From assembly GCA_947444055.1 (NCBI GenBank), contig CANEYR010000001.1, positions 62,001-126,000 of the forward strand: a stretch of 64,000 bases of DNA, written 5' to 3'. The translations under genes and the position numbers were made by a program. Source of the stretch: Planctomycetota bacterium (GTDB lineage Bacteria; Planctomycetota; UBA1135; UBA2386). A model generated the notes under the pieces. It was not told the origin of the DNA and made no database searches. It was given only the letters and a program-made list of their open reading frames with translations. Shown in pieces: positions 1 through 64,000 of this stretch (its first letter is position 1; the number at the start of each line of letters is the position of its first letter).

Positions 1-488
1 TCGGCGAGCATCGCGCCGCGGTGTGGGGTGCCGAGGTAGACGACCGCTCGCGGTTGCACGGCCCCTGGTGAACGCAGGTACTCTTGGATCACCAGCCCGC
101 CCAGCGAATGCCCGACGAAGCACCATTCGTCGACCGCCGCCGCGGAGGAGCCCTGGATGGCCGTTTGTAGCCGAACGGCGTGGGCCTCGATGCGATCCTG
201 AGTGCTCGCGTAGCCAGGGTTCAACACCTCATAGCCGTGCGCCTCGAGCGTTCGCTGCAAACGCGCCATCGACGCGGGGGTGCGAAACAACCCGTGTTGC
301 AGCACCACCACCCGCCGTCGGCCATCGACGGGTGCACGCAGATCCGGCTGCGTGTTGACCGACCCGAGATTCAGCACCACATCAAACGGCCACGCGATCG
401 GTCCACCGACCAGAACCATGCCAACTCCGACGAGCAACGCGCACACCAGCACCGCGATCCATCGCGAACGTCGCCGAGTTGGTGCCAT
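1..488 (-). CDS. Alpha/beta-hydrolase, lipase-like (3' end cut by window)
   Basis: Reading the minus strand from the ATG at 488 gives an open frame of about 162 codons that runs off the window. Residues 10-30 are one hydrophobic segment (signal anchor). Around residue 60 comes a VVVLQHGLFR strand-turn, where the oxyanion hole lies in lipases, and near residue 126 the nucleophile elbow GHSLGGL, followed by VVYLGTPHRG, as in class-I lipases and PGAP1-like esterases. It is therefore probably a membrane-anchored or secreted lipase/esterase. Acid and His residues would lie outside the window. It starts 2 nt after the miaE stop, so the two are probably co-transcribed. Fold is sure; substrate unknown. 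Confidence 0.8.
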   Translation of the reverse strand, partial: MAPTRRRSRWIAVLVCALLVGVGMVLVGGPIAWPFDVVLNLGSVNTQPDLRAPVDGRRRVVVLQHGLFRTPASMARLQRTLEAHGYEVLNPGYASTQDRIEAHAVRLQTAIQGSSAAAVDEWCFVGHSLGGLVIQEYLRSPGAVQPRAVVYLGTPHRGAMLA

Positions 489-490
489 GA

Positions 491-1105
491 CTAGCGTGGC
501 AGACCGCTGTGCAAGCGGTGCGCAAACGGCAGGGCGCGCAACACGGTCTCCTCGTGCGCAATCAACGCCCGATGGCGAACGGCAACGGCCGCCATCGGCA
601 TCACCTGAGCTGCCACCTCGACGTACAACGGTGCATGCCGCGATTCCGCCGCCGCTAAGTCCGCGTAGAACCCCGCCAACTCGGGATCGGTTGGCGCCAG
701 CGCGACCGCCAGCAGCTCGAGCCGTTCGTGCGAGCGAGCTTCGATGACGGCGGCCACTAGCAATTCGTCCACCAGGCGCTCGGGCATCCTGCTCGCCGCC
801 GCCGCTTTCAACCGCTCGGCGTAGGGCGAGGGCGGCTGCGGCACCAACGCCAGACCTCGCTGGGTCAAGAGCCGCACCGAACGCTCAAAATGCAGCAGCT
901 CCTCGCGCGCCAAAGCAGAAAGCGCGCGCTGGGCGTCGGCTGCAACCGGAACGCGGAACAAGAACTGCACCGCTGCTGCCGCGGCCTTCTTCTCGAGGTG
1001 GGTCTGCTCCAGCAGCAACTCAGCCGTGTGCTCCCGCTGGGCAAGTGCCCACGCGAGCGGCGTCACAAAGCTCAGCGGCGGCGGTGCGTCGGAAATCGCG
1101 GTCAC
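491..1105 (-). CDS. miaE: tRNA-(ms2io6A)-hydroxylase MiaE
   Basis: This 204-residue all-helical protein has the complete diiron ligand set of MiaE: E38 (HLEKK), E69-x-x-H72 (EELLHFE), E122 (IEARSHER) and E154-x-x-H157 (ESRHAPLY). MiaE uses O2 to hydroxylate the isopentenyl group of ms2i6A at tRNA position 37. Length matches the family. The start is a GTG at 1105. A TACGAT hexamer lies 10 nt upstream with no Shine-Dalgarno, so the transcript may be leaderless. MiaA and MiaB, which make the substrate, are not in this window. Presence implies an oxygen-exposed life style. The downstream lipase-like gene begins 2 nt after the stop. Confidence 0.92.
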   Translation of the reverse strand: MTAISDAPPPLSFVTPLAWALAQREHTAELLLEQTHLEKKAAAAAVQFLFRVPVAADAQRALSALAREELLHFERSVRLLTQRGLALVPQPPSPYAERLKAAAASRMPERLVDELLVAAVIEARSHERLELLAVALAPTDPELAGFYADLAAAESRHAPLYVEVAAQVMPMAAVAVRHRALIAHEETVLRALPFAHRLHSGLPR

Positions 1106-1115
1106 GAGGACGGCG

Positions 1116-1121
1116 ATCGTA
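1116..1121 (-). promoter_or_regulatory. TACGAT -10-like hexamer before miaE
   Basis: Minus-strand TACGAT, 10 nt before the GTG start. The 12 nt CTACGATCGCCG also occurs before the M50 peptidase gene at 7080. No -35 and no Shine-Dalgarno are evident, which fits a leaderless or very short-leader transcript. Confidence 0.45.
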
Positions 1122-1144
1122 GCGAAGCACTGCGTCTCAACCAG

Positions 1145-1666
1145 TCACTGGCGTGAGCGCAACACGGCGTCCGTCACGGCGACGGCGGTGGCGGCATCAC
1201 GCACCGCGGCCACATAGTGCGAGCCATCGAGTCGCCAGCGCCATCCATCCCATTCGAAGGCGAGCACCTGCGCGCCATCGCGATTGGGCCGAGGCATCGC
1301 GACCACGGTGCGCAAGCCGCGGCTACTGCCGGCCAGAGGTGGTTCACGAAACCAATCCACCTGGCTCGTCTCGGCGAGAGCGCGCAACGTCGTGGCGTCG
1401 AGCTGCCGATCGACCGCATGCAGGTGTTGGTCCAGCAAGCCTCGATGGGCGCTCGTCGTCACCGCGGCAAAGGCCTCGGTGTCGCCGCGTGCACAAGCCG
1501 CGTCGACCGCCGCCGCGGTGGCCCGCAACCCTGGCACGACCACTTCGGCATCAAAGCGGCCGCCGCCGGCGGGCGCTGGCCAAGCCGCCGGCCAGAGCGC
1601 GAAGGCAACTGCCGCCGCCCCAACGCTCAGACAGACCGTCGTCCACAATCCTCGTTCAATCGCCAT
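1145..1666 (-). CDS. Exported or membrane-anchored protein of unknown function
   Basis: 173 residues. Residues 7-27 form a hydrophobic N-terminal segment (signal peptide or anchor) followed by a Pro/Ala/Gly-rich stretch. The rest has the look of a small alpha+beta NTF2-like domain: a helical part (about 45-100) and strands ending near FEWDGWRWRLDG (138-149). I do not recognise a family. Its start codon overlaps the end of the upstream 1.2-kb-residue lipoprotein gene by 11 nt, so the two are translationally coupled and likely work together. Confidence 0.7.
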   Translation of the reverse strand: MAIERGLWTTVCLSVGAAAVAFALWPAAWPAPAGGGRFDAEVVVPGLRATAAAVDAACARGDTEAFAAVTTSAHRGLLDQHLHAVDRQLDATTLRALAETSQVDWFREPPLAGSSRGLRTVVAMPRPNRDGAQVLAFEWDGWRWRLDGSHYVAAVRDAATAVAVTDAVLRSRQ

Positions 1667-4600
1667 ATCGCACCTTGCATGTGCCGTTGCGGAACCGAAT
1701 CAACACCCCACCCTGTCGCGCCGCCGCCAGCGCTTCGATGTCGGGGAAGCGCAGCGTGGCGTCATCGACGAGTTCGCCGCCCTCGATGCTCGTCGGCCGC
1801 GGTCCGGCCACCACCGCCGTCCACGGCACCTCCGCCGGACGGCTCGCATCACCCGCGGTCTGCAACACCAGCTCCTTCTTGGCGGCATCGTAGAAGCAAC
1901 GAGTCAGCGGCGCTTTGGTTGCGCGCACGTGCGGGGCGTTCGCACCCGCGTGGCTCTTGGTCGTGACTTGGAACGTGCCGACACGATTTGGCACGTAGAC
2001 CGTACGGCCATCGAAGTGCGCCCACGGCTGGCCATCGAGCAACACATCATCAAAGTCGCGCGCCATCACAACGCTCGGCCGCACGATCGCACTGGCCTGC
2101 AAGACGCGAACGGTGACGGCGCCGGGCTCCGGATCCCGCATCGCCACGAGTCGCAGCGAACCAGGACCTGGTCGAGTGCGGGCCAACACCGATGGTCCAC
2201 CCACCACCAACACCGTGTCTCCGGGTGCGTGGTGCAATCGCAACCAACGCCCGCCGTCTGGATTTGGCTGCGAACCTCGCCAATGCCAAAGGCCCTGTTC
2301 CCGCACGAGGAACGGCGTGGTGGCGGTCGCGCGCACGCTGACGACCCGCGTCCACGGCAACGGAATCTCGCTCTTCACCATCGCTTCGCCACCGTCGCCG
2401 AGTTCGAGCTGCATTGGGTCAACGACCGCGAGCAGCATCTCGCGGGCATACGGCAGCCAGCGCTCGCCATCGCCGTGGGCGGTGAACAACACCCCCACCG
2501 CACTCTGCGCACCGACCTCCGTCGCATTGCGCCAGACAACTTCTCCGCGCTCCCAACGCATGCTCTCGTAACGCTGCAACTGCAGCGGCGCGACGATCAC
2601 ATCCGGCAGCTGCGCATTCGCGGCCCGCAGCACGAACGGCAGGCGCATGGCCTCGGCGTCGTCACCCGGCGTGATCATCGCCACACTGCCGTACTCTGGC
2701 CACGCACAGGCGCGTTCCACCTGCAAGCTGCGCACGGTGCGTTCGCAGCGACTGCGCAGCACAAAGCCAGGAAAGTCGGCGATCGTCGTGAGCTCGACGC
2801 GCTCGGCGTGGTAGCTCGATTGGGACGACTCGACCAAGCAGGCTCGACTGCCGGCCGCCGCCACCACGTTCGCTTCCACGCCAACGTCGCCGACGCGCCG
2901 CATCAGCAATCGATCGATGGCCACCCCGCCGCCGACCAACACCGTGAGTTCTAGGCTGCGCGGTCCCGCCCGTGCGGCATGCACCGGCACCGTAACTGGC
3001 AACGAGCGCGTGGTGTCCGTGAACGGCACGGCGGCGAGCAACATGCCATCGACGCTAATCGTCAACACGCCGCGTCCCGTCACGCCGCGGACCGTCAGGT
3101 CGAACTCGTGGTAACCAGCTGTGGCCATCCATTCGAGCGTCGTCGAGGCCGGCCAATTGGGCACCGCATCGCGCTGCAGCACGGCTGGCACCATGGCTTC
3201 GTTGCCGGCCGCCCCGCCGACGCGCGCGATTTCGGCATAGCCGCCTGCCCCACGTTGGCCGACGGCAAGGAAGTCGGTTCGATCCGCGCGCAGCGCCGCC
3301 CCATCAGGACGCCCGCCGAACAATCGCGTGCGCAGGAACGCCCCGCTGAGCAGCACGGCAGCACTGCCGAAATCAGCCTGCCCCCGAGGGTCGAACGCCA
3401 ACCCACCGCCGCTGCCGAGCAAGCGGAACCAGTTGTTCTGCAGTGAGTGCACCGCGGCCGGCGCGTTCACCTGTGCTTCAAACCCACGAGGCACACTGGC
3501 GAGCAGCGACGCTCCCACCGCGCGCACACCATTCGCACCCGTTGCCGCCAGCGGCATGGCAACCGCCGCGCGCAATGGTTCGAGGCTAACACCGTGCACG
3601 TAGTCAACGGTGTCGCGATCAAACGTGGCCGGGTCGTGGCGCGACCACCACATCGCCGCCCCCAGGCCAGCGCGCGCCCGCGCAAAGTCGTTCGCTTGCG
3701 CCACGATCCAGTCCCCGTAGCTGCCACCGCCAGCCACGACGTCGCGACTGTTAGTCCGAGCCCGCGCATCGAGCACGCCACACGGAAACAGATCGGCAGG
3801 AAACCCATCGCGCCACTGGGCGGTGACACCAACGAACGGCAACCCCGGCAACGCCCCATCATCCGCCGCCAAGGCGCGCACACCACCCGCCAAGACGGGC
3901 GACAACTCACCCGTGCGATACAGGCATGCCGCGGGCTGGAAGTCCTGGACCATTGCCACCGAGAAGCCCGAGGGATCACGCAACCACTGCCGCACCCCAA
4001 AGCCGTCGAAGGCAGCCGCGCCCGAGCGCCGCACACAGGCCAATTCTCGCGCCAGGAAGCGCAAGGTGGCCAACCGTTCCGCGGCGCGCTCGCCGACCGG
4101 CAATGGATCCAAGCTGCCGAACGCCGCCATGCCGCGCCCATGCGCTTCCGCTGCCAACTGCAGGAAGGCCTCGCGCTGCCAATGGCTCGCGGTGGTCCGA
4201 CTCTGCAGCGACGGTGCAGGCATCAAGGGATCGCCGCTCGACCACGTCAACGGCAGCGCGCCATCGTCGCCGACCAATTGCATTTCACAGAGGTCGGCGC
4301 CGCTCGCCCAACTTGGCAACAGCGCCTCCTGCGTCAGTTCGTCGACGGTGCGATCTTCGCCCCCGCTTTGCTGCGGCAAGCGCCAGCCCCAGTGGGGCAC
4401 GACGGCCGCCATGCGCGGCAGGTCCACCGGCGCGAGTTCGGGCTCCCGCGGGTTCGCCGTCAGCACGACGACGCCGGCCGGACCGCGCGCCCACGTTGCG
4501 CAACGTTGCACGAACGCCACGGCGGCCGCCCGCACATCCTTGTCTTCATGGTCGACGCGCGGCGCCAAACCACACGCCAGCACCGCCCCTTTGCCAACGG

Positions 4601-5264
4601 TCCAGTGCACGAGAACGGGTGGCCCGAGCGGATCGACGGCGCCATCGCGTTCCACCGCCAAAGCAGCGATCACTTCGCCGACTTTGGGCGCCCCGATCGA
4701 CCATGCACACAACGGCGCCGTGCAGGGCGTGGCACCCGCGACAAAATGCACGTTCTCGCCGACGGCGCTGACCGGGACGTCGACGAACAGTTCGTCGAGC
4801 CGGCCCGACACCACCTGAAAGCCGAGTTGCAGCGTGCCCGCAGTCGCCCGCGCATCGAACCCCCAGCGATACACCGAACGCTCGGGCCATTCGGGCTCGA
4901 AGCCGAGTTCGGCGACCAAGTGCGCCGCATGGCCAAACAGCACCAGGCGCCCGCCGTTCTGCACGAACTGCTCGAGGGCTTGCAGCTGCGCCGGCGGCCA
5001 ACTGCTCGTCGGCAGGCGCCATTGCTCATCCACCAGCAGCAGCCCTTTGCCGGCGGTCGGCACGCCCGCGGCCTCGTGCGGGTCGCCGCCAAAGGTGACA
5101 CCCTGCACACTCGCCAGCGCGTTGGCCCACGGGCCATGCGGGGCCGGCGGCGCCATCGTGGTGGCTGGACCAGAGCACGCCGTCAAGCCAACGAGCAGCA
5201 GCAAAGCCCCTCGCCGGACTCGATCGTTCGCAGTTCGCTGACGTTGCTCTAGCATCCTTGCCAT
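1656..5264 (-). CDS. Very large lipoprotein with GATase-like N-terminal domain, function unknown
   Basis: About 1202 residues from the ATG at 5264; an in-frame ATG at 5282 would overlap the divergent gene at 5268 and is less likely. A basic N-terminus, hydrophobic core and lipobox LVGLTAC put the lipidated Cys near residue 30. Residues 60-230 resemble a class-I glutamine-amidotransferase-like fold (LLLVDEQWRLPTS, then QFVQNGGRLVLFGHAAHL), common in planctomycete surface proteins. The middle has barrel-like segments and the last 500 residues look like beta-sandwich repeats (for example LTVRGVTGRGVLTISVDG). No catalytic signature was recognised. It overlaps the next gene by 11 nt. Probably an envelope protein facing the periplasm or outside. 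Confidence 0.75.
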   Translation of the reverse strand: MARMLEQRQRTANDRVRRGALLLLVGLTACSGPATTMAPPAPHGPWANALASVQGVTFGGDPHEAAGVPTAGKGLLLVDEQWRLPTSSWPPAQLQALEQFVQNGGRLVLFGHAAHLVAELGFEPEWPERSVYRWGFDARATAGTLQLGFQVVSGRLDELFVDVPVSAVGENVHFVAGATPCTAPLCAWSIGAPKVGEVIAALAVERDGAVDPLGPPVLVHWTVGKGAVLACGLAPRVDHEDKDVRAAAVAFVQRCATWARGPAGVVVLTANPREPELAPVDLPRMAAVVPHWGWRLPQQSGGEDRTVDELTQEALLPSWASGADLCEMQLVGDDGALPLTWSSGDPLMPAPSLQSRTTASHWQREAFLQLAAEAHGRGMAAFGSLDPLPVGERAAERLATLRFLARELACVRRSGAAAFDGFGVRQWLRDPSGFSVAMVQDFQPAACLYRTGELSPVLAGGVRALAADDGALPGLPFVGVTAQWRDGFPADLFPCGVLDARARTNSRDVVAGGGSYGDWIVAQANDFARARAGLGAAMWWSRHDPATFDRDTVDYVHGVSLEPLRAAVAMPLAATGANGVRAVGASLLASVPRGFEAQVNAPAAVHSLQNNWFRLLGSGGGLAFDPRGQADFGSAAVLLSGAFLRTRLFGGRPDGAALRADRTDFLAVGQRGAGGYAEIARVGGAAGNEAMVPAVLQRDAVPNWPASTTLEWMATAGYHEFDLTVRGVTGRGVLTISVDGMLLAAVPFTDTTRSLPVTVPVHAARAGPRSLELTVLVGGGVAIDRLLMRRVGDVGVEANVVAAAGSRACLVESSQSSYHAERVELTTIADFPGFVLRSRCERTVRSLQVERACAWPEYGSVAMITPGDDAEAMRLPFVLRAANAQLPDVIVAPLQLQRYESMRWERGEVVWRNATEVGAQSAVGVLFTAHGDGERWLPYAREMLLAVVDPMQLELGDGGEAMVKSEIPLPWTRVVSVRATATTPFLVREQGLWHWRGSQPNPDGGRWLRLHHAPGDTVLVVGGPSVLARTRPGPGSLRLVAMRDPEPGAVTVRVLQASAIVRPSVVMARDFDDVLLDGQPWAHFDGRTVYVPNRVGTFQVTTKSHAGANAPHVRATKAPLTRCFYDAAKKELVLQTAGDASRPAEVPWTAVVAGPRPTSIEGGELVDDATLRFPDIEALAAARQGGVLIRFRNGTCKVRYGD
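5250..5255 (+). promoter_or_regulatory. TAGCAT -10-like hexamer before the MBL-fold gene
   Basis: TAGCAT lies 12 nt before the ATG at 5268, inside the 5' end of the divergent lipoprotein gene. It fits the TAnnnT pattern seen before other genes here. The spacing is the longest in the set, so this is a weaker case. Confidence 0.3.
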
Positions 5265-5267
5265 CGC

Positions 5268-6008
5268 ATGAATCGGCAGCATCCCCCCTTGGACCTTGAG
5301 AACCGTCTGTATTTTCGACAGTGGCTAGCCGGTCGCGACTTCGCGCGCGGCGACCCGATCGGCGGGCAAATGGCGAACTTCGTCTACGCCATCGGCGATC
5401 GGCAAACGAACGAAGTCCTGCTCGTGGATCCGTGCTACGCCGTCGACGAACTGGTGCGCTTGACGACTGGCGACGGCATGCGCGTCGTCGGCGCGCTGGC
5501 CACCCACTACCACCCTGATCACATAGGCGGCGACCTGTTCGGCCACCAACTGCAAGGCGTGCGCGAACTGCTGACGCAGTGCCCGTGCAAGATCCACGTG
5601 CAGCGCGCCGAAGTGCCGTGGGTCAAGCAGGTGACCGGCTGCAGCGACACCGACCTCGCCCAACACGACAGCGGGGACGTCGTCATGGTGGGCGCGATCC
5701 CGATCACGCTGATTCACACGCCCGGCCACACGCCCGGCTCACAGTGCTTCTTGGTGCAGAACCGCCTCATCGCTGGCGACACGTTGTTCTTGCAGGGCTG
5801 CGGGCGCACCGACTTCCCCGGCGGCGACCCGCGACAGCTCTATCTGTCCTTGACGCAAAAGCTGGCGAAGGTGCCCGACGACGCCGTGCTTTACCCCGGC
5901 CACGCCTACGATCCGCGGCCGTTTGCCGGCCTCGGCGAAACGCGGCGCAGCAATGCCGTGTTTGCACCGCAGAGTGAAGCCGAGTGGTTGCGTGTGTTTG
6001 GCGGCTGA
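5268..6008 (+). CDS. MBL-fold metallo-hydrolase (glyoxalase II / persulfide dioxygenase-like)
   Basis: 246 residues with all metal motifs of the metallo-beta-lactamase fold: THYHPDH at 79-85, HTPGHTPGS around 148-156, AGDTLF around 169, and a final YPGHAYDP. The GH-x-PGS spacing and the length fit the hydroxyacylglutathione hydrolase / persulfide dioxygenase branch rather than beta-lactamases. No signal peptide is visible, so it is cytoplasmic. The substrate cannot be read from sequence; thioester hydrolysis or persulfide oxidation are the candidates. Its start is 3 nt from the divergent lipoprotein start, so both promoters must lie within coding DNA. Confidence 0.85.
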   Translation: MNRQHPPLDLENRLYFRQWLAGRDFARGDPIGGQMANFVYAIGDRQTNEVLLVDPCYAVDELVRLTTGDGMRVVGALATHYHPDHIGGDLFGHQLQGVRELLTQCPCKIHVQRAEVPWVKQVTGCSDTDLAQHDSGDVVMVGAIPITLIHTPGHTPGSQCFLVQNRLIAGDTLFLQGCGRTDFPGGDPRQLYLSLTQKLAKVPDDAVLYPGHAYDPRPFAGLGETRRSNAVFAPQSEAEWLRVFGG

Positions 6009-6021
6009 CGGCCCGCGAACT

Positions 6022-7065
6022 TCAGCCCGCGCCGCGTCGTCGCTGCGAAGCCCGCTTCAGCACGGCTTTCTCGCGGTCGCTCAACGCCGACATGCCGACC
6101 TGATGCACCCGCTCAAGGATCGCATCGACTTCGCGGTTGAGTTCAGCCTCGGCGCTGATGCGAGCCGCGGCCTGGCGTTCGGCCCGTTCCCGTCGCCAGC
6201 GCGCGAACCGACTCGGCTTGGCAGCGGCAGTGCCCAACGGCTCACCGCCGCGTTTCCACGCGTCCGGATCCATCTCCCACAGCTCCCGGCGGTGCTGACG
6301 GTACACGAGCACGTGCCGCGCCAGGCGCCGTTCCTGCAAGGAAGCGGAGATGCACGACAACCCAAGCACGACCCCGATCGTGCTTTCGAGCCCTGGCCGA
6401 AACAGCCCGAGGACGGCGAGCACGCTGCCGCCGATGACGCCAACGGTCGTCGCCCACATCGTCGCGAGATTCGCATGCACGCGCATCGACAGCAGCGCGC
6501 GCAGCACCAGCCCACCATCGAGAGGAAAGATCGGCAGCAGGTTGAACAAGAACAGCGAGGTGTTCAAGGTCACCAAGTACCAGACGGTGAAGTGCACCGG
6601 GCAGAATCGCCAACCACTGATCGCCAGCACCTGCGTCGGCAGCAGCCATTGCAACGGCCAGAGCACCGCCAGCCACACCAAGTGCACAGCGGGACCGGCC
6701 AACGTGATGACCAGCTCTTCCTTTGGCGTGCTGGCCGCCGCGTTCATGTGGGCGACCCCACCGAGCGGCGACAGCGTGATCAAGTCGCTGCGGATGCGGT
6801 ACCGCCAACCGGCGGCGATGTGGCCCATCTCGTGCGTCCAGATCACGACAAACAGCCCGACGGAACAGATTGCCGCGAGCACCAGAGCTTCCAGCCCAGT
6901 GGTCAATGGCCACAGCGACTGCAGAAAGAGCAGCGGCACCAAGCAAGCCGCGACCCAGTACATGCGAACATGCACGCCGAAGAACGTGCCAATCGCAAAC
7001 GTCCGCATCACGAGCTGCAGGAAGCGGCCGAGCGGGGACCCGTCGTAGACACCGTAAGAACTCAC
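6022..7065 (-). CDS. Site-2-protease-family (M50) intramembrane zinc metallopeptidase
   Basis: 347 residues, start GTG at 7065. The zinc site HEMGH is at 78-82 in a transmembrane segment and the third-ligand motif FPLDGG (Asp183) follows NLLPI, the hallmark of the M50/S2P family. About six hydrophobic segments lie before residue 250. A 100-residue basic, Arg-rich cytoplasmic tail (about 250-347) replaces the PDZ domain of RseP, and no CBS domains are visible. Such enzymes cut transmembrane anchors of regulators; no partner is visible nearby. It ends 14 nt from the convergent MBL-fold gene. Confidence 0.87.
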   Translation of the reverse strand: MSSYGVYDGSPLGRFLQLVMRTFAIGTFFGVHVRMYWVAACLVPLLFLQSLWPLTTGLEALVLAAICSVGLFVVIWTHEMGHIAAGWRYRIRSDLITLSPLGGVAHMNAAASTPKEELVITLAGPAVHLVWLAVLWPLQWLLPTQVLAISGWRFCPVHFTVWYLVTLNTSLFLFNLLPIFPLDGGLVLRALLSMRVHANLATMWATTVGVIGGSVLAVLGLFRPGLESTIGVVLGLSCISASLQERRLARHVLVYRQHRRELWEMDPDAWKRGGEPLGTAAAKPSRFARWRRERAERQAAARISAEAELNREVDAILERVHQVGMSALSDREKAVLKRASQRRRGAG

Positions 7066-7074
7066 GTGGCGGCG

Positions 7075-7080
7075 ATCGTA
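7075..7080 (-). promoter_or_regulatory. TACGAT -10-like hexamer before the M50 peptidase gene
   Basis: Minus-strand TACGAT, 9 nt before the GTG start. CTACGATCGCCG is shared with the miaE upstream region. No Shine-Dalgarno lies between hexamer and start. Confidence 0.45.
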
Positions 7081-7092
7081 GCACTCGCGCGA

Positions 7093-7995
7093 CTACAGCG
7101 GCCGTCGCCGTTCTTCGAGTTCGGCGAGTGTCTTCGGCCAGTCCTTCTTGAGCAGAGTCGACAAGCCGCGGTCGGCCAGCAAGCGCCCACCACACTGACA
7201 GGCGACGCAGTAGTTGCACTCGTTGTCCGCGTAGCGAATGCGCTGCACAGGCGAACTGCAGACGGGGCAGGGTTGGCCGTAGCGCCCATGCACCGCCATG
7301 CCGGGCCGAAACGCGGTCACCTTCGCCGGGAAGCCACTGCCAACTTCCTGCCGCAGGCGATCGGTCCACTCATCGAGCGTCGAGAGCACGGCCAGCCGCA
7401 GCCGCTCGATGTCGCCGTCCGCCAGCCGCGAGGTCAGCTCGATCGGCGACAGCTTGGCGCGATGCAGGATCTCGTCGGAGTAGGCATTGCCGATGCCGCT
7501 GAACAGCGTCGGGTCGGTCAGCGCACGCTTGCAGGTGCGGTTCTCGCTGCGCAAGCGCTCGGCGAACTGCGCCGACGAACAGGCATGCACTTCGAGGCCG
7601 CCGCGCGAAAACTCAGCGAGTCCAGCGGCGCCGCGAACGATGTGCAACGACGCGCGTCGTTTGGAACCCGCTTCGGTGAGGACCAGCGACCCGGTGGTGA
7701 AGTCGAACGCGCACAGATCGATCTTGCTGCCCAGCTTCTTCTCGCGCGGAAACCAGTGCAGGCGACCAGCGATCATCAGATGCAGCACGAGGTACAGGTC
7801 CCCCGAGAACTGGAACACCAAACGCTTGCCAAGACGTCGCACCAAAACCAGCGACTGCCCGTGCAGAGCCGTCGGTGACGGCTCCACCGACCGCAACAAG
7901 AATGAGCTGCGCAGCCGCAGCTCCGTCAGCACGACGCCGCGCAGCATGGACTCGATGCGCTCGCAGTACACCGTCACATCAGGCAGTTCTGGCAT
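7093..7995 (-). CDS. Fpg/Nei-family DNA glycosylase/AP lyase
   Basis: 300 residues beginning MPELPDV, where Pro2 (exposed after Met removal) is the catalytic nucleophile and Glu3 the general acid. The loop RRLGKRL near 55 holds the conserved Lys. The helix-two-turn-helix segment is near [13 protein letters not shown]. The C-terminal zinc finger has two CxxC pairs (CPVC and CVAC). It removes oxidised bases such as 8-oxoguanine or oxidised pyrimidines and nicks the strand. About 35 residues follow the zinc finger ([11 protein letters not shown] onward), longer than classical MutM, a form common outside proteobacteria. I cannot assign Fpg versus Nei specificity. Confidence 0.9.
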
Positions 7996-8078
7996 CGCCG
8001 TTCACTACGCGACGACGCCCGAACGCGCCTTCGCCGAAAGCTCACGCGAGGAAATCTAGCACCGCGACTGGTCGCACC

Positions 8079-8084
8079 TATCGT
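8079..8084 (+). promoter_or_regulatory. TATCGT -10-like hexamer before ppa
   Basis: TATCGT lies 10 nt before the ATG at 8095 and the intervening bases have no Shine-Dalgarno. Same hexamer and same spacing as before the nucleoside transporter gene at 33762. Confidence 0.4.
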
Positions 8085-8094
8085 CCTGACCCTC

Positions 8095-8712
8095 ATGACC
8101 TTTCCGGAACCGTTCTACTCTTGGCGTCCCCACCCTTGGCACGGCATCGCACCGGGCCCCAAGCCGCCGGAAATCGTGCAGGCCTATGTCGAGATCACGC
8201 CATTCGACTTGGTGAAGTACGAGATCGACAAGGTCAGCGGCTTCCTGCGTGTCGATCGCCCGCAGCGCACGAATTCGCAGCCACCGAGCCTGTATGGCTT
8301 CATCCCGCGCACTCTGTGTGGACGGCGCGTCGGCACGTTGACACCCGGCGCCAGCAAGGGCGACGGTGACCCACTCGACATCTGCGTGCTGAGCGAACGT
8401 CCGATCAATGCCCGCGAGATCCTGGTCAAAGCCAAAGTGATCGGCGGCCTGACGATGCTCGACAACGGCGAGGCGGACGACAAGATCGTGGCCGTGCTCG
8501 CGGGCGACTTCGTATGGGGCGAAGTGGAAGACTTGGTCGAGTTGCCCCAAGTGCTGGTCGAGCGATTGCGCCACTACTTCGCGACCTACAAGTTGCTGCC
8601 CGGCACGACGCCATTGCCGATCACACCCTACGACAAGCAGCGAGCCCACCAAGTCATCACCGCGTCGATGCACGACTACCACGAGGTCTACGGCGGCCCC
8701 CCGGTGACGTGA
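8095..8712 (+). CDS. ppa: Inorganic pyrophosphatase (family I)
   Basis: 205 residues. The signature [10 protein letters not shown] at 90-99 carries the three metal-binding aspartates (D90, D92, D95); further conserved parts are VKYEIDK near the start, YGFIPRTLC and DDKIVAV. It hydrolyses PPi to two phosphates in the cytoplasm, pulling biosynthetic reactions forward. The length is slightly above the 175-residue bacterial norm because of an N-terminal extension starting [12 protein letters not shown], as in some planctomycete and plant-type enzymes. Monocistronic by appearance. Confidence 0.94.
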
Positions 8713-8859
8713 GGGAACGCACCAACCATCACCCAGCGGTGGCAGCGACGGATGCGCATTGCCTAATAGGACTGTCATGGGCGGGACCGATGCAATGGTG
8801 TGCGCCGGTAAGCGACTCGCGCAATCTGGTGCGAGCCTGGAGCCCTCGACAGCGCGAGC

Positions 8860-8865
8860 TATGCT
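8860..8865 (+). promoter_or_regulatory. TATGCT -10-like hexamer before trmB
   Basis: TATGCT lies 8 nt before the ATG at 8874. It supports that start over the later in-frame ATG at 8916. No Shine-Dalgarno is present. Confidence 0.4.
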
Positions 8866-8873
8866 CCGCCGCG

Positions 8874-9584
8874 ATGGTGCCGTCCGAATCGCTCCGCCAC
8901 GACCACAACCCGCGCATGCACCAGGGCGGCAAGCTGTCGTTCCGTAGCCGCGTGCAAGACCCGGATGAAGATCCAGGGGATCGACTGGTGCTCGGCGGCA
9001 AGAACCCGCCCGCCTTGCGCGAACTGGTGCCCGCCGACTTCCGTGAAGTCGAAATCGAGATCGGCCCAGGCAAAGGGGCCTTCGTGCTCGCTGCCACCGA
9101 AGCCAAGCCCGACACCTTCCTGCTCGGCATCGAAGCGGCCCAGGGCTACGCCAGCCTTGCCGCTGCACGCCTGCACCTGAGTGGGCGTCGAAACGGCTTG
9201 TTTCTCGTCGACAACGGCAAGCTGTATCTGCAGGACCGCGTCGAGGACGGCGAACTAGCCGCCGTGCACGTCTACTTCCCAGACCCGTGGCCCAAGCGCC
9301 GCCACGCGGGGCGGCGGTTCTTCACACCCGATGTGCTGCCGGTGTTGGCACGGGCGCTGCGCGATTCCGGCTACTGCTACGTCGCCACCGACAATGCGGG
9401 CTACGCCGGCCAAGTCGCGCGCGTCATGGGCAGCGCCACCGACTTTGCCCGCGATGAAGAGGAAGAGGCGCGCGTGCTGGCACTGGGTGCCGGCCACGCG
9501 TTCTCGCCCACCAACTTCGAACGCAAGTACATCGAGCAGGGTCGAGTCATCCGCCGCTACGCCTTCCGCAGGTTGCCGCGGTGA
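8874..9584 (+). CDS. trmB: tRNA (guanine-N7-)-methyltransferase TrmB
   Basis: About 236 residues from the ATG at 8874; an ATG at 8916 would give 222. The SAM site EIEIGPGKGAF, the TrmB motif YFPDPWPKRRH and the C-terminal tRNA-recognition motif TNFERKY followed by RRYAFRRL are all present. It methylates G46 in the tRNA variable loop. The frame stays open upstream to 8514, but that stretch overlaps ppa and has no homology-like character. The stop overlaps the Rieske gene start by 4 nt (GTGA). Confidence 0.92.
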   Translation: MVPSESLRHDHNPRMHQGGKLSFRSRVQDPDEDPGDRLVLGGKNPPALRELVPADFREVEIEIGPGKGAFVLAATEAKPDTFLLGIEAAQGYASLAAARLHLSGRRNGLFLVDNGKLYLQDRVEDGELAAVHVYFPDPWPKRRHAGRRFFTPDVLPVLARALRDSGYCYVATDNAGYAGQVARVMGSATDFARDEEEEARVLALGAGHAFSPTNFERKYIEQGRVIRRYAFRRLPR

Positions 9585-9910
9585 GTCGCTGGGTCGATGT
9601 CGGCCCGCTGGCGGCACTAAAATTCAGCCCCGGAGCGCCGGTCAAGATCGAGGACACGTGGCTCGCAGTGTTTCGCATCGGCGAGCGACTGGTCGCCATC
9701 GACAACACCTGCCCCCACGCCAGTGCCCCGCTGTGCGATGGCACCGTGTTGCACGGCAAGGTCGTCTGCTACCTGCATTGCTGGGAGTTCGATCTGCTCA
9801 CGGGAGCGTGCGATGTCGGCACCGAATGGAATGTGCGCAGCTATGCCGTTCGCACGGTGGACGACCACGTCGAGATCGAATGGCCTGGCGCCACCGTGAA
9901 GCCGAGCTAG
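9581..9910 (+). CDS. Rieske [2Fe-2S] ferredoxin (NirD-like)
   Basis: 109 residues. Both cluster-binding motifs are intact: C44-P-H46 and C63-Y-L-H66, giving the two Cys and two His ligands of a Rieske centre, within the small all-beta domain typical of NirD and dioxygenase ferredoxins. No transmembrane segment is seen, so it is a soluble cytoplasmic electron carrier. The start is the GTG at 9581 overlapping the trmB stop by 4 nt. No obvious oxygenase or reductase partner lies next to it, so its electron acceptor is unknown. Confidence 0.88.
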   Translation: MSRWVDVGPLAALKFSPGAPVKIEDTWLAVFRIGERLVAIDNTCPHASAPLCDGTVLHGKVVCYLHCWEFDLLTGACDVGTEWNVRSYAVRTVDDHVEIEWPGATVKPS

Positions 9911-9986
9911 CTGGCGAAGCACCCGTCGCTGCCCGGCGCGTGGCGCTCTCCGCAACGCGTGTCTTTCCTGGGCCCATCACCCCCCC

Positions 9987-9992
9987 TAGGAT
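9987..9992 (+). promoter_or_regulatory. Possible -10 (TAGGAT) for the lysS operon
   Basis: TAGGAT lies 32 nt upstream of the proposed lysS TTG start. The -35 region is weak (TTTCCT at 9964). A GAGGA Shine-Dalgarno at 10016-10020 precedes the TTG by 4 nt, so this transcript would have a normal leader. Confidence 0.3.
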
Positions 9993-10024
9993 CCCGCCCC
10001 TTTGGCTCACCGCATGAGGAACCC

Positions 10025-11491
10025 TTGACCGACGGCATCGCCAACGACCGACTTGAGAAGCTGGCTGCGATGCAGCAGGCCGGGCAGGATCCTTACCCCG
10101 CGCGAGTTGCCAAGGGGCAACCGATCGCCGACCTGCTGTCCGACTTTGCCGCGCGGACTGGCCAGATCGTCACGATTGCCGGTCGTCTCGGCCAGATCCG
10201 CGACTTCGGCAAGCTGCGTTTTTCACACCTGACCGATCGCACCGGCGCGCTGCAGGTTGCCTTCCAACGCGATCGTCTGCCGACGTTCTGGCCCGAGCGC
10301 AAGCTGATCGAAGGCAACGATCTGGTCAGCATCACTGGCGAACTCGGCACCACGCAGAAGGGCGAACCAACTCTGTGGGCAAACGAAGTGACGCTGGCCT
10401 GCAAGGCCCTGCGACCTGCACCTGAGAAGTGGCACGGCCTGACCGACACCGAACAGCGCTACCGCATGCGCTACGTCGACCTCTTCGCCAACCCCGAAGT
10501 GCGGCAGGCCTTCGCGCAGCGCAGCAAGATCGTGCGGGAGGTACGGCACTACTTCGACTCCTTGGGTTACCTCGAAGTCGAAACGCCGATCCTGCAACCG
10601 ATCTTCGGCGGTGCTTCGGCGCGGCCGTTCGTCACCCATCACAACGCCTTGGACATGAAGCTCTATCTGCGCATCGCGCCGGAGCTGTATCTGAAGCGCT
10701 TGTTGGTCGGCGGCATGGAGCGCGTCTTCGAGATCGGTCGCGTCTTCCGCAACGAAGGCATCAGCACGCGCCACAACCCCGAGTTCACGATGCTCGAGAG
10801 TTACGAGGCGTGGGCCGACTACCGCGACATCATGGCGCGCGTCGAAGGCCTGTTCGCGCACCTCGTGCAAACGGTGCTCGTCGGTAAGAGTGTCGTGCAC
10901 TTCCGCGAACGCGACTACGACCTGAAGCCGCCGTTCCAGAAGGCGCGCTACCTCGATCTGTTCGCCCAGCAGAATCCAGGCGTCGATTGGTTCGACCATG
11001 CGAGCTGCGTCGCGCGCGCCCGCGAGCTGCATCTGAAAGTCGACGGCATCGAACCCGCCAAGCTCGCCAACGACGTCTTCGAAGCCACCGTCGAAGACAC
11101 GCTGCTCGGCCCGATCTTCGTGCACGACTACCCGGTCGCCATCAGCCCGCTCGCCAAACGCATGCGTGAGGATGCGCGTGTCACCGAGCGCTTCGAACTC
11201 TTTGTCGCCGGCATGGAGATCGGCAACGCCTTCAGTGAACTGAACGACCCGATCGACCAAGAGCAGCGCCTGCGCGAGCAAGTCGCCCACAAGGACGACG
11301 AAACGCCGGGCGAGATCGACGTCGACTACGTCACCGCGCTGGAATTCGGCATGCCTCCCGCGGGTGGGCTTGGCATCGGCATCGACCGCCTGTGCATGCT
11401 GCTCAGTGGCGCTTCGTCGATCCGCGATGTCGTGCTGTTCCCGCTGTTGCGCCGCCTTGAGGCGACCGGCGAGGAATCGAAGGGGCCGTGA
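10025..11491 (+). CDS. lysS: Lysyl-tRNA synthetase, class II
   Basis: About 488 residues from the TTG at 10025, chosen because a GAGGA at 10016-10020 precedes it and the protein then begins LTDGIANDRLEKL like other LysS; an in-frame GTG at 9959 would add an unlike Pro/Gly-rich stretch. N-terminal OB anticodon-binding domain (about 45-130; IAGRLGQIRDFGKLRFSHL), then the class II core with motif 2 (FRNEGISTRHNPEFTMLE) and motif 3 (GGLGIGIDRLCML). It charges tRNA-Lys. Its stop overlaps the next start by 4 nt, coupling it to the lipoprotein exporter genes. Confidence 0.95.
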   Translation: MTDGIANDRLEKLAAMQQAGQDPYPARVAKGQPIADLLSDFAARTGQIVTIAGRLGQIRDFGKLRFSHLTDRTGALQVAFQRDRLPTFWPERKLIEGNDLVSITGELGTTQKGEPTLWANEVTLACKALRPAPEKWHGLTDTEQRYRMRYVDLFANPEVRQAFAQRSKIVREVRHYFDSLGYLEVETPILQPIFGGASARPFVTHHNALDMKLYLRIAPELYLKRLLVGGMERVFEIGRVFRNEGISTRHNPEFTMLESYEAWADYRDIMARVEGLFAHLVQTVLVGKSVVHFRERDYDLKPPFQKARYLDLFAQQNPGVDWFDHASCVARARELHLKVDGIEPAKLANDVFEATVEDTLLGPIFVHDYPVAISPLAKRMREDARVTERFELFVAGMEIGNAFSELNDPIDQEQRLREQVAHKDDETPGEIDVDYVTALEFGMPPAGGLGIGIDRLCMLLSGASSIRDVVLFPLLRRLEATGEESKGP

Positions 11492-12975
11492 TCGCCGCGT
11501 TCAGCCCGTTCCTGGCCCTGCGCTACCTGCTGACGCGCCGCATCAATCTGCTCGGCGTGTTCGGCGTGATGTTCGCGGTGTGGGCGATCGTGCTGGTCGA
11601 CAGTGTGTTCACGGGGTTCGTCGGCCAGATCCGCGACGACGTGCGCAGCAGTGCGACGGATCTGATGCTGACCGATCTGCCACACGACACCAGCTACTTG
11701 GCGTTGCGCACGGCGTTGGTGACCGATGAGGATGTGGTTGCCACCGCCCCGCGCTTGCGGCATCACGGCATGCTGCAGCCCTTGCGCCGCGGTCGCCAAG
11801 ACAACCGCTACCAGACCAGTTCGCAGGTCGACTTCGATCACACGGTGAATGGCTTCGCGACGATGCTCGGCATCGAGCCAGCCGAAGAAGAGGCCGTTAG
11901 CGGTCTGCGCCAGTGGTTGGTGCGGGGCCCGGAGGAGCTAACGCGCCTCTACACGTCTGATTTTTGGCCGTCGCCCGTGTTCGACGAGCGCGCGCCCGAA
12001 CGCAAGGCCCGCATGCTGCTGCCCAACGATGCGGAGTGGACCGCGCGCCGACGCGCCGGCATGCCAACCGAAGCCGATAGCTCTCGTCATCGCAGCGATT
12101 GGCCAGGTGTAGTGCTCGGCTGGCAGCGCGTGCGCCGCATGCGCTGGTTCGAACCAGCGGAGGCCTTCGATCTGCTGTGCGCTTCGTTCCAAGGCGGCGA
12201 AGTGAACGCCACGCTGCACACCCATTCGACCAGGGTCGCGTTCGCCGGCTGCTTTGCGACCGGCCACCGCACCTTCGACGAAACCATGGTGCTGATGCCG
12301 ATCACGACGCTGCGCAGCATGCTCGGCCAGGATGCCAAAGACCCCAGCAGCATCGACATCGTCACCGACGTCGCCGTGCGCGTGCGCGCAGGCCTGTCCA
12401 GCGCGCAGTTGGCCAACTGCAAGCGACGGCTGCAAGCGCTCGCGCAGGCAGTGCTGCGACCTGGCAGTGCGCCGTGCCTCGTCGCGGACTGGGAAGAGCA
12501 GAACCAAGTGTTCTTGTCCGCCGTCGCCCACGAGCAAGGCATGATGCAGTTCGTGCTGTTCGTCGTGATGCTGGTCGCCGCGTTCGTCATCTACGCGACC
12601 TTGCACATGATGGTCGTGCAGAAGGTGCGCGACATCGGCATCCTCGCCGCCATCGGCGGTTCGCCGCGCGGCATCGGAGCGGTGTTCTTGCTCGGCGGCC
12701 TCACCGTCGCGGTCGTCGGCACGCTGCTTGGCGTCGGCACTGGCGTCTTGTCGGCCCTCGCCCTCAACGACGTCAACGATTGGCTGCACGCGCAAACCGG
12801 CCTCGAGCTGTTTCCGCGGCGCCTGTTCGACCTGCGCGAAGTGCCGTGCCGCCTCGCCCCGTCCTGGATCGCCACCGTCGCCATCGGGGCCGTCGTTCTG
12901 GCCCTCGTCGTCGCTTTCATTCCCTCGCGCAAGGCCGCGCGCATGCACCCCGTCGAAGCGCTGTCCCACGAATGA
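11488..12975 (+). CDS. Lipoprotein-export ABC permease, LolC/LolE-like (first paralogue)
   Basis: 495 residues, start GTG at 11488 overlapping lysS. FtsX/MacB-type topology: one N-terminal transmembrane helix (about 20-45), a large periplasmic domain (about 45-345), then three C-terminal helices (about 350-375, 395-425, 460-485). The opening FLALRYLLTRRINLLGVFG is typical of LolC/E proteins. With LolD it would release mature lipoproteins from the inner membrane to LolA. The periplasmic domain is longer than in the second paralogue. Stop and lolD start overlap (ATGA). Confidence 0.85.
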   Translation: MIAAFSPFLALRYLLTRRINLLGVFGVMFAVWAIVLVDSVFTGFVGQIRDDVRSSATDLMLTDLPHDTSYLALRTALVTDEDVVATAPRLRHHGMLQPLRRGRQDNRYQTSSQVDFDHTVNGFATMLGIEPAEEEAVSGLRQWLVRGPEELTRLYTSDFWPSPVFDERAPERKARMLLPNDAEWTARRRAGMPTEADSSRHRSDWPGVVLGWQRVRRMRWFEPAEAFDLLCASFQGGEVNATLHTHSTRVAFAGCFATGHRTFDETMVLMPITTLRSMLGQDAKDPSSIDIVTDVAVRVRAGLSSAQLANCKRRLQALAQAVLRPGSAPCLVADWEEQNQVFLSAVAHEQGMMQFVLFVVMLVAAFVIYATLHMMVVQKVRDIGILAAIGGSPRGIGAVFLLGGLTVAVVGTLLGVGTGVLSALALNDVNDWLHAQTGLELFPRRLFDLREVPCRLAPSWIATVAIGAVVLALVVAFIPSRKAARMHPVEALSHE

Positions 12976-13667
12976 GCTCGCCTGTTCTGCAAGCTGTCGC
13001 CGTCAAGAAGCATTACCGCCTCGCCAAACACGAGATCCCGGTGCTGCGCGGCATCGATCTGTCGGTGCAAGCCGGCGAGACCGTGGCCTTGCTGGGGGCG
13101 TCGGGTGCTGGCAAGTCGACGCTGCTGCACGTGCTCGGCTTGCTCGATCCGCCGACCGCTGGCGAAGTGCACTTCGATGGCCAGCGCGTTGACAATCTGA
13201 CGATCGGCCAGCGCGCCGCGCTGCGGCATCGTCACGTTGGCTTCGTCTTTCAGTTCTACCATCTGATCCCCGAACTCACGGCGCTGCAGAACGTGCTGCT
13301 CGCGCGCATGATGACGACCTCGGTGTGGCAGTTCTGGCGGCAGCGCAAGCAGGCGAAGGCGGCGGCCACGGCCCTGCTCGAACAAGTCGGCCTCGGCGAT
13401 CGACTGCGCCATCGTCCCAGCGAGTTGTCGGGTGGCGAACGGCAACGCGTCGCGATCGCTAGGGCCCTGCTCGCCGAACCCAAGGTCGTGCTCGCCGACG
13501 AACCCACCGGCAACCTCGATTCGACGACCGCGCGCGGCGTGGTCGACCTGATCTTTGAGATCCAGCGACAACGCGGGCTGGCGTTCTTGTTGGTGACGCA
13601 CGACGAGCGCTTGGCGCAGCGCTGCCATCGCATCGTGCGCATGCAAGACGGCGTCGTGGTGTCCTGA
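12972..13667 (+). CDS. lolD: ABC transporter ATPase, LolD-like
   Basis: 231 residues. Walker A GASGAGKST, Q-loop FVFQFYHLIPELTA, signature LSGGERQRVAIARAL, Walker B VVLADEPTGNLD and the H-loop VTHDE are all intact. The LLDPPTAGEVHFDG and FQFYHLIPE text is characteristic of the LolD/MacB subfamily. It sits between two FtsX-type permeases, overlapping the first by 4 nt and the second by 1 nt (TGATG), so ATPase and permeases are made together. Likely a heteromeric LolCDE complex for outer-membrane lipoprotein sorting. Confidence 0.9.
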   Translation: MSSPVLQAVAVKKHYRLAKHEIPVLRGIDLSVQAGETVALLGASGAGKSTLLHVLGLLDPPTAGEVHFDGQRVDNLTIGQRAALRHRHVGFVFQFYHLIPELTALQNVLLARMMTTSVWQFWRQRKQAKAAATALLEQVGLGDRLRHRPSELSGGERQRVAIARALLAEPKVVLADEPTGNLDSTTARGVVDLIFEIQRQRGLAFLLVTHDERLAQRCHRIVRMQDGVVVS

Positions 13668-15001
13668 TGTACCGGCTGTTTCTCGCCATCCGCTACCTGC
13701 TGACACGGCCGATCAACCTGCTCGGCGTGGCTGGCATCACCATCAGTGTGTGGGCGCTCGTCGTCGTCGTCTCGCTGTTTAGCGGCTTCATCGACATCAT
13801 CGAACGGCACGTGCACGCCGCCAGCGCCGACATCGTCGTCAGTGATTTGCCGAGCTGGACGTCGTGGCCGAAGCTGCGCAGCGCGCTCGCCGATGAAGGC
13901 AACGTCGCCGGCTGCTCGCCGCGCCTCTTGCACTACGGGCTCTTGTTGCGGCCTGGCCATCGGCCACCGCCAACTCCGCTGCCGGGCCGTGGTGCGTTGC
14001 ACGGTGGCGACCAACCGTTCTTGTTTGTGCTCGGCATCGATCCGATCGCCGAAGCGACCGTGACTGGCTTTGCGGATTGGGTTGCGCACACGGACATCCC
14101 AGCGGATCTGCGCGGCAGCACGCCGACGCTGGCCACCGAAGATGGCGTGCCCACCGTACTGATCGGTCTCGACCGCATGCGCCGAGAAGGGCTGCGCCGT
14201 GGCGACCGCGTCGTCTTGACCACCGCCAACCAACGCAGCGATGCGAACGGCAACAAGTCGGCGGAGAAAGTGCAGATCCAACTCGTCGTCGCCGGCGCCT
14301 TCAAAACTGCGCACAACGGCTTTGATGGCAACACGGTCTTCGTCGCCGATGCAACGTTGCGCGCGCGGCTCTTTCCCGATGCCCCTGACTTCGTGCAAGA
14401 AGTCGCCGTGCGCTGCCACGATGAAACGCAGCTCAAAGCCACCGCCGACCGCCTGCAGCGCGCCGTCGTTCGCGCCGTCGAGAAGAACCAGGCAGCCTAT
14501 GGCTCGGTCGAGACCTGGCGCGAGAAGAACGGCATGTTCTTGGCCTCGGTCGAACACCAACGCGGGCTGCTGCAGATCGTGCTGATCGTGATCATGGTGG
14601 TCGCGGCGTTCCTGATGCTGGCGACCTTGTCGATGATGGTGACCGAGAAGACCTCCGACATCGGCATCCTGACGGCGATGGGCGGCACCCCGAGCGGCGT
14701 CACCATGGTGTTCCTCGCTTGCGGCCTCGTCATCACCCTGGTCGGCGTCGTCGTCGGCACCATTGGCGGCATCCTCACCGGTGTCTACCTTGAGGAAGTG
14801 CGCCAAGGGGTGCGCTGGCTGACCGGCATCGATCTGTTCCCGATCGATGTCTACAACCTCGAACGGGTGCCGTGCGCGATCGATCCGTGGTGGCTGGTGC
14901 AGGTCGCCGGCATGGCCTTCGTGACCGGCGGTCTGGTGTCCGCGATCCCTGCCCTGCGCGCGGCGCGGCACGATCCGCTGGTTTCCTTGCGCGGCATCTG
15001 A
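13667..15001 (+). CDS. Lipoprotein-export ABC permease, LolC/LolE-like (second paralogue)
   Basis: 444 residues, same architecture as the gene at 11488: opening YRLFLAIRYLLTRPINLLGVAG, one N-terminal helix, a periplasmic domain, and three C-terminal helices (LLQIVLIVIMVVAAFLMLA region onward). Sequence similarity between the two is strongest at the first helix and at the IGILTAMGG / IGILAAIGG loop that contacts the ATPase. The periplasmic domain carries a Pro-rich loop (RPGHRPPPTPLPGRG). Last gene of the lysS-lol operon. Confidence 0.85.
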   Translation: MYRLFLAIRYLLTRPINLLGVAGITISVWALVVVVSLFSGFIDIIERHVHAASADIVVSDLPSWTSWPKLRSALADEGNVAGCSPRLLHYGLLLRPGHRPPPTPLPGRGALHGGDQPFLFVLGIDPIAEATVTGFADWVAHTDIPADLRGSTPTLATEDGVPTVLIGLDRMRREGLRRGDRVVLTTANQRSDANGNKSAEKVQIQLVVAGAFKTAHNGFDGNTVFVADATLRARLFPDAPDFVQEVAVRCHDETQLKATADRLQRAVVRAVEKNQAAYGSVETWREKNGMFLASVEHQRGLLQIVLIVIMVVAAFLMLATLSMMVTEKTSDIGILTAMGGTPSGVTMVFLACGLVITLVGVVVGTIGGILTGVYLEEVRQGVRWLTGIDLFPIDVYNLERVPCAIDPWWLVQVAGMAFVTGGLVSAIPALRAARHDPLVSLRGI

Positions 15002-15021
15002 ACGTGCAACCGGGGCGCGGC

Positions 15022-15027
15022 TAGAGT
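15022..15027 (+). promoter_or_regulatory. TAGAGT -10-like hexamer before the small lipoprotein gene
   Basis: TAGAGT lies 7 nt before the ATG at 15035, in the 33-nt gap after the permease gene. The spacing would put transcription start on or next to the ATG. Confidence 0.45.
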
Positions 15028-15034
15028 TTCGCGC

Positions 15035-15532
15035 ATGCGTTCGGTTTGGCTGCTGCTGGCGATTGGGCTCGGGGCGTGTTCGGCCCCGGATGCCGATCGT
15101 CGCGGCTCGCCCATGCATAGCCTGGAGCGGGTGCTCGCCATCGATTGGTCGGAGCGCTCGGCGTCACGCCGTGCCGCGACCTGGACCCGCCTGCCGTCGG
15201 CGCTGCGGCACGAAGTCGAACGCGTGCATGCGGTCGACGCCAAGCTGCAAGCGGCGCCGAGCGAACTGCAACGCAGCCAGCACCTCGGCGCCACCGCAAC
15301 CCGCGTGCTAGCGGGCGAAGTGGGCCGTCGTCCCCACCTTCCCGAGCCGGTCTTGCCAACGGCAGCCGAATTCGGCCAGAACCTGGCCGACACCCTGGCC
15401 AATCTGCCTCTGTGGCTCTCCTCGCGCCACCCGCTTGGCGAGATCAACGACCGCGAGCACCGCACCAATCCGCACGACCTGCAGCCCGAGGCAACCCTGT
15501 GGCAGCGCCTGCGCCGCCGCCTGTGGTTGTGA
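15035..15532 (+). CDS. Small lipoprotein, function unknown
   Basis: 165 residues with a lipobox LAIGLGAC, lipidated Cys at about 15. The mature part is Arg/Ala-rich and mostly helical with no repeats or known motif. A conserved-looking C-terminal block (EFGQNLADTLANLPLWLSSRHPLG) contains an amphipathic segment. It lies directly downstream of the lipoprotein-export genes but has its own promoter-like hexamer. I cannot assign a function. Confidence 0.65.
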   Translation: MRSVWLLLAIGLGACSAPDADRRGSPMHSLERVLAIDWSERSASRRAATWTRLPSALRHEVERVHAVDAKLQAAPSELQRSQHLGATATRVLAGEVGRRPHLPEPVLPTAAEFGQNLADTLANLPLWLSSRHPLGEINDREHRTNPHDLQPEATLWQRLRRRLWL

Positions 15533-15622
15533 CTGCCGCGACGAACGCGTGACTCACGCCTGCGGGGATTTGCCCGTAGAAGAGGCGCCCCTGATCCCCC
15601 AAGGCGCCGCCTTTTGACCACG

Positions 15623-17317
15623 ATGCCCATCGATCCGCTTGTTCGTTCTCGCCATTCGTTGTTGGCCTTCTGCGTAGCTGCCGCCGCACTCGGCAGCGCC
15701 CGCGCCCAGACCGCGATGGCTACCGACCGCGCAGTTGGCGCGACCTTGGTCACCGTGCCGCACTGCAAAGAATGGCTCGGCACGCTGGCTAGCCCCGAGT
15801 TCGAAGGTCGCGGCACCGGCCAGCCAGGCTTCGAGAAAGCGGCCAACTACGTCGCGGCCCACTTCAAGTCGCTGGGCTTGGAAGCGCGCGGCGAGAAGGG
15901 CAGTTACTTCCAGCATGTGCCGTGGGCGTCCAGCAAGGTCAACGCCGCCAAGACCCGCGTCGTCTTCCGCAAGGGTGACGCCGAGGTCTGCACGATCCCG
16001 GCTGACCGCCTGACGGGCTCGGCCTCGAGCAATCTCGCCGCTACTGGCGACGTCGTGTTGTTGGTCGTGAATGCGCCGACGCCACCGCCAGTCCAACCAG
16101 GCCGCCAAGGGGACCGCCCCGGGGCAGCCGCGGCGTCCATCCCCGGCCTCGATGCCGTCGACGTCAAGGGCAAGGTCGTCATCGCCTACGTGCGACCCGC
16201 CGCCGAGCGCACGGCGCGGCAGACCGCGATGGCGCAGTTCGCCGTTCGGCAAGGGCTGCAAGGCAAGGAAGCAGCCGCCGTGCTGTTCGTCCAGACCGAG
16301 GCGGTGACCGGCGGCCTGCGCGGTGGTAGCGGCATGGGACGTCGCGGCGGCAATCCCGCTGCCGCTGGCGCTGGGCGATCGCCAGTCGACGCCTCCTTTG
16401 GCGGTGCGGACTTCGACGCCGTGCTAGTTGGTGCGGGCCTCAGCAAGGACATGCTCACAGACGCTCCAATCGCCACCGTGCTGCCGTTGCAGGGCACCGT
16501 GGAGGTCGCTGTCGAAGAGACGCAAGCGCCGGCGATGAACGTCTGGGCCGTGCTGCCAGGCAGCGATGCCAAGCTGAAAGACGAATACGTCGTCATCGGC
16601 AGCCATCTCGACCACCTCGGCCGCCGCGGTGACACCATCAGCCCTGGTGCCGACGACGATGCTTCGGGCACGACCGGGGTCATGGCCTTAGCGCAGATGT
16701 TTGCGAAGAACCCCGTGCGGCCAACCCGCAGCATCCTGTTCGTCTGCTTCTCGGGCGAAGAGAACGGCCTCGTCGGCTCGCGCTTCTTCGCCGACAACTG
16801 CCCGGTGCCCCTGGCCTCGATCGTGGGCGAACTGCAGATGGACATGATCGGCCGCGACGAAGAAGAGAACGTCGAAGGCAACCAAGGCGAGAAGGCCGAG
16901 GACAACCGCAACTCGCTGCACCTGATCGGCACCAAGAAGCTCGCCCCCGCCCTGCACGACCTCTGCATCAGCAAGAACGAGGCAGCCAAGTTCGACATCG
17001 AGTACGACCAGGAGGGCATGTACAGCCGCAGCGACCATGCCAACTTCGCGCGACACGGGGTGCCGATTGCGTTCTTCTTCACCGGGCTGCACCGCGACTA
17101 CCACCGCCCCAGCGACACGCCCGACAAGATCCACTACGAGAAGCTGCTGCGCGTCGCGACCTACGTCTACGACATCGCCTTCGAACTGGCGACGCAGTCG
17201 AGTCGGCCGATGATCGATCCGGCGTTGTGGGAGAAGTTCCGCGCTGGCAGCCGCAACAATGCGCCGGAGGTGCCCGCGGCGCCGATGCAACCTGGTGCAC
17301 CGAGCACCGGCAAGTAG
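15623..17317 (+). CDS. Secreted M28-family zinc aminopeptidase with PA-like insert
   Basis: About 564 residues from the ATG at 15623; an in-frame TTG at 15614 is possible. Signal peptide ends near ARAQ. The M28 co-catalytic zinc ligands appear in order: His of GSHLDHLG (about 331 from the TTG), Asp of GADDDASG (about 347), the GEENG pair (about 383), Asp of DMIGRD (about 411) and His of HRDYHRPSDTP (about 497). Residues 130-310 form a protease-associated-like domain holding a Gly/Arg-rich loop. It probably removes N-terminal amino acids from peptides in the periplasm or outside. The C-terminus is Pro/Ala-rich. Confidence 0.9.
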   Translation: MPIDPLVRSRHSLLAFCVAAAALGSARAQTAMATDRAVGATLVTVPHCKEWLGTLASPEFEGRGTGQPGFEKAANYVAAHFKSLGLEARGEKGSYFQHVPWASSKVNAAKTRVVFRKGDAEVCTIPADRLTGSASSNLAATGDVVLLVVNAPTPPPVQPGRQGDRPGAAAASIPGLDAVDVKGKVVIAYVRPAAERTARQTAMAQFAVRQGLQGKEAAAVLFVQTEAVTGGLRGGSGMGRRGGNPAAAGAGRSPVDASFGGADFDAVLVGAGLSKDMLTDAPIATVLPLQGTVEVAVEETQAPAMNVWAVLPGSDAKLKDEYVVIGSHLDHLGRRGDTISPGADDDASGTTGVMALAQMFAKNPVRPTRSILFVCFSGEENGLVGSRFFADNCPVPLASIVGELQMDMIGRDEEENVEGNQGEKAEDNRNSLHLIGTKKLAPALHDLCISKNEAAKFDIEYDQEGMYSRSDHANFARHGVPIAFFFTGLHRDYHRPSDTPDKIHYEKLLRVATYVYDIAFELATQSSRPMIDPALWEKFRAGSRNNAPEVPAAPMQPGAPSTGK

Positions 17318-17348
17318 CACACGACGCCAAGCAGCGGCGCGAGCGGTT

Positions 17349-18032
17349 CTAGCTGTCGACTTCTCGCCCGCGGCGCAACGACATCGGCGGGCCAAGGATC
17401 TCGCTCAGCACGATGGCCCGCTTCAAGTCGGTCAGTGCGTAGCGACTGGCGACGGCGGCTCGATGGGCCACCTCGACGACTCGCCCACCCAAGTTGCCGA
17501 TCGTGTGCGCACGCGCCGACTCGCCGACGCGCCCGCTCTGCACCGAGACGCGACGCGAAATGCCCTCGCCGACGTGTGGATCGACGTGAATGGGCAATCG
17601 CCGCGAGGACGTCGTCGGCCTGACGGGCGTTGGCGCGTGCTCTAGTTCCGGCACGTTGCGACGCCGCTGCGATGGCAGTGACGGCAGCGACGCCGGTAAC
17701 GTCGGCCGCACCGTCGGCCGCGGTTGGCGAACTTCGCTCGCTTCCGCAGGGCTTGAGGAACGATCGCCGCTGCTCGGCTCGGTCTCGACACCGAGGAGGC
17801 GCCGCATCTCGCGGGCGATCTCGTCCGCCGAACGTTCGTGCACGGGGTGGCTACGCACCGGCGTGGCGACGCGTTCCGTCGGCGATGGCGATTCCGGCAA
17901 CCGCGCCATCTCGGTGCGTTGGCGCTTGCCTTTCGCGACCTTGGCGGCGTTGCCGATCATGCCCAGAATCCAGGCCACGGCGACGAACAGCAGGATCGGG
18001 TTCTGCTGGAAGAACAGGATCAGACGATCCAC
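17349..18032 (-). CDS. Membrane-anchored protein of the FloA/NfeD operon, function unknown
   Basis: 227 residues. A single transmembrane segment (about 8-24) is followed by a basic, Ser/Pro/Arg-rich low-complexity region (30-150) and a better ordered helical C-terminus (about 160-220) ending ALTDLKRAIVLSEILGPP. That final block resembles the C-terminal block of small proteins encoded with flotillin-like genes in planctomycetes. It starts 3 nt after the floA stop, so it is co-transcribed and may be a floA-linked accessory. No enzymatic motif is visible. Confidence 0.7.
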   Translation of the reverse strand: MDRLILFFQQNPILLFVAVAWILGMIGNAAKVAKGKRQRTEMARLPESPSPTERVATPVRSHPVHERSADEIAREMRRLLGVETEPSSGDRSSSPAEASEVRQPRPTVRPTLPASLPSLPSQRRRNVPELEHAPTPVRPTTSSRRLPIHVDPHVGEGISRRVSVQSGRVGESARAHTIGNLGGRVVEVAHRAAVASRYALTDLKRAIVLSEILGPPMSLRRGREVDS

Positions 18033-18035
18033 AGG

Positions 18036-19073
18036 TCACTCCTGCCCAGGCATCTTCTTGCGCTGGCTCTCGCTCGTCTGCTGCGTCTCTTCGCCGGCGG
18101 CAATCTGCGTGCGCATGCGCGTGTCGGCTTCGAGGTTCTTGATGCGTTGGTAGTCGAGCACGCCCAAGTGGCCCGAGCGGAACGCGTCCGCCATCGCCTT
18201 CGGGACCTCGGCTTCGGCGAGCACCAGCTTGGCGCGATTGGCCGCGATCTCGGCGATGTTCTCTTGCTCGGCGGCAACGGCCATCGCGCGCCGACTCTCG
18301 GCGGCGGCTTGCGCGACGCGCTTGTCGGCCTCCGCTTGGTCTGCTTGCAGGCGGGCGCCGATGTTGTCACCGATGTCGACGTCGGCGATGTCGATCGACA
18401 GGATCTCGAACGCGGTGCCGGCATCGAGCGCCTTCGACAGCACACCCTTGCTGATGCGGTCGGGGTTCTCGAGCACGTCCTTGTGCGAATCCGACGAACC
18501 GATCGTCGACACGATGCCCTCGCCGACGCGCGCGATGATCGTTTCCTCGGTCGCACCGCCGACCAAGCGCTTGATGTTGGTCCGCACCGTGACGCGAGCC
18601 TTGGCCAGCACCTGAATGCCGTTCTTCGCCATCGCCGCCACTTTGCCCTCGGGCGGGCAGTCAATGACCTTCGGCGTCACCGACGTCTGCACGGCATCGA
18701 GAATGTCGCGCCCAGCCAAGTCGATGGCAGCCGCCTGTCGGAAGTCGAGGCCGAGGTTGGCGCGGTCGGCGGCGATCAACGCCTGCACGACGTTCAGCAC
18801 CTTGCCGCCCGCCAGATAGTGCGCTTCCAGGTCGCGCACATTGATCGGCAGGCCCGCCTGCGTGGCCGAGATGGCGCCGCGCACGATGACGCTCGGGTTG
18901 ACCTTGCGCAGCGACATGCCGACCAGCTGGAGCAAGCCGATCTTGGTTCCCGACATGTAGGCCTGGATCCACAAGTTGAGGAACTTCAACAGCAGCAGGA
19001 CCATGATGACGAGCAGGATCAGCACGCCGATCAGCACGTAGGTCCAGAATTCGAATGGGGCTTTCGCGAGCAT
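18036..19073 (-). CDS. floA: Flotillin-like protein FloA
   Basis: 345 residues from the ATG at 19073; the frame is open to 19217 but that part overlaps nfeD and looks non-coding. One N-terminal hydrophobic hairpin segment (about 10-34), then an SPFH/band-7-like domain with the UPF0365 text [27 protein letters not shown], and an Ala/Glu-rich coiled coil (about 235-320). FloA forms membrane microdomain assemblies. Length is close to the roughly 330 residues of Bacillus FloA. The gap to the nfeD stop is 37 nt, the usual nfeD-floA arrangement. Confidence 0.93.
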
Positions 19074-19110
19074 GTGTGGGCTATGGCGGTGTGAGGGGGT
19101 TTCTAAAGAA

Positions 19111-21159
19111 TCAGCGGCGGCCGACGACGACGCGATTGTTGGCGACGTCGAGGACCACGATCGGAGAGTCGGCGTCGAGCATTTCGCCACGAGTGACGAC
19201 ATCGACCTTGCGGCCATCGATGCGGGCGTAGCCCGACGGGCGTAACGCCGACAAGGTCGTGCCGGTCTTGTGCAGCAACGCGGCCAGAGCCGAATCGGCA
19301 GCCCCGGCGGACGTCGCGCTGGTCGGACCGCTCAAGATCAGGGCCTTGCCAAACGGCGTCTTCGGCAACAGTTTGAACGAGAACGTCAAGACGATGGGCG
19401 CAGCGATCGCTTCGACCACCACCACGGACACGCCGAACGCGGTCGACTGCTGGAAGGCGACGAAGATCGCACTCAGCAGCGCCACGCCGGACAGCGCCGC
19501 GATCACGCCGAAGGACACAAACATCACTTCGGCGACCAACAGGCCGAGGCCAAGCAGACAAAGCAGCACCACGAGACCGACACTGCCTCGTTCGCCGCTG
19601 CGAGCTGAAGCACCTTCGGCGGCGACGACGACACGAAGCCCTTGCACATAGAGCACGCGCACCGTGGTGCCGGCTTCGACGAACTCCCCTTCGGTTACCA
19701 CCTCGACGCGCTCGCCATCGATCTCCATCATGCCGGTAGGGCGCAGCACCGTTGCGGCTTTGCCGACGCGGCCAACCAACGCCATCGCGCCGGCATCGGC
19801 CAGACCATAGCCACTGCCGCTACCAGCCAGCACCGCCCCGCCGCCGCTCGGGGAAGCCAAGAACAGCCGGTTGAACCACGGCACCTTTGGCAGCAAGCGC
19901 CACATCAGCCCACCCAGCACCAACACGGACACGAACAGCAGCGTCAGGTTCGCCAAGTTCGCCAAGAAGATCGCTTCCTCGACCGCGTTGCTTGGCAACA
20001 CGAACGACTGGCGACTGAGCACGAGGGCCATCACGAGGCACAGGAAGCCGACCGCGCCAAACACGATGGTGCCGGGCAGCAGGAAGATCTCGACCGCGAT
20101 GGCAGCGAGGCCGAGGAAGAACACGAGGATCTCGGTGATCTCCGCGAGGCCAACCAAGTAGCTGTAGAACAGCGACAACGCCAAGAAGATGACGCCGAGA
20201 AAGCCCGGCAGACCCACACCCGGGGTCTTCACTTCGACCAGCAGCAGCAGGAACCCGCAGACGAGCAAGAACGGCTGCAGCAGTTCGAGCCACCCCACCA
20301 TCTGCTCCGCCCAGTTGATGGTCAGTTCGCCAATGCTGGCGCGGTCGATCGTCAACACGTCCGCCAGTTGGTCGAGATCCTGCAGCGTGCCGTTCGACAA
20401 GCCGAAGTCCGCGGCCTCCTGCGCACTCAACATCAGCGGGCGCGTCAGCGGACGATCGCCAAGCACCTTGGCCCCGCCCGCAGTCAACGCGGCGAGCTCC
20501 GTCTGTTCGAGCACTTGCTGGCGTTCGATGCCGCCAGCGCGCACGGTGGCGACCACGATCTGGATGCGCGGATCCACCATCGCCCGCGCCAACTTCTCGG
20601 CATCGGGCCGCAGCTTGGGATCGCGTTTGCTCAACCGCGCACTCATGGCATCCCGCACCGCATCGAGCCGCTCGGCCATCGCCTCGTCGGGGGAGGTGCC
20701 CAGCAACTCGCTCCACTCCTGTTCCGGCTTTTCGATCTCGCCCCACTCCGCACCGGGCAAGCAGAAGGCCTTGCTACAGACCAACGCCAACGCGGCCGCC
20801 CCCTGGCTGACGCGCCCCTTCAGCACCGCCACGGTCTTCACCTTGGCCTGCTGCACATGGTCGAGCAGGCTCTGCAAGTCGCTGGTGTCTTCGCCTTGGC
20901 TGCCGGCGGTCTCGAGGCGGAAAACCACATACAGAGCCCCACGGCTATCGGCTTCGCGCAAGGTGCGGTGGCAGCGCGCCAACTCCTGCGTGCCGAGCTT
21001 GCCGACGAGGGTCACCACCAGGACTTGCGGGGCGACCGCTGCTTGCGGCGGCTGCTGGCCCTTCAAGTCGACCCGTTGCAGCGGCCCGCCACAGGCGAGC
21101 AGCCAAGCGAACGCCAGCAGGGCCCAGGATCGGCAGAACGTCTTCGTCAGCACGTGCAA
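19111..21159 (-). CDS. nfeD: Long-form NfeD membrane serine protease-like protein with two OB domains
   Basis: 682 residues from the TTG at 21159 (the GTG at 21153 is the alternative); both give a lipoprotein signal with lipobox WLLACGG. Residues 45-270 are a ClpP/crotonase-like domain; Ser118 in [12 protein letters not shown] is the likely nucleophile but the motif is not the classical one. Residues 290-425 hold about five transmembrane helices, 460-515 an NfeD OB domain, 527-600 more helices, and 630-682 a second OB domain. Known long NfeD proteins normally end with one OB domain. Partner of FloA. Confidence 0.87.
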
Positions 21160-21170
21160 TGGTTTAGCAG

Positions 21171-21175
21171 GGAGG
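21171..21175 (+). promoter_or_regulatory. Shine-Dalgarno GGAGG fixing the start at 21183
   Basis: GGAGG 7 nt before the ATG at 21183. It decides for this start over the in-frame ATG at 21249. Clear Shine-Dalgarno sites are uncommon before non-coupled genes in this window. Confidence 0.6.
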
Positions 21176-21182
21176 CCGGTCG

Positions 21183-22169
21183 ATGACACTCTCTGTCTTG
21201 ATCCCGTCGCCCCGCCGACAGCACGGCTCACCTCGCGGCCGATACAAGATGGTGCCCCTTCCCGAGCCACCCGAGAACCACGTTGCGCACCGCGCCGCCG
21301 TCCTGGCCTTGCACAACGCCTTGTGCACGCTGCGGCAACACCCAGACCAAGCCCCGCTGGCCCGCACCGCCCTGCGCCGTTGTGAGGAAGAGCTGGGCAC
21401 CGCCACCGCCCACGGCCCGCTGACGTTGGGGCTGCGCCTGACCGCCGTCCAGCTCGGTGCCGAGGACGTCTTGACGTTCGCAGCGAACGACGCGCCATTC
21501 GGTCTGCTGCGGCTCGCTGGCATCGGACAAGTCGTGCTCAGCAAAAACTTCGCCGCCGAGAACGTTCCACCGCTCGTGCAGAGTCTGGTCAAGGTCACCG
21601 ACGAAGCCAGTGCGGAGCGCTGGGTGCGCGACCAGTCGCTGTCCGGGGTGCTGTTGCGCGCCGCGACCCTCGATGGCACGACCCCCGACGAGGCTTGCAG
21701 CGAATGGGCTCGCCTAGCCATCGCCGAGCCGACCAGCGAGATCGTGTCGGCGTTGATCGCCCGCGATCAGGCCAGCAACCTGCCGGCGTTGGCAGCGCAG
21801 CAGTGCTTGCTCGACCTCGACCGCGAATGCATAGACCACGACACGACGTTGGCGCGGCTGTTGGCGCGCATGCTCGAGCGCCGCGACCTGGCGACGGCGA
21901 GTTGGCTGTTGGCGGAAGTGGACCACCACGAGGGCGTCGCGCCGTCGACGCGCCGCTTGCTGCACCAGCAGGCGATCGATCGCGCCGACAACGCCTGGCT
22001 GCAACACCATCTCGACCACGGCACCCGCGACGAACTGATGAACTTGACGGCGTTCGTGATGCAACTCGGCGAGCGCGCGGCCGAGCGCTTCGCCGACCTC
22101 GTCGCCGCCGCCTCCCATCCGTTCTCACGCTGGCTCAGTGGGCTGCTCGGGCACCAGAACCGGCAGTGA
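21183..22169 (+). CDS. Soluble helical protein of unknown function
   Basis: 328 residues, no signal peptide or membrane segment. It is mainly helical with scattered TPR-like pairs in the C-terminal half (about 190-320; LLDLDRECIDHDTT, LARMLERRDLATASWLLAEVD). It includes four or five Cys residues without zinc spacing. I do not recognise a family. Starts 23 nt from the divergent nfeD start and ends 3 nt from the convergent barrel-protein stop. Confidence 0.65.
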   Translation: MTLSVLIPSPRRQHGSPRGRYKMVPLPEPPENHVAHRAAVLALHNALCTLRQHPDQAPLARTALRRCEEELGTATAHGPLTLGLRLTAVQLGAEDVLTFAANDAPFGLLRLAGIGQVVLSKNFAAENVPPLVQSLVKVTDEASAERWVRDQSLSGVLLRAATLDGTTPDEACSEWARLAIAEPTSEIVSALIARDQASNLPALAAQQCLLDLDRECIDHDTTLARLLARMLERRDLATASWLLAEVDHHEGVAPSTRRLLHQQAIDRADNAWLQHHLDHGTRDELMNLTAFVMQLGERAAERFADLVAAASHPFSRWLSGLLGHQNRQ

Positions 22170-22172
22170 ACG

Positions 22173-24023
22173 TCACCGCGCTTCCCGCGTGCCGTGCAAA
22201 CACAACAAGGCCATGGCGGTGCCATAGGCGCGGCCGAGCTCATGGCTGTCGACGAAGCAGCCATCAAACTCCGGCAGCTCGAGCACCAACTGGCGCTGCG
22301 CCTTCAACAGCGGCACGCGGGTCGCTTGGTCGGTGAGCTGCAAGGTCGCATCGGTGCGCGCCAGCATGTCGAACCAGAAGAAGAAGCCGCCGTAGCCGAG
22401 CCGATCGGCGTGGTCGTCGTATTTGCGCACAGCAGCCAGCAGTCCATGGTGGCGATGGCCGACGTCGATCGACGCGCGCAACTTGCTCTCGTCACTGGCG
22501 CCAAACAAGAACAGCCCAAGCTCACATAGAGGCATGCGACCAGCCGCCGCTTCGAGGCTGGCGCGCGGCTTGCCGTTCTCCGTGTGGCCATAGGTGAAGG
22601 CACCTTCGGCCGTGCGGTTCATCGCCAACGCCCGCAGCCCCCGATCAATGTTCTCTTGCGGCACGTCGACGCCAGCAAGCTTGGCGCCGTGCAGCGCCTG
22701 CAACGCCGTCGCGATGGCGAAGGGATTGCCATACTCATGAAACCAAACGCCGGTTTCAGGCTGCAGCGCGAGCAGCGCGCCGACGCCGCGCAACAACAGC
22801 GGCCGCATCGCCTCCGCATCGGCAGAGCGCCGGGCTTGCCACGCCGCCAGGAAGCGCAGCGCATACGTGCGGGCCCACAAGATCTCGTCCCTGTCCGACA
22901 ACGCCACCCAACTGTCGTTGCGCACGTTGGCAAGAATGCGTTGCAGCATCGCTTCGACGCGCGCGCGCAGCGGGGCTGGCAGCGGCAAGGCGCCGCCCTT
23001 CTCATCAGTCGCGCACAGCAAGGCTTCGCCGACCAAGCACGTCACCGCCGCGTACACGTTGGGCAACCCATCGCTGCCGCCAAAGTCGTAGATGCTGTCG
23101 CGCACCACGCCATCGCCGTCATCCATGCTGACCAGGAACGCCACGCTGCGCTGCCACAGTTCGGCCTCGCTGTAGATGCCAGCGGCGCGCGAGCCATCGG
23201 TCGGATCCGTGCTCAGCACCGCACTGGGCAGCGGCAAATAGTCTTCAAAGCCGTGCACGAACGGGCCGTGCCCTTCGCATTCCAACGCCGCTTTCCAGGC
23301 GAGCGGCTGCTCCGGCAACGCCGTCGACAACAGCTGCCAGCGGGCGATCGCGTCCGAGCGAAGGCCGTCCCGACAGAGCGCCGCACCGGCCAACCAATGC
23401 GCCTCCGCCGCGATGCCGTCCGCCGGCTTCTTCGCCAACACCGCATCCGCCAGCGTCACCGCCAGCCCGCGATCGCCACCGCGGTACGCGGCCCAGGCCT
23501 CGCGCAAGGCCGCTTCGCCAAGGTCTTCGCTGCCGACCTTCGCCAACCGCCGCAGCGGCGCTTCAAACCATTCCGGGTGAAAGCTGGTCACTTGATCGAC
23601 CTTGCTCACGACCTTGCCGTCGCCGTCGAGCACCAAGTAGCCCGGCTCGATGTAGCGATTGCGCAGCAGTTCGTACTTCTCCTGCAGCGCGCCTTTTGGC
23701 ACCTCGGCCACCGGCACGAAATGCGTGCGCAGCAATTCGATCGTGCTTGGCCACGAGAACGGCCCCCCGCGCAGGTAGCGATCGATCTCCGGCTTGCGGT
23801 CCATCGGCGAACGCGCCACCGACGGCACGTACCAGAACACCCGCTTGCCGTTCTGTTTGGCCTCGCGCAGCGCCGTCTCCACATCGCGGCGCCAACCCAC
23901 CGCATTGCCGACCCGCGCCGCCAATTCCCCCGGCGCCTTGCGGATTTTCTTGTTCGAATTCTGCGCCGCGAGCGGGAACGCGAGCAGCAGCGAAACGAGG
24001 GACACCACGAAGGACGCGCGCAT
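22173..24023 (-). CDS. Secreted protein: thioredoxin-like domain plus prenyltransferase-type alpha/alpha barrel
   Basis: 616 residues from the ATG at 24023; the open frame to 24362 overlaps the HD-domain gene and is rejected. Signal peptide ends at PLAAQ. Residues 45-150 look like a thioredoxin fold without CxxC (ALREAKQNGKRVFWYVPS ... GYLVLDGDGKVV). Residues 290-610 are helical repeats of the squalene-cyclase/prenyltransferase barrel kind (LFLFGASDESKL, GYGGFFFWFDMLA, GRAYGTAMALLCLHG). It is one of three barrel proteins in the window. Enzymatic role unknown. Confidence 0.75.
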   Translation of the reverse strand: MRASFVVSLVSLLLAFPLAAQNSNKKIRKAPGELAARVGNAVGWRRDVETALREAKQNGKRVFWYVPSVARSPMDRKPEIDRYLRGGPFSWPSTIELLRTHFVPVAEVPKGALQEKYELLRNRYIEPGYLVLDGDGKVVSKVDQVTSFHPEWFEAPLRRLAKVGSEDLGEAALREAWAAYRGGDRGLAVTLADAVLAKKPADGIAAEAHWLAGAALCRDGLRSDAIARWQLLSTALPEQPLAWKAALECEGHGPFVHGFEDYLPLPSAVLSTDPTDGSRAAGIYSEAELWQRSVAFLVSMDDGDGVVRDSIYDFGGSDGLPNVYAAVTCLVGEALLCATDEKGGALPLPAPLRARVEAMLQRILANVRNDSWVALSDRDEILWARTYALRFLAAWQARRSADAEAMRPLLLRGVGALLALQPETGVWFHEYGNPFAIATALQALHGAKLAGVDVPQENIDRGLRALAMNRTAEGAFTYGHTENGKPRASLEAAAGRMPLCELGLFLFGASDESKLRASIDVGHRHHGLLAAVRKYDDHADRLGYGGFFFWFDMLARTDATLQLTDQATRVPLLKAQRQLVLELPEFDGCFVDSHELGRAYGTAMALLCLHGTREAR

Positions 24024-24097
24024 GCGGACAGCGTGCAGAAGCGGCACCTCACGAACAAGGGACCAAGCACTTGCCGACACGATCGCGACATCGTTCC

Positions 24098-24667
24098 ATG
24101 GGCCGCATGCTCGGCGAACGCTTCGACCAGGCCTTGGTGCTGGCGTCCCAATTGCACCGAACGCAAGTGCGCAAGGAATCCAACGTGCCCTACGTCGCCC
24201 ACCTACTAGCGGTGGCGGCCCTGGCGATCGAGCACGGCGCCGACGAGGACCAGGCGATCGCGGCTTTGCTGCACGACGCCGTCGAAGACCAAGGCGGGTT
24301 GCCGACTGCCGAACGCATTCGCCTGCAGTTTGGCCCCCGCACCACCGAGTTGGTGCTCGCACTCACTGATGCAACGGTGCTGCCGAAACCGCCCTGGCGA
24401 GCCCGCAAACAGGCCTACCTGCTGCATCTGCAAGACGCCCACCGCGACGTGCTGCTGCTCTCCGCCTGCGACAAGGTGCACAACGCCCGCGCCATCGTCG
24501 AAGACCACGCCAGCGTCGGCAGCGCCCTGTGGACCCGCTTCAGTGGCGGCCGCGACGGCACCCTCTGGTACTACCGCGAACTCGCCGCGATCTTCCACCG
24601 CCGCGGTCCCGCCCGTCTCGCCGCCCTGCTCAGTGACCTGAGCCATCGCATGCAGGCGCTGGCCTGA
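24098..24667 (+). CDS. HD-domain phosphohydrolase, small alarmone hydrolase-like
   Basis: 189 residues, one domain, no membrane segment. The metal ligands of the SpoT/MESH1 HD fold are in place: H35 (PYVAHLLAV), H59-D60 and D125 (CDKVHNA), plus the E63-D64 pair of HDAVED that is used for (p)ppGpp hydrolysis in Rel/SpoT and MESH1 proteins. The length is close to the 180 residues of MESH1. A C-terminal block SGGRDGTLWYYREL marks a widespread subfamily with no proven substrate. No synthetase domain is present. Hydrolysis of (p)ppGpp or another nucleotide is inferred, not shown. Confidence 0.82.
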   Translation: MGRMLGERFDQALVLASQLHRTQVRKESNVPYVAHLLAVAALAIEHGADEDQAIAALLHDAVEDQGGLPTAERIRLQFGPRTTELVLALTDATVLPKPPWRARKQAYLLHLQDAHRDVLLLSACDKVHNARAIVEDHASVGSALWTRFSGGRDGTLWYYRELAAIFHRRGPARLAALLSDLSHRMQALA

Positions 24668-24710
24668 AGAGAACGTTCGCCCGCCATTCGCACCGCCGCG
24701 ACTGTTTGCG

Positions 24711-24716
24711 TATAGG
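24711..24716 (+). promoter_or_regulatory. TATAGG -10-like hexamer before the S46 peptidase gene
   Basis: TATAGG is 6 nt before the ATG at 24723, with TTCGCA at 24687-24692 as a weak -35 at 18-nt spacing. Transcription would begin at the ATG. Confidence 0.45.
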
Positions 24717-24722
24717 TTCCGC

Positions 24723-26837
24723 ATGCTGCTGCGCTCGCTGGCCTTCTTCTTTGCCGCCGTCACCCTGCTGCCCGACGAAGGGCAATGGCTGCCCACGCAA
24801 GTCCGCGACATGGACTGGGGCGCGCTGAAGAAGCGTGGCATGCAGCTGACCAAGGATCAGTTCTGGCATCCCGAGAAGGGCGGCGTGCTGTCGGCCACCG
24901 TGCAAATCAATGGCTGCACCGCGTCGTTCGTCAGCAAGGACGGACTCATGGTGACCAACCACCATTGTGGCTTTGGCGCCGTCAGTGAACTCAGCACCCC
25001 CGCCGACAATCTGCTGCGCGATGGCTTTGCCGCCGCCGATCGCACCGCCGAACGGCCCGCGCCCGGCATGATCGCCTCGGTCTTGAAGCGCATCGAGGAT
25101 GTCACGGCGGTCGTGCACGAAGCCCAAGCCAAGGCCACGGACGACCTCGATCGCTGGAGCATCACGCAGCGCACGGTGGCGCGGCTCATCGGCGAAGGCG
25201 AACAGAAGGAAGCCAACACCAAGTGCAGCATCGCGTCGTTCCTCGAAGGCAAGGAGTACCACCTGTACTACCGAACCCAGATCCGCGACGTGCGCCTCGT
25301 CTACGCGCCGCCGCGCGCCATTGGCGAATTCGGCGGGGAAGTCGACAACTGGGAATGGCCGCGCCACACCGGCGACTTCATGTTCTTTCGCGCCTACGTG
25401 GCGAAGGACGGCGCCGTGCGCGAGTTCGACCAGGACAACGTGCCGTTCCAACCGGAGCACGCGCTCAAGGTCGCGACCGCCGGTGTGCAGTCTGGCGACC
25501 TCGCCCTCATCCTCGGCTACCCCGGCCGCACGCAGCGCTACAAGACGAGCCGCGGCGTGGCCACCCAACAGGGCTTCGTCTTCCCGCAGCGACTCGATGT
25601 GCTGACGCGCGCGATCGCGGTGCTGACCGCCGCGGGCAAGACGGATGAAGCGCTCGACCTCGCCGTCGCCGACCGCATCAAGTCGCTCGCCAACGTGCAA
25701 AAGAACTCGTCCGGCATGGTCTTCGGCCTGTCGCGCAACGCCACCGCCGCGAAGAAGCAACATGAAGAGCAGCAGTTCCGCGCCTGGGTCACGCAGGCCA
25801 CCAACAGCCCGGCTGGCTGGACCACCGTGCTCGATGAGATGCTGGCGCTCGATGAAACCGAAGCGGCCACGATCGAACGCGACACGTTGGTGGCGCTGAT
25901 CGGCATGCTCAGTGACGACCTGCCGCTGCTGATGGCGTTGGTCGAAGGCTGCGGCGCCGTCGCGTCCACGCCCGAAGGCAAGGTGCCGCCGCGCTTGTTG
26001 ACCGCGCTCGCCGACCCGCAACTGACGACGCACTTCCCGCTGATCCAGAAGCCCCTGCTGCAGATCCTGCTGGCAGAGTTCGCCTCGATGTCGAAAGCGC
26101 AACGCATCGCCGGCACTGAGTTCCTCGGCGAGTCCGGTTTGCATGCGAAGGTCGAAGCGGCCTTCTTCGCCGACACCAAGATGCTGGATGGCAACGAACG
26201 CAAGACGCTGTTCGCGCAGGGCAAGGACGCCGTGGCGAAGAGCCAGGATCCGATGCTCCTATTGGCGCGCTCGCTCGCCGCCGAACGCCAACTCGCCGGC
26301 AACCGGCAGCGGCAGCGCAACGGCCAGATGCTCGACGTCGGGCGGCGTTGGATCGCGGCGCAGGAAGCCTTCCGCGGCAAGTCGTTCTATCCAGATGCCA
26401 ACAGCACCCTGCGGGTGTCGATCGCCGAAGTGGGTGGCTACTCACCGCGCGAGGCGGTGACGTATGCGGCCCAGACCACGGTCGCGGGGTTGGTGCAGAA
26501 AGAGACCGGGCAAGAGCCATTCGCCAGCCCAAAGGCGCTGCTCGCCGCCGCGCAGACGCGCACGGCATCGCGTTGGTTCGACCAGCGCCTGGGTGATGTG
26601 CCGGTGTGCTTCTTGACGAACGGCGACACCACGGGCGGCAACTCGGGGTCGCCGGTGATCAACGGCAAGGGCGAGCTGATCGGGTTGAACTTCGACCGCG
26701 TGTTCGAGAACGTCGCGGGCGACTTCGGCTGGAACAAAGACCGCTCGCGCAATGTCGTCTGCGACATCCGCTACGTGCTGTGGGTCGTGGACGCCGTGTT
26801 CCCGAGCCCGACGTTGCTCAAGGAACTCGGCGTCTGA
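24723..26837 (+). CDS. Dipeptidyl-peptidase of family S46 (DPP11-like)
   Basis: 704 residues with a short signal peptide (about 1-17). The triad of the S46 family is visible: His81 in TNHHCGFG, Asp208 in DNWEWPRHTGDF and Ser641 in TGGNSGSPV. Cys65 and Cys82 can form the conserved disulfide. Arg659 lies 18 residues after the Ser; in the Porphyromonas enzymes that position is Arg in DPP11 (Asp/Glu at P1) and Gly in DPP7, so DPP11-like specificity is likely. It removes dipeptides from peptide N-termini in the periplasm. Ends 34 nt before the convergent hpt. Confidence 0.93.
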   Translation: MLLRSLAFFFAAVTLLPDEGQWLPTQVRDMDWGALKKRGMQLTKDQFWHPEKGGVLSATVQINGCTASFVSKDGLMVTNHHCGFGAVSELSTPADNLLRDGFAAADRTAERPAPGMIASVLKRIEDVTAVVHEAQAKATDDLDRWSITQRTVARLIGEGEQKEANTKCSIASFLEGKEYHLYYRTQIRDVRLVYAPPRAIGEFGGEVDNWEWPRHTGDFMFFRAYVAKDGAVREFDQDNVPFQPEHALKVATAGVQSGDLALILGYPGRTQRYKTSRGVATQQGFVFPQRLDVLTRAIAVLTAAGKTDEALDLAVADRIKSLANVQKNSSGMVFGLSRNATAAKKQHEEQQFRAWVTQATNSPAGWTTVLDEMLALDETEAATIERDTLVALIGMLSDDLPLLMALVEGCGAVASTPEGKVPPRLLTALADPQLTTHFPLIQKPLLQILLAEFASMSKAQRIAGTEFLGESGLHAKVEAAFFADTKMLDGNERKTLFAQGKDAVAKSQDPMLLLARSLAAERQLAGNRQRQRNGQMLDVGRRWIAAQEAFRGKSFYPDANSTLRVSIAEVGGYSPREAVTYAAQTTVAGLVQKETGQEPFASPKALLAAAQTRTASRWFDQRLGDVPVCFLTNGDTTGGNSGSPVINGKGELIGLNFDRVFENVAGDFGWNKDRSRNVVCDIRYVLWVVDAVFPSPTLLKELGV

Positions 26838-26871
26838 GGTCGGCTCGCGCCCGCTGGCGCCGCACCTGCCG

Positions 26872-27441
26872 TTAGCGCGCGGTGACACCTGCGGCCAAGA
26901 ACGCGCGTTCCACTTCGGCTTCGTAGACCACCACATCCAGCAAGTCGCGGTAGCGCCCATCGAGATCCATGCCGAAGCCGATGACGAACTCATCGGGGAT
27001 CTCGAAGCCCAAGTAATCGATCGCCACCGTCACCACCCGTCGCGACGGCTTGCTCAGCAAGGTAGCCACCCGACAACTCTTCGCGCCGGCCGCCAGGAAG
27101 TGCGCCTTCAGTGCCTCGATCGTGCGGCCCGTGTCGACGATGTCTTCGAGCAGCAACACATGCTGGCCGCGCACCGGCAGGTCCTTGCCCACCGTGATCT
27201 GCACGGTGCCCGAACTCGTGGTGCCGGCATACGACGATGCCCGCACCTCGTGCACCGGCAGGTTGCCGGGCACGAACTTCTGCAACAGCCGCGCAAACGG
27301 CCGCGCCCCTTCGATCACCGCCACCAACATCGGCGGCTCACCAGGAGTCGCGGTGAAGATGGCACGCGCCAATTCTTGCGCACGGCGCAGGATCTGCTCG
27401 TTGGAGAACACGACACGGAACGACGGGGAGGAAGGCTGCAT
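26872..27441 (-). CDS. hpt: Hypoxanthine phosphoribosyltransferase
   Basis: 189 residues. The PRPP loop LLLEDIVDTGRT (about 96-107) and the C-terminal purine-recognition text DYLGFEIPDEFVIGFGMD are diagnostic of HGPRT. It makes IMP/GMP from free bases and PRPP. The start codon overlaps the stop of the upstream MBL/lamin-tail gene (TGATG), so it is translationally coupled to a secreted protein gene, an odd pairing. upp and a nucleoside transporter lie within 7 kb. Confidence 0.93.
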   Translation of the reverse strand: MQPSSPSFRVVFSNEQILRRAQELARAIFTATPGEPPMLVAVIEGARPFARLLQKFVPGNLPVHEVRASSYAGTTSSGTVQITVGKDLPVRGQHVLLLEDIVDTGRTIEALKAHFLAAGAKSCRVATLLSKPSRRVVTVAIDYLGFEIPDEFVIGFGMDLDGRYRDLLDVVVYEAEVERAFLAAGVTAR

Positions 27442-29240
27442 CAGGGGATCACGAACATGAGCGCGGTGGAGAGGCCAGGCACCGCGAGCGAGAAGTCGAG
27501 CACCACGTGGGCGGCGTAGAGCGGCACGCCGGCCACGGGGTTGGGCTGTGGAATCAGCACGTCGACGCTGCGGTAGCCAAGCGGCGGCATCAAGGCCACG
27601 AAGCTCGGCGCCGACAGCGAGGCTTGGAACAGCGAGTCGAACGCCAGCGGGATCACCGCATTGTTGAACGGCGTCGCTGGCGTGTTCGAGTACGCGAGCA
27701 GCACGACACTGAAGTGGCTCGCGAAGTCGAGGGCGGTGCCGTGCAACGTGAAGCGATCGGCGGCGATCGACACGCCGATGTGCACCGGATGCACCGTCGC
27801 GTCGCTGTCGTTGAGGCGACCGGGCGAGCCGCGGTCGCCGACGCCAAAGACGTTGGGCGCGGCGGCGTAGTTGGCGTTCGCTTGCGCGCCGAACAAATTG
27901 ATGCGCTCACAGGCGATGCCGCTGCCGCCCGGCAGGCCCGTGCTGTAGATCAGGCTGTCGACTGTCGTCGCGCTGAACTGGAGCGTCACGTTGTCGGTGG
28001 TGTCCGCGAGCGACACCGAACCGAACGGCAGCGGCACCCCGAGTGGCTGGCCGCCATTGCGAGTAGGCGCCGCGTCGACCTGAAACAGCAGCGGCCGCCC
28101 AGGCACCAGCATGAAGTTACTGGCCAACGTCACCGTCGCGGTGTTGTCCGACAAACGCAGACCAGCGAGCCCGACTGGCTTGCTGCCGACGTTGACCACT
28201 TCGACGTACTCGCCGTTGGTGTCGGGCACGAGGGCTGGATTGCGATGCACTTCACTGATGCGAACGTCCCCCACCACCAAGGCCGGCGTCACCACTTCAT
28301 CACAGAAGAAGTCGAGGAAGTCGCCGTTGGTAGCGGTCGCGCGATAACGCCGGCCGTCGCTGTCGAGTCGAAGCGAGCCGGTGACGCCAAACCCGATCGT
28401 CGAGGCACTTCCCGTCGTCGTCGACAGCAACGCGCGGGCGGCGGCGGCCTGGTTGAGGCGATTGACGATCGTCGTCGTTGGATGGCCGAAGCTGTTGCCC
28501 GCACCGCAGCTGACCACGGCCAGTTCCGGATCCAACTGCGCCACCAAATTGAGGTTGGTCGAGGTGTTGGAGCCGTGATGGTTCAGCTTGTAGACATCGA
28601 TGTCACCACAGGCGAGCGTCGCCGGCGTCTCGACATCGGCGGTGCTACTGGCGCCACCGGTGAGATCGCCGCCAAGCCACATCGAGAACTGGCCATAGTC
28701 CAGGCGCAGCGCCACCGACCGCGAGTTCTCTTCTTGCGCCGAGGCCGTCGGATCGACGAAGGCGCCGCCAAGCACATTGCCGTTCGCCGCGATGCAACGA
28801 ATGGTGGCGCCACCGCCGAGCTGGTAGATCGTGCCGACGGTGATCGTCTGTCGCCGCGCGCCCGCCGCCGTCAGGTAGTTGGTGGTCGCGGTGTTGGTTG
28901 GCCGATTGACGTCGCCACGGTCATAGGCGAACTGGAACGGCAACGCCGCAAGCACTTCATCGAGACCGCCGTGGTGGTCTTCGTGAAAGTGCGACAGGAA
29001 CGTGAAGCCGTAGCTCGCCGGCTGCAGCGACGCGATCATCGGCAGCATGGCCGCGGTGCCTTGGCCACCAGGCCCGGCATCGACCACGTGCACTTGCCCG
29101 TTCGGCGCCTTCACCACGATGCCATCGCCTTGGCCGACGGCGACTAGGACGACGGTCAACCCAACTGGCGCATCCGCCTGGCTGCCCTGGGGCAACGCGA
29201 ACACGGTTGCCGCGGCGGCGGCGAGCAGGGTGACGAGCAT
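27441..29240 (-). CDS. Secreted ComEC-like MBL hydrolase with lamin-tail domain
   Basis: 599 residues. Signal peptide 1-22. Residues 28-300 are a metallo-beta-lactamase fold of the ComEC/Rec2 nuclease type: VGQGDGIVVKAPNG, VVDAGPGG, SHFHEDHHGG (83-92) and KLNHHGSNTSTN. Residues about 320-440 form a lamin-tail Ig-like domain (ISEVHRNPALVPDTNGEYVEVVN). The C-terminal 130 residues are a beta-rich domain. The architecture resembles secreted DNases used for nutrient scavenging or biofilm, but the substrate is inferred. TATCGT lies 6 nt before the ATG. Confidence 0.87.
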   Translation of the reverse strand: MLVTLLAAAAATVFALPQGSQADAPVGLTVVLVAVGQGDGIVVKAPNGQVHVVDAGPGGQGTAAMLPMIASLQPASYGFTFLSHFHEDHHGGLDEVLAALPFQFAYDRGDVNRPTNTATTNYLTAAGARRQTITVGTIYQLGGGATIRCIAANGNVLGGAFVDPTASAQEENSRSVALRLDYGQFSMWLGGDLTGGASSTADVETPATLACGDIDVYKLNHHGSNTSTNLNLVAQLDPELAVVSCGAGNSFGHPTTTIVNRLNQAAAARALLSTTTGSASTIGFGVTGSLRLDSDGRRYRATATNGDFLDFFCDEVVTPALVVGDVRISEVHRNPALVPDTNGEYVEVVNVGSKPVGLAGLRLSDNTATVTLASNFMLVPGRPLLFQVDAAPTRNGGQPLGVPLPFGSVSLADTTDNVTLQFSATTVDSLIYSTGLPGGSGIACERINLFGAQANANYAAAPNVFGVGDRGSPGRLNDSDATVHPVHIGVSIAADRFTLHGTALDFASHFSVVLLAYSNTPATPFNNAVIPLAFDSLFQASLSAPSFVALMPPLGYRSVDVLIPQPNPVAGVPLYAAHVVLDFSLAVPGLSTALMFVIP

Positions 29241-29246
29241 CGGCGG

Positions 29247-29252
29247 ACGATA
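29247..29252 (-). promoter_or_regulatory. TATCGT -10-like hexamer before the MBL/lamin-tail gene
   Basis: Minus-strand TATCGT, followed by CCGCCG and then the ATG at 29240. The 6-nt gap leaves no room for a leader. Confidence 0.5.
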
Positions 29253-29307
29253 GCAGACGAACCCGACTGGTGCATGCGAGCCAGAGGAACGTCCACACCT
29301 GCCTTGG

Positions 29308-29313
29308 TATGGT
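29308..29313 (+). promoter_or_regulatory. TATGGT -10-like hexamer before upp
   Basis: TATGGT lies 10 nt before the ATG at 29324. It overlaps an alternative in-frame ATG (29309), which it argues against. Confidence 0.35.
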
Positions 29314-29323
29314 GGCGCCCGCG

Positions 29324-31698
<2,375 letters not shown>

Positions 31699-31961
31699 GG
31701 CGACGGCGACTCTGGTGGCGGCGATGGCGCGAGGTTGACAGAGCGCTTACCGGCGTGCGGACCGCCGCTGACTAGTGTCGATGCCTGGCGTCGCGCCAAG
31801 GCGCTCGCAAGGACACACCCGTTCTGAAGAAGTAGCGGCGCGGCGATTACGATCGACGGCCAGCGTGTCGAAGCCCATCTGCGCTGTGCGGGGCTCGGCG
31901 TGCCGACTTTGTGTGCATTTGGCGCGGTGTTGCAAACCATGCCGCGCTGCGCATTGCGAGT
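31699..31961. other. Non-coding gap between convergent eno and barrel-protein genes
   Basis: 263 bp with no supported gene, no clear hairpin terminator and no repeat. Short frames on both strands look like random open frames of GC-rich DNA. A TTGACA at 31735-31740 has no matching -10. Confidence 0.6.
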
Positions 31962-33497
31962 TCACCGCGCACCGAGCACGCGGTCGTAGCGGTAGTAAGC
32001 CTCAAGGCACAACACCATCATCGCCGTCGAGTAGACGCGGCCGCCTTCGTCGCCCCACGCGTCGACCGGATTCCACGAGCCGCAGGCGTTGCCTTGCAGC
32101 TGCTGGGTGTCGACCACCGCCTTCTTCATCTTGCGCGACCAAGTGTCCCACGGCTTGCCGCTGACCTGAAACATCGCGTAGCTGGCGTAGTACCAGTAAT
32201 ACATATCGATCGAGCCGTCGGCTTCGTTCCACACGGGCGGCTGCTTGAGAATGCGATCGGTGGCGAGTTGCATGACCTTGTCGTTTGGCTGGTCGTGATG
32301 CAGCAGGCAGCGGCACAGCAACACCGCACTGGTCAGCGCCTCGGTCTTCGCGGCGGGGAACCGGTCGGCCTTGCCAACCGGCCGCGAACTGCCTTCACCG
32401 GCTTTGGTGTAGCCAGCCGCGCCGGTCGCCGGATCGGTGACGCCGTCGAAGAAAACGGTCGCGTTTTTCAGCGAACTGTCGTCGACCTGCAGCCCGAACG
32501 ACTTCGCCGACAGCAGCGCCTGCACCATCCACGCCGAGATCGACGAGTCGCCGTCGACGCTGCGCAGTTCGTAGCGCCACACGCCGTACGGATTGCGAGC
32601 GAGCGTGATGTAGTTGGCGGCGCGCTGGGCTGGCTCACGCAACGGTCGGTAATCCGAGAGCCCATAGGCTTCGCACAGAGCGAGCGTCGCCAATGCGTGC
32701 GAGTAGAGAAACGACTGCGACGACATGGTGCCAACGAGACCACTTTCGTTCTGTTGCTCAGTCAACCAGCGCACGCCCTTGCGCACGACTTGGCGAAAGT
32801 GCCCCTGGCGCAGCGTGTTGCCTTCCCCAAGGAACGCCAAGAGGGCGAGGCCGGTGACGCCCACATCGTGGGTGCCGTTGCCGGGGCCTGTGCATGGCTC
32901 GCCATCCTTGTCGTGCTTCATGAACTGGTCGGCGTCCCAGTGGCCGTCTTCGTCTTGATGGGCGCGCAACCACTCGAGCCCTCGCCGCACGGCTTTGCTG
33001 CCGGCCTCGCCGATCCCGGTGCTCTTCTTCGCCGCTGGGTTGAAGCGCGCGCGGAACGGACCACCTGGTTTGCCAGTGATGCCGGAGGGCGCGCTGCAGT
33101 AGACGCCCGGGCCTCTCCCAATCGCGGTACCGCCGCCGTTGTCGCCCGGCATGCTCGCGAGCTCGGCCGCCAACGGATCACCGGTCTCGCTGGCCTCGCT
33201 GTCAGTGGCCGCTTCCGGATCAAACGTCAGCTCGTTGGGCACGATGTCCTCATCCTCCTGCATCTTCGGCACCAGATTGTGGTCGATGATTTCGATTGGC
33301 GGCATCTCGACCAGCGGCCGGGCGGCGGTCAGCGTGATCGTGGTCGGCGAGCTGTCGTCAGGTGCTGAGCCATGCTCGAAATAGAGAATGCTCGCCACCG
33401 CGATGACGCCAACGTGCAGCAAGATCGCAATCAACAACCATGGCGATCTATGTGCCAGCTTCCGGCCAGCGGTTTCAGTGTGCATGGACGCGTTCAT
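31962..33497 (-). CDS. TM-anchored prenyltransferase/squalene-cyclase-type barrel protein with TonB-like N-terminus
   Basis: 511 residues from the ATG at 33497, which has GGAGG about 7 nt upstream; the frame open to 33680 is not needed. One transmembrane helix (about 20-40, WLLIAILLHVGVIAVASILYF), then an acidic Pro/Asp/Glu linker (45-140) like the spacer of TonB proteins, then from about 160 an alpha/alpha barrel with repeats GLEWLRAHQDEDGHWD, GVRWLTEQQNESGLVG, LYSHALATLALCEAYG and VYSTAMMVLCLEAYYRY. The DxDD motif of cyclases is absent. Likely a periplasmic binding or scaffold barrel. A common planctomycete family without known function. Confidence 0.8.
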   Translation of the reverse strand: MNASMHTETAGRKLAHRSPWLLIAILLHVGVIAVASILYFEHGSAPDDSSPTTITLTAARPLVEMPPIEIIDHNLVPKMQEDEDIVPNELTFDPEAATDSEASETGDPLAAELASMPGDNGGGTAIGRGPGVYCSAPSGITGKPGGPFRARFNPAAKKSTGIGEAGSKAVRRGLEWLRAHQDEDGHWDADQFMKHDKDGEPCTGPGNGTHDVGVTGLALLAFLGEGNTLRQGHFRQVVRKGVRWLTEQQNESGLVGTMSSQSFLYSHALATLALCEAYGLSDYRPLREPAQRAANYITLARNPYGVWRYELRSVDGDSSISAWMVQALLSAKSFGLQVDDSSLKNATVFFDGVTDPATGAAGYTKAGEGSSRPVGKADRFPAAKTEALTSAVLLCRCLLHHDQPNDKVMQLATDRILKQPPVWNEADGSIDMYYWYYASYAMFQVSGKPWDTWSRKMKKAVVDTQQLQGNACGSWNPVDAWGDEGGRVYSTAMMVLCLEAYYRYDRVLGAR

Positions 33498-33745
33498 CTG
33501 CCTTCCTCCAATGAGAGAGCCTCGTCTGCCCAATCGCGCGGGGGTCACGCGCTGGGCATGCGAGTGAGCACGTAGCGCCGACCTTGCAGGTTCAGCCCAG
33601 TTGCTCAAACGCGGGCGTTTCGACGCCGCCTTGACGTCTCGCCGCAGCGCCGTTGACGCCGACTTGACCGGCGCCGTCACCCAGCATCACTTCGCACCGA
33701 CGGGAAGTGGCCTCGAAGCAGCGTGCTCCCAACGAAGCGGCTGAG
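33498..33745. other. Divergent intergenic region between barrel-protein and nucleoside-transporter genes
   Basis: About 250 bp without a gene. It contains three plus-strand TTGAC words (33631, 33653, 33665), the first two 22 nt apart, which resemble -35 elements or a binding-site array, but matching -10 boxes are not clear. Confidence 0.4.
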
Positions 33746-33751
33746 TATCGT
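33746..33751 (+). promoter_or_regulatory. TATCGT -10-like hexamer before the nucleoside transporter
   Basis: TATCGT 10 nt before the ATG at 33762, followed by GCGCCGCCGC and no Shine-Dalgarno. It supports the ATG at 33762 over the in-frame ATG at 33723. Confidence 0.4.
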
Positions 33752-33761
33752 GCGCCGCCGC

Positions 33762-35024
33762 ATGGACCGACTGACTGGCTTCGTGGGCATCGCGCTCATC
33801 CTTGGCATCGCCTGGTTGGCCAGCAACAACCGCGGCGCCATCAACAAGCGACTGGTGTTCAGTGGCATGGGGCTGCAGGTGTTGATTGCGGTGCTGGTGT
33901 TGAAGGTCGAGCCGGTGACCAAGTTCTTCCAGTGGCTTGGCAAAGGCATGGAGCACCTCGAAAGCTTCGCCCGTCAAGGCGCGGCGTTCGTCTACGGCGG
34001 CATCGGTGTCAGCACCGGACCTGGTGTGATCGCCGACTATCGCGGTGGCGGCTTCGTCTTCGCGTTCAACATCACCGCCACGATCATTCTGGTCTGCGTG
34101 TTGGTCGCCCTGCTCTACCACTTCGGCATCATGCAGCGCGTCGTGCAAGTGATCGCCGGCGCCATGAACGCGGTGATGCGCGTCAGTGGTGCCGAAGCCT
34201 TGAGCAACGTCGCCAGCGCCTTCGTCGGCCAAGTCGAAGCCCAGGTGATGGTGCGGCCGTACTTGAAGGGCATGACGCAGAGTGAACTGCTCGCCAGCAT
34301 GAGCGGCAGCCTCGCCTGCATCGCCGGCGGCATCTTGATCGTCTATGTCGGCATGGGCACCGCCGCTGGCCTCGACCTCGCGCCGAAGTTGCTCGCCGCC
34401 AGTTTGATGGCCGCGCCCGGGGCCCTCGTCATCAGCAAGATCGTGTGGCCGGAGACGGTCGAGAGCCAAACGATGGGCCGCGTCAAACTCGAGGTGAAGA
34501 GCAACTACGTCAACGCCATCGACGCCATCGGCCACGGAGCTGGCGATGGCTTCAAGATCGCGATGAACGTGATCGCGATGTTGATCGGGTTCCTCGGCTT
34601 GATCGCGCTGATCGACTTTGTGCTGGCGTGGATTGGGCACGTGTTCAACCCCGACTTCCACCTGAGCCTCAATTGGATCTTCGGCCAACTGTTCACGCCG
34701 ATGGCGTGGTCGATGGGCGTGCCGTCGACGGACGTCACCAACGTGGCCACGCTGCTCGGCCAGAAACTCACCATCAACGAGTTCGTCGCCTTCCAACATC
34801 TCACCGACAAGTCGGTGCCGGTGCTCACCGAGAAGGGACTGACCATCGTCAGCTTCGCGATTTGCGGCTTCGCCAACTTCAGCAGTGTCGGCATGCAGAT
34901 CGGCGGCATTGGCGAACTCGCACCCGAACGGCGCGGCGACCTCGCGCGGCTAGGCATGAAGGCGCTGTTGTGCGGCACGCTCGCCAGCTACCTGAGCGCC
35001 ACGATCGCCGGCATTCTGGTCTGA
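33762..35024 (+). CDS. Concentrative nucleoside transporter (CNT/NupC family)
   Basis: About 420 residues from the ATG at 33762. Eight or more transmembrane segments. The CNT signature region is present: SNVASAFVGQVEAQVMVRPYL, then GSLACIAGGILIVYVGMG, and later ALCGFAN-like text ICGFANFSSVGMQIGGIGELAPERR. The proteins are Na+- or H+-coupled nucleoside importers of the inner membrane. Residues in the two nucleoside-binding loops look conserved. With hpt and upp close by, it completes a salvage set. The stop is 10 nt before the next gene. Confidence 0.9.
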   Translation: MDRLTGFVGIALILGIAWLASNNRGAINKRLVFSGMGLQVLIAVLVLKVEPVTKFFQWLGKGMEHLESFARQGAAFVYGGIGVSTGPGVIADYRGGGFVFAFNITATIILVCVLVALLYHFGIMQRVVQVIAGAMNAVMRVSGAEALSNVASAFVGQVEAQVMVRPYLKGMTQSELLASMSGSLACIAGGILIVYVGMGTAAGLDLAPKLLAASLMAAPGALVISKIVWPETVESQTMGRVKLEVKSNYVNAIDAIGHGAGDGFKIAMNVIAMLIGFLGLIALIDFVLAWIGHVFNPDFHLSLNWIFGQLFTPMAWSMGVPSTDVTNVATLLGQKLTINEFVAFQHLTDKSVPVLTEKGLTIVSFAICGFANFSSVGMQIGGIGELAPERRGDLARLGMKALLCGTLASYLSATIAGILV

Positions 35025-35034
35025 TCACGACGCC

Positions 35035-35745
35035 ATGTTCGGGTCTGTCCTCATGCGCCTGCGCCACGCCGTGGCCTTCGTGCGCAGCTACTTTCAGATG
35101 CAGGTGCTGGCGCAATCGCGGCCGAGTGACCAGCCGCCGGTGCGCGTCGTCATGCTCAACGGCCGGCTGCGACTCGATGGCCCGACGGTGAACTATTCCT
35201 TCGGGACGTTGCACACGATCCTGGCGGCGGCCTTGCAGCAGGTCGGCATTCGCGAACGGGCACCGCGGTCGGTGTTGCTGCTGGGGCTGGGTGCGGGATC
35301 GCTGGTGTCGCTGCTGCGCCGTCAGTTCCACGTCGCCGCACCGATCGTCGCCGTCGAGAGCAACGGGGAAATCCTCCGGCTGGCCAAGGCGCACTTTGGG
35401 CTCGCCCGCTGGCCCGACCTCGAAATCGTGCAGCAGGATGCCGTGGCGTTCGTGGCGACGGACACGCGCACGTTTGATCTGGTCGTGGTCGATCTGTTTG
35501 TCGATGCCGTCGTGCCATCGGCCTGCCGAGAACGGCCGTTCTTGCTGGCGGTGCGGCAGCGGCTGTCGCCGCGCGGGTTGTTGCTGTTCAACCTGATTGC
35601 CGCGACCGACGTCGACGGGGCTGACCCGCAAGTGCTTGCCGAGCAATTGCGCCGCGTGTTCTCACTGGTCACCTCGATGGCCATCCGTTCCAACGTCGTC
35701 TTCGCCGCCGAGCGAGCGATGCCAGGCACGGACTCGCCGACGTAG
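35035..35745 (+). CDS. Spermidine synthase-like SAM-fold protein
   Basis: 236 residues. A SAM/dcSAM-binding Rossmann fold with LLLGLGAGSLVSLLRR (about 82-97), acidic VAVESNGEILRLA (about 106) and DLVVVDLFVD (about 144), which resembles the spermidine-synthase-like family. The full polyamine-site Asp/Tyr set is not evident, and the N-terminal beta-hairpin domain is reduced, so it is more likely a methyltransferase-like paralogue than a true SpeE. It follows the nucleoside transporter by 10 nt. Confidence 0.75.
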   Translation: MFGSVLMRLRHAVAFVRSYFQMQVLAQSRPSDQPPVRVVMLNGRLRLDGPTVNYSFGTLHTILAAALQQVGIRERAPRSVLLLGLGAGSLVSLLRRQFHVAAPIVAVESNGEILRLAKAHFGLARWPDLEIVQQDAVAFVATDTRTFDLVVVDLFVDAVVPSACRERPFLLAVRQRLSPRGLLLFNLIAATDVDGADPQVLAEQLRRVFSLVTSMAIRSNVVFAAERAMPGTDSPT

Positions 35746-35755
35746 AACCTGCTGC

Positions 35756-35761
35756 TACACT
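35756..35761 (+). promoter_or_regulatory. TACACT -10-like hexamer before the rotamase lipoprotein gene
   Basis: TACACT lies 6 nt before the GTG at 35768; the gap is only TGCCGCC-like sequence without a Shine-Dalgarno. It supports the GTG start that yields an intact lipoprotein signal. Confidence 0.45.
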
Positions 35762-35767
35762 GCCGCC

Positions 35768-36229
35768 GTGCTCCAGAACGTCCACGTCCTTGCCGCCGTC
35801 GTCGCCATTGCCCTCTGCCTCACCGCCTGCAGCGACCCACCCGACGACACCCCGCTCGGCCAGGACTGCGCCAGGATCATGGCCCGTCCAGAAGTCGAGG
35901 CCCCGCAGGTGAAGGTCCAGCACGTGTTGTTGGCCTTCGTCGGCGCCAAGCGCGGCTCGGAGAGCAAGCGCACCTACGCCGAGGCGCGCAGTGCGACGGT
36001 CCAGGTGCTGTCGCGGGCGCGTTCGGGGGATGATTTTGCGGCATTGGTGAAGCAGCACAGCGGCGACGACGGCGACGGCATCTTCACGCTGACGGCGACC
36101 AATCGTGCGGACTTCGCCGTCAACTTCGCCGCCATCTCCTGCCGTCTCGCCGTCGGGGAAGTGGGCGTCGCCGCGCACCACGCCAGCAAGAGCCCGTTTG
36201 GTTGGCACGTCATCAAGCGGCTTGAATGA
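35768..36229 (+). CDS. Parvulin-type peptidyl-prolyl isomerase lipoprotein
   Basis: 153 residues from the GTG at 35768. Lipobox ALCLTAC, Cys at about 19. Residues 46-152 match the PpiC/rotamase fold: VQHVLLAF (first strand with the conserved His), a helix with ATVQVLSRARSGDDFAALVKQHS, and the C-terminal SPFGWHVIKRLE strand. It isomerises proline bonds of exported proteins at the membrane. It is a stand-alone domain without the SurA/PrsA chaperone arms. Confidence 0.85.
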   Translation: MLQNVHVLAAVVAIALCLTACSDPPDDTPLGQDCARIMARPEVEAPQVKVQHVLLAFVGAKRGSESKRTYAEARSATVQVLSRARSGDDFAALVKQHSGDDGDGIFTLTATNRADFAVNFAAISCRLAVGEVGVAAHHASKSPFGWHVIKRLE

Positions 36230-36320
36230 GACGCGCGCGCGGCTCGGCGAAGGAACTTCAAAGAACGGCGACTATCGCCGCACCACGAGCGTCGTTACCA
36301 TCCGCCACCTTGTCGCAGCC

Positions 36321-36770
36321 ATGAGTCGAACGACCGCCGAGGCTCCGTCGCACTTCCCCCACTGGGTCGCCCTGGGCAGCCTCGCGTTCGTGCTTTGGAC
36401 CTACTTTGGCAACACGGTGCCAGCCCTGCAGGAACAAGCGGACCTGCGCAACTACGCGACCGACCTGCAAAGCCTCAAAGCCCGCTACGACGCCCTGATC
36501 CAAGAGGCGCGCCTGGGGGTCGGCCCCAACGCCCACTACGACCTGCAAGCGCTGCTCGTCGCCATCGACCAGAAGGGCTTCACGCCGCTCGAACTCGCCT
36601 TGCATCACCCGGAGTTGCAGAGCCTGCCCCCCGTCGACGACGACACGGGCGAAACCCCAGAGTCGGCCCAACAAGAATTCGCCCGTCCAGAAGGCGCCCG
36701 TCCAGAAGCCGCCCGTCCAGAAGGCACTGCCCCGCTGCCGACGGCGCCACCCCCCCGCACTTCCCGGTGA
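36321..36770 (+). CDS. Small single-span membrane protein with Pro/Glu/Arg repeats
   Basis: 149 residues from the ATG at 36321. A transmembrane segment (about 15-35), a coiled-coil-like helix (about 38-65), and a proline-rich tail that holds the repeat ARPEG/ARPEA/ARPEG, encoded by three 15-bp tandem units. The tail ends in Pro/Thr-rich residues. No family recognised. It lies before the MoxR cluster, separated by 133 bp. Confidence 0.6.
   Translation: MSRTTAEAPSHFPHWVALGSLAFVLWTYFGNTVPALQEQADLRNYATDLQSLKARYDALIQEARLGVGPNAHYDLQALLVAIDQKGFTPLELALHHPELQSLPPVDDDTGETPESAQQEFARPEGARPEAARPEGTAPLPTAPPPRTSR
36681..36725 (+). repeat. Three 15-bp in-frame coding repeats
   Basis: Units 36681-36695, 36696-36710 and 36711-36725 read GCCCGTCCAGAAG plus two variable bases and encode A-R-P-E-G/A. 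In-frame length change by slippage would be possible. Confidence 0.8.
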
Positions 36771-36903
36771 AGTTTCTTCGCCCGGGCGCGTCCTATGCGG
36801 GCGCCAGCATCCTCAGCAGGATTCCCCCGCACCTGACCCCGCGGCCACGTAAACATGCCGCGCCATCGCCTTCCCCTCTGAGCCGTCTGTACCCAAACAC
36901 GCC

Positions 36904-37959
36904 ATGAGCAACGAAGCCACTCCGAAGGACCTCGAACAGGTCGACAAGCTGCGCCGCGCCTATGCCTCCATGAAGGAGGAGATCAAGAAGGTCATCGTCG
37001 GCCAGGACCATGTCGTCGACGAACTGTTCATGGCGCTGTTCTGCCGCGGCCATTGCCTCTTGATCGGCGTGCCCGGCCTCGCCAAGACGCTGCTGATCTC
37101 GACGCTGGCGCGCGTGCTGTCGCTTGGTTTCAAGCGCATCCAGTTCACGCCCGACCTGATGCCGAGCGACATCACCGGCACCGAGATCATCCAGGAGGAC
37201 AAGGCGAGTGGCCGCCGCGAGTTCAAGTTCCTGCCGGGGCCGATCTTCTCGAACGTGATCTTGGCGGACGAAATCAACCGCACGCCGCCGAAGACTCAGG
37301 CTGCCCTGCTCGAGGCCATGCAGGAGTACCAAGTCACCGTCGCCGGCCATCGGCACGAACTGCAAAAGCCGTTCTTCGTGTTGGCAACGCAGAACCCGAT
37401 TGAACAAGAGGGCACCTATCCACTGCCCGAAGCCCAGCTCGACCGCTTCATGTTCATGGTGAAGGTCGACTACCCAAGTGCGGCCGAGGAACGCGAGATC
37501 CTGCGCCGAACGACCGAGGACCGCACCACCGAGATCAAGGCCGTGCTCGGCGCCGAGGAGATCTTCGCGCTGCAGGCGATCGTGCGCCGGGTGCCGATCG
37601 CCGACGCCGTGCTTGAGTACGCGCTGCGCTTGACGCGCCAAACGCGGCTCACCACCGGCGAAGCCCCAGAGTGGATCAAGGAGTGGCTGCAATGGGGCGC
37701 TGGCCCGCGCGCCAGCCAAAACTTGGTGCTCGGCGCCAAGGCGCATGCGCTGCTGCAAGGTCGCTTCTACGTCGCCGCCGAGGACATTCGCGCCGTTGCG
37801 AAGCCCGTGCTGCGCCATCGCTTGATCACCAGTTTTGCGGCCGAAGCCGATGGCATCACGACCGACAAGGTCGTTGACCGGTTGCTGGCGGAGACGCCTG
37901 CCAACGAGAGCCAAGCGCTCGCCGACGGCAAGCTGCCCAAGGTCATCTCGCAAGGGTGA
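36904..37959 (+). CDS. MoxR-family AAA+ ATPase
   Basis: 351 residues. Walker A GVPGLAKT (55-62), Walker [10 protein letters not shown] (from 118), sensor-1 [22 protein letters not shown], all hallmarks of the MoxR branch. MoxR ATPases act as chaperones that work with VWA/MIDAS proteins to mature large complexes. The three genes that follow encode DUF58 and two VWA proteins. Its last three codons and stop lie in a 41-nt perfect inverted repeat. The cytoplasmic N-terminus has a helix (10-30) before the ATPase. Confidence 0.95.
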
Positions 37960-37990
37960 CGTGCGGCGCCGCGCCGCACGTCACCCTTGC
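37950..37990 (+). terminator. Perfect 20-bp inverted repeat across the moxR stop codon
   Basis: Positions 37950-37969 and 37971-37990 are exact reverse complements with one central base. The left arm includes the last codons and the TGA of moxR. It would form a very stable GC-rich RNA hairpin but lacks a following U-run, so it may be an attenuator, an mRNA-stabilising 3' end, or a protein-binding palindrome rather than a classical terminator. Confidence 0.7.
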
Positions 37991-38030
37991 CATTTCCCGC
38001 TGGCCTAGCCGATGACAACACGGTGATGCG

Positions 38031-38140
38031 AGAACAACGGGCGGCACGGCCAGCGGTGCGGCGGGCGGTGAGGGTAGAACAACGGGCGGTGACTGCGCAG
38101 CTCGCTTCGCTTCGCATGGTTCGCTGCGCAGCTCGCTTCG
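38031..38140 (+). repeat. Direct repeats in the moxR-DUF58 gap
   Basis: AGAACAACGGGCGG occurs at 38031-38044 and 38076-38089, and CTGCGCAGCTCGCTTCG at 38093-38109 and 38124-38140. CTGCGCAG is itself palindromic. They make up most of the 186-bp gap after the moxR hairpin. Confidence 0.75.
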
Positions 38141-38175
38141 GTTCGGCTCCTTTTGCCTCTTCCTGATCTACAGCC

Positions 38176-39090
38176 ATGACCGAGATTCCTACTGACTACC
38201 TTGACCCGCGCGTGCTGAACAAAGTCAGCCGCCTGGAGCTGCGTGCGCGGCTTGTCGTCGAGGGGTTTGTTACTGGCATGCACAAGTCGCCGTATCGCGG
38301 CTTCTCGGTCGAGTTCGCGCAGCACCGCGAGTACGTGCCGGGCGATGACCTGCGCCACTTGGACTGGAAGATCTTCGCGAAGGCCGATCGCTTCGTGATC
38401 AAGCAGTACGAGGAAGAGACCAATTTGCGCGCGCACCTGTTCCTCGACCAGAGCGAGTCGATGAACTACGGCCACGACGGCGGCATGCCCAAGTTCGATT
38501 ACGGCGCCACCGCGTGTGCGTCGCTTGCCTACTTGATCCAGCAGCAGGCGGATGCGGTGGGCCTGACCTTGTTCGACGAGAAGGTCGTGAAGCAGGTGCC
38601 CCCTTCGAACACCCGCGCCAGCCTCGGCAATCTCTTCGGCGCGCTCGAGCAAGCGAAGGCGCGGCTGCAGAAGACCAAAGTCGCGACCGTGCTGCACGAC
38701 CTCGCCAGCCAACTGCGCCAGCGCGGCATGGTGCTGATCTTCAGCGACCTGTTCGACCAGCCGACCGAAGTGCTGAAGGGGCTGCGAGAGATCGCCAGCC
38801 GTGGCCACGACGTCGTGGTGTTCCACATGTTCGACCGCGACGAGGTCGAGTTCCCCTTCGAACGCATGACCTTGTTCCAAGGCATGGAGCAGATGCCGGA
38901 GCTGCTGTGCGACCCGAAGTCGCTGCGCGATGCCTACCTCGCCGAGGTCGAAGGCTTCGCCGACAAGATTCGCAAGGGCTGCTTGGCGCAGCGCATCGAC
39001 TACGTGCGCGTCGTCAACAACATGCCGCTCGACGTGATCCTGACTTCCTATCTGAGCGCTCGCTCCGCGCGCGCCAAGCGCCGCAAGTAA
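38176..39090 (+). CDS. DUF58-family protein with VWA-like fold
   Basis: 304 residues, soluble. The DUF58 signature runs through residues 40-85 (YRGFSVEFAQHREYVPGDD, LRHLDWKIFAK). After it comes a VWA-like domain with a MIDAS motif D91-Q-S-E-S95, so metal binding looks intact. In MoxR operons DUF58 proteins are adaptor partners of the ATPase. No membrane segment is visible, unlike the transmembrane DUF58 forms. The stop is 6 nt before the next gene. Confidence 0.92.
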   Translation: MTEIPTDYLDPRVLNKVSRLELRARLVVEGFVTGMHKSPYRGFSVEFAQHREYVPGDDLRHLDWKIFAKADRFVIKQYEEETNLRAHLFLDQSESMNYGHDGGMPKFDYGATACASLAYLIQQQADAVGLTLFDEKVVKQVPPSNTRASLGNLFGALEQAKARLQKTKVATVLHDLASQLRQRGMVLIFSDLFDQPTEVLKGLREIASRGHDVVVFHMFDRDEVEFPFERMTLFQGMEQMPELLCDPKSLRDAYLAEVEGFADKIRKGCLAQRIDYVRVVNNMPLDVILTSYLSARSARAKRRK

Positions 39091-39096
39091 GGTCGC

Positions 39097-41361
39097 GTGC
39101 AGTTCCTCAACCCAGCTCTGGTGGCCGGCACGCTGTTGTTCGCCGTGCCCCTGGTCATCCATCTGCTCAATCGGCAGCGCCACAAGACGCGCCCGTGGGC
39201 GGCGATGGAGTTCTTGCTGCGCGCTTACCAAAAGCAGCGCAATCGGCTGCGCAACGAGAACCTGCTGCTGCTGCTGCTGCGGTGCCTGGTGCCGATCTTG
39301 TTGGCGCTGGCGATCGCGCGCCCGTTTTTGCAGCAGGCGGCGGGCTTGTTGGCCGGTGCTGGCACCGTGCACCACGTCGTCGTCATCGATGGCAGCTACA
39401 GCATGGGTCTGCGCCAAGACGGCAGCAACAGCTCGTTCGAACGCGCGCGCGCCCTGGTCGGTCGGCTGCTCGATCGCTGGGAACAGAAACCGAATCAGAC
39501 CGACAAGGTGACCTTGGTGATGGCGGGCGTACGGCCGCGCTTCCTCGTGCGCGGCGACCTCAACCTCGCCAGCGTGCGCGGCCAATGGTCGCAGCTGCAG
39601 AAGCCCGAAGATGGTGCGGCCGAACTCGGCGACGCTCTGCAACAAGTCGTCGAAGCGATCGAAGAGGCGAACGATCCGGACGTGCGTGTCTACGTGCTGA
39701 CCGACATGCAAGTGCGTTCGCTCGGCAAGGCGGTGCAGGCCTCCGACCAACTGCCCACCGCGGAACTGACCGACACCGCGCGCGACATGGTCGAGCGGCT
39801 CACCAAGCGCGCCGGCACCGAGTTGCACTGGATCGACACGGGGCCGTTCGCCGCGAGCCGCCTGGGTGGCGTTGCGGACAACGTGCAGATCACCGAACTG
39901 CGCATCGCGCAACCCGCCGCGGTGCTGCGCACGCCGATCGATGTCGTCGCCACCGTCAAGAACCGCGGCCAGGCCGCGGCCAATTGCGAAGTGACCTTGG
40001 AGATCGACGGCGGCGAGCCGATGCGCAAACTGATCGTGGTGCCGCCCGGCGGCGAAGGCGAAGCGGACTTCCAGGTGGTGTTCCGCGAAGGTGGGCGGCG
40101 ACGGCTGCGCGCGTCGTTGCAAGGCGACTCGCTGCTGGCGGACGACGAACGCTTCGTCACGGTCGAAGTGCGCGACCGCATTCGGGTGCTGCTCGTCGAT
40201 GGCGAAGCCGGTGGCGACCCGCTGCAGGCCTATCGCTACGTCTGGCAGATGATCGATCCCGATCCCACCACGCTGCCGACGTTCGCCATCGAAGCCGTCG
40301 ACATCGTGACCTTCCTCGGTGGGCAGTGCACGCCGAAGGACTACGACGTGACGGTGCTCGCCGATGTCGAGCGCCTCAATGAACGCACGACCCAGGGCCT
40401 GCTCGAAGCCCTGCAAGCGGGCCGCGGGCTGTTCGTGGCGCTCGGCGAACGCGCCGATGCGAGCAGCTACAACCTGCATCTGCACGGTGCGGGCGACGGG
40501 CCACAGCCGTTCCGCTTGCTGCAGAAACAAGGTGGCGCCGTGGGCAGTTCCGACAGCCGCACCGCGACGTTGCTGGCACCCGAGCACCCGCTGCTGCGCG
40601 AATACCAGGAAGAGGTCTACCGCGAAGTGCTGCAAGCGGTGCCGTTCTGGCGGTGGCACGGGGTTGCCCCCGACCCGATGGCGACCGATGCCGTGGTCCT
40701 CGCCAGACTGACCGATCCCGACCGCACGCCGCTGCTGGTCGCGCGCCCGTTCGCGGAAGGCAAAGTCGTGTTCTTGATGTCGACGTTCGCCTCAGAGTTC
40801 AAGGCCGACCGGTGGAACCGCTTGAACGACCCGATGGTGGCGCTGCCCTTGTTGTATGGCGCGCTGCAGTGGCTGGCCTTGCCGTCGGTGGATCCGTTCC
40901 TGACCGAAGTTGGCGCCGAACTCTCGTGCTCGCTGCCGGCCCGGCCCGACACCATCGAAGTGCTGCGCCCCGAGCGCGATGGTCGGCCAAAGGCTCCACT
41001 CGCCGAAGACCCAGCACCGTTGCCCGGCGGGCGCTATCGCTTGGGCCCACTGCCCGACACCGCCTTCGCCGGCTTCTACGTCTTCGACCTCGTGCTCGAT
41101 CGGCCGACCGGCAAGGAAGCGATGGTGGTGCCGTTCGCCGTCAACGTCGCGCCCGACGAAGGCGATCTGCGTTTCCTGGCGCATGACGAAGCGAAGAAGT
41201 CCCTTGGTCTGGCGCGCATTCTCGACGGCTTGCCCGAAGTGGCCGAGGCCGCGGACGACCCGGATCGCAGCGACCTCGGCCCGACGCTGCTGTTGTTGAC
41301 CTTGCTGTTCGTGCTCAGCGAAGCGGCGTTGGCGCGCTACGTCTCGGTGCGCCGGAGCTGA
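39097..41361 (+). CDS. BatA-like membrane protein with VWA domain
   Basis: 754 residues, start GTG at 39097. Residues 1-80 match the BatA N-terminal domain (FLNPALVAGTLLFAVPLVIHLLNR, with a second helix at 56-75). A VWA domain follows with MIDAS D98-G-S-Y-S102. The middle has CARDB-like beta repeats (NVQITELRIAQPAAVLRTPIDVVATVKNRG), a GATase-like domain (about 400-600), and a final transmembrane helix near 727-745. Most of the mass would be periplasmic. It overlaps functionally with the next protein and is separated from it by 3 nt. Confidence 0.9.
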   Translation: MQFLNPALVAGTLLFAVPLVIHLLNRQRHKTRPWAAMEFLLRAYQKQRNRLRNENLLLLLLRCLVPILLALAIARPFLQQAAGLLAGAGTVHHVVVIDGSYSMGLRQDGSNSSFERARALVGRLLDRWEQKPNQTDKVTLVMAGVRPRFLVRGDLNLASVRGQWSQLQKPEDGAAELGDALQQVVEAIEEANDPDVRVYVLTDMQVRSLGKAVQASDQLPTAELTDTARDMVERLTKRAGTELHWIDTGPFAASRLGGVADNVQITELRIAQPAAVLRTPIDVVATVKNRGQAAANCEVTLEIDGGEPMRKLIVVPPGGEGEADFQVVFREGGRRRLRASLQGDSLLADDERFVTVEVRDRIRVLLVDGEAGGDPLQAYRYVWQMIDPDPTTLPTFAIEAVDIVTFLGGQCTPKDYDVTVLADVERLNERTTQGLLEALQAGRGLFVALGERADASSYNLHLHGAGDGPQPFRLLQKQGGAVGSSDSRTATLLAPEHPLLREYQEEVYREVLQAVPFWRWHGVAPDPMATDAVVLARLTDPDRTPLLVARPFAEGKVVFLMSTFASEFKADRWNRLNDPMVALPLLYGALQWLALPSVDPFLTEVGAELSCSLPARPDTIEVLRPERDGRPKAPLAEDPAPLPGGRYRLGPLPDTAFAGFYVFDLVLDRPTGKEAMVVPFAVNVAPDEGDLRFLAHDEAKKSLGLARILDGLPEVAEAADDPDRSDLGPTLLLLTLLFVLSEAALARYVSVRRS

Positions 41362-41364
41362 TCG

Positions 41365-43785
41365 ATGGCAGCCTTACTCACCGACCTGATGCAAGATCCC
41401 AAGCCGCCGACGCCAGACGCGGGCACCTACGTCGAGGAGACGTTCCGCTTCCTGTCGGCTCCCCCGCTCTGGGTCACGACGTTGATCGTGTTGCCAGCCA
41501 CCGTGCTGTTTGCGTGGTGGGCCTATGGCGGCCTGACCCGCCTGGAACGTGGCACGCGCATCACGCTGTCGATCCTGCGCTGGCTCGCCATTGCCGTGTG
41601 CTGCCTGTTGCTGTTCCAACCAGCGTTTGAGACCACGACCTACCGGCGCACCAAGAATCAGGTGCACGTGTTGGTGGACGACAGCGCCAGCATGCAGCGC
41701 CAGGACCGCTATCCCGCACCGGAGCAACAGAGCGGCTTGCAGGCCTTGGTGGCGGGCCGCGAACTGGCGACGATGACGCGCCGCGAACTGGTGCAAGAGG
41801 TGCTCGGCCAAAAGGACGGCTTGCTCGCCCAGCTGGCGACGACGCACGACCTGCGCCTCTTCCGGGTGCAGCGCAAGCCCTCGCCCATTCGCACGCTCGA
41901 CGAACTGACGGCGAGCGGCAACCGCACCACGCTCGGCGATGCCCTGGATCTACATCTCGCTGCCGCGGCGGGCAGCAACCTCGACGCCGTCGTGTTGGTG
42001 TCGGATGGACGCAACAATGGCGGCCTCGACCCGGTCGAAGTCGCGAGGGGCTACGCACTGCGTGGCATCGCCATCCACACGATCGGCGTCGGCGACCCCG
42101 AACCGCCGCGCAACGCCTGGCTGATCGGCCCACCTGGTCCAAAGGAAGCGCTGCGCGAAGAGCAAGTCGGCTTCGAAGTCACGCTGCGCGCCGAAGGCTT
42201 GCGCGGCGAACGCGCGCGCATCGAACTGCAAGGCTCGCGCGACGGCGGCCCCTTCCTGCCACTGGCCACCGCCTCAGGCGAACTGCCGGAGAACGGCGAC
42301 AGCACGCGCGTTCGCATCTTCCACGCCTTCGACCAAGCTGGCGATTGGACGCTGCGGTTCTCACTGGCACCGCTGCCCGAGGAAAGCCAACTCGACGACA
42401 ACGAAGACACTCGGTTCTTGCGCGTCAACGACGAGAAGATCCGCGTGCTCTACCTCGAAGACCGGCCACGCTGGGAGTATCGCTACGTCAAGAACGGCTT
42501 GAAGCGCGTCGACCCGAGCATCGTCATGCAAGCGGTGATGTTCGACGCCAGTCCGCGCTTCGAACAAGAACACAGCAAGGATCTGCCGCCGTTGCGCGAC
42601 CTGCCGCGCACGGAGAAGGAACTGTTCGCCTACCACGTCATCGTCTTCGGCGACGTGCCGCCCGAACGCATCGCACCGACCGAGGAGAAGCGGCGGCAGT
42701 GGATGGAGATGCTGGTGAAGTTCGTCGAGTTCGGCGGCGGTGTGGCGTTCTTGTTCGGCGATGCGGCGATGCCGGAGCGCTATCGCAACACGCCGATTCA
42801 AGACCTGCTGCCGGTCGTCTTGGAGGAGCGTTCGTGGGTGCAACAGAACGCCCCGCGCCGCGACCTCGAGTTCCATCCGCGGCTCGACAACCCGCTGCAG
42901 CCCCACGACATGTTGTTGCTGCAGCGCGACCCAGCCTTCAACCGGAAGTTGTGGGAAGAAGGCCTGCCAGGCTTCTACGTCTACTACCCGGTGCAGCGCG
43001 CGAAGCCGGGCGCGACGGTGCTGCTGCGCCACCCTGACGACGGCAACACGTATGGCAAGCGACCGCTGGCGGTGGTCGGACCGGTACCGCGCGGCAACAC
43101 GTTCTTCATGGCCACGGACGAAACCTGGCGATGGCGCGATCCGTATGCCGAGACCTACATGGACGCCTTCTGGCGCAACATTGTGCGCGCCCTGGCCCAG
43201 GGTCGACTGCTGCGGCGCAACGACTTGCTCGAACTGACCGTCGACAAGAACCAGATCGAAACCGGTGACAAAGTGCGGGTGCAGCTGCGCGTGCACGACG
43301 ACGAATTGCAGCCTGCGATCACCGCCGAACAGCCGATCTTCTTGCGCGACCATCACAACAAGATTGAGAAACGCGTGCTGCGCGCGGTGCCTGGCGACCC
43401 CGGCGCCTACCAAGCGAGTTTCACCATGGCCGCGGCCGGCGCCTTCAGTTTCCTGGTGTACGCCAACCAGAACCCGGCCGACGCCGTGATCGCGCGCGAG
43501 GATGTGCTGGTGCGGGTGCCGGACAAGGAAATGTCCGACTCCAGCCAGGACGCCGACGCCCTGCGCCGCATCGCCGAGGCCAGCCACGGGGCCGACAGCA
43601 GCGGACGGTATGTCTTCCTGACTGACACCAACTCGCTGGCTGCCGAGTTCGCGACCCGCAAGGCCTTCGAGAGTCGCGAGGACACCAAGACCAAGTCCGC
43701 CTGGGACAGCCTGTGGGCGTTGGCGATCGTGCTGGCGCTGCTGGCGACGGAGTGGCTTCTCCGCAAACGCGCCCGCCTCGTATAG
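41365..43785 (+). CDS. Second large VWA/GATase-like membrane protein
   Basis: 806 residues. Two N-terminal transmembrane helices (about 35-55 and 68-88) and one C-terminal (about 780-800). A VWA domain starts near 100 with MIDAS D105-D-S-A-S109. A GATase-like domain spans about 355-480 (IRVLYLEDRPRWEYRYVKNGL, KFVEFGGGVAFLFGD). Beta-rich domains follow. Similar in plan to the gene before it, so the two may form a heteromeric pair in the membrane. Confidence 0.9.
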   Translation: MAALLTDLMQDPKPPTPDAGTYVEETFRFLSAPPLWVTTLIVLPATVLFAWWAYGGLTRLERGTRITLSILRWLAIAVCCLLLFQPAFETTTYRRTKNQVHVLVDDSASMQRQDRYPAPEQQSGLQALVAGRELATMTRRELVQEVLGQKDGLLAQLATTHDLRLFRVQRKPSPIRTLDELTASGNRTTLGDALDLHLAAAAGSNLDAVVLVSDGRNNGGLDPVEVARGYALRGIAIHTIGVGDPEPPRNAWLIGPPGPKEALREEQVGFEVTLRAEGLRGERARIELQGSRDGGPFLPLATASGELPENGDSTRVRIFHAFDQAGDWTLRFSLAPLPEESQLDDNEDTRFLRVNDEKIRVLYLEDRPRWEYRYVKNGLKRVDPSIVMQAVMFDASPRFEQEHSKDLPPLRDLPRTEKELFAYHVIVFGDVPPERIAPTEEKRRQWMEMLVKFVEFGGGVAFLFGDAAMPERYRNTPIQDLLPVVLEERSWVQQNAPRRDLEFHPRLDNPLQPHDMLLLQRDPAFNRKLWEEGLPGFYVYYPVQRAKPGATVLLRHPDDGNTYGKRPLAVVGPVPRGNTFFMATDETWRWRDPYAETYMDAFWRNIVRALAQGRLLRRNDLLELTVDKNQIETGDKVRVQLRVHDDELQPAITAEQPIFLRDHHNKIEKRVLRAVPGDPGAYQASFTMAAAGAFSFLVYANQNPADAVIAREDVLVRVPDKEMSDSSQDADALRRIAEASHGADSSGRYVFLTDTNSLAAEFATRKAFESREDTKTKSAWDSLWALAIVLALLATEWLLRKRARLV

Positions 43786-43875
43786 CACGACGATTGGCGG
43801 GCCGATCGGCGGTCTTTGGCCTAAACCGTCGACAAGAACGGCACGTCAACGCCAGTCGCACTCCCCGCAGTTCCG

Positions 43876-46800
43876 ATGCACAATGCAGCCATGGGTCAGC
43901 CTTCGATGAGCCAACGTGCGCGGATCGCCAAGTCGTTGGCTCACAGCCTGCTGCTCGCGGTCGCGGCCGTCGCGCCCACCACCGTGGTTACCGCCCAGCA
44001 GGCGCCGCGCCGAACGGTCGAAACCCCGATCGATTTTTCGACCAGCCAGAACGACAACCTGTTCTCGCTGCTGCGTTCGCAAGAACAGATCCACGCCTTC
44101 GAAGAGGCGCTCGCCGAGATCGCGGCCGGGGAACATCGTGCCGGGGTCGAGCGCCTGCATCGTTTGCTGCAAATCGAGAGCGGTGGCGTGGTGCCGGTCG
44201 CACCGGGCCGCTTTCTCGGCCTGCGCGTCGCGGTGATCACGTCCATGGCGAACCTGCCGCCCGCGGCGCAGGCTGCCTACGAAGAACTGGTGCTGCGGGA
44301 AGGCGGTGGCGGCGGCGCGTTGGTCGACTGCACGGAGCAGCAACTGCGCCAGCTGACCGAACGCTTTCCAACCGCGAAGATCGGTTTGAGTGCGCGCCTG
44401 CGCCTTGGCGATCTCGCCCTCAACGCCGGCGATGCCCGGCAAGCGGTTGGCCACTTCCGCGCCGCCCTCGATGCAACCGCGTTCGGCTCCACCGACGAGC
44501 GTCGCGTCGCCGAACGCTTGCACTGTGCGAACCTGTTGATTGATCCAGAGACCGCCCGCAGCGACGGCGCTGCCGGCCGACTTGGCCAAGTCGGCGACGA
44601 TGTGCTGACCGTGCTGCCGCTCGCCGCCGGCCACGCCACCTGGAAGTCATTCGGTGGCGGTGGCTCGGGCCGCACGCCGATGACGCCGATCGCCGGCCGC
44701 CCGGACGTGCTGTGCAAACGCGACTTCGTAGCGCCTGGTTTTGTCGAAGGTGAGCGCGACATCGGCCTGTTCGCGATGTTCCCAGTCGGCGATCTCGACG
44801 GCATCTTCATCAACACCGGGCACAAGCTGGTGGCGTTCGACCCGCTGCGGCAAGAGGAGCTTTGGCAGTCGGAGTCGCCGATGAGCGCGTACGTCGATCG
44901 CGTGCCCTCTTGGCAGCAAGAACGCCAAAGCAGCGGCATCAACCAAGACATGGCGCTGGCCGCTGCCTGCAACGACGACGTCGTGGTCGCGGCCTTGCAA
45001 GTGCCGGAGAAGTCGATGGACATCGACTTCCAAAACAGCTTTCGGGTGATGAGCAAGATCCCGATGCGGCGGCTGTACGCGTTCCATCGGCAATCCGGCA
45101 ACCTGCTGTGGTCGCACTACGACGAACTCGATGGGCCACGTACTCGGCTCTTCCGCGGCCACGATGCCTGCGCCAATCCGGTGCTCAGTGGCGACACGGT
45201 GTACCTGCCGGTCCACGATCGAGCGGGCGCCATCGCGTTCTCCATCGCGGCCTACGACGTGCGCACCGGCAAGCCGAAGTGGAAGCGCCTGGTCTGCAGC
45301 AGCCAGCAGGACGTCAACATGTTTGGCAACGCGCGCACGGAGTTCGCCGCCTCGCCGTTGTGCCTGCACGGGGGGGTGTTGTTCGGCGCCTCCAACCTCG
45401 GCGTCGCCTATGCCATCGAAGCCGCCACCGGCCGGACGCGCTGGATCAGTTCGTACGAAGTCGTGCGCATGCCGCTCGCATCGATGCACCGCCAGCAAGA
45501 CCGGATGATCTACTTCGCCAACAACTCACCGGTGGTCACCGACGGCGTTGTCTGCATGACGCCGCTTGACTCCCAATTCGTGCTCGGCCTCGATGCCGAA
45601 TCGGGGCGCACGGAGTGGCGGCTGCCGCCGCAGGCAACTGTGGAGGGCACCGACAACCGCATCCTGTGGCTCGCTGGCGCCATGGGCGACGAATTCGTGT
45701 TGTCCGGCATCGGTGCGATCGCGGTGAAGGCGCGCCCCGGCACCGCCTTCGGCGCCGACGCCAGTGCGCGCCAACTGGTGCGACCCGAGCAACTGAGCGA
45801 CCGCCGCAACGGCGGCTTGCCGCCGCGACCCGCGGTCACGCACGATGCCGTCTGGTTTGCCCGAGCCGATGGCATCCTCGCCTTCGATGGTCGTGGCAAG
45901 CCACTGCCGGACTCACCCTTTCGGGTGCCGCAACTGCTGCCCGGCAACCTGTTGCTGATCGGCGGCATTGCCGTCGCCCTGCGTCAACAGGCCTTGCACA
46001 TCGCCTACGACGCCGCCGCGTTGAGTCTGCACGTCGAAAAGCAGGCGCAAGATCACCCCGATGACCCGGCGATTCTGCTGCGCTTGGCAAGCCTGCGCCG
46101 GGCCCTGTTGCCAGACGCTCCCTCGGCTGCCGTGCTCGAGGCTGTGCAGCAGATCTACCGGCAAGGCCTGCAAGCCGCCGTGCGCAAAGGCCTGCCAAAG
46201 AGCCACGCGGTGCGGCAAGCACTGCAGCTTGAGCTGTACCAACAGGCCTTCCATGCCGCCGACCTCGCCATGCGCAGCGGCAACCCCGAGGCCTTGGCCT
46301 TGCTGGCCGCGGCGCGCGACGTCGCACCGGACACCGCGCGTTGGATTGACGTGCAAGCCATCGTGTTGGCGCGCTCCGCCACCAACCCGAGCCAGTTCGC
46401 GGCCGAACTCGATCGCCTGCTGACGAACGCCGGTGACGCGACGTTCCCACTCGGCGAAGGCGTTCCCGTGCGCGCCTGGGTGGCCTGGCAGCGCGCGCTG
46501 GCGGCCACCACAGCCACGTCGGCGGTGGCCCTGTGGCAAGAACTGATCGAACAACACGGGGACCAAAGGCTCGGCGACACCATGGCGGCGACCTTGGCAC
46601 AGCTCGCTATCGCCGAACGCATGCGCAGCGACGGGCCGGCTTGTTATGCGGCCATCGAGGCCCGCGCCGAAGCCGCCCTGCTCGGCGCTGGCAATGACCG
46701 CGCGGCCCTCGAGCTGATCAGCAACCGATTCCCCAACAGCCCCACCGCCACCACGGCGCGAGTTCGGCTCTTGGATGCGGCGGTGCGCGAAGGCGACCTG

Positions 46801-48366
46801 ACGTTCACCTGCGGTGTGTTGGCCGATGCGATGGCCAGTGGTCCGGTGCCGCCGAATGTCGCGCGCCGCGTGATCGTGGCTGCCAACCTGCGCGGCAACC
46901 ACGCTCTCGCCGCGGCGATGGCCGGTCTGTTGCGCGCGCATGCGGACACCGTGAGTGACTGGCCGGAGGATGCGGGCGCCCGGTTTGGCGAGGTGTTGGC
47001 CAAACTGCCAGCGTTCCCCAGCACCGGACCGGCGCCGGTGCCGCTGCCGATCGTCGACGTGGCGACCTTCGCGCCGCCCGCGGCCGGCGAAGTACTGCGT
47101 CTGCTGCCGGTGTTGCCCGTCGCAGGCTTTGCTGCCGCCGCGAACACACCGCTCTATGTCTGGGTCGGCAACGAACTGCTCGCCATCGACGTGCAGCCGG
47201 GAGCGGCCGACAAGTCGGTGCTGTTCCAGTTGCCGGTCGACTACTTGGACCACGTCATCGTCTGCGGCACGACGCTGATCGTGCCCGACATGGAACGCGT
47301 CTTCGCGGTCGACTACCGCAGCGGCGAGCTGCGTTGGCAGCACCCGACCCCGCGCCGACAACTGCTGGAGAGTCTCGGCCTGCAACAGGGCGTGCTGCAC
47401 TTCTCCGTGCAGTCCAACACCGCCGAAGGCCACTGCGAGTTCCTCGGCATCGAACCGCTGACCGGCGTGCAGTTGTTCAGCCACAGCCAAGAGGGCCTCA
47501 CCTGCAAGCCGAAGGCCATCGACGGCGCGCTGCTGCGCCTGACGGTGTTCCCGGACGGTGGCGCGACGGTGCAACGGTTGGATGCCGTGCGCGGCACCGC
47601 GACCCAGACGATCACGATCGCGGCCAGTGTGCTGAAGGCCCATCTGCAGTTGGAGCCAGACACCTTGTCGGCGCGCCTCTACCCACAGAACCTGTGCAGC
47701 GACGGCGAACGGGTGTTCCTGCCGAGCGACAGTTCGTTGTCGAGGTCAGCCCCCCGCCTCGTCGCCATCGCCAACGACGGCAGCGTCGCTTGGCATTGGC
47801 GCGGCACCCAAGGCAGCCAACGCTTCGAGTGCTCGTTGCGCGGCGATCGCCTGGTGCTGTGCGAGGGCGGTGATCGGGAGGAGAGCCGCGTCATCCTGCT
47901 GAACGCCCGCGACGGCAGTGTGCTGCGCGAAGCGAAAGTGGGCCACGACGCCACCCTGCTCAACTGGCACCCGTCTTGGTTGGCGAACCCAGCCCCCGAG
48001 TGTCTCGCCATCGAGTCCTTCATCGATGTCGATCGCTCGCAGCGGCAACTGGTTTGCTTTGGCGTCGCCGACAGCAAGCCCACGTTCGCATTGCCGCTCG
48101 GCAAAGAAGATGGCGAAGTCCTGCAGGCGCCGTTGTTCGGCCCGGACTTCGTCACCTTCGGCACGCGCGGATCGCGCAATGGCAACGGCGTGCGCCTGTG
48201 GGCCGTGTCGCTGGCCGATCGCTCTGGCTTGCTGCCCGATGGCCGCAAGTCCCGTCTTCTCAACCTGCCAGGCACCAGTGACAGCATGAGCCAATCCGGC
48301 CCACATGTCGTGGTTGCCGGCGCGCGCGGGCTCGTGCTGCTCGGCACCCAACGAGGCAATCGATGA
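43876..48366 (+). CDS. Giant secreted PQQ-type beta-propeller protein with helical repeats
   Basis: 1496 residues. The signal peptide ends near VTAQQ. Residues 60-210 and 715-1030 are TPR-like helical repeats (for example AAYEELVLREGGG, FPTAKIGLSARLRLGDLALNAGD). Residues about 250-700 and 1050-1490 look like two PQQ-type eight-bladed propellers (LYAFHRQSGNLLWSHYDE, VFAVDYRSGELRWQHP). No cofactor-binding residues were identified, so it is probably a scaffold like BamB rather than a dehydrogenase. The stop overlaps the next start by 4 nt. Starts at 43891 or 43906 are also possible. Confidence 0.85.
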   Translation: MHNAAMGQPSMSQRARIAKSLAHSLLLAVAAVAPTTVVTAQQAPRRTVETPIDFSTSQNDNLFSLLRSQEQIHAFEEALAEIAAGEHRAGVERLHRLLQIESGGVVPVAPGRFLGLRVAVITSMANLPPAAQAAYEELVLREGGGGGALVDCTEQQLRQLTERFPTAKIGLSARLRLGDLALNAGDARQAVGHFRAALDATAFGSTDERRVAERLHCANLLIDPETARSDGAAGRLGQVGDDVLTVLPLAAGHATWKSFGGGGSGRTPMTPIAGRPDVLCKRDFVAPGFVEGERDIGLFAMFPVGDLDGIFINTGHKLVAFDPLRQEELWQSESPMSAYVDRVPSWQQERQSSGINQDMALAAACNDDVVVAALQVPEKSMDIDFQNSFRVMSKIPMRRLYAFHRQSGNLLWSHYDELDGPRTRLFRGHDACANPVLSGDTVYLPVHDRAGAIAFSIAAYDVRTGKPKWKRLVCSSQQDVNMFGNARTEFAASPLCLHGGVLFGASNLGVAYAIEAATGRTRWISSYEVVRMPLASMHRQQDRMIYFANNSPVVTDGVVCMTPLDSQFVLGLDAESGRTEWRLPPQATVEGTDNRILWLAGAMGDEFVLSGIGAIAVKARPGTAFGADASARQLVRPEQLSDRRNGGLPPRPAVTHDAVWFARADGILAFDGRGKPLPDSPFRVPQLLPGNLLLIGGIAVALRQQALHIAYDAAALSLHVEKQAQDHPDDPAILLRLASLRRALLPDAPSAAVLEAVQQIYRQGLQAAVRKGLPKSHAVRQALQLELYQQAFHAADLAMRSGNPEALALLAAARDVAPDTARWIDVQAIVLARSATNPSQFAAELDRLLTNAGDATFPLGEGVPVRAWVAWQRALAATTATSAVALWQELIEQHGDQRLGDTMAATLAQLAIAERMRSDGPACYAAIEARAEAALLGAGNDRAALELISNRFPNSPTATTARVRLLDAAVREGDLTFTCGVLADAMASGPVPPNVARRVIVAANLRGNHALAAAMAGLLRAHADTVSDWPEDAGARFGEVLAKLPAFPSTGPAPVPLPIVDVATFAPPAAGEVLRLLPVLPVAGFAAAANTPLYVWVGNELLAIDVQPGAADKSVLFQLPVDYLDHVIVCGTTLIVPDMERVFAVDYRSGELRWQHPTPRRQLLESLGLQQGVLHFSVQSNTAEGHCEFLGIEPLTGVQLFSHSQEGLTCKPKAIDGALLRLTVFPDGGATVQRLDAVRGTATQTITIAASVLKAHLQLEPDTLSARLYPQNLCSDGERVFLPSDSSLSRSAPRLVAIANDGSVAWHWRGTQGSQRFECSLRGDRLVLCEGGDREESRVILLNARDGSVLREAKVGHDATLLNWHPSWLANPAPECLAIESFIDVDRSQRQLVCFGVADSKPTFALPLGKEDGEVLQAPLFGPDFVTFGTRGSRNGNGVRLWAVSLADRSGLLPDGRKSRLLNLPGTSDSMSQSGPHVVVAGARGLVLLGTQRGNR

Positions 48367-49499
48367 CCACTATGCGTTTCCTGTTGTCGCTGGCTGTTCT
48401 GGCCACTGCTGTCCTGGCCACAACCGCGTTACCCGCCCAAGAACAGGCGCGCCGCGGCACCAGCAACGAGCAACTGATCGACGATCGCTTGCGTCAATCG
48501 GTCGCCCGGGCCCACCAATGGCTCGCAGCGCGCCAGCACAAGGACGGCTACTGGGCCGAACTCGTTGGCTACAAACTCAACACCAACTACGAAACCGTCG
48601 ACAATGCGCAACTGCCGCACGTCGGCGTCACGGCGTTGGCGTTGATGAGCTACTTGGCAGGCGGCCACTTGCCCGATCGCGGCAAGTACGGCGATGTGCT
48701 GCACCGCGGCATCGACTTCGTATTGACGTGTGCGCAAGACGACGGCCAGATCACTCTGAACGGCACGCGCATGTACAGCCACGCCTTCGCGACGCTGTTC
48801 TTGGCCGAGGTCTATGGCATGGTCGATCGCGCCGACGTCAAGCGTGTGCTGCAGCGCTCGGTCGACCTGATCGTGGACTCGCAGAACGCCGAGGGCGGCT
48901 GGCGCTACCGCCCGTTCGCGCGCGAGTCCGACATGTCGATCACAGTCTGCCAGGTGTTGGCGCTGCGCTCGGCGCGCAACGTCGGCATCCACGTGCCGAT
49001 CACCACCATCAAGAACGCGCAGAACTACGTCTATCGCAGTGCCGTGAGCAGCAACGACCGCACCTACCGCGGCGGCATGCGCGGGGCCTGGGGTGATGAC
49101 GGCGGCAGCTTTCGCTACCAGAACCGCGAACACACCCGCGCCACCTTCCCACTGACGGCGGCTGGCGTCACCACGCTCTACGCGGCCGGCGAGTACGACA
49201 GCCCGATCATTCGCGATGCCTTGGACTACCTGGATCGCCGGATGTCGTCCTTCAGCAGCGAGTCGCAGGGCCACTACTTCTTCTACTACGGGCACTACTA
49301 TGCGGTGCAGGCCTACTACATCACCGGCGACCCGAAGTGGACTCAGTACTTCCGCAAGATCAAAGCCATCCTGCTCGACCAACAACGAGCGGACGGCAGT
49401 TGGGAATGCCACACCGGGCCTGGCGATGCCTTTGGCACTGCGGTGGCCTCGCTGATCCTGCAGATCCCGCTGCAATACCTGCCGATCTTCCAACGATGA
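48363..49499 (+). CDS. Secreted prenyltransferase-type alpha/alpha barrel protein
   Basis: 378 residues. The signal peptide ends at LPAQ. The mature protein is composed of squalene-oxidase/prenyltransferase repeats (VARAHQWLAARQHKDGYWAE, HVGVTALALMSYLAGG, SVDLIVDSQNAEGGWRY). No cyclase acid motif is visible. Its start overlaps the propeller gene stop, so the two are translated together. Close relatives of this type, without known activity, are common in planctomycetes next to MoxR clusters (established from general knowledge, not checked). Confidence 0.85.
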   Translation: MTTMRFLLSLAVLATAVLATTALPAQEQARRGTSNEQLIDDRLRQSVARAHQWLAARQHKDGYWAELVGYKLNTNYETVDNAQLPHVGVTALALMSYLAGGHLPDRGKYGDVLHRGIDFVLTCAQDDGQITLNGTRMYSHAFATLFLAEVYGMVDRADVKRVLQRSVDLIVDSQNAEGGWRYRPFARESDMSITVCQVLALRSARNVGIHVPITTIKNAQNYVYRSAVSSNDRTYRGGMRGAWGDDGGSFRYQNREHTRATFPLTAAGVTTLYAAGEYDSPIIRDALDYLDRRMSSFSSESQGHYFFYYGHYYAVQAYYITGDPKWTQYFRKIKAILLDQQRADGSWECHTGPGDAFGTAVASLILQIPLQYLPIFQR

Positions 49500-49512
49500 C
49501 CGCCGACCGTCC

Positions 49513-51876
49513 TTGAACTCCACCCAAGCAGCCCCGAACGCCCCCCATACAGCCCTCTTCGGCACCTTGCGTCCGTTGCTGCAACAGCAGCTCGGTCGCC
49601 TGCGCGCGCGCTACCTCTGGCACGGTGTCGGCCTGACGGTGGCGATCGTCTTGGCGGCAGTCCTGTTGTTCTTCAGCCTCGATCGCTGGCTCGGCTTGCC
49701 GATGCCGGTGCGACTGCTCCACACCGCCGTCACCGCGACCTTGTTGGTGGTCGCCTTGTCGCGCTTCGTGCGCTACCCGCTGTCGCGATCGTTCGCCGAA
49801 GTCGACTTGGCGATTTGGTTTGAGCGCACCTTCCCGGAGCTGCACCAGCGGCTGGTGTCGGCGGTGCAACTGCACGATCTGCCCGACGAGTCGCTGCGCA
49901 ACCAATCGCGACCGATGATCGAGCAACTGCTGGTGCAGACGGCTGACTCGGTGCGCGCCTTGCCGCTCGATCGCCTGTTCGATCCACGCCCGACGACCCG
50001 CGCTGGACTGTGCAGCGGCGGGCTCGCGCTGCTGCTCGCCGTGGGTGCGGTGTGGTCCCCGGCGACGATGCGCGCGTTCTTGCTGCGCCACCTCGGCTTT
50101 GCTGCCAGCTACCCACGGGAGACGACGCTGCGCCTCGAACTGCCGCCCGCGGGCGTCGACCTGCAGCGCACCGACAGCGGTCGCCAGACGGAGATTGTGT
50201 TGCCCGCTGGTGCAGACCTGCACGTGTCGGTGCTGGCCGAAGGCCGCACGCCGAGCGAGGTCTACCTCGACGTGGTGCCGCTGCGCGAAGGGCCAGCCGG
50301 CGACGTGCGTTCGATCGCGATGGCGCCGCGGCCTGGCGAGCGCTTCCGGCACGTCTTCCGCCGCCTGTCCGGCAGCTTCCAGTTTCATGCGCGCGGTGGC
50401 GACGACGACGAAGGCGACCGCCTCGTCAACGTGCGCACCGTGTTCCCGCCGCAGGTCGCGATGATCACCGCGAACATTCGACCGCCCGCCTACACCGGCG
50501 TCGCCAACCTCGAACAGCGCGGCGGTTCGATCGAAGCGTTGCTCGGCAGTGACGTGCAACTGACGGTGACCACGACGGCGCTGGTGCGCAGTGCGACCAT
50601 GGTGTTCTTGGAAAGCGGTCGCCGGCTCGATCTCGTCGCCACGACGCCGCAAGACGACAGTGGCGCGTCGACTGTCTACAACGGCAGCTTCGCGCTCACC
50701 GCGTCGGATCGTTACCAGATCGAACTGCTGGCCGATAACGGCTTGCGCAATCCGAACCCCGGCACCTATCCGATCGCGGTGCTGCAGGACTACGCGCCGA
50801 TTGGCCGCTGGCTGTTGCCCGATGACGAAGGCACCGTGCTGTTGCCAGGCGCCATTTTGTGTGTGCGCGTCGACGGCCGCGACGACTTCGGCCTGGCTGC
50901 CATCGACCTCACCGTCGAACGTGGGGCCGCCGCGGCAATCACCAAACCGTTGCTGACCGCCACCTCACCCGCCGCCAAGTCGGCGGTGCTGACCGAGTTG
51001 CTGGAAGTTCGCGATTTGCTCGGCACGCCGACCGCCGGCGCCGAGGCGTCCGTCGCGGGGACTTCCGGCGCGGGGACTTCCGGCAACGACAGCCTGGTCT
51101 TGCTGGTGAAGCTGAGCGACAACCGCCAGCCGCAACCGGGGCTCACCGAACTGCCTCGCCGCATCGTGCAGGTGGTCGACGAGGCCCAGTTGGCGGCCGC
51201 GATCGCCCGCATGTTTCGCGGCCTGCGCGAAGACATCAGCCAGGCGCTCGATCTGCAATCCGACCGACGCCTCAAGCTCGACGACCTGGTGGCGCGCAGC
51301 GACCATTCGGCGGCGGATATGGCGCCAACGTTGACCGGCATCGAGGTCGGTCAGGGCCGCATCGCGACGACGGTCGAACGGGTGCACCGCGGCCTGATGC
51401 GCGCCTTCGACCAGCATCTGTGGAACCGCCTCGAGCCGAGCGAACATGCCAAGGTCGTGGTCGATCTGTACCGCCAACGCTGCCAGGAACTGACCGAAGC
51501 GGTGGCGCTGGATCCGGCCTTCTACCGCGATCTGCTGACGCGCCGCGCCGCCGGTTCGCTCGGGGCGCTCGAGCAGTGCCTCGACCCGATCCTCGCCATG
51601 ATCGCGCTCGCGGACAGTGTGACGCTTGGCCCTGGGCCCGCCGTGGCGCGCAGCTTGGCAGAAGCACAGGTCACGCGCGGTGCGAGCGAACGCCTGCCGT
51701 TGCTGCAGCGCGCCGCGGCTGGCCAAAAAGAAATCGAACAGTCGCTGCAGCAACTGTTGCTGCGACTCGAAGAGTGGAACGACTACCAGGACTTGGTCCA
51801 GGAAGTGCGCGCGCTGCGCGATCGGCAGCGCGACCTTCAGGGCCGGACCGAAGACGTGCGAGGCAAAGACAAATGA
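49513..51876 (+). CDS. Large DUF4175-like membrane protein
   Basis: 787 residues, start TTG at 49513. Three N-terminal transmembrane helices (about 35-55, 65-85, 155-177) are followed by beta-rich periplasmic domains (about 200-450), an Ala/Gly-rich linker near 505-530, and a helical C-terminus (about 555-787). The topology and the position before a long coiled-coil protein fit the DUF4175 class. The stop overlaps the next start by 4 nt. Confidence 0.78.
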   Translation: MNSTQAAPNAPHTALFGTLRPLLQQQLGRLRARYLWHGVGLTVAIVLAAVLLFFSLDRWLGLPMPVRLLHTAVTATLLVVALSRFVRYPLSRSFAEVDLAIWFERTFPELHQRLVSAVQLHDLPDESLRNQSRPMIEQLLVQTADSVRALPLDRLFDPRPTTRAGLCSGGLALLLAVGAVWSPATMRAFLLRHLGFAASYPRETTLRLELPPAGVDLQRTDSGRQTEIVLPAGADLHVSVLAEGRTPSEVYLDVVPLREGPAGDVRSIAMAPRPGERFRHVFRRLSGSFQFHARGGDDDEGDRLVNVRTVFPPQVAMITANIRPPAYTGVANLEQRGGSIEALLGSDVQLTVTTTALVRSATMVFLESGRRLDLVATTPQDDSGASTVYNGSFALTASDRYQIELLADNGLRNPNPGTYPIAVLQDYAPIGRWLLPDDEGTVLLPGAILCVRVDGRDDFGLAAIDLTVERGAAAAITKPLLTATSPAAKSAVLTELLEVRDLLGTPTAGAEASVAGTSGAGTSGNDSLVLLVKLSDNRQPQPGLTELPRRIVQVVDEAQLAAAIARMFRGLREDISQALDLQSDRRLKLDDLVARSDHSAADMAPTLTGIEVGQGRIATTVERVHRGLMRAFDQHLWNRLEPSEHAKVVVDLYRQRCQELTEAVALDPAFYRDLLTRRAAGSLGALEQCLDPILAMIALADSVTLGPGPAVARSLAEAQVTRGASERLPLLQRAAAGQKEIEQSLQQLLLRLEEWNDYQDLVQEVRALRDRQRDLQGRTEDVRGKDK

Positions 51877-54752
51877 ACGCGTTGCGCACCATGATTCCGT
51901 CGTTGTTGCCGTTCTTGCTCGGCCTCACGACGTTGGCCCCCGTCGCCTTCGCCCAGACCGATCCGGAACAGATGGAGCGCTTGCGGCGCGATCAGGACGA
52001 GATCCTGCGCAAGGCCGAGCGCCTGCAGACGCTGATGCAGAAACTGCAGCAGCGCTACGAACGCGAGAACAAGCCCGAACAGGTCAAGCTGCTGCGCGAC
52101 GGCCTCGCCCACCTCGACCGCTCTGGCATTCTGCGCGACGTCGCCAGCATCCGCGACGACATCGCCGCCACCGCCCTGACCGAAGCGTTGCGCAAGCAAA
52201 AGGAAGTCGTCGACGACCTCGAGCGGCTGCTCAACATCCTGCTCGAACGTAAGTCGGTGGAGAACCTCGACCAGGAATTGAAAGTCGTCGCCGAGCAAGC
52301 GCGCAGCGCGCGCGAACTCGAACAACGCCAACGTGAGTTGATGGAGCAAACGCAGCAGACCATGCGGACGCCGCCGTCTCCCGCCGAACAGCAGCTGCTC
52401 GATGGGCTGAAGAGCCTGCGCGACGGCGAACGGCGCGAAGCCGAACGCAACCAACGGCAGGCTGGCTCGCGGCGACCGTTCCTCGAGAACGCACTCGAAC
52501 GCGTGCGCGAGATGCTGCAAGGCCAGCAGCGCCTTGAGCAAGGGGTCGCGGACGAAGCCGCCGGCAAAACGCCGAAGGCGCGCGCGCAGGAGTTCGACCT
52601 TGGCGATCTCGCCGAACGCACGCGCGAGCTGCAAGCCGACCTGCGCGACCAGGCGGGCCAAGAGTCCTTAGGCACCGCCGCCAAGGAACTGCAGAAGGAA
52701 GCCGCTGGCACCGACCAGGCCGCTCTGCAACAGGCGCGCGACCGGCTGCAAGCTGGCTTGCAGAAGCCACCCAAGCGCGGCTCCGGCAGCGAAGGCAAGG
52801 AGCAAGACAAGGCTTGGCAGGAACTTCGCGAGCAACTGCAGACGGCCGCCAACGGCGCCACCGCAGCCGAGCGCGAACAACTCGCCAAGTTGGCCGAGAC
52901 CGGCACCAAGCTGGCGGAGCAGCGCAGCCAAGAAGCGAAGACCGCCAACAGTGCGGCCGCGGAGAAGCTGGAGAAGGACGCGGCCCAATTGAGCGAGCAG
53001 TTGCGCGCGAGCCAAGCCAGCGGCGATGCCAAGAACGACCCCGCGGCCGCGGTTGCACAAGCGCAGCAGAAGCTGGCGGAAGCGGCCGCCGCCAGCAAGA
53101 ACGACGACGTCGCGACGGCGCAGCAGAAGGTCAACGAGGCGCTGTCGGCACTCGATCGGGCGCGCGCCCAGCACCAACAGCAGAACCCCGACGCCGGTCG
53201 CAAAGCCAGTGAGATGGCCGCCGAGGCGAGCTCGACCGCGCAAGAACTGCACAACGCCCCGAGTGCGGCGGCAGCTGAACAGAAGGCCAGCGAGCAGCTG
53301 CGGGCCGCCGAGCAAGCACTTCGCAAGGTCGAGGCCAACGAACCAACCGACCAGACGCCACCGACCGCAGCCAACGCCGAGCGGCAACAAGCCGCAGGTG
53401 AAGCGCGGCAGAACTTGCAGGCGGCCGAGAAGACCTTGCAGGAGGCGCTGCAGGAGGCCAGCCAAGACAGCCAACCCGAGATGCAAGCGGCCGCTGAGCG
53501 CCAAGAGCAGTTGCAGCAGGCGGCGAAGCAGGCGGCCGAGCAACTGCAGCAGGCCGCCGAGCAAAACCAGGTGACCAAGGCGCAGGCCGAGAAGGCGGCG
53601 GCGAAACTGCAACAGGCCCAGCAACGCATGCAGAATGCGGCGCAGAAGCTGCAGTCAGGGCAGCAAGCCAATGCCGCCGGCGAACAACAAGCCGCGGCCG
53701 AAGCCGTGCAAGAAGCGATGCAAGCGCTCGACGAGAATCGTCCACCGGACGCGGCGCAGAAGGAACAGCTGCAGCAGCAGGCGAAGGCTCAGGAGAAGCT
53801 CGCCGAGGACATCATTCGCCTCGCCGAGGAGTTGAAGAAGCGCGACAACAAGGCCGCCGAGCAGAAGGCCAACCAGGCCGCGGCTGCCGCCAAGAAGGCG
53901 CAGCGCGCGATGGAGCAAGGCGAACCGGAGGAAGCCCAACAGCAGCAAGAGGAAGCTCGCAAGAACCTCGAAGACGCCGCCAAGGAGCTCGAACAGGAGG
54001 AAGACCGCTACCAGGACCTTCGCCAGGAGGAACTGCTCTTCCGCATGAAGGACGAGCTGACGCAGTTCTTGACGAAGCAGGTCCCGATCTCAGCCCAGAC
54101 CCTAGAAGCCCAGAAGACCGCGCCCGCCGATGGGCTGTCGCGCGCCGTGCGGCGCAAGGTCAACCAGCTTGGCGAAGAGGAGCAAGAGCTCGCTGGCAAG
54201 CTGGCGTTCTTGGTCAAGGCACTGACCGAGGAAGGCAACTTGGTTTACCAAGCGGTGCTCACGGCCAACTGCGAAGACCTGAAGGAAGTGGCGCGACGTC
54301 TGGGCGGACGCAACCCGGACGTCGGCACGTTCACGACGCTGCTGCAAGAAGACGTCGTGCGTCGCACCGAGGAGATGCTGAAAGCACTCGAACGCGAGCG
54401 CCAACGTCGCGACGAGGAACGTAAGAAGAAGCAGGAGGAGCAACAGCAGCAGAAGGATCCCGGCAAGAACCGCTTCGACCCGCAGCGGCAGAAGCTGGTC
54501 AGCCTGATCGCGGAGTTGGAGTTGTTGAAGCAACTCGGCGTCGACACCCGGCGCGCCACCGACAACCTGCGCACGCTGGTCGAAGCCCGCGGCGACGAAG
54601 TCATCTCGGATGCCGAAGTCGCCATGATTGAGCGGTTGGCGCACCGACACAACGAGATCACCAAGCTGTTCCAACAGATCAAGGCCGGCGTCGAAGAGAC
54701 GTTGCAGGGCATGCAAGGCAACGAAGGCGAGGAGGGCGGCCGCGGCCGCTAA
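51873..54752 (+). CDS. 959-residue secreted coiled-coil protein, Gln/Ala/Glu-rich
   Basis: 959 residues from the ATG at 51873; the frame is open upstream inside the previous gene but not used. The signal peptide ends near AFAQ. From about residue 40 to 740 almost everything is heptad-like coiled coil built from Ala, Gln, Glu and Lys. A compact domain follows (about 750-850; FRMKDELTQFLTKQVPISAQ), then another short coil and an acidic Gly-rich end. It overlaps the DUF4175-like gene by 4 nt and probably binds its helical C-terminus. The coil could reach across the periplasm (about 0.15 nm per residue). Confidence 0.85.
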   Translation: MNALRTMIPSLLPFLLGLTTLAPVAFAQTDPEQMERLRRDQDEILRKAERLQTLMQKLQQRYERENKPEQVKLLRDGLAHLDRSGILRDVASIRDDIAATALTEALRKQKEVVDDLERLLNILLERKSVENLDQELKVVAEQARSARELEQRQRELMEQTQQTMRTPPSPAEQQLLDGLKSLRDGERREAERNQRQAGSRRPFLENALERVREMLQGQQRLEQGVADEAAGKTPKARAQEFDLGDLAERTRELQADLRDQAGQESLGTAAKELQKEAAGTDQAALQQARDRLQAGLQKPPKRGSGSEGKEQDKAWQELREQLQTAANGATAAEREQLAKLAETGTKLAEQRSQEAKTANSAAAEKLEKDAAQLSEQLRASQASGDAKNDPAAAVAQAQQKLAEAAAASKNDDVATAQQKVNEALSALDRARAQHQQQNPDAGRKASEMAAEASSTAQELHNAPSAAAAEQKASEQLRAAEQALRKVEANEPTDQTPPTAANAERQQAAGEARQNLQAAEKTLQEALQEASQDSQPEMQAAAERQEQLQQAAKQAAEQLQQAAEQNQVTKAQAEKAAAKLQQAQQRMQNAAQKLQSGQQANAAGEQQAAAEAVQEAMQALDENRPPDAAQKEQLQQQAKAQEKLAEDIIRLAEELKKRDNKAAEQKANQAAAAAKKAQRAMEQGEPEEAQQQQEEARKNLEDAAKELEQEEDRYQDLRQEELLFRMKDELTQFLTKQVPISAQTLEAQKTAPADGLSRAVRRKVNQLGEEEQELAGKLAFLVKALTEEGNLVYQAVLTANCEDLKEVARRLGGRNPDVGTFTTLLQEDVVRRTEEMLKALERERQRRDEERKKKQEEQQQQKDPGKNRFDPQRQKLVSLIAELELLKQLGVDTRRATDNLRTLVEARGDEVISDAEVAMIERLAHRHNEITKLFQQIKAGVEETLQGMQGNEGEEGGRGR

Positions 54753-54758
54753 ACCACC

Positions 54759-55523
54759 ATGGACCCCATTCGATACACGTTGTGCACGCTGGCCCTGCTG
54801 GCGAGTGCGCGCTTGGTCTTTGCCCAAGGCGACCCCATGCGCGAGATCCAGGAGATCGCCAAGGAGGTCGACGAACAGCTGCAAGAGATCGATCGCTTGC
54901 TGCTCGAGTCCGGCAAGAAGAACCAGGTGCGTAGCAAGCCGAAGGAGCTGCTGCAGAAGGCGCGCGAACGCAGCGAAACGGTCGACGGCGGCATCGATCG
55001 ACTGATCGAGAAGCTCAACGAGATGAAGAACCAGGGTGGTGGCAGCGGCTCCCCAGAAGACAAGCCGCCGGACCAACCACAAGACCAGCCGCAGGACGGG
55101 CAGGACCCCAACGGCAAGCCCAAGCCAAAGCCGCAGTCAGGCCAACAGAACCGCCGCGAGAACGAAACCCCGGAGATCGTGCCGCGGCCGCAGTCAGGTG
55201 AGCAACCGCAACCAGGTGGCCAACAACCGCAACCGCAGCCTGGCCAAGGCGAGCCACAGCCGCAGCCGCCCCCCGATGGCAACCCTCAAGGCGGGCAGGA
55301 GACCAAGGACGGCGGCCAAAACACCACTGGCAACCGTCAGCCGGATCCAGCCACTGCTCCGGGCAGTCCAGGCACCGGCGAGGGCAGTTGGGGCGAACTG
55401 CAGCCGTACATGAACTTCCTCAAGAACCGGGGCTCGCGGCCGCCGGAAGTGCCCGTGAAGTTCCGGAAGTACTGGGAGGCTTACTTGAAGAGCAAGCAGG
55501 GCCAGGGCGGCGGCGGCAAGTAG
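54759..55523 (+). CDS. Secreted Pro/Gln/Gly-rich protein ending the MoxR cluster
   Basis: 254 residues. Signal peptide 1-22, a coiled coil (about 28-90) similar to the start of the previous protein, a 110-residue Pro/Gln/Gly-rich linker, and a conserved C-terminal block WGELQPYMNFLKNRG ... FRKYWEAYLK. The linker suggests a flexible tether. The final block is a short motif shared by many planctomycete exported proteins as I remember them. Starts 6 nt after the coiled-coil gene. Confidence 0.8.
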   Translation: MDPIRYTLCTLALLASARLVFAQGDPMREIQEIAKEVDEQLQEIDRLLLESGKKNQVRSKPKELLQKARERSETVDGGIDRLIEKLNEMKNQGGGSGSPEDKPPDQPQDQPQDGQDPNGKPKPKPQSGQQNRRENETPEIVPRPQSGEQPQPGGQQPQPQPGQGEPQPQPPPDGNPQGGQETKDGGQNTTGNRQPDPATAPGSPGTGEGSWGELQPYMNFLKNRGSRPPEVPVKFRKYWEAYLKSKQGQGGGGK

Positions 55524-55544
55524 TGAAGTGTGCGGCGCTCAGTT

Positions 55545-55591
55545 AGGGCCCACAGTGAGGGCCATCCGTGAGGGCCATCCGTGTGGGCCCT
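55545..55591. terminator. Inverted repeat between convergent genes
   Basis: AGGGCCCACA (55545-55554) pairs exactly with TGTGGGCCCT (55582-55591). The 27-nt loop contains two direct copies of GTGAGGGCCATCC (55555-55567, 55568-55580). It lies in the 67-bp gap between the plus cluster and rodA on the minus strand, so could stop transcripts in either direction. No T-run is seen. Confidence 0.5.
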
Positions 55592-56772
55592 CAGTGAAAG
55601 CCATCCGCCGCGAGGATGGGTTCGCGCCGCGCTCCGATGTTGAGGCAGCACGCCACCGCTAGCAGCGTCGCCATCGTCGAGCTGCCGCCGTAACTGAGGA
55701 AGGGCATCGGCAAGCCGGTGGCCGGCACCAACCAACCACAGACGGCGACGTGGACCAGCGACTGCGTGCCAATCCAGGTGGCGACCCCCACGCAGACGAG
55801 GCGACCAAAGCGCTCGCGCGTGCGCATCGCCATCGCCAACAAGCCGAGCACCAGCGCGGCAATGAGGCCGAGCAGCAGCACGCAGCCAAGCCATCCCACT
55901 TCCTCGCCAACCACCGCAAACAAGTAGTCCTCGCTGCGGTACGGCAAGAAGTCGTAGCGGTTCTGCGGCCCCTTACCGATGCCGAAACCGCTCAGGCCGC
56001 CAGCACCCATCGCGATCAGCGCCTGCCACGGCTGAAAGCCCTTGCCAAGCAACACCTCGCGCACCTCGCGCGAATGCAGGTTGCCTTCGTGCCACGACCA
56101 GTGCTGCAGCCACACGGAGATGCGTTCTACCTGGTAGGGGTGCAGCAATCCGACGTAGGCTGCCAGCACCAGCACAAGGACCGCGGCCGCCAGCACCGCC
56201 AAGATGCTGCGCAGCGGGGCGCCGGCGGCATAACACATCGCCAACAGCACCGGCCCGAACACCATCGCACTGCCGAGGTCAGGCTGGCGCAGCACCAACA
56301 GCGCCGGTACCGCCGCCACCAACATCGGGAGCAGCAGAGCCTGGAACGCGCGCGCCCGACTCTGAAAGCGCAGCATGGCGGCTAGCGCCAGCACCACGGC
56401 GAGCTTGGCGAACTCACTCGGCTGCACCGAGAAGCCTGGCAACACATACCAGCGGCGAGCCCCGTTCAATTCGGGAGCGAAGAACGGCAAGCCCATCAGC
56501 GCCAGCACGACGACGCCATAGAAGACCCACGCCAGGCGCAGCACGTGCACGTAGTGCGGCAGCAGCAGGAAGAAGCCGACGCCAAAACCACACACCGTGA
56601 ACAACGCCTGACGACTCTGTTGCCCGGCGAACAACGCATCATCGCTGGTTGCCGAACCGATGAAGACGAGGCCGCACAGGCAAAGGGCTGCCGTCGTCAG
56701 CACGAGCCAGCCATCGACGTTCTGCAGAACCTCAAAGCGACGCTTGGGCTTTTGCAGCAGCCAGTCGTTCAT
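55591..56772 (-). CDS. rodA: Rod-shape SEDS glycosyltransferase RodA
   Basis: 393 residues from the ATG at 56772. Ten transmembrane helices. SEDS signatures: GARRWYVLPGFSVQPSEFAKLA, LRQPDLGSAMVFGP, GFGIGKGPQNRYDFLPYRSEDYLFAVVGEEVG and the C-terminal PMPFLSYGGSS. RodA polymerises lipid II for side-wall growth, working with PBP2. It overlaps the mrdA stop by 4 nt. The long open frame upstream to 57318 is antisense to mrdA frame and rejected. Confidence 0.94.
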   Translation of the reverse strand: MNDWLLQKPKRRFEVLQNVDGWLVLTTAALCLCGLVFIGSATSDDALFAGQQSRQALFTVCGFGVGFFLLLPHYVHVLRLAWVFYGVVVLALMGLPFFAPELNGARRWYVLPGFSVQPSEFAKLAVVLALAAMLRFQSRARAFQALLLPMLVAAVPALLVLRQPDLGSAMVFGPVLLAMCYAAGAPLRSILAVLAAAVLVLVLAAYVGLLHPYQVERISVWLQHWSWHEGNLHSREVREVLLGKGFQPWQALIAMGAGGLSGFGIGKGPQNRYDFLPYRSEDYLFAVVGEEVGWLGCVLLLGLIAALVLGLLAMAMRTRERFGRLVCVGVATWIGTQSLVHVAVCGWLVPATGLPMPFLSYGGSSTMATLLAVACCLNIGARREPILAADGFH

Positions 56773-59105
56773 CGACCGCTCCCGGCCAAATAGCGGGCCT
56801 GCAACGTGGCGTCGGCTTGCACTGCGGCCAAGAAGTCGACCACCAGTTGCCCCGCGGCATCGCCACCATGCACTTTGTCCTTCACCCAATAGATCACGGC
56901 GCAAAAGCACAGTTGGGTCTCGGCGCTGCCAGCGGGCGGCAGGTAGCCCGCGAACCAAGCGTTGTTCTCGTTGTTCTCGACCTTCTCGCCGACCTCGGCG
57001 GTGCCGGTCTTGCCGTGCGCCCCGAGCTCGTTGAGCAGCGTGAGTTTTCTCGCGGTGCCGTTGACCACGCACGCGCGCAGCCCTCGTTGCACCAGCGCGA
57101 TCTCGCCGACCACGTCCTCCAGCGGCACCCGCGCGCGCGGCTCCCGATTCACTCCCAAGCTCGGCAGCGATCCCGTCGCCAACGCCGCGTAAGCGCGCGC
57201 CACGTGCAGCGGGGTTGCCTGCACGCCATAGCCAACGGCACGCCGAGGCAAGTTCATCTTCTTCGTGTCTCGACTCAGCCGTGCTAATGGCAAGCCGCGC
57301 ACGCTGCCCTGCAGGCACGCCGCGAAGGGATCCTCGCCCTGTTCTGGCGGCTCCGCTAAGCCAAAGCGCGCCATCGCTCGCCGCAGGCCAGCCTCCTCAA
57401 GGCCCACCCCTATTTGGTAGTAGAAGAGGTTGCACGACTCGGCGAGCGCTTCGATGGCATCCCGCCCCCCGTCCCAATGCTGACCGCTGCACTTCAGCGT
57501 CTGTTGGCCGTAGCGGAAGGTGCCGTTGCAGCCCTCCAAGCTGCTGATCGGGCGGTGCGGCCGGCCGACACTTTCACACTGCAGCTGCTCAACCAGAACG
57601 AACGGTTTGACGACCGAGCCCAACGCCCCGTTGCCCTGCCAGGTGACGCCCGGAACGCTGCGCGCGGAGGAACTGTCGATCGGGGCCCCGGCAAGAGCGA
57701 GCACATCCCCGGTCTTGGCATCGATCACCGCCAGCGCCGCCTCGACCTTGCCGTGGTCCGTTGCCGTGCCATGCAGTTGTCGAAGTCGAGCGGCGGTGGT
57801 CGCGGCCTCGGCGAGCCGCTGCAGATCCAGATCGATGGTCAATTGCACTGGCTCACCGGCCTCGACGCGCAAGTGCTTCCAAAGCCGTTGCTCGCGCCGC
57901 TTCGCATCGTGCTCGACCAAGCGCATGCCCAACCGCCCCATCAGATCATCGTCGAAGGCCAGCTCAATGCCCGTGATGCCACGTCGTTCACGGCGCAATA
58001 GCTCCGTCGTGTAGCGCTGTTTGGCGCCGGCTTGCAGCTTGGCCGTGGCTGCGCTGTCGGCGTCTTCATCCGGCGATTCCAAATCCGCCAACCACTCATC
58101 GGACAGTTCTTTCTTCACCAAACGGTCGAGCCAGTTCTTGTCCAGGACGACGTGGTCGAGCGCCCACACCCGGCCAAGCAAGGCATGCAACGTGGAGCCC
58201 TTCTCGACCGCACTTCGACGCCGCACCGAGGGCGCTACGTGCATGCCGGGAAACTGCTCGGCATCGACCCGCAATTGGGCGGCGAGATCGAACGGCACGC
58301 GCTCCGCGAAGGTCCGGCGCACGTCCTCGATCTTGCTGCCAATCTTCTCCTCGCCATCCTCCATCCAGGTGATGTGCTCGTCGGCGAGGCTGGCGCGCCG
58401 CAAGTACTCAAGCGTCGCCAGCAGCCCCATCGCCTCGCTGTCGGCGTCCTCATCCGCCGCACGCAGCGCCAGCAAGTCGGCATGCAACTGCTGGAGCGCC
58501 CGCCACCGCCGCAGGAACGCGTGGCGAAGGTCTTGTCGAGCCATGCCGAGCACGTCCCCTACTGCCACCTCGCGGCCGGCTTGCGCCGCTTCGCGAACCG
58601 CGGCGAACACGCGCTTGCGGCTAAGGCCTGAGCAATCCGCCAACACGGTCGTCACTGCGGCAGCCAGTTCGCTGGCGACGTTGCGCGGCAGGGCGCGCGG
58701 CCGCAGCGTGCTCGCAGGCATCGCCATCAATTCGGCAAAGGCGCCTTCCGGCCCCAGCGCCCCATCTTGGTAGTCGAAGGCCGCGCCATCCCGCGCGGGC
58801 TGCAAACGCGCCCAAGCTGTCGCCCCATGGACCGCGGCCCCGATCACGTTGCGCAGTCGAAACCGCGCGTAGTGAATCGACAGTTCGGTGGTCGGTTCGT
58901 CATGAGCCAGCACTCGGCCGAAGCGATCGAGCAAGGCTCCACGCTCGCTTGGCACCGAACGAAACGACCAGCGGTTCTTGTTGCTGCGCGCCGCCCAAAT
59001 CTCGTTGTCGTGCACCATCAAGACCCAGAGGTGCACCACGACAGCCACGAGGCCGAGCACAAAGACCCCGCCAAGCGCGGCGACCCGAGTACGCGTCGGC
59101 GTCAT
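56769..59105 (-). CDS. mrdA: Penicillin-binding protein 2 (transpeptidase) with enlarged N-terminal region
   Basis: 778 residues. One transmembrane helix (about 10-30), the N-terminal pedestal text SVPSERGALLDRFGRVLA, and the transpeptidase domain with GALGS497-V-V-K500, S557-C-N559 and K699-T-G-T702 all intact. GITGIELAFDDDLMGRLG, which precedes the catalytic domain in PBP2, is at about 376-393. So roughly 165 residues more than in E. coli PBP2 lie between helix and this point, mostly helical and charged (about 80-360). It crosslinks side-wall peptidoglycan with RodA. Overlaps mreD by 4 nt. Confidence 0.93.
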   Translation of the reverse strand: MTPTRTRVAALGGVFVLGLVAVVVHLWVLMVHDNEIWAARSNKNRWSFRSVPSERGALLDRFGRVLAHDEPTTELSIHYARFRLRNVIGAAVHGATAWARLQPARDGAAFDYQDGALGPEGAFAELMAMPASTLRPRALPRNVASELAAAVTTVLADCSGLSRKRVFAAVREAAQAGREVAVGDVLGMARQDLRHAFLRRWRALQQLHADLLALRAADEDADSEAMGLLATLEYLRRASLADEHITWMEDGEEKIGSKIEDVRRTFAERVPFDLAAQLRVDAEQFPGMHVAPSVRRRSAVEKGSTLHALLGRVWALDHVVLDKNWLDRLVKKELSDEWLADLESPDEDADSAATAKLQAGAKQRYTTELLRRERRGITGIELAFDDDLMGRLGMRLVEHDAKRREQRLWKHLRVEAGEPVQLTIDLDLQRLAEAATTAARLRQLHGTATDHGKVEAALAVIDAKTGDVLALAGAPIDSSSARSVPGVTWQGNGALGSVVKPFVLVEQLQCESVGRPHRPISSLEGCNGTFRYGQQTLKCSGQHWDGGRDAIEALAESCNLFYYQIGVGLEEAGLRRAMARFGLAEPPEQGEDPFAACLQGSVRGLPLARLSRDTKKMNLPRRAVGYGVQATPLHVARAYAALATGSLPSLGVNREPRARVPLEDVVGEIALVQRGLRACVVNGTARKLTLLNELGAHGKTGTAEVGEKVENNENNAWFAGYLPPAGSAETQLCFCAVIYWVKDKVHGGDAAGQLVVDFLAAVQADATLQARYLAGSGR

Positions 59106-59581
59106 GCTGGCTCCACGAACGCACGGAACGGCGGCAAGGCGCGCAACAGCAACAGCAGCGGTGGCAGCAACACGGCTGACCAGACCACGGTGATGCCATC
59201 CATCTGCGCCGTCGCGGATGGCTGCTCAAACAAGCGTCCACACACCCCTGCCAAGTGCGGAATCGCCACCGCACACAGGGCCGCCGCGAAGGCCTGCCAT
59301 AGCCAGCGTTGGCTGAAGAACAGCGTGCGCAACGGCAACAAGAAGCCAACCGGCACTCCAAGCACCAAGATCTGCACGGGCAGCATCGCTTCGTCGACCA
59401 TGGCGCGGCCGATGGCAAGGCCGAGCAGCAACCACGGCACCGCGTGGCGCTCAGCAAAGAAGGCCAGGAACAGACACGCCAACGCCCCCATGTCGAACGG
59501 CGGCAACCCAGCGTCACGCCACAGCCCCGCCAGCAACCACACTTGCGGGGCCAAGAGGAACCACAAGAACCAGCGGCTCAT
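59102..59581 (-). CDS. mreD: Rod-shape-determining protein MreD
   Basis: 159 residues, five or six transmembrane helices, with Pro/Phe-rich first loop PPFDMGALACLFLAFF and GLAIGRAMVDEAML like MreD. Sequence is divergent and the call rests on size, topology and position between mreC and mrdA with 4-nt overlaps on both sides. MreD links MreC to the elongation complex in the inner membrane. Confidence 0.83.
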   Translation of the reverse strand: MSRWFLWFLLAPQVWLLAGLWRDAGLPPFDMGALACLFLAFFAERHAVPWLLLGLAIGRAMVDEAMLPVQILVLGVPVGFLLPLRTLFFSQRWLWQAFAAALCAVAIPHLAGVCGRLFEQPSATAQMDGITVVWSAVLLPPLLLLLRALPPFRAFVEPA

Positions 59582-60945
59582 TTCCCGCCTCCGCTCAGCA
59601 CAGCCACGGCACGTTGGCCACGCTCCACCTGCACATCGACGACGAACTTGTCGAAATCCAACGGGTGCGGGCTCACCCGACCGATCCAGAGGCCGGACGG
59701 ACAGTGCAAGCCGTTGCTGCCCGTGAACAAGTGGCCCGCCGTCGGGTGCAGGTTGGCCCCCGGCACACTCGCAGCAAGACGGCGCAGCACGACACGGTCG
59801 CCATCGGTGGCGATCACTTCCGCGTGCAGTTCGATCGGCGACAAGGCGCCGTCGTCGGGCAGCCAGATCAACGTCCAGCGTTGCCGAGACGCTGCAAACG
59901 AGGTGACCAAGCCAACGCCAAACGCCAGACCACGGGCGGTGCCGAGCAGGTAGCCATCTTGCAAGACAGCCGCCCCGTCGACGACGTCCGCAGCGCCCAC
60001 CAAGAGATGGCGGCCGTTGGTCGCGCCGGGCAGTTCGTGAACCATCGCGGCCATGGAACGGCCACGTCGCCTCGTGGTCGCCTCGTCGCTCCCTTCCGGC
60101 AGGGTCGTCGCGGTGCGCCGTCGCCAGAGCACCACATGGGAAAGGGCGCGCGGGGCGATTGCCGGGGCGATAAAGACACCCAGCGTCAGCGCGTCGCCGC
60201 CCGCCGTTCGCGGGTAGCCCCAGATGCGGGTGGTGCCGAGCAACAGGCCGCCTGGTAACAACGACTCGCTCGCGCTCACTTCACGCGAAAGCACCCGCAG
60301 ACCGCCCCGATCCAGACGAGCCGCACGATAGGGGTCATCCCACAAGTCGACCTTCAGCGGGGCTGGGTCCACGGTCGCGGCCGCCCGCACGACGACACGC
60401 AACCGCCCGCCGTCGGCGGTGTCGAGTTCGCCATGCAGGGCGCGCGCCAATGGGTGGTTGGCCAACAGCACGCGCGCCATGTCGTCGGGTTCGTCATCGC
60501 TGGCCGCCGCATCGCCCGGCCGCGGCAGGAAGCCGACCAAGGACTCACCCTTGGTGACGAAGTCGCGGCAGCCAGCCAACTCCGCGTACGTGTGGTCCAA
60601 ACGCAACTCGCACATCTCCCCTCCACCACCGCGCCGCGACACCGCGACCACCGCGCAGTGAACGGCCACGCACTCGCTCAGCCAACGATCGCCGTTGATC
60701 GGAACGGCATGGTCGCGCAGACGACGATCGAGATCCGCGGCGGCCGATAGGCGTTCGGTTGCAGGTTCGGTAGCGGCCAACGCCGGTGTGCCAAACAGAC
60801 CCGCCCACAGGCGCGTGATCGAACAGCAGCCGCCGACCAAGACGCGTTCGATGGGCGCGAACACGCCCCTGAACGTCAACCAGCACAGGGCAAACAGCAA
60901 CATGCCGTAGAGCCCGACTGGGAACGCCGGTGGTTTCTTGCGCAC
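59578..60945 (-). CDS. mreC: Rod-shape-determining protein MreC (divergent, enlarged)
   Basis: 455 residues. One N-terminal transmembrane helix (about 12-30), then a linker, then mostly beta-rich periplasmic sequence. The second half (about 305-440) has the MreC-type text GRHLLVGAADVVDGAAVLQDGY ... RVVLRRLAAS. The first half (about 70-260) adds another beta domain, making it about 90 residues longer than E. coli MreC. There is little coiled coil. Identification relies on gene order mreB-mreC-mreD-mrdA-rodA. Stop and mreD start overlap. Confidence 0.78.
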   Translation of the reverse strand: MRKKPPAFPVGLYGMLLFALCWLTFRGVFAPIERVLVGGCCSITRLWAGLFGTPALAATEPATERLSAAADLDRRLRDHAVPINGDRWLSECVAVHCAVVAVSRRGGGGEMCELRLDHTYAELAGCRDFVTKGESLVGFLPRPGDAAASDDEPDDMARVLLANHPLARALHGELDTADGGRLRVVVRAAATVDPAPLKVDLWDDPYRAARLDRGGLRVLSREVSASESLLPGGLLLGTTRIWGYPRTAGGDALTLGVFIAPAIAPRALSHVVLWRRRTATTLPEGSDEATTRRRGRSMAAMVHELPGATNGRHLLVGAADVVDGAAVLQDGYLLGTARGLAFGVGLVTSFAASRQRWTLIWLPDDGALSPIELHAEVIATDGDRVVLRRLAASVPGANLHPTAGHLFTGSNGLHCPSGLWIGRVSPHPLDFDKFVVDVQVERGQRAVAVLSGGGK

Positions 60946-61003
60946 GGCGCGGCCTTCTCGCTAGGGACAGCGTGTCGCGAGCACATCGCAACACCAGAAC
61001 GGT

Positions 61004-62062
61004 TCAGCCCAGGTCTTCGCCGCCCTCGAGGAACTGCGAATACAGCTCGAGGTTCTCCAGGAAGATCCCGGTGCCACGCGCGACGGCTTCGAGCGGGCGA
61101 TCCGCAACGCGCACATCGAGTTCGGTTTCGCGCGAGATCAGCTCCGGCAAGCCGCGCAGCAAGGCACCGCCGCCGCACAAGGTGATGCCGGAATCGACCA
61201 AGTCGGAGGCGAGCTCAGGCGGGGTGCGCTCGAGCACGGACTTGATCGCACCGATGACCTTGCGCACGGGCTCTTGCAGCGCTTCGCGCACGTCCGCCGA
61301 ACTGATCACCGCACGGCGCGGCAGATTAATCAGTGAGTCGCGCCCGCGCACTTCGACCTGGATCTCTTCGTCAAGCGGCACGCAGCTACCGGCCGCGATC
61401 TTCAGGCGTTCGGCGGTGATCTCGCCGATCAGCAAGTTGAACTTGCTGCGGATGTACTGGGCAATCGCGTCGTTGAAATCGTCGCCGGCGACGCGCAAGC
61501 ACTCAGCCATGACGACGTTGGCCAGCGAGATCACCGCGACCTCGCTGGTGCCGCCGCCGATGTCGACGATCATCGAACCGCGTGGCTCGTGCACAGGCAG
61601 GCCAGCGCCAATCGCGGCAGCCGTCGGTTCATCAACCAAGAACACGCGCCGTGCACCCGCTCGTTCGGCACTGCCGATCACGGCGCGCTTCTCCACCATT
61701 GTGATGCCCCACGGCACCGCGATGACGAGGCGTGGCTTGATCAAGCGCTTGCCGCCGCACGCCTTGATCATGAAGTAGCGCAGCATCTTCTCGGTGACTT
61801 CGAAGTCCGCGATGACGCCGCTCTTCATCGGCCGCACCGCCGTGATGCCAGGCGGCGTTCGCCCTAGGTACTCGAGTGCGGCATCGCCGACAGCCATGCC
61901 GTCGAGCAACACTTCACTCGTGCCTTTGCGAACGGCGACGACGGACGGCTCATCGAGCACGATGCCCTTGTCGCGCACGAACACCAACGTGTTAGCCGTG
62001 CCGAGATCGATGCCCAAATCGACGGAGAAGCCGCGCAAAAGCCACTCAATGGGTTTCAGCAT
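61004..62062 (-). CDS. mreB: Rod-shape-determining actin homologue MreB
   Basis: 352 residues from the ATG at 62062. Actin-fold nucleotide motifs: DLGIDLGTANTLVFV (phosphate 1), IVDIGGGTSEVAV (phosphate 2) and GGGALLRGLPEL (adenosine). The opening LKPIEWLLRGF is a short amphipathic helix that may bind the membrane. MreB filaments guide RodA/PBP2 around the cell. The 58-nt gap to mreC is the largest within the mre operon. The upstream 271 bp contains a candidate promoter and, before it, the terminator of the preceding gene. Confidence 0.96.
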   Translation of the reverse strand: MLKPIEWLLRGFSVDLGIDLGTANTLVFVRDKGIVLDEPSVVAVRKGTSEVLLDGMAVGDAALEYLGRTPPGITAVRPMKSGVIADFEVTEKMLRYFMIKACGGKRLIKPRLVIAVPWGITMVEKRAVIGSAERAGARRVFLVDEPTAAAIGAGLPVHEPRGSMIVDIGGGTSEVAVISLANVVMAECLRVAGDDFNDAIAQYIRSKFNLLIGEITAERLKIAAGSCVPLDEEIQVEVRGRDSLINLPRRAVISSADVREALQEPVRKVIGAIKSVLERTPPELASDLVDSGITLCGGGALLRGLPELISRETELDVRVADRPLEAVARGTGIFLENLELYSQFLEGGEDLG

Positions 62063-62176
62063 GGAACGCCCTGCGCCCACTTTGGATGGTGTGGGGGACC
62101 ATTGACCTTGAACGATCTGACCAGCAGACGAATGACCTGAAAACACTCGCCGGGGACCAATCCGGCAGCGCGAAGC

Positions 62177-62204
62177 AGGGTAGCGAGGCACGCTCCGGTC
62201 GCAA
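62177..62204 (-). promoter_or_regulatory. Candidate promoter of the mre operon
   Basis: On the minus strand TTGCGA (62204-62199) and TACCCT (62182-62177) are separated by 16 bp. It lies downstream of the terminator at 62252-62293 and about 110 nt before mreB, where an own promoter would be needed. Match to consensus is only fair. Confidence 0.35.
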
Positions 62205-62251
62205 CGGATTCTTCCGGCGGAAGAGCGTGGGATCCAACGAGTGCACGCCCA

Positions 62252-62293
62252 GAAAACACAACAGCCCGCATCGACTCTCGTCGCTGCGGGCTG
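62252..62293 (-). terminator. Intrinsic terminator after the 53-residue gene
   Basis: On the minus strand, 9-bp stem CAGCCCGCA/TGCGGGCTG (62293-62285 with 62270-62262), one mismatch, then a 4-bp stem CGAC/GTCG capped by a GAGA (GNRA) tetraloop; immediately after comes TTGTGTTTT. A textbook rho-independent terminator that separates the 53-residue gene from mreB. Confidence 0.85.
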
Positions 62294-62333
62294 CGGTGCG
62301 CGGGCTGCTTGCCCGATCGTCTATCCGTTCGCG

Positions 62334-62495
62334 TTAGATGCCGTAGCCCTTGTTCGCGATCATCACGAGGGCGATTGCACCGACCAGCAAGAAGAACGTC
62401 GTGAGCACGATGCCTTCATCGATGCCGTAGCCCGGCTTGCTGACGATTTCGACGTCGCTTTGGGCGACGGCGACAGGAGCTGCTTTCTTGGCCAT
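62334..62495 (-). CDS. 53-residue single-span membrane protein
   Basis: ATG at 62495 with AGGAA 8 nt upstream, TAA at 62334. The N-terminus is basic and Ala/Val-rich (about 1-20), then KPGYGIDEG, one transmembrane helix (about 29-47), and the end NKGYGI, so the GYGI word occurs on both sides of the membrane helix. It is followed by a canonical terminator and preceded, 66 nt up, by the coiled-coil gene, which suggests the two share a transcript. Family not recognised; possibly a small accessory of the elongation system or of the coiled-coil protein. Confidence 0.75.
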   Translation of the reverse strand: MAKKAAPVAVAQSDVEIVSKPGYGIDEGIVLTTFFLLVGAIALVMIANKGYGI

Positions 62496-62561
62496 GGGAG
62501 TGTTCCTAGTAAAGGTTGGGGTAGTAAGCGACTGGTTAGGACGAGACGCCTCAGGGCGTCT

Positions 62562-63425
62562 TCAGGGCGTCTTCGTCGCGGCCTTGTCGCCTTGCTTGAT
62601 CTCACCCTTCACCGTGAAGATCTTGCAGAGAACCGCGTTGGCGCTCTCCTCGAACTTCTCGGCGATCGCCTCGCCCTTGTAGCCATTGGCGTCGTAGATC
62701 GCGAAGCCCCACTTACCGAGCTCAATGGCTTCCTTGATGTTGACGTTGCCCGGGTTGTCCGTGATCTGGACCGTGCACAGGTTGCCACCGGAGCTCGTGA
62801 CCAGGCCTGCGAGGTTCGGAGCAGCCATCGAGCGAATGAACCCGTAGCTCTCGGCGACCTTGACCAGCAACTGCAGCTGGCTGCGGTCACTTTCGAGACC
62901 CTTGATGCTGCCATCGCGGGTGGCCACCGCTTCCGTCAGGCCCGTGATCGAGTTCTTGAGCTCGCGGTTCTCGGCGACGGCGGCGTCCTTCGCACGCACC
63001 GCTTCGTCCTTGGTCTTCTGGTCGGCAGTCGCCATGTCGAAGGCCGTCTTGGCCGTCGCGAAGGCCGTCTTCGCCTCGGTGTTGGCCGCTTGCGCCGCCA
63101 CGACCAACTGCTTGACGTCACCTTCCATCGAAGCCAGCCGCTGGCTGTACTGCTTGTTCTCGTCCGTCAGCAGGTCGACCGCATTCTTCGCGGCGCCGTG
63201 CAGCGTCTCGGCCGCCGTCTTGGCGTTTTCGAACGAGTTGCGTTCCTTGGTCAGCTCCTGGATCTGGTTGTTGGCCTTGCCGGCGTCGTCGGCGCGAGCA
63301 GTCTGCTCGGCCTCCAGCTTGGTCTTGTAGTTGTGCTGTTGTTGCAGGTGCGTGCCAGAAACGACCAGAAAGCCGCCGGCGAGCACGAGATTGAGAACGA
63401 TGAATACGCGACCGATGGGACTCAT
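62562..63425 (-). CDS. Membrane-anchored coiled-coil protein of unknown function
   Basis: 287 residues. One N-terminal transmembrane helix (about 7-24), then a coiled coil (about 30-190) of Ala/Glu/Lys/Asp, then a small alpha+beta domain (about 205-275; GGNLCTVQITDNPGNVNIKEAIELGKWGFAIYD) that has two Cys. The ATG has AGGAG 13 nt upstream, rather far. Looks like a single-pass periplasmic rod with a globular head, between Lnt and the mre genes. The promoter at 63628-63655 gives about 195 nt of leader. Confidence 0.72.
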   Translation of the reverse strand: MSPIGRVFIVLNLVLAGGFLVVSGTHLQQQHNYKTKLEAEQTARADDAGKANNQIQELTKERNSFENAKTAAETLHGAAKNAVDLLTDENKQYSQRLASMEGDVKQLVVAAQAANTEAKTAFATAKTAFDMATADQKTKDEAVRAKDAAVAENRELKNSITGLTEAVATRDGSIKGLESDRSQLQLLVKVAESYGFIRSMAAPNLAGLVTSSGGNLCTVQITDNPGNVNIKEAIELGKWGFAIYDANGYKGEAIAEKFEESANAVLCKIFTVKGEIKQGDKAATKTP

Positions 63426-63627
63426 GGTGACCAGGTAACTCCTAACTTACATGACTGGGCAAACTGGACTCGGGGAGAGCACGGCTGCCGCAGGTTGAGT
63501 GCCCTGAGGGAAGGGCGGCCAGAGGGGGTTGGAAGACGATCGATGCCGTTTGGTTTCCTTGCGTGGGTCTGACGACCGAACATGGGGAAACCACATCCCA
63601 AAGCGAGAGGGGCCTTAGGGCTGCGGA

Positions 63628-63655
63628 ATCCTAACTCCATGCCTCGGACCGTCAA
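63628..63655 (-). promoter_or_regulatory. Sigma70-type promoter of the coiled-coil gene
   Basis: TTGACG (63655-63650) and TAGGAT (63633-63628) on the minus strand, 16-bp spacing. It overlaps the lnt stop codon. It would give a leader of about 195 nt for the gene starting at 63425; no riboswitch was recognised in it. Confidence 0.6.
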
Positions 63656-64000
63656 GAACCACTTCCTTGCTCACCCCCGGAGAAACCGGTTGCAGGCGCG
63701 GAGCGGGATGCCGTTCGGGCTCGGCCAAGTCTAGCCCAACGAACGAAGCCGTGCAGAAGCAAGCCTGTGAGCAGCAGTGCCGAACTGGGACCGGTCGCCG
63801 AACGTAGCCATGCCAGCGGCGGCAGACGACCAGGGCCTGGAGTAACCGATACACGCAAAATTCGTGACCCCGGCTGCGGCGACGGCGCCAACGGCAGCGA
63901 ATGGGTGATTCGGCCGTAGGCGTCGACGGCGCCGCTAAGGCCATCCTGGGTGCAGCGAACGATTGGCGTGCAGGTCTCGAGCGCCCGCACCACGGTCATC
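63652..64000 (-). CDS. lnt: Apolipoprotein N-acyltransferase Lnt, C-terminal part (5' end outside window)
   Basis: About 116 residues remain. Text VVRALETCTPIVRCTQDGLSGAVDAYGRI matches the end of the nitrilase-like (carbon-nitrogen hydrolase) domain of Lnt, where arginine-led VVRA-x-TG-x-S-x-x-ID-x-x-GR is conserved. A transmembrane helix near the end (SALLLTGLLLHGFVRW) is the C-terminal helix of Lnt. The catalytic Glu-Lys-Cys lie beyond the window. Lnt adds the third acyl chain to lipoproteins, needed for Lol export, consistent with the lolCDE-like genes at 11.5-15 kb. Confidence 0.78.
   Translation of the reverse strand, partial: MTVVRALETCTPIVRCTQDGLSGAVDAYGRITHSLPLAPSPQPGSRILRVSVTPGPGRLPPLAWLRSATGPSSALLLTGLLLHGFVRWARLGRARTASRSAPATGFSGGEQGSGS

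Follow-up and report, generated by a model that had tools for sequence, protein, structure and literature searches.

The window is a 64,000-nucleotide stretch of a Planctomycetota genome (GenBank assembly GCA_947444055.1, contig CANEYR010000001.1). On its reverse strand, positions 19111–21153 form a single open reading frame, read from a GTG start at 21153 to a stop at 19111, that encodes a 680-residue protein in which a long and a short NfeD are fused; a TTG lies in frame upstream of this start, at 21159. The flotillin-like gene floA follows 37 bases downstream. The genes of the locus and the parts of the fused protein are as follows.

19111..21153, reverse strand: fused nfeD (long plus short), 680 residues, coordinates including the stop; all 36 complete loci from families f1 and f5 carry the fusion
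21091..21153, reverse strand: signal sequence with lipobox LLAC|G at its end, residues 1–21 (from the sequence)
20302..21048, reverse strand: ClpP-like domain of the NfeD1b type, about residues 36–284, dyad lost (Q117, E161); PH1510-N fold match with Z 18.5, dyad columns
19885..20298, reverse strand: membrane block 1, five hydrophobic segments, residues 286–423; PF24961 66.1 bits, model helices, hydropathy
19612..19794, reverse strand: OB domain 1 (OB1), residues 454–514; PF01957 49.6 bits, five strands in the model
19582..19611, reverse strand: junction linker, residues 515–524; site of the long-gene stop and short-gene start in split genomes
19360..19593, reverse strand: membrane block 2, three hydrophobic segments, residues 521–598; model helices, hydropathy, second half of PF24961 at 18.3 bits
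19114..19296, reverse strand: OB domain 2 (OB2), residues 620–680; PF01957 37.6 bits, five strands with pLDDT 74–85, profile matches to 2k5h and 3wwv
18036..19073, reverse strand: floA, flotillin-like, 37 bases downstream of the fused nfeD; PF12127 502 bits, NF010186 512 bits
17349..18032, reverse strand: small protein, hydrophobic segment at the N terminus; unmatched in Pfam, with counterparts at floA loci of relatives

Architecture of the fused protein and its locus

The two halves of the protein, residues 1–514 and 515–680, were scanned separately with cut-offs of 29.1 bits for the NfeD OB family PF01957, 26 bits for NfeD_membrane (PF24961) and 40 bits for NfeD1b_N (PF25145). The first half matched PF24961 (66.1 bits) and PF01957 (49.6 bits), both above the cut-off, and the second half matched PF01957 at 37.6 bits (E 2.5e-9), likewise above it. 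Membrane block 2 is a shorter form that corresponds to the second half of PF24961 only, below the cut-off (18.3 bits, E 0.0024). In an AlphaFold2 model built from four sequences, residues 463–512 of OB1 and 630–679 of OB2 take up the same five-strand pattern, the OB2 blocks with pLDDT 74–85; the whole-protein model is weak (mean pLDDT 56.2, pTM 0.35) and its domain arrangement is unusable. From 23 second halves and split short proteins a profile was made and compared with solved structures; its OB part matched solved NfeD OB domains (2k5h, E 1.3e-5; 3wwv, E 3.5e-4). The OB2 sequence alone gave chance matches only among PDB sequences, and no YbbJ chain was found among solved chains at thresholds up to E 10. 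When the second half was modelled by itself from one sequence, the result was too poor for a fold search (mean pLDDT 49.6), and the fold search with the whole model covered residues 34–271, a range that ends before OB2.

A preliminary description of this DNA had proposed a ClpP-like domain and two membrane blocks, each followed by an OB domain; every one of these parts was recovered by Pfam, the AlphaFold2 model or a fold match, and for the second segment the PF01957 score, the five modelled strands and the profile matches to 2k5h and 3wwv all bear out an OB domain. Together, an OB domain above the cut-off, a membrane domain before it and an adjoining SPFH gene place the protein in the NfeD superfamily. 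Ten residues link OB1 to block 2. The source genome (89.67% complete) contains two NfeD OB matches, both inside the fused gene, and the floA of the window is its sole FloA match; the general SPFH family Band_7 has three more matches elsewhere in that genome. An Rfam scan of positions 17000–22000 gave no match. Proteins similar to that encoded at 17349–18032 (reverse strand) occur at the same loci in many f1 genomes and in a few other relatives, and this gene is perhaps part of the FloA operon.

A single fusion of two overlapping genes

Among the 151 genomes of the class sample, an NfeD match was found in 89 and a FloA match in 88, and the two lists differ only in G144 (locus L090), where a contig end breaks the locus. 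The complete fused gene is present in 36 of the 89 genomes, 29 of them in f1 and the rest in f5 (7/7), and complete long and short nfeD genes stand separately in 46 (families f2, f3, f4, f6 and f7), so that complete loci outside f1 and f5 are split without exception (46/46). In the other seven genomes (G128, G130 and G144 of f1, plus G096, G104, G141 and G147) the locus is in pieces. In 82/82 complete loci floA, or as much of it as the contig contains, lies directly downstream. An assembly artefact is ruled out by the presence of complete fused loci in 36 separate genomes. Neither NfeD nor FloA was found in 62 of the 151 genomes, so that part of the class lacks the system as a whole, through loss or otherwise.

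The split loci show how close the two genes already are. In most of them the TGA of the long gene overlaps the ATG or GTG of the short gene, and in three of the 46 (L044, L045 and L046) both genes share a frame, with a single stop between them. The split short proteins are 34–49% identical to the fused second half and mostly less similar to the first half. In a phylum-wide sample a match was found in 280 of 392 genomes; among the matches listed, both halves run on without a stop only in seven f1 or f5 genomes, and both were in one open reading frame in 0 of 20 loci taken from this sample. Plasmid records yielded three weak, partial relatives only.

A tree was built from the concatenated long, short and FloA parts (956 columns; quick tree with SH-aLRT support, no bootstrap). 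It holds 63 of the 90 rows available: 30 of the 36 fused loci, 25 of the 46 split loci and 8 outgroup rows from the 20 phylum-sample loci. All fused rows lie on one side of one branch (SH-aLRT 100), and a single change suffices to account for them. Two of the eight outgroup rows were placed among the split rows, and the outgroup does not form one clean branch. As read from the tree and the gene layouts, these results show that the fusion arose once, from two adjacent, overlapping genes. The opposite order, with a fused ancestor that later came apart, is unlikely: the separate-gene layout extends across the remainder of the phylum sample and over the tree's outgroup side. The view that an NfeD-long had been fused to an NfeD-short, separate genes elsewhere, is therefore upheld by the 46 split loci, the 36 fused loci and the tree.

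Some long NfeDs of other Planctomycetota (L092, L093, L094, L096, L097, L106 and L111) carry two ClpP-like stretches in one open reading frame of about 730–810 residues; this looks like a tandem version that arose by a duplication separate from the fused nfeD. Two loci, L102:2848-5301 and L105:3321-4896 (reverse-strand coordinates), each have two FloA matches.

Loss of the catalytic dyad and comparison with known NfeDs

In fold the N-terminal domain agrees with PH1510-N (2deo, Z 18.5, r.m.s.d. 2.7 over 181 residues), but its sequence is degenerate, scoring 30.9 bits with NfeD1b_N (PF25145) against a cut-off of 40. The catalytic dyad was mapped by aligning a profile of 20 dyad-keeping relatives to wild-type and mutant chains of PH1510. 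The invariant Ser of the relatives aligns with PH1510 S97, replaced by Ala in the S97A chain 6m4b. Their invariant Lys aligns with a PH1510 Lys; we read this as K138, which is the mutated position of 3bpp (numbering from the titles of the structure entries). Ser and Lys are both kept in 46/46 split proteins, 7/7 f5 proteins and 7/7 basal f1 proteins. In derived f1, the subclade of the window, they occur together in 0/22; Ser persists in one protein (L005) and Lys in two (L014 and L018), and the window's protein has Gln (Q117) and Glu (E161) at these positions. All 16 derived f1 rows that the tree contains group together on a single branch (support 100). We infer from these replacements that the ClpP-like domain of this subclade is probably a dead protease that no longer cuts. 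Mean pairwise identity within the derived clade is 0.51 for the ClpP-like domain and 0.71 for membrane block 1, and the domain appears to be still under constraint after the loss of the dyad.

A lipobox-like motif, scored with our own regular expression, is present in 15/22 derived f1 proteins, 2/7 basal f1 proteins, 0/7 f5 proteins and 6/46 split proteins. Its higher frequency in derived f1 than in split proteins suggests that lipid anchoring was gained after the fusion.

Each half of the fused protein has a known counterpart. Long NfeDs of the NfeD1b kind (PH1510 of Pyrococcus horikoshii, YqeZ type) likewise combine a PH1510-N fold, five membrane segments, one OB domain and an SPFH neighbour; the window's protein adds a membrane block and a second OB domain and, unlike PH1510, lacks the catalytic Ser and Lys, as does its subclade. 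Short NfeDs (E. coli YbbJ type, PH0471) likewise have three hydrophobic segments and one OB domain, but here this unit has no gene of its own and makes up the last quarter of a longer chain. The closest layout is the operon of long nfeD, short nfeD and floA in other Planctomycetota, with the same domains in the same order and floA last. There, in contrast, three genes are present and the active-site residues are kept, and the stop and start mostly overlap at the point where the window's protein is fused. No description of a tandem or fused NfeD was found in titles, abstracts or passages of the openly accessible literature. Judged on the sequence comparisons, we regard the finding as real: a clade-wide gene fusion within the known NfeD–FloA system, with a putatively dead protease in the window's subclade.

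Two OB domains, membrane topology and FloA

The two OB domains are not equivalent. In split genomes an Asn-Arg pair in the last OB strand marks the short OB (45/46) and is rare in the long OB (2/46). In f1 the pair is present in OB2 of 26/29 proteins and in OB1 of 18/29, the window's protein having Leu-Arg in OB1 and Asn-Arg in OB2, and in f5 it is present in OB1 (7/7) and absent from OB2 (0/7). This distribution shows that the OB bearing the common Asn-Arg motif has switched between lineages. With the pair in OB1 of f5 and missing from its OB2, the two OBs need not share one job.

In each of the eight fused proteins listed, hydropathy shows five hydrophobic segments in block 1 and three in block 2, and the AlphaFold2 model has three helices between the OBs. 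Behind segment five of block 1 the mean number of Lys and Arg residues is 3.07 in f1, 3.00 in f5 and 2.96 in split proteins; behind segment three of block 2 the corresponding means are 3.55, 3.43 and 3.54, and the other stretches counted range from 0 to 2.3. Flank charges and segment number are the same in fused and split proteins, and both OB1 and OB2 thus appear to carry the charge flank of a cytoplasmic domain. Domains separated by an odd number of crossings lie on opposite sides of the membrane, and three segments between two inside-type flanks therefore leave two options: a block 2 segment that fails to span the membrane, or a periplasmic OB2. Among the split short proteins, 34/46 have no tail at all before the first segment; the one with a long N-terminal tail (L080) has an acidic tail, which fits an N-terminus outside, as expected. 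The heart of the topology conflict is that the outside-type N-terminus of a short NfeD has been joined to a cytoplasmic OB1.

If all eight segments cross, five and then three, OB1 would be cytoplasmic with FloA, and OB2 would be periplasmic, beside the ClpP-like domain and out of FloA's reach. Such an arrangement agrees with the constant segment count in the eight proteins and the three modelled helices, with no segment being gained or missing between fused and split proteins, with the five segments given for PH1510 in passages of PMC10153343 and the three given for short NfeDs in passages of PMC2636767, and with the conservation of OB2 in f5 even though its last-strand motif has changed. The positive charge behind the last segment of block 2, which marks the cytoplasmic side and is unaltered by the fusion, speaks against it, as does the Asn-Arg motif of split short proteins that OB2 keeps in 26/29 f1 proteins, and we hold it to be possible, if on the unlikely side. 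It is doubtful, too, that the fusion has inverted the short half, with an OB turned to FloA inside and OB2 lying outside with the lipid-anchored dead protease, which would make the protein a two-sided microdomain scaffold.

Two further alternatives concern the junction. Between OB1 and block 2 the linker varies (7–27 residues), and stop/start overlap already couples the split genes, as might suit a chain that is cut at the linker after synthesis into separate long and short NfeDs, the fusion serving only to couple expression; this is quite improbable, since no conserved cleavage motif is seen by eye, only a loosely kept Glu-x-Gly, and the orientation problem would stay if the cut followed membrane insertion. 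Continued production of a separate short NfeD from an internal start, at the site where the short gene once began, is very improbable: most fused genes have an in-frame GTG, TTG or ATG near the junction, but these are ordinary Val or Leu positions that open a hydrophobic segment and vary in place, and ATG, GTG and TTG make up 9% of all codons in the fused genes.

Published structures indicate what the OB domains could do. In Staphylococcus aureus, according to passages of PMC11222466, the NfeD OB binds the FloA coiled coil in the cytoplasm, and a second OB face joins NfeD to NfeD. In E. coli, 26 QmcA–YbbJ heterodimers form a cage that protrudes into the cytoplasm, with one NfeD paired with each SPFH subunit (passages of PMC13086221). 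We give an even chance to the joint reading that the fused protein is a single-chain partner of FloA, with a non-cutting ClpP-like domain outside and OB domains that hold FloA. The parent state was the usual three-gene operon with floA seen in related Planctomycetota, in which the overlapping genes for a long NfeD of the NfeD1b type and a short NfeD were fused once. The ClpP-like domain, lipid-anchored outside in most of the subclade, may have a structural or peptide-binding role. The two OB domains would hold FloA and, being on one chain, would fix the ratio of long to short NfeD at 1:1. If both OBs are cytoplasmic, which requires that one of the three segments of block 2 does not cross the membrane, the fused chain could act as a staple between two FloA subunits that adjoin within a cage. 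We infer that such a staple is more probable than the bridging of two FloA oligomers, because the linker plus block 2 is short.

With two types of OB domain at a fixed 1:1 ratio, the clade may serve as a natural test of the number of NfeD OBs per SPFH cage. The contradiction in its membrane topology is a second natural test, within reach of a simple reporter experiment. Finally, a ClpP-like fold that is kept without its dyad argues for a role of this domain beyond cutting, and a single family with a series from kept to lost dyad offers a natural test of why many NfeDs carry a protease domain.
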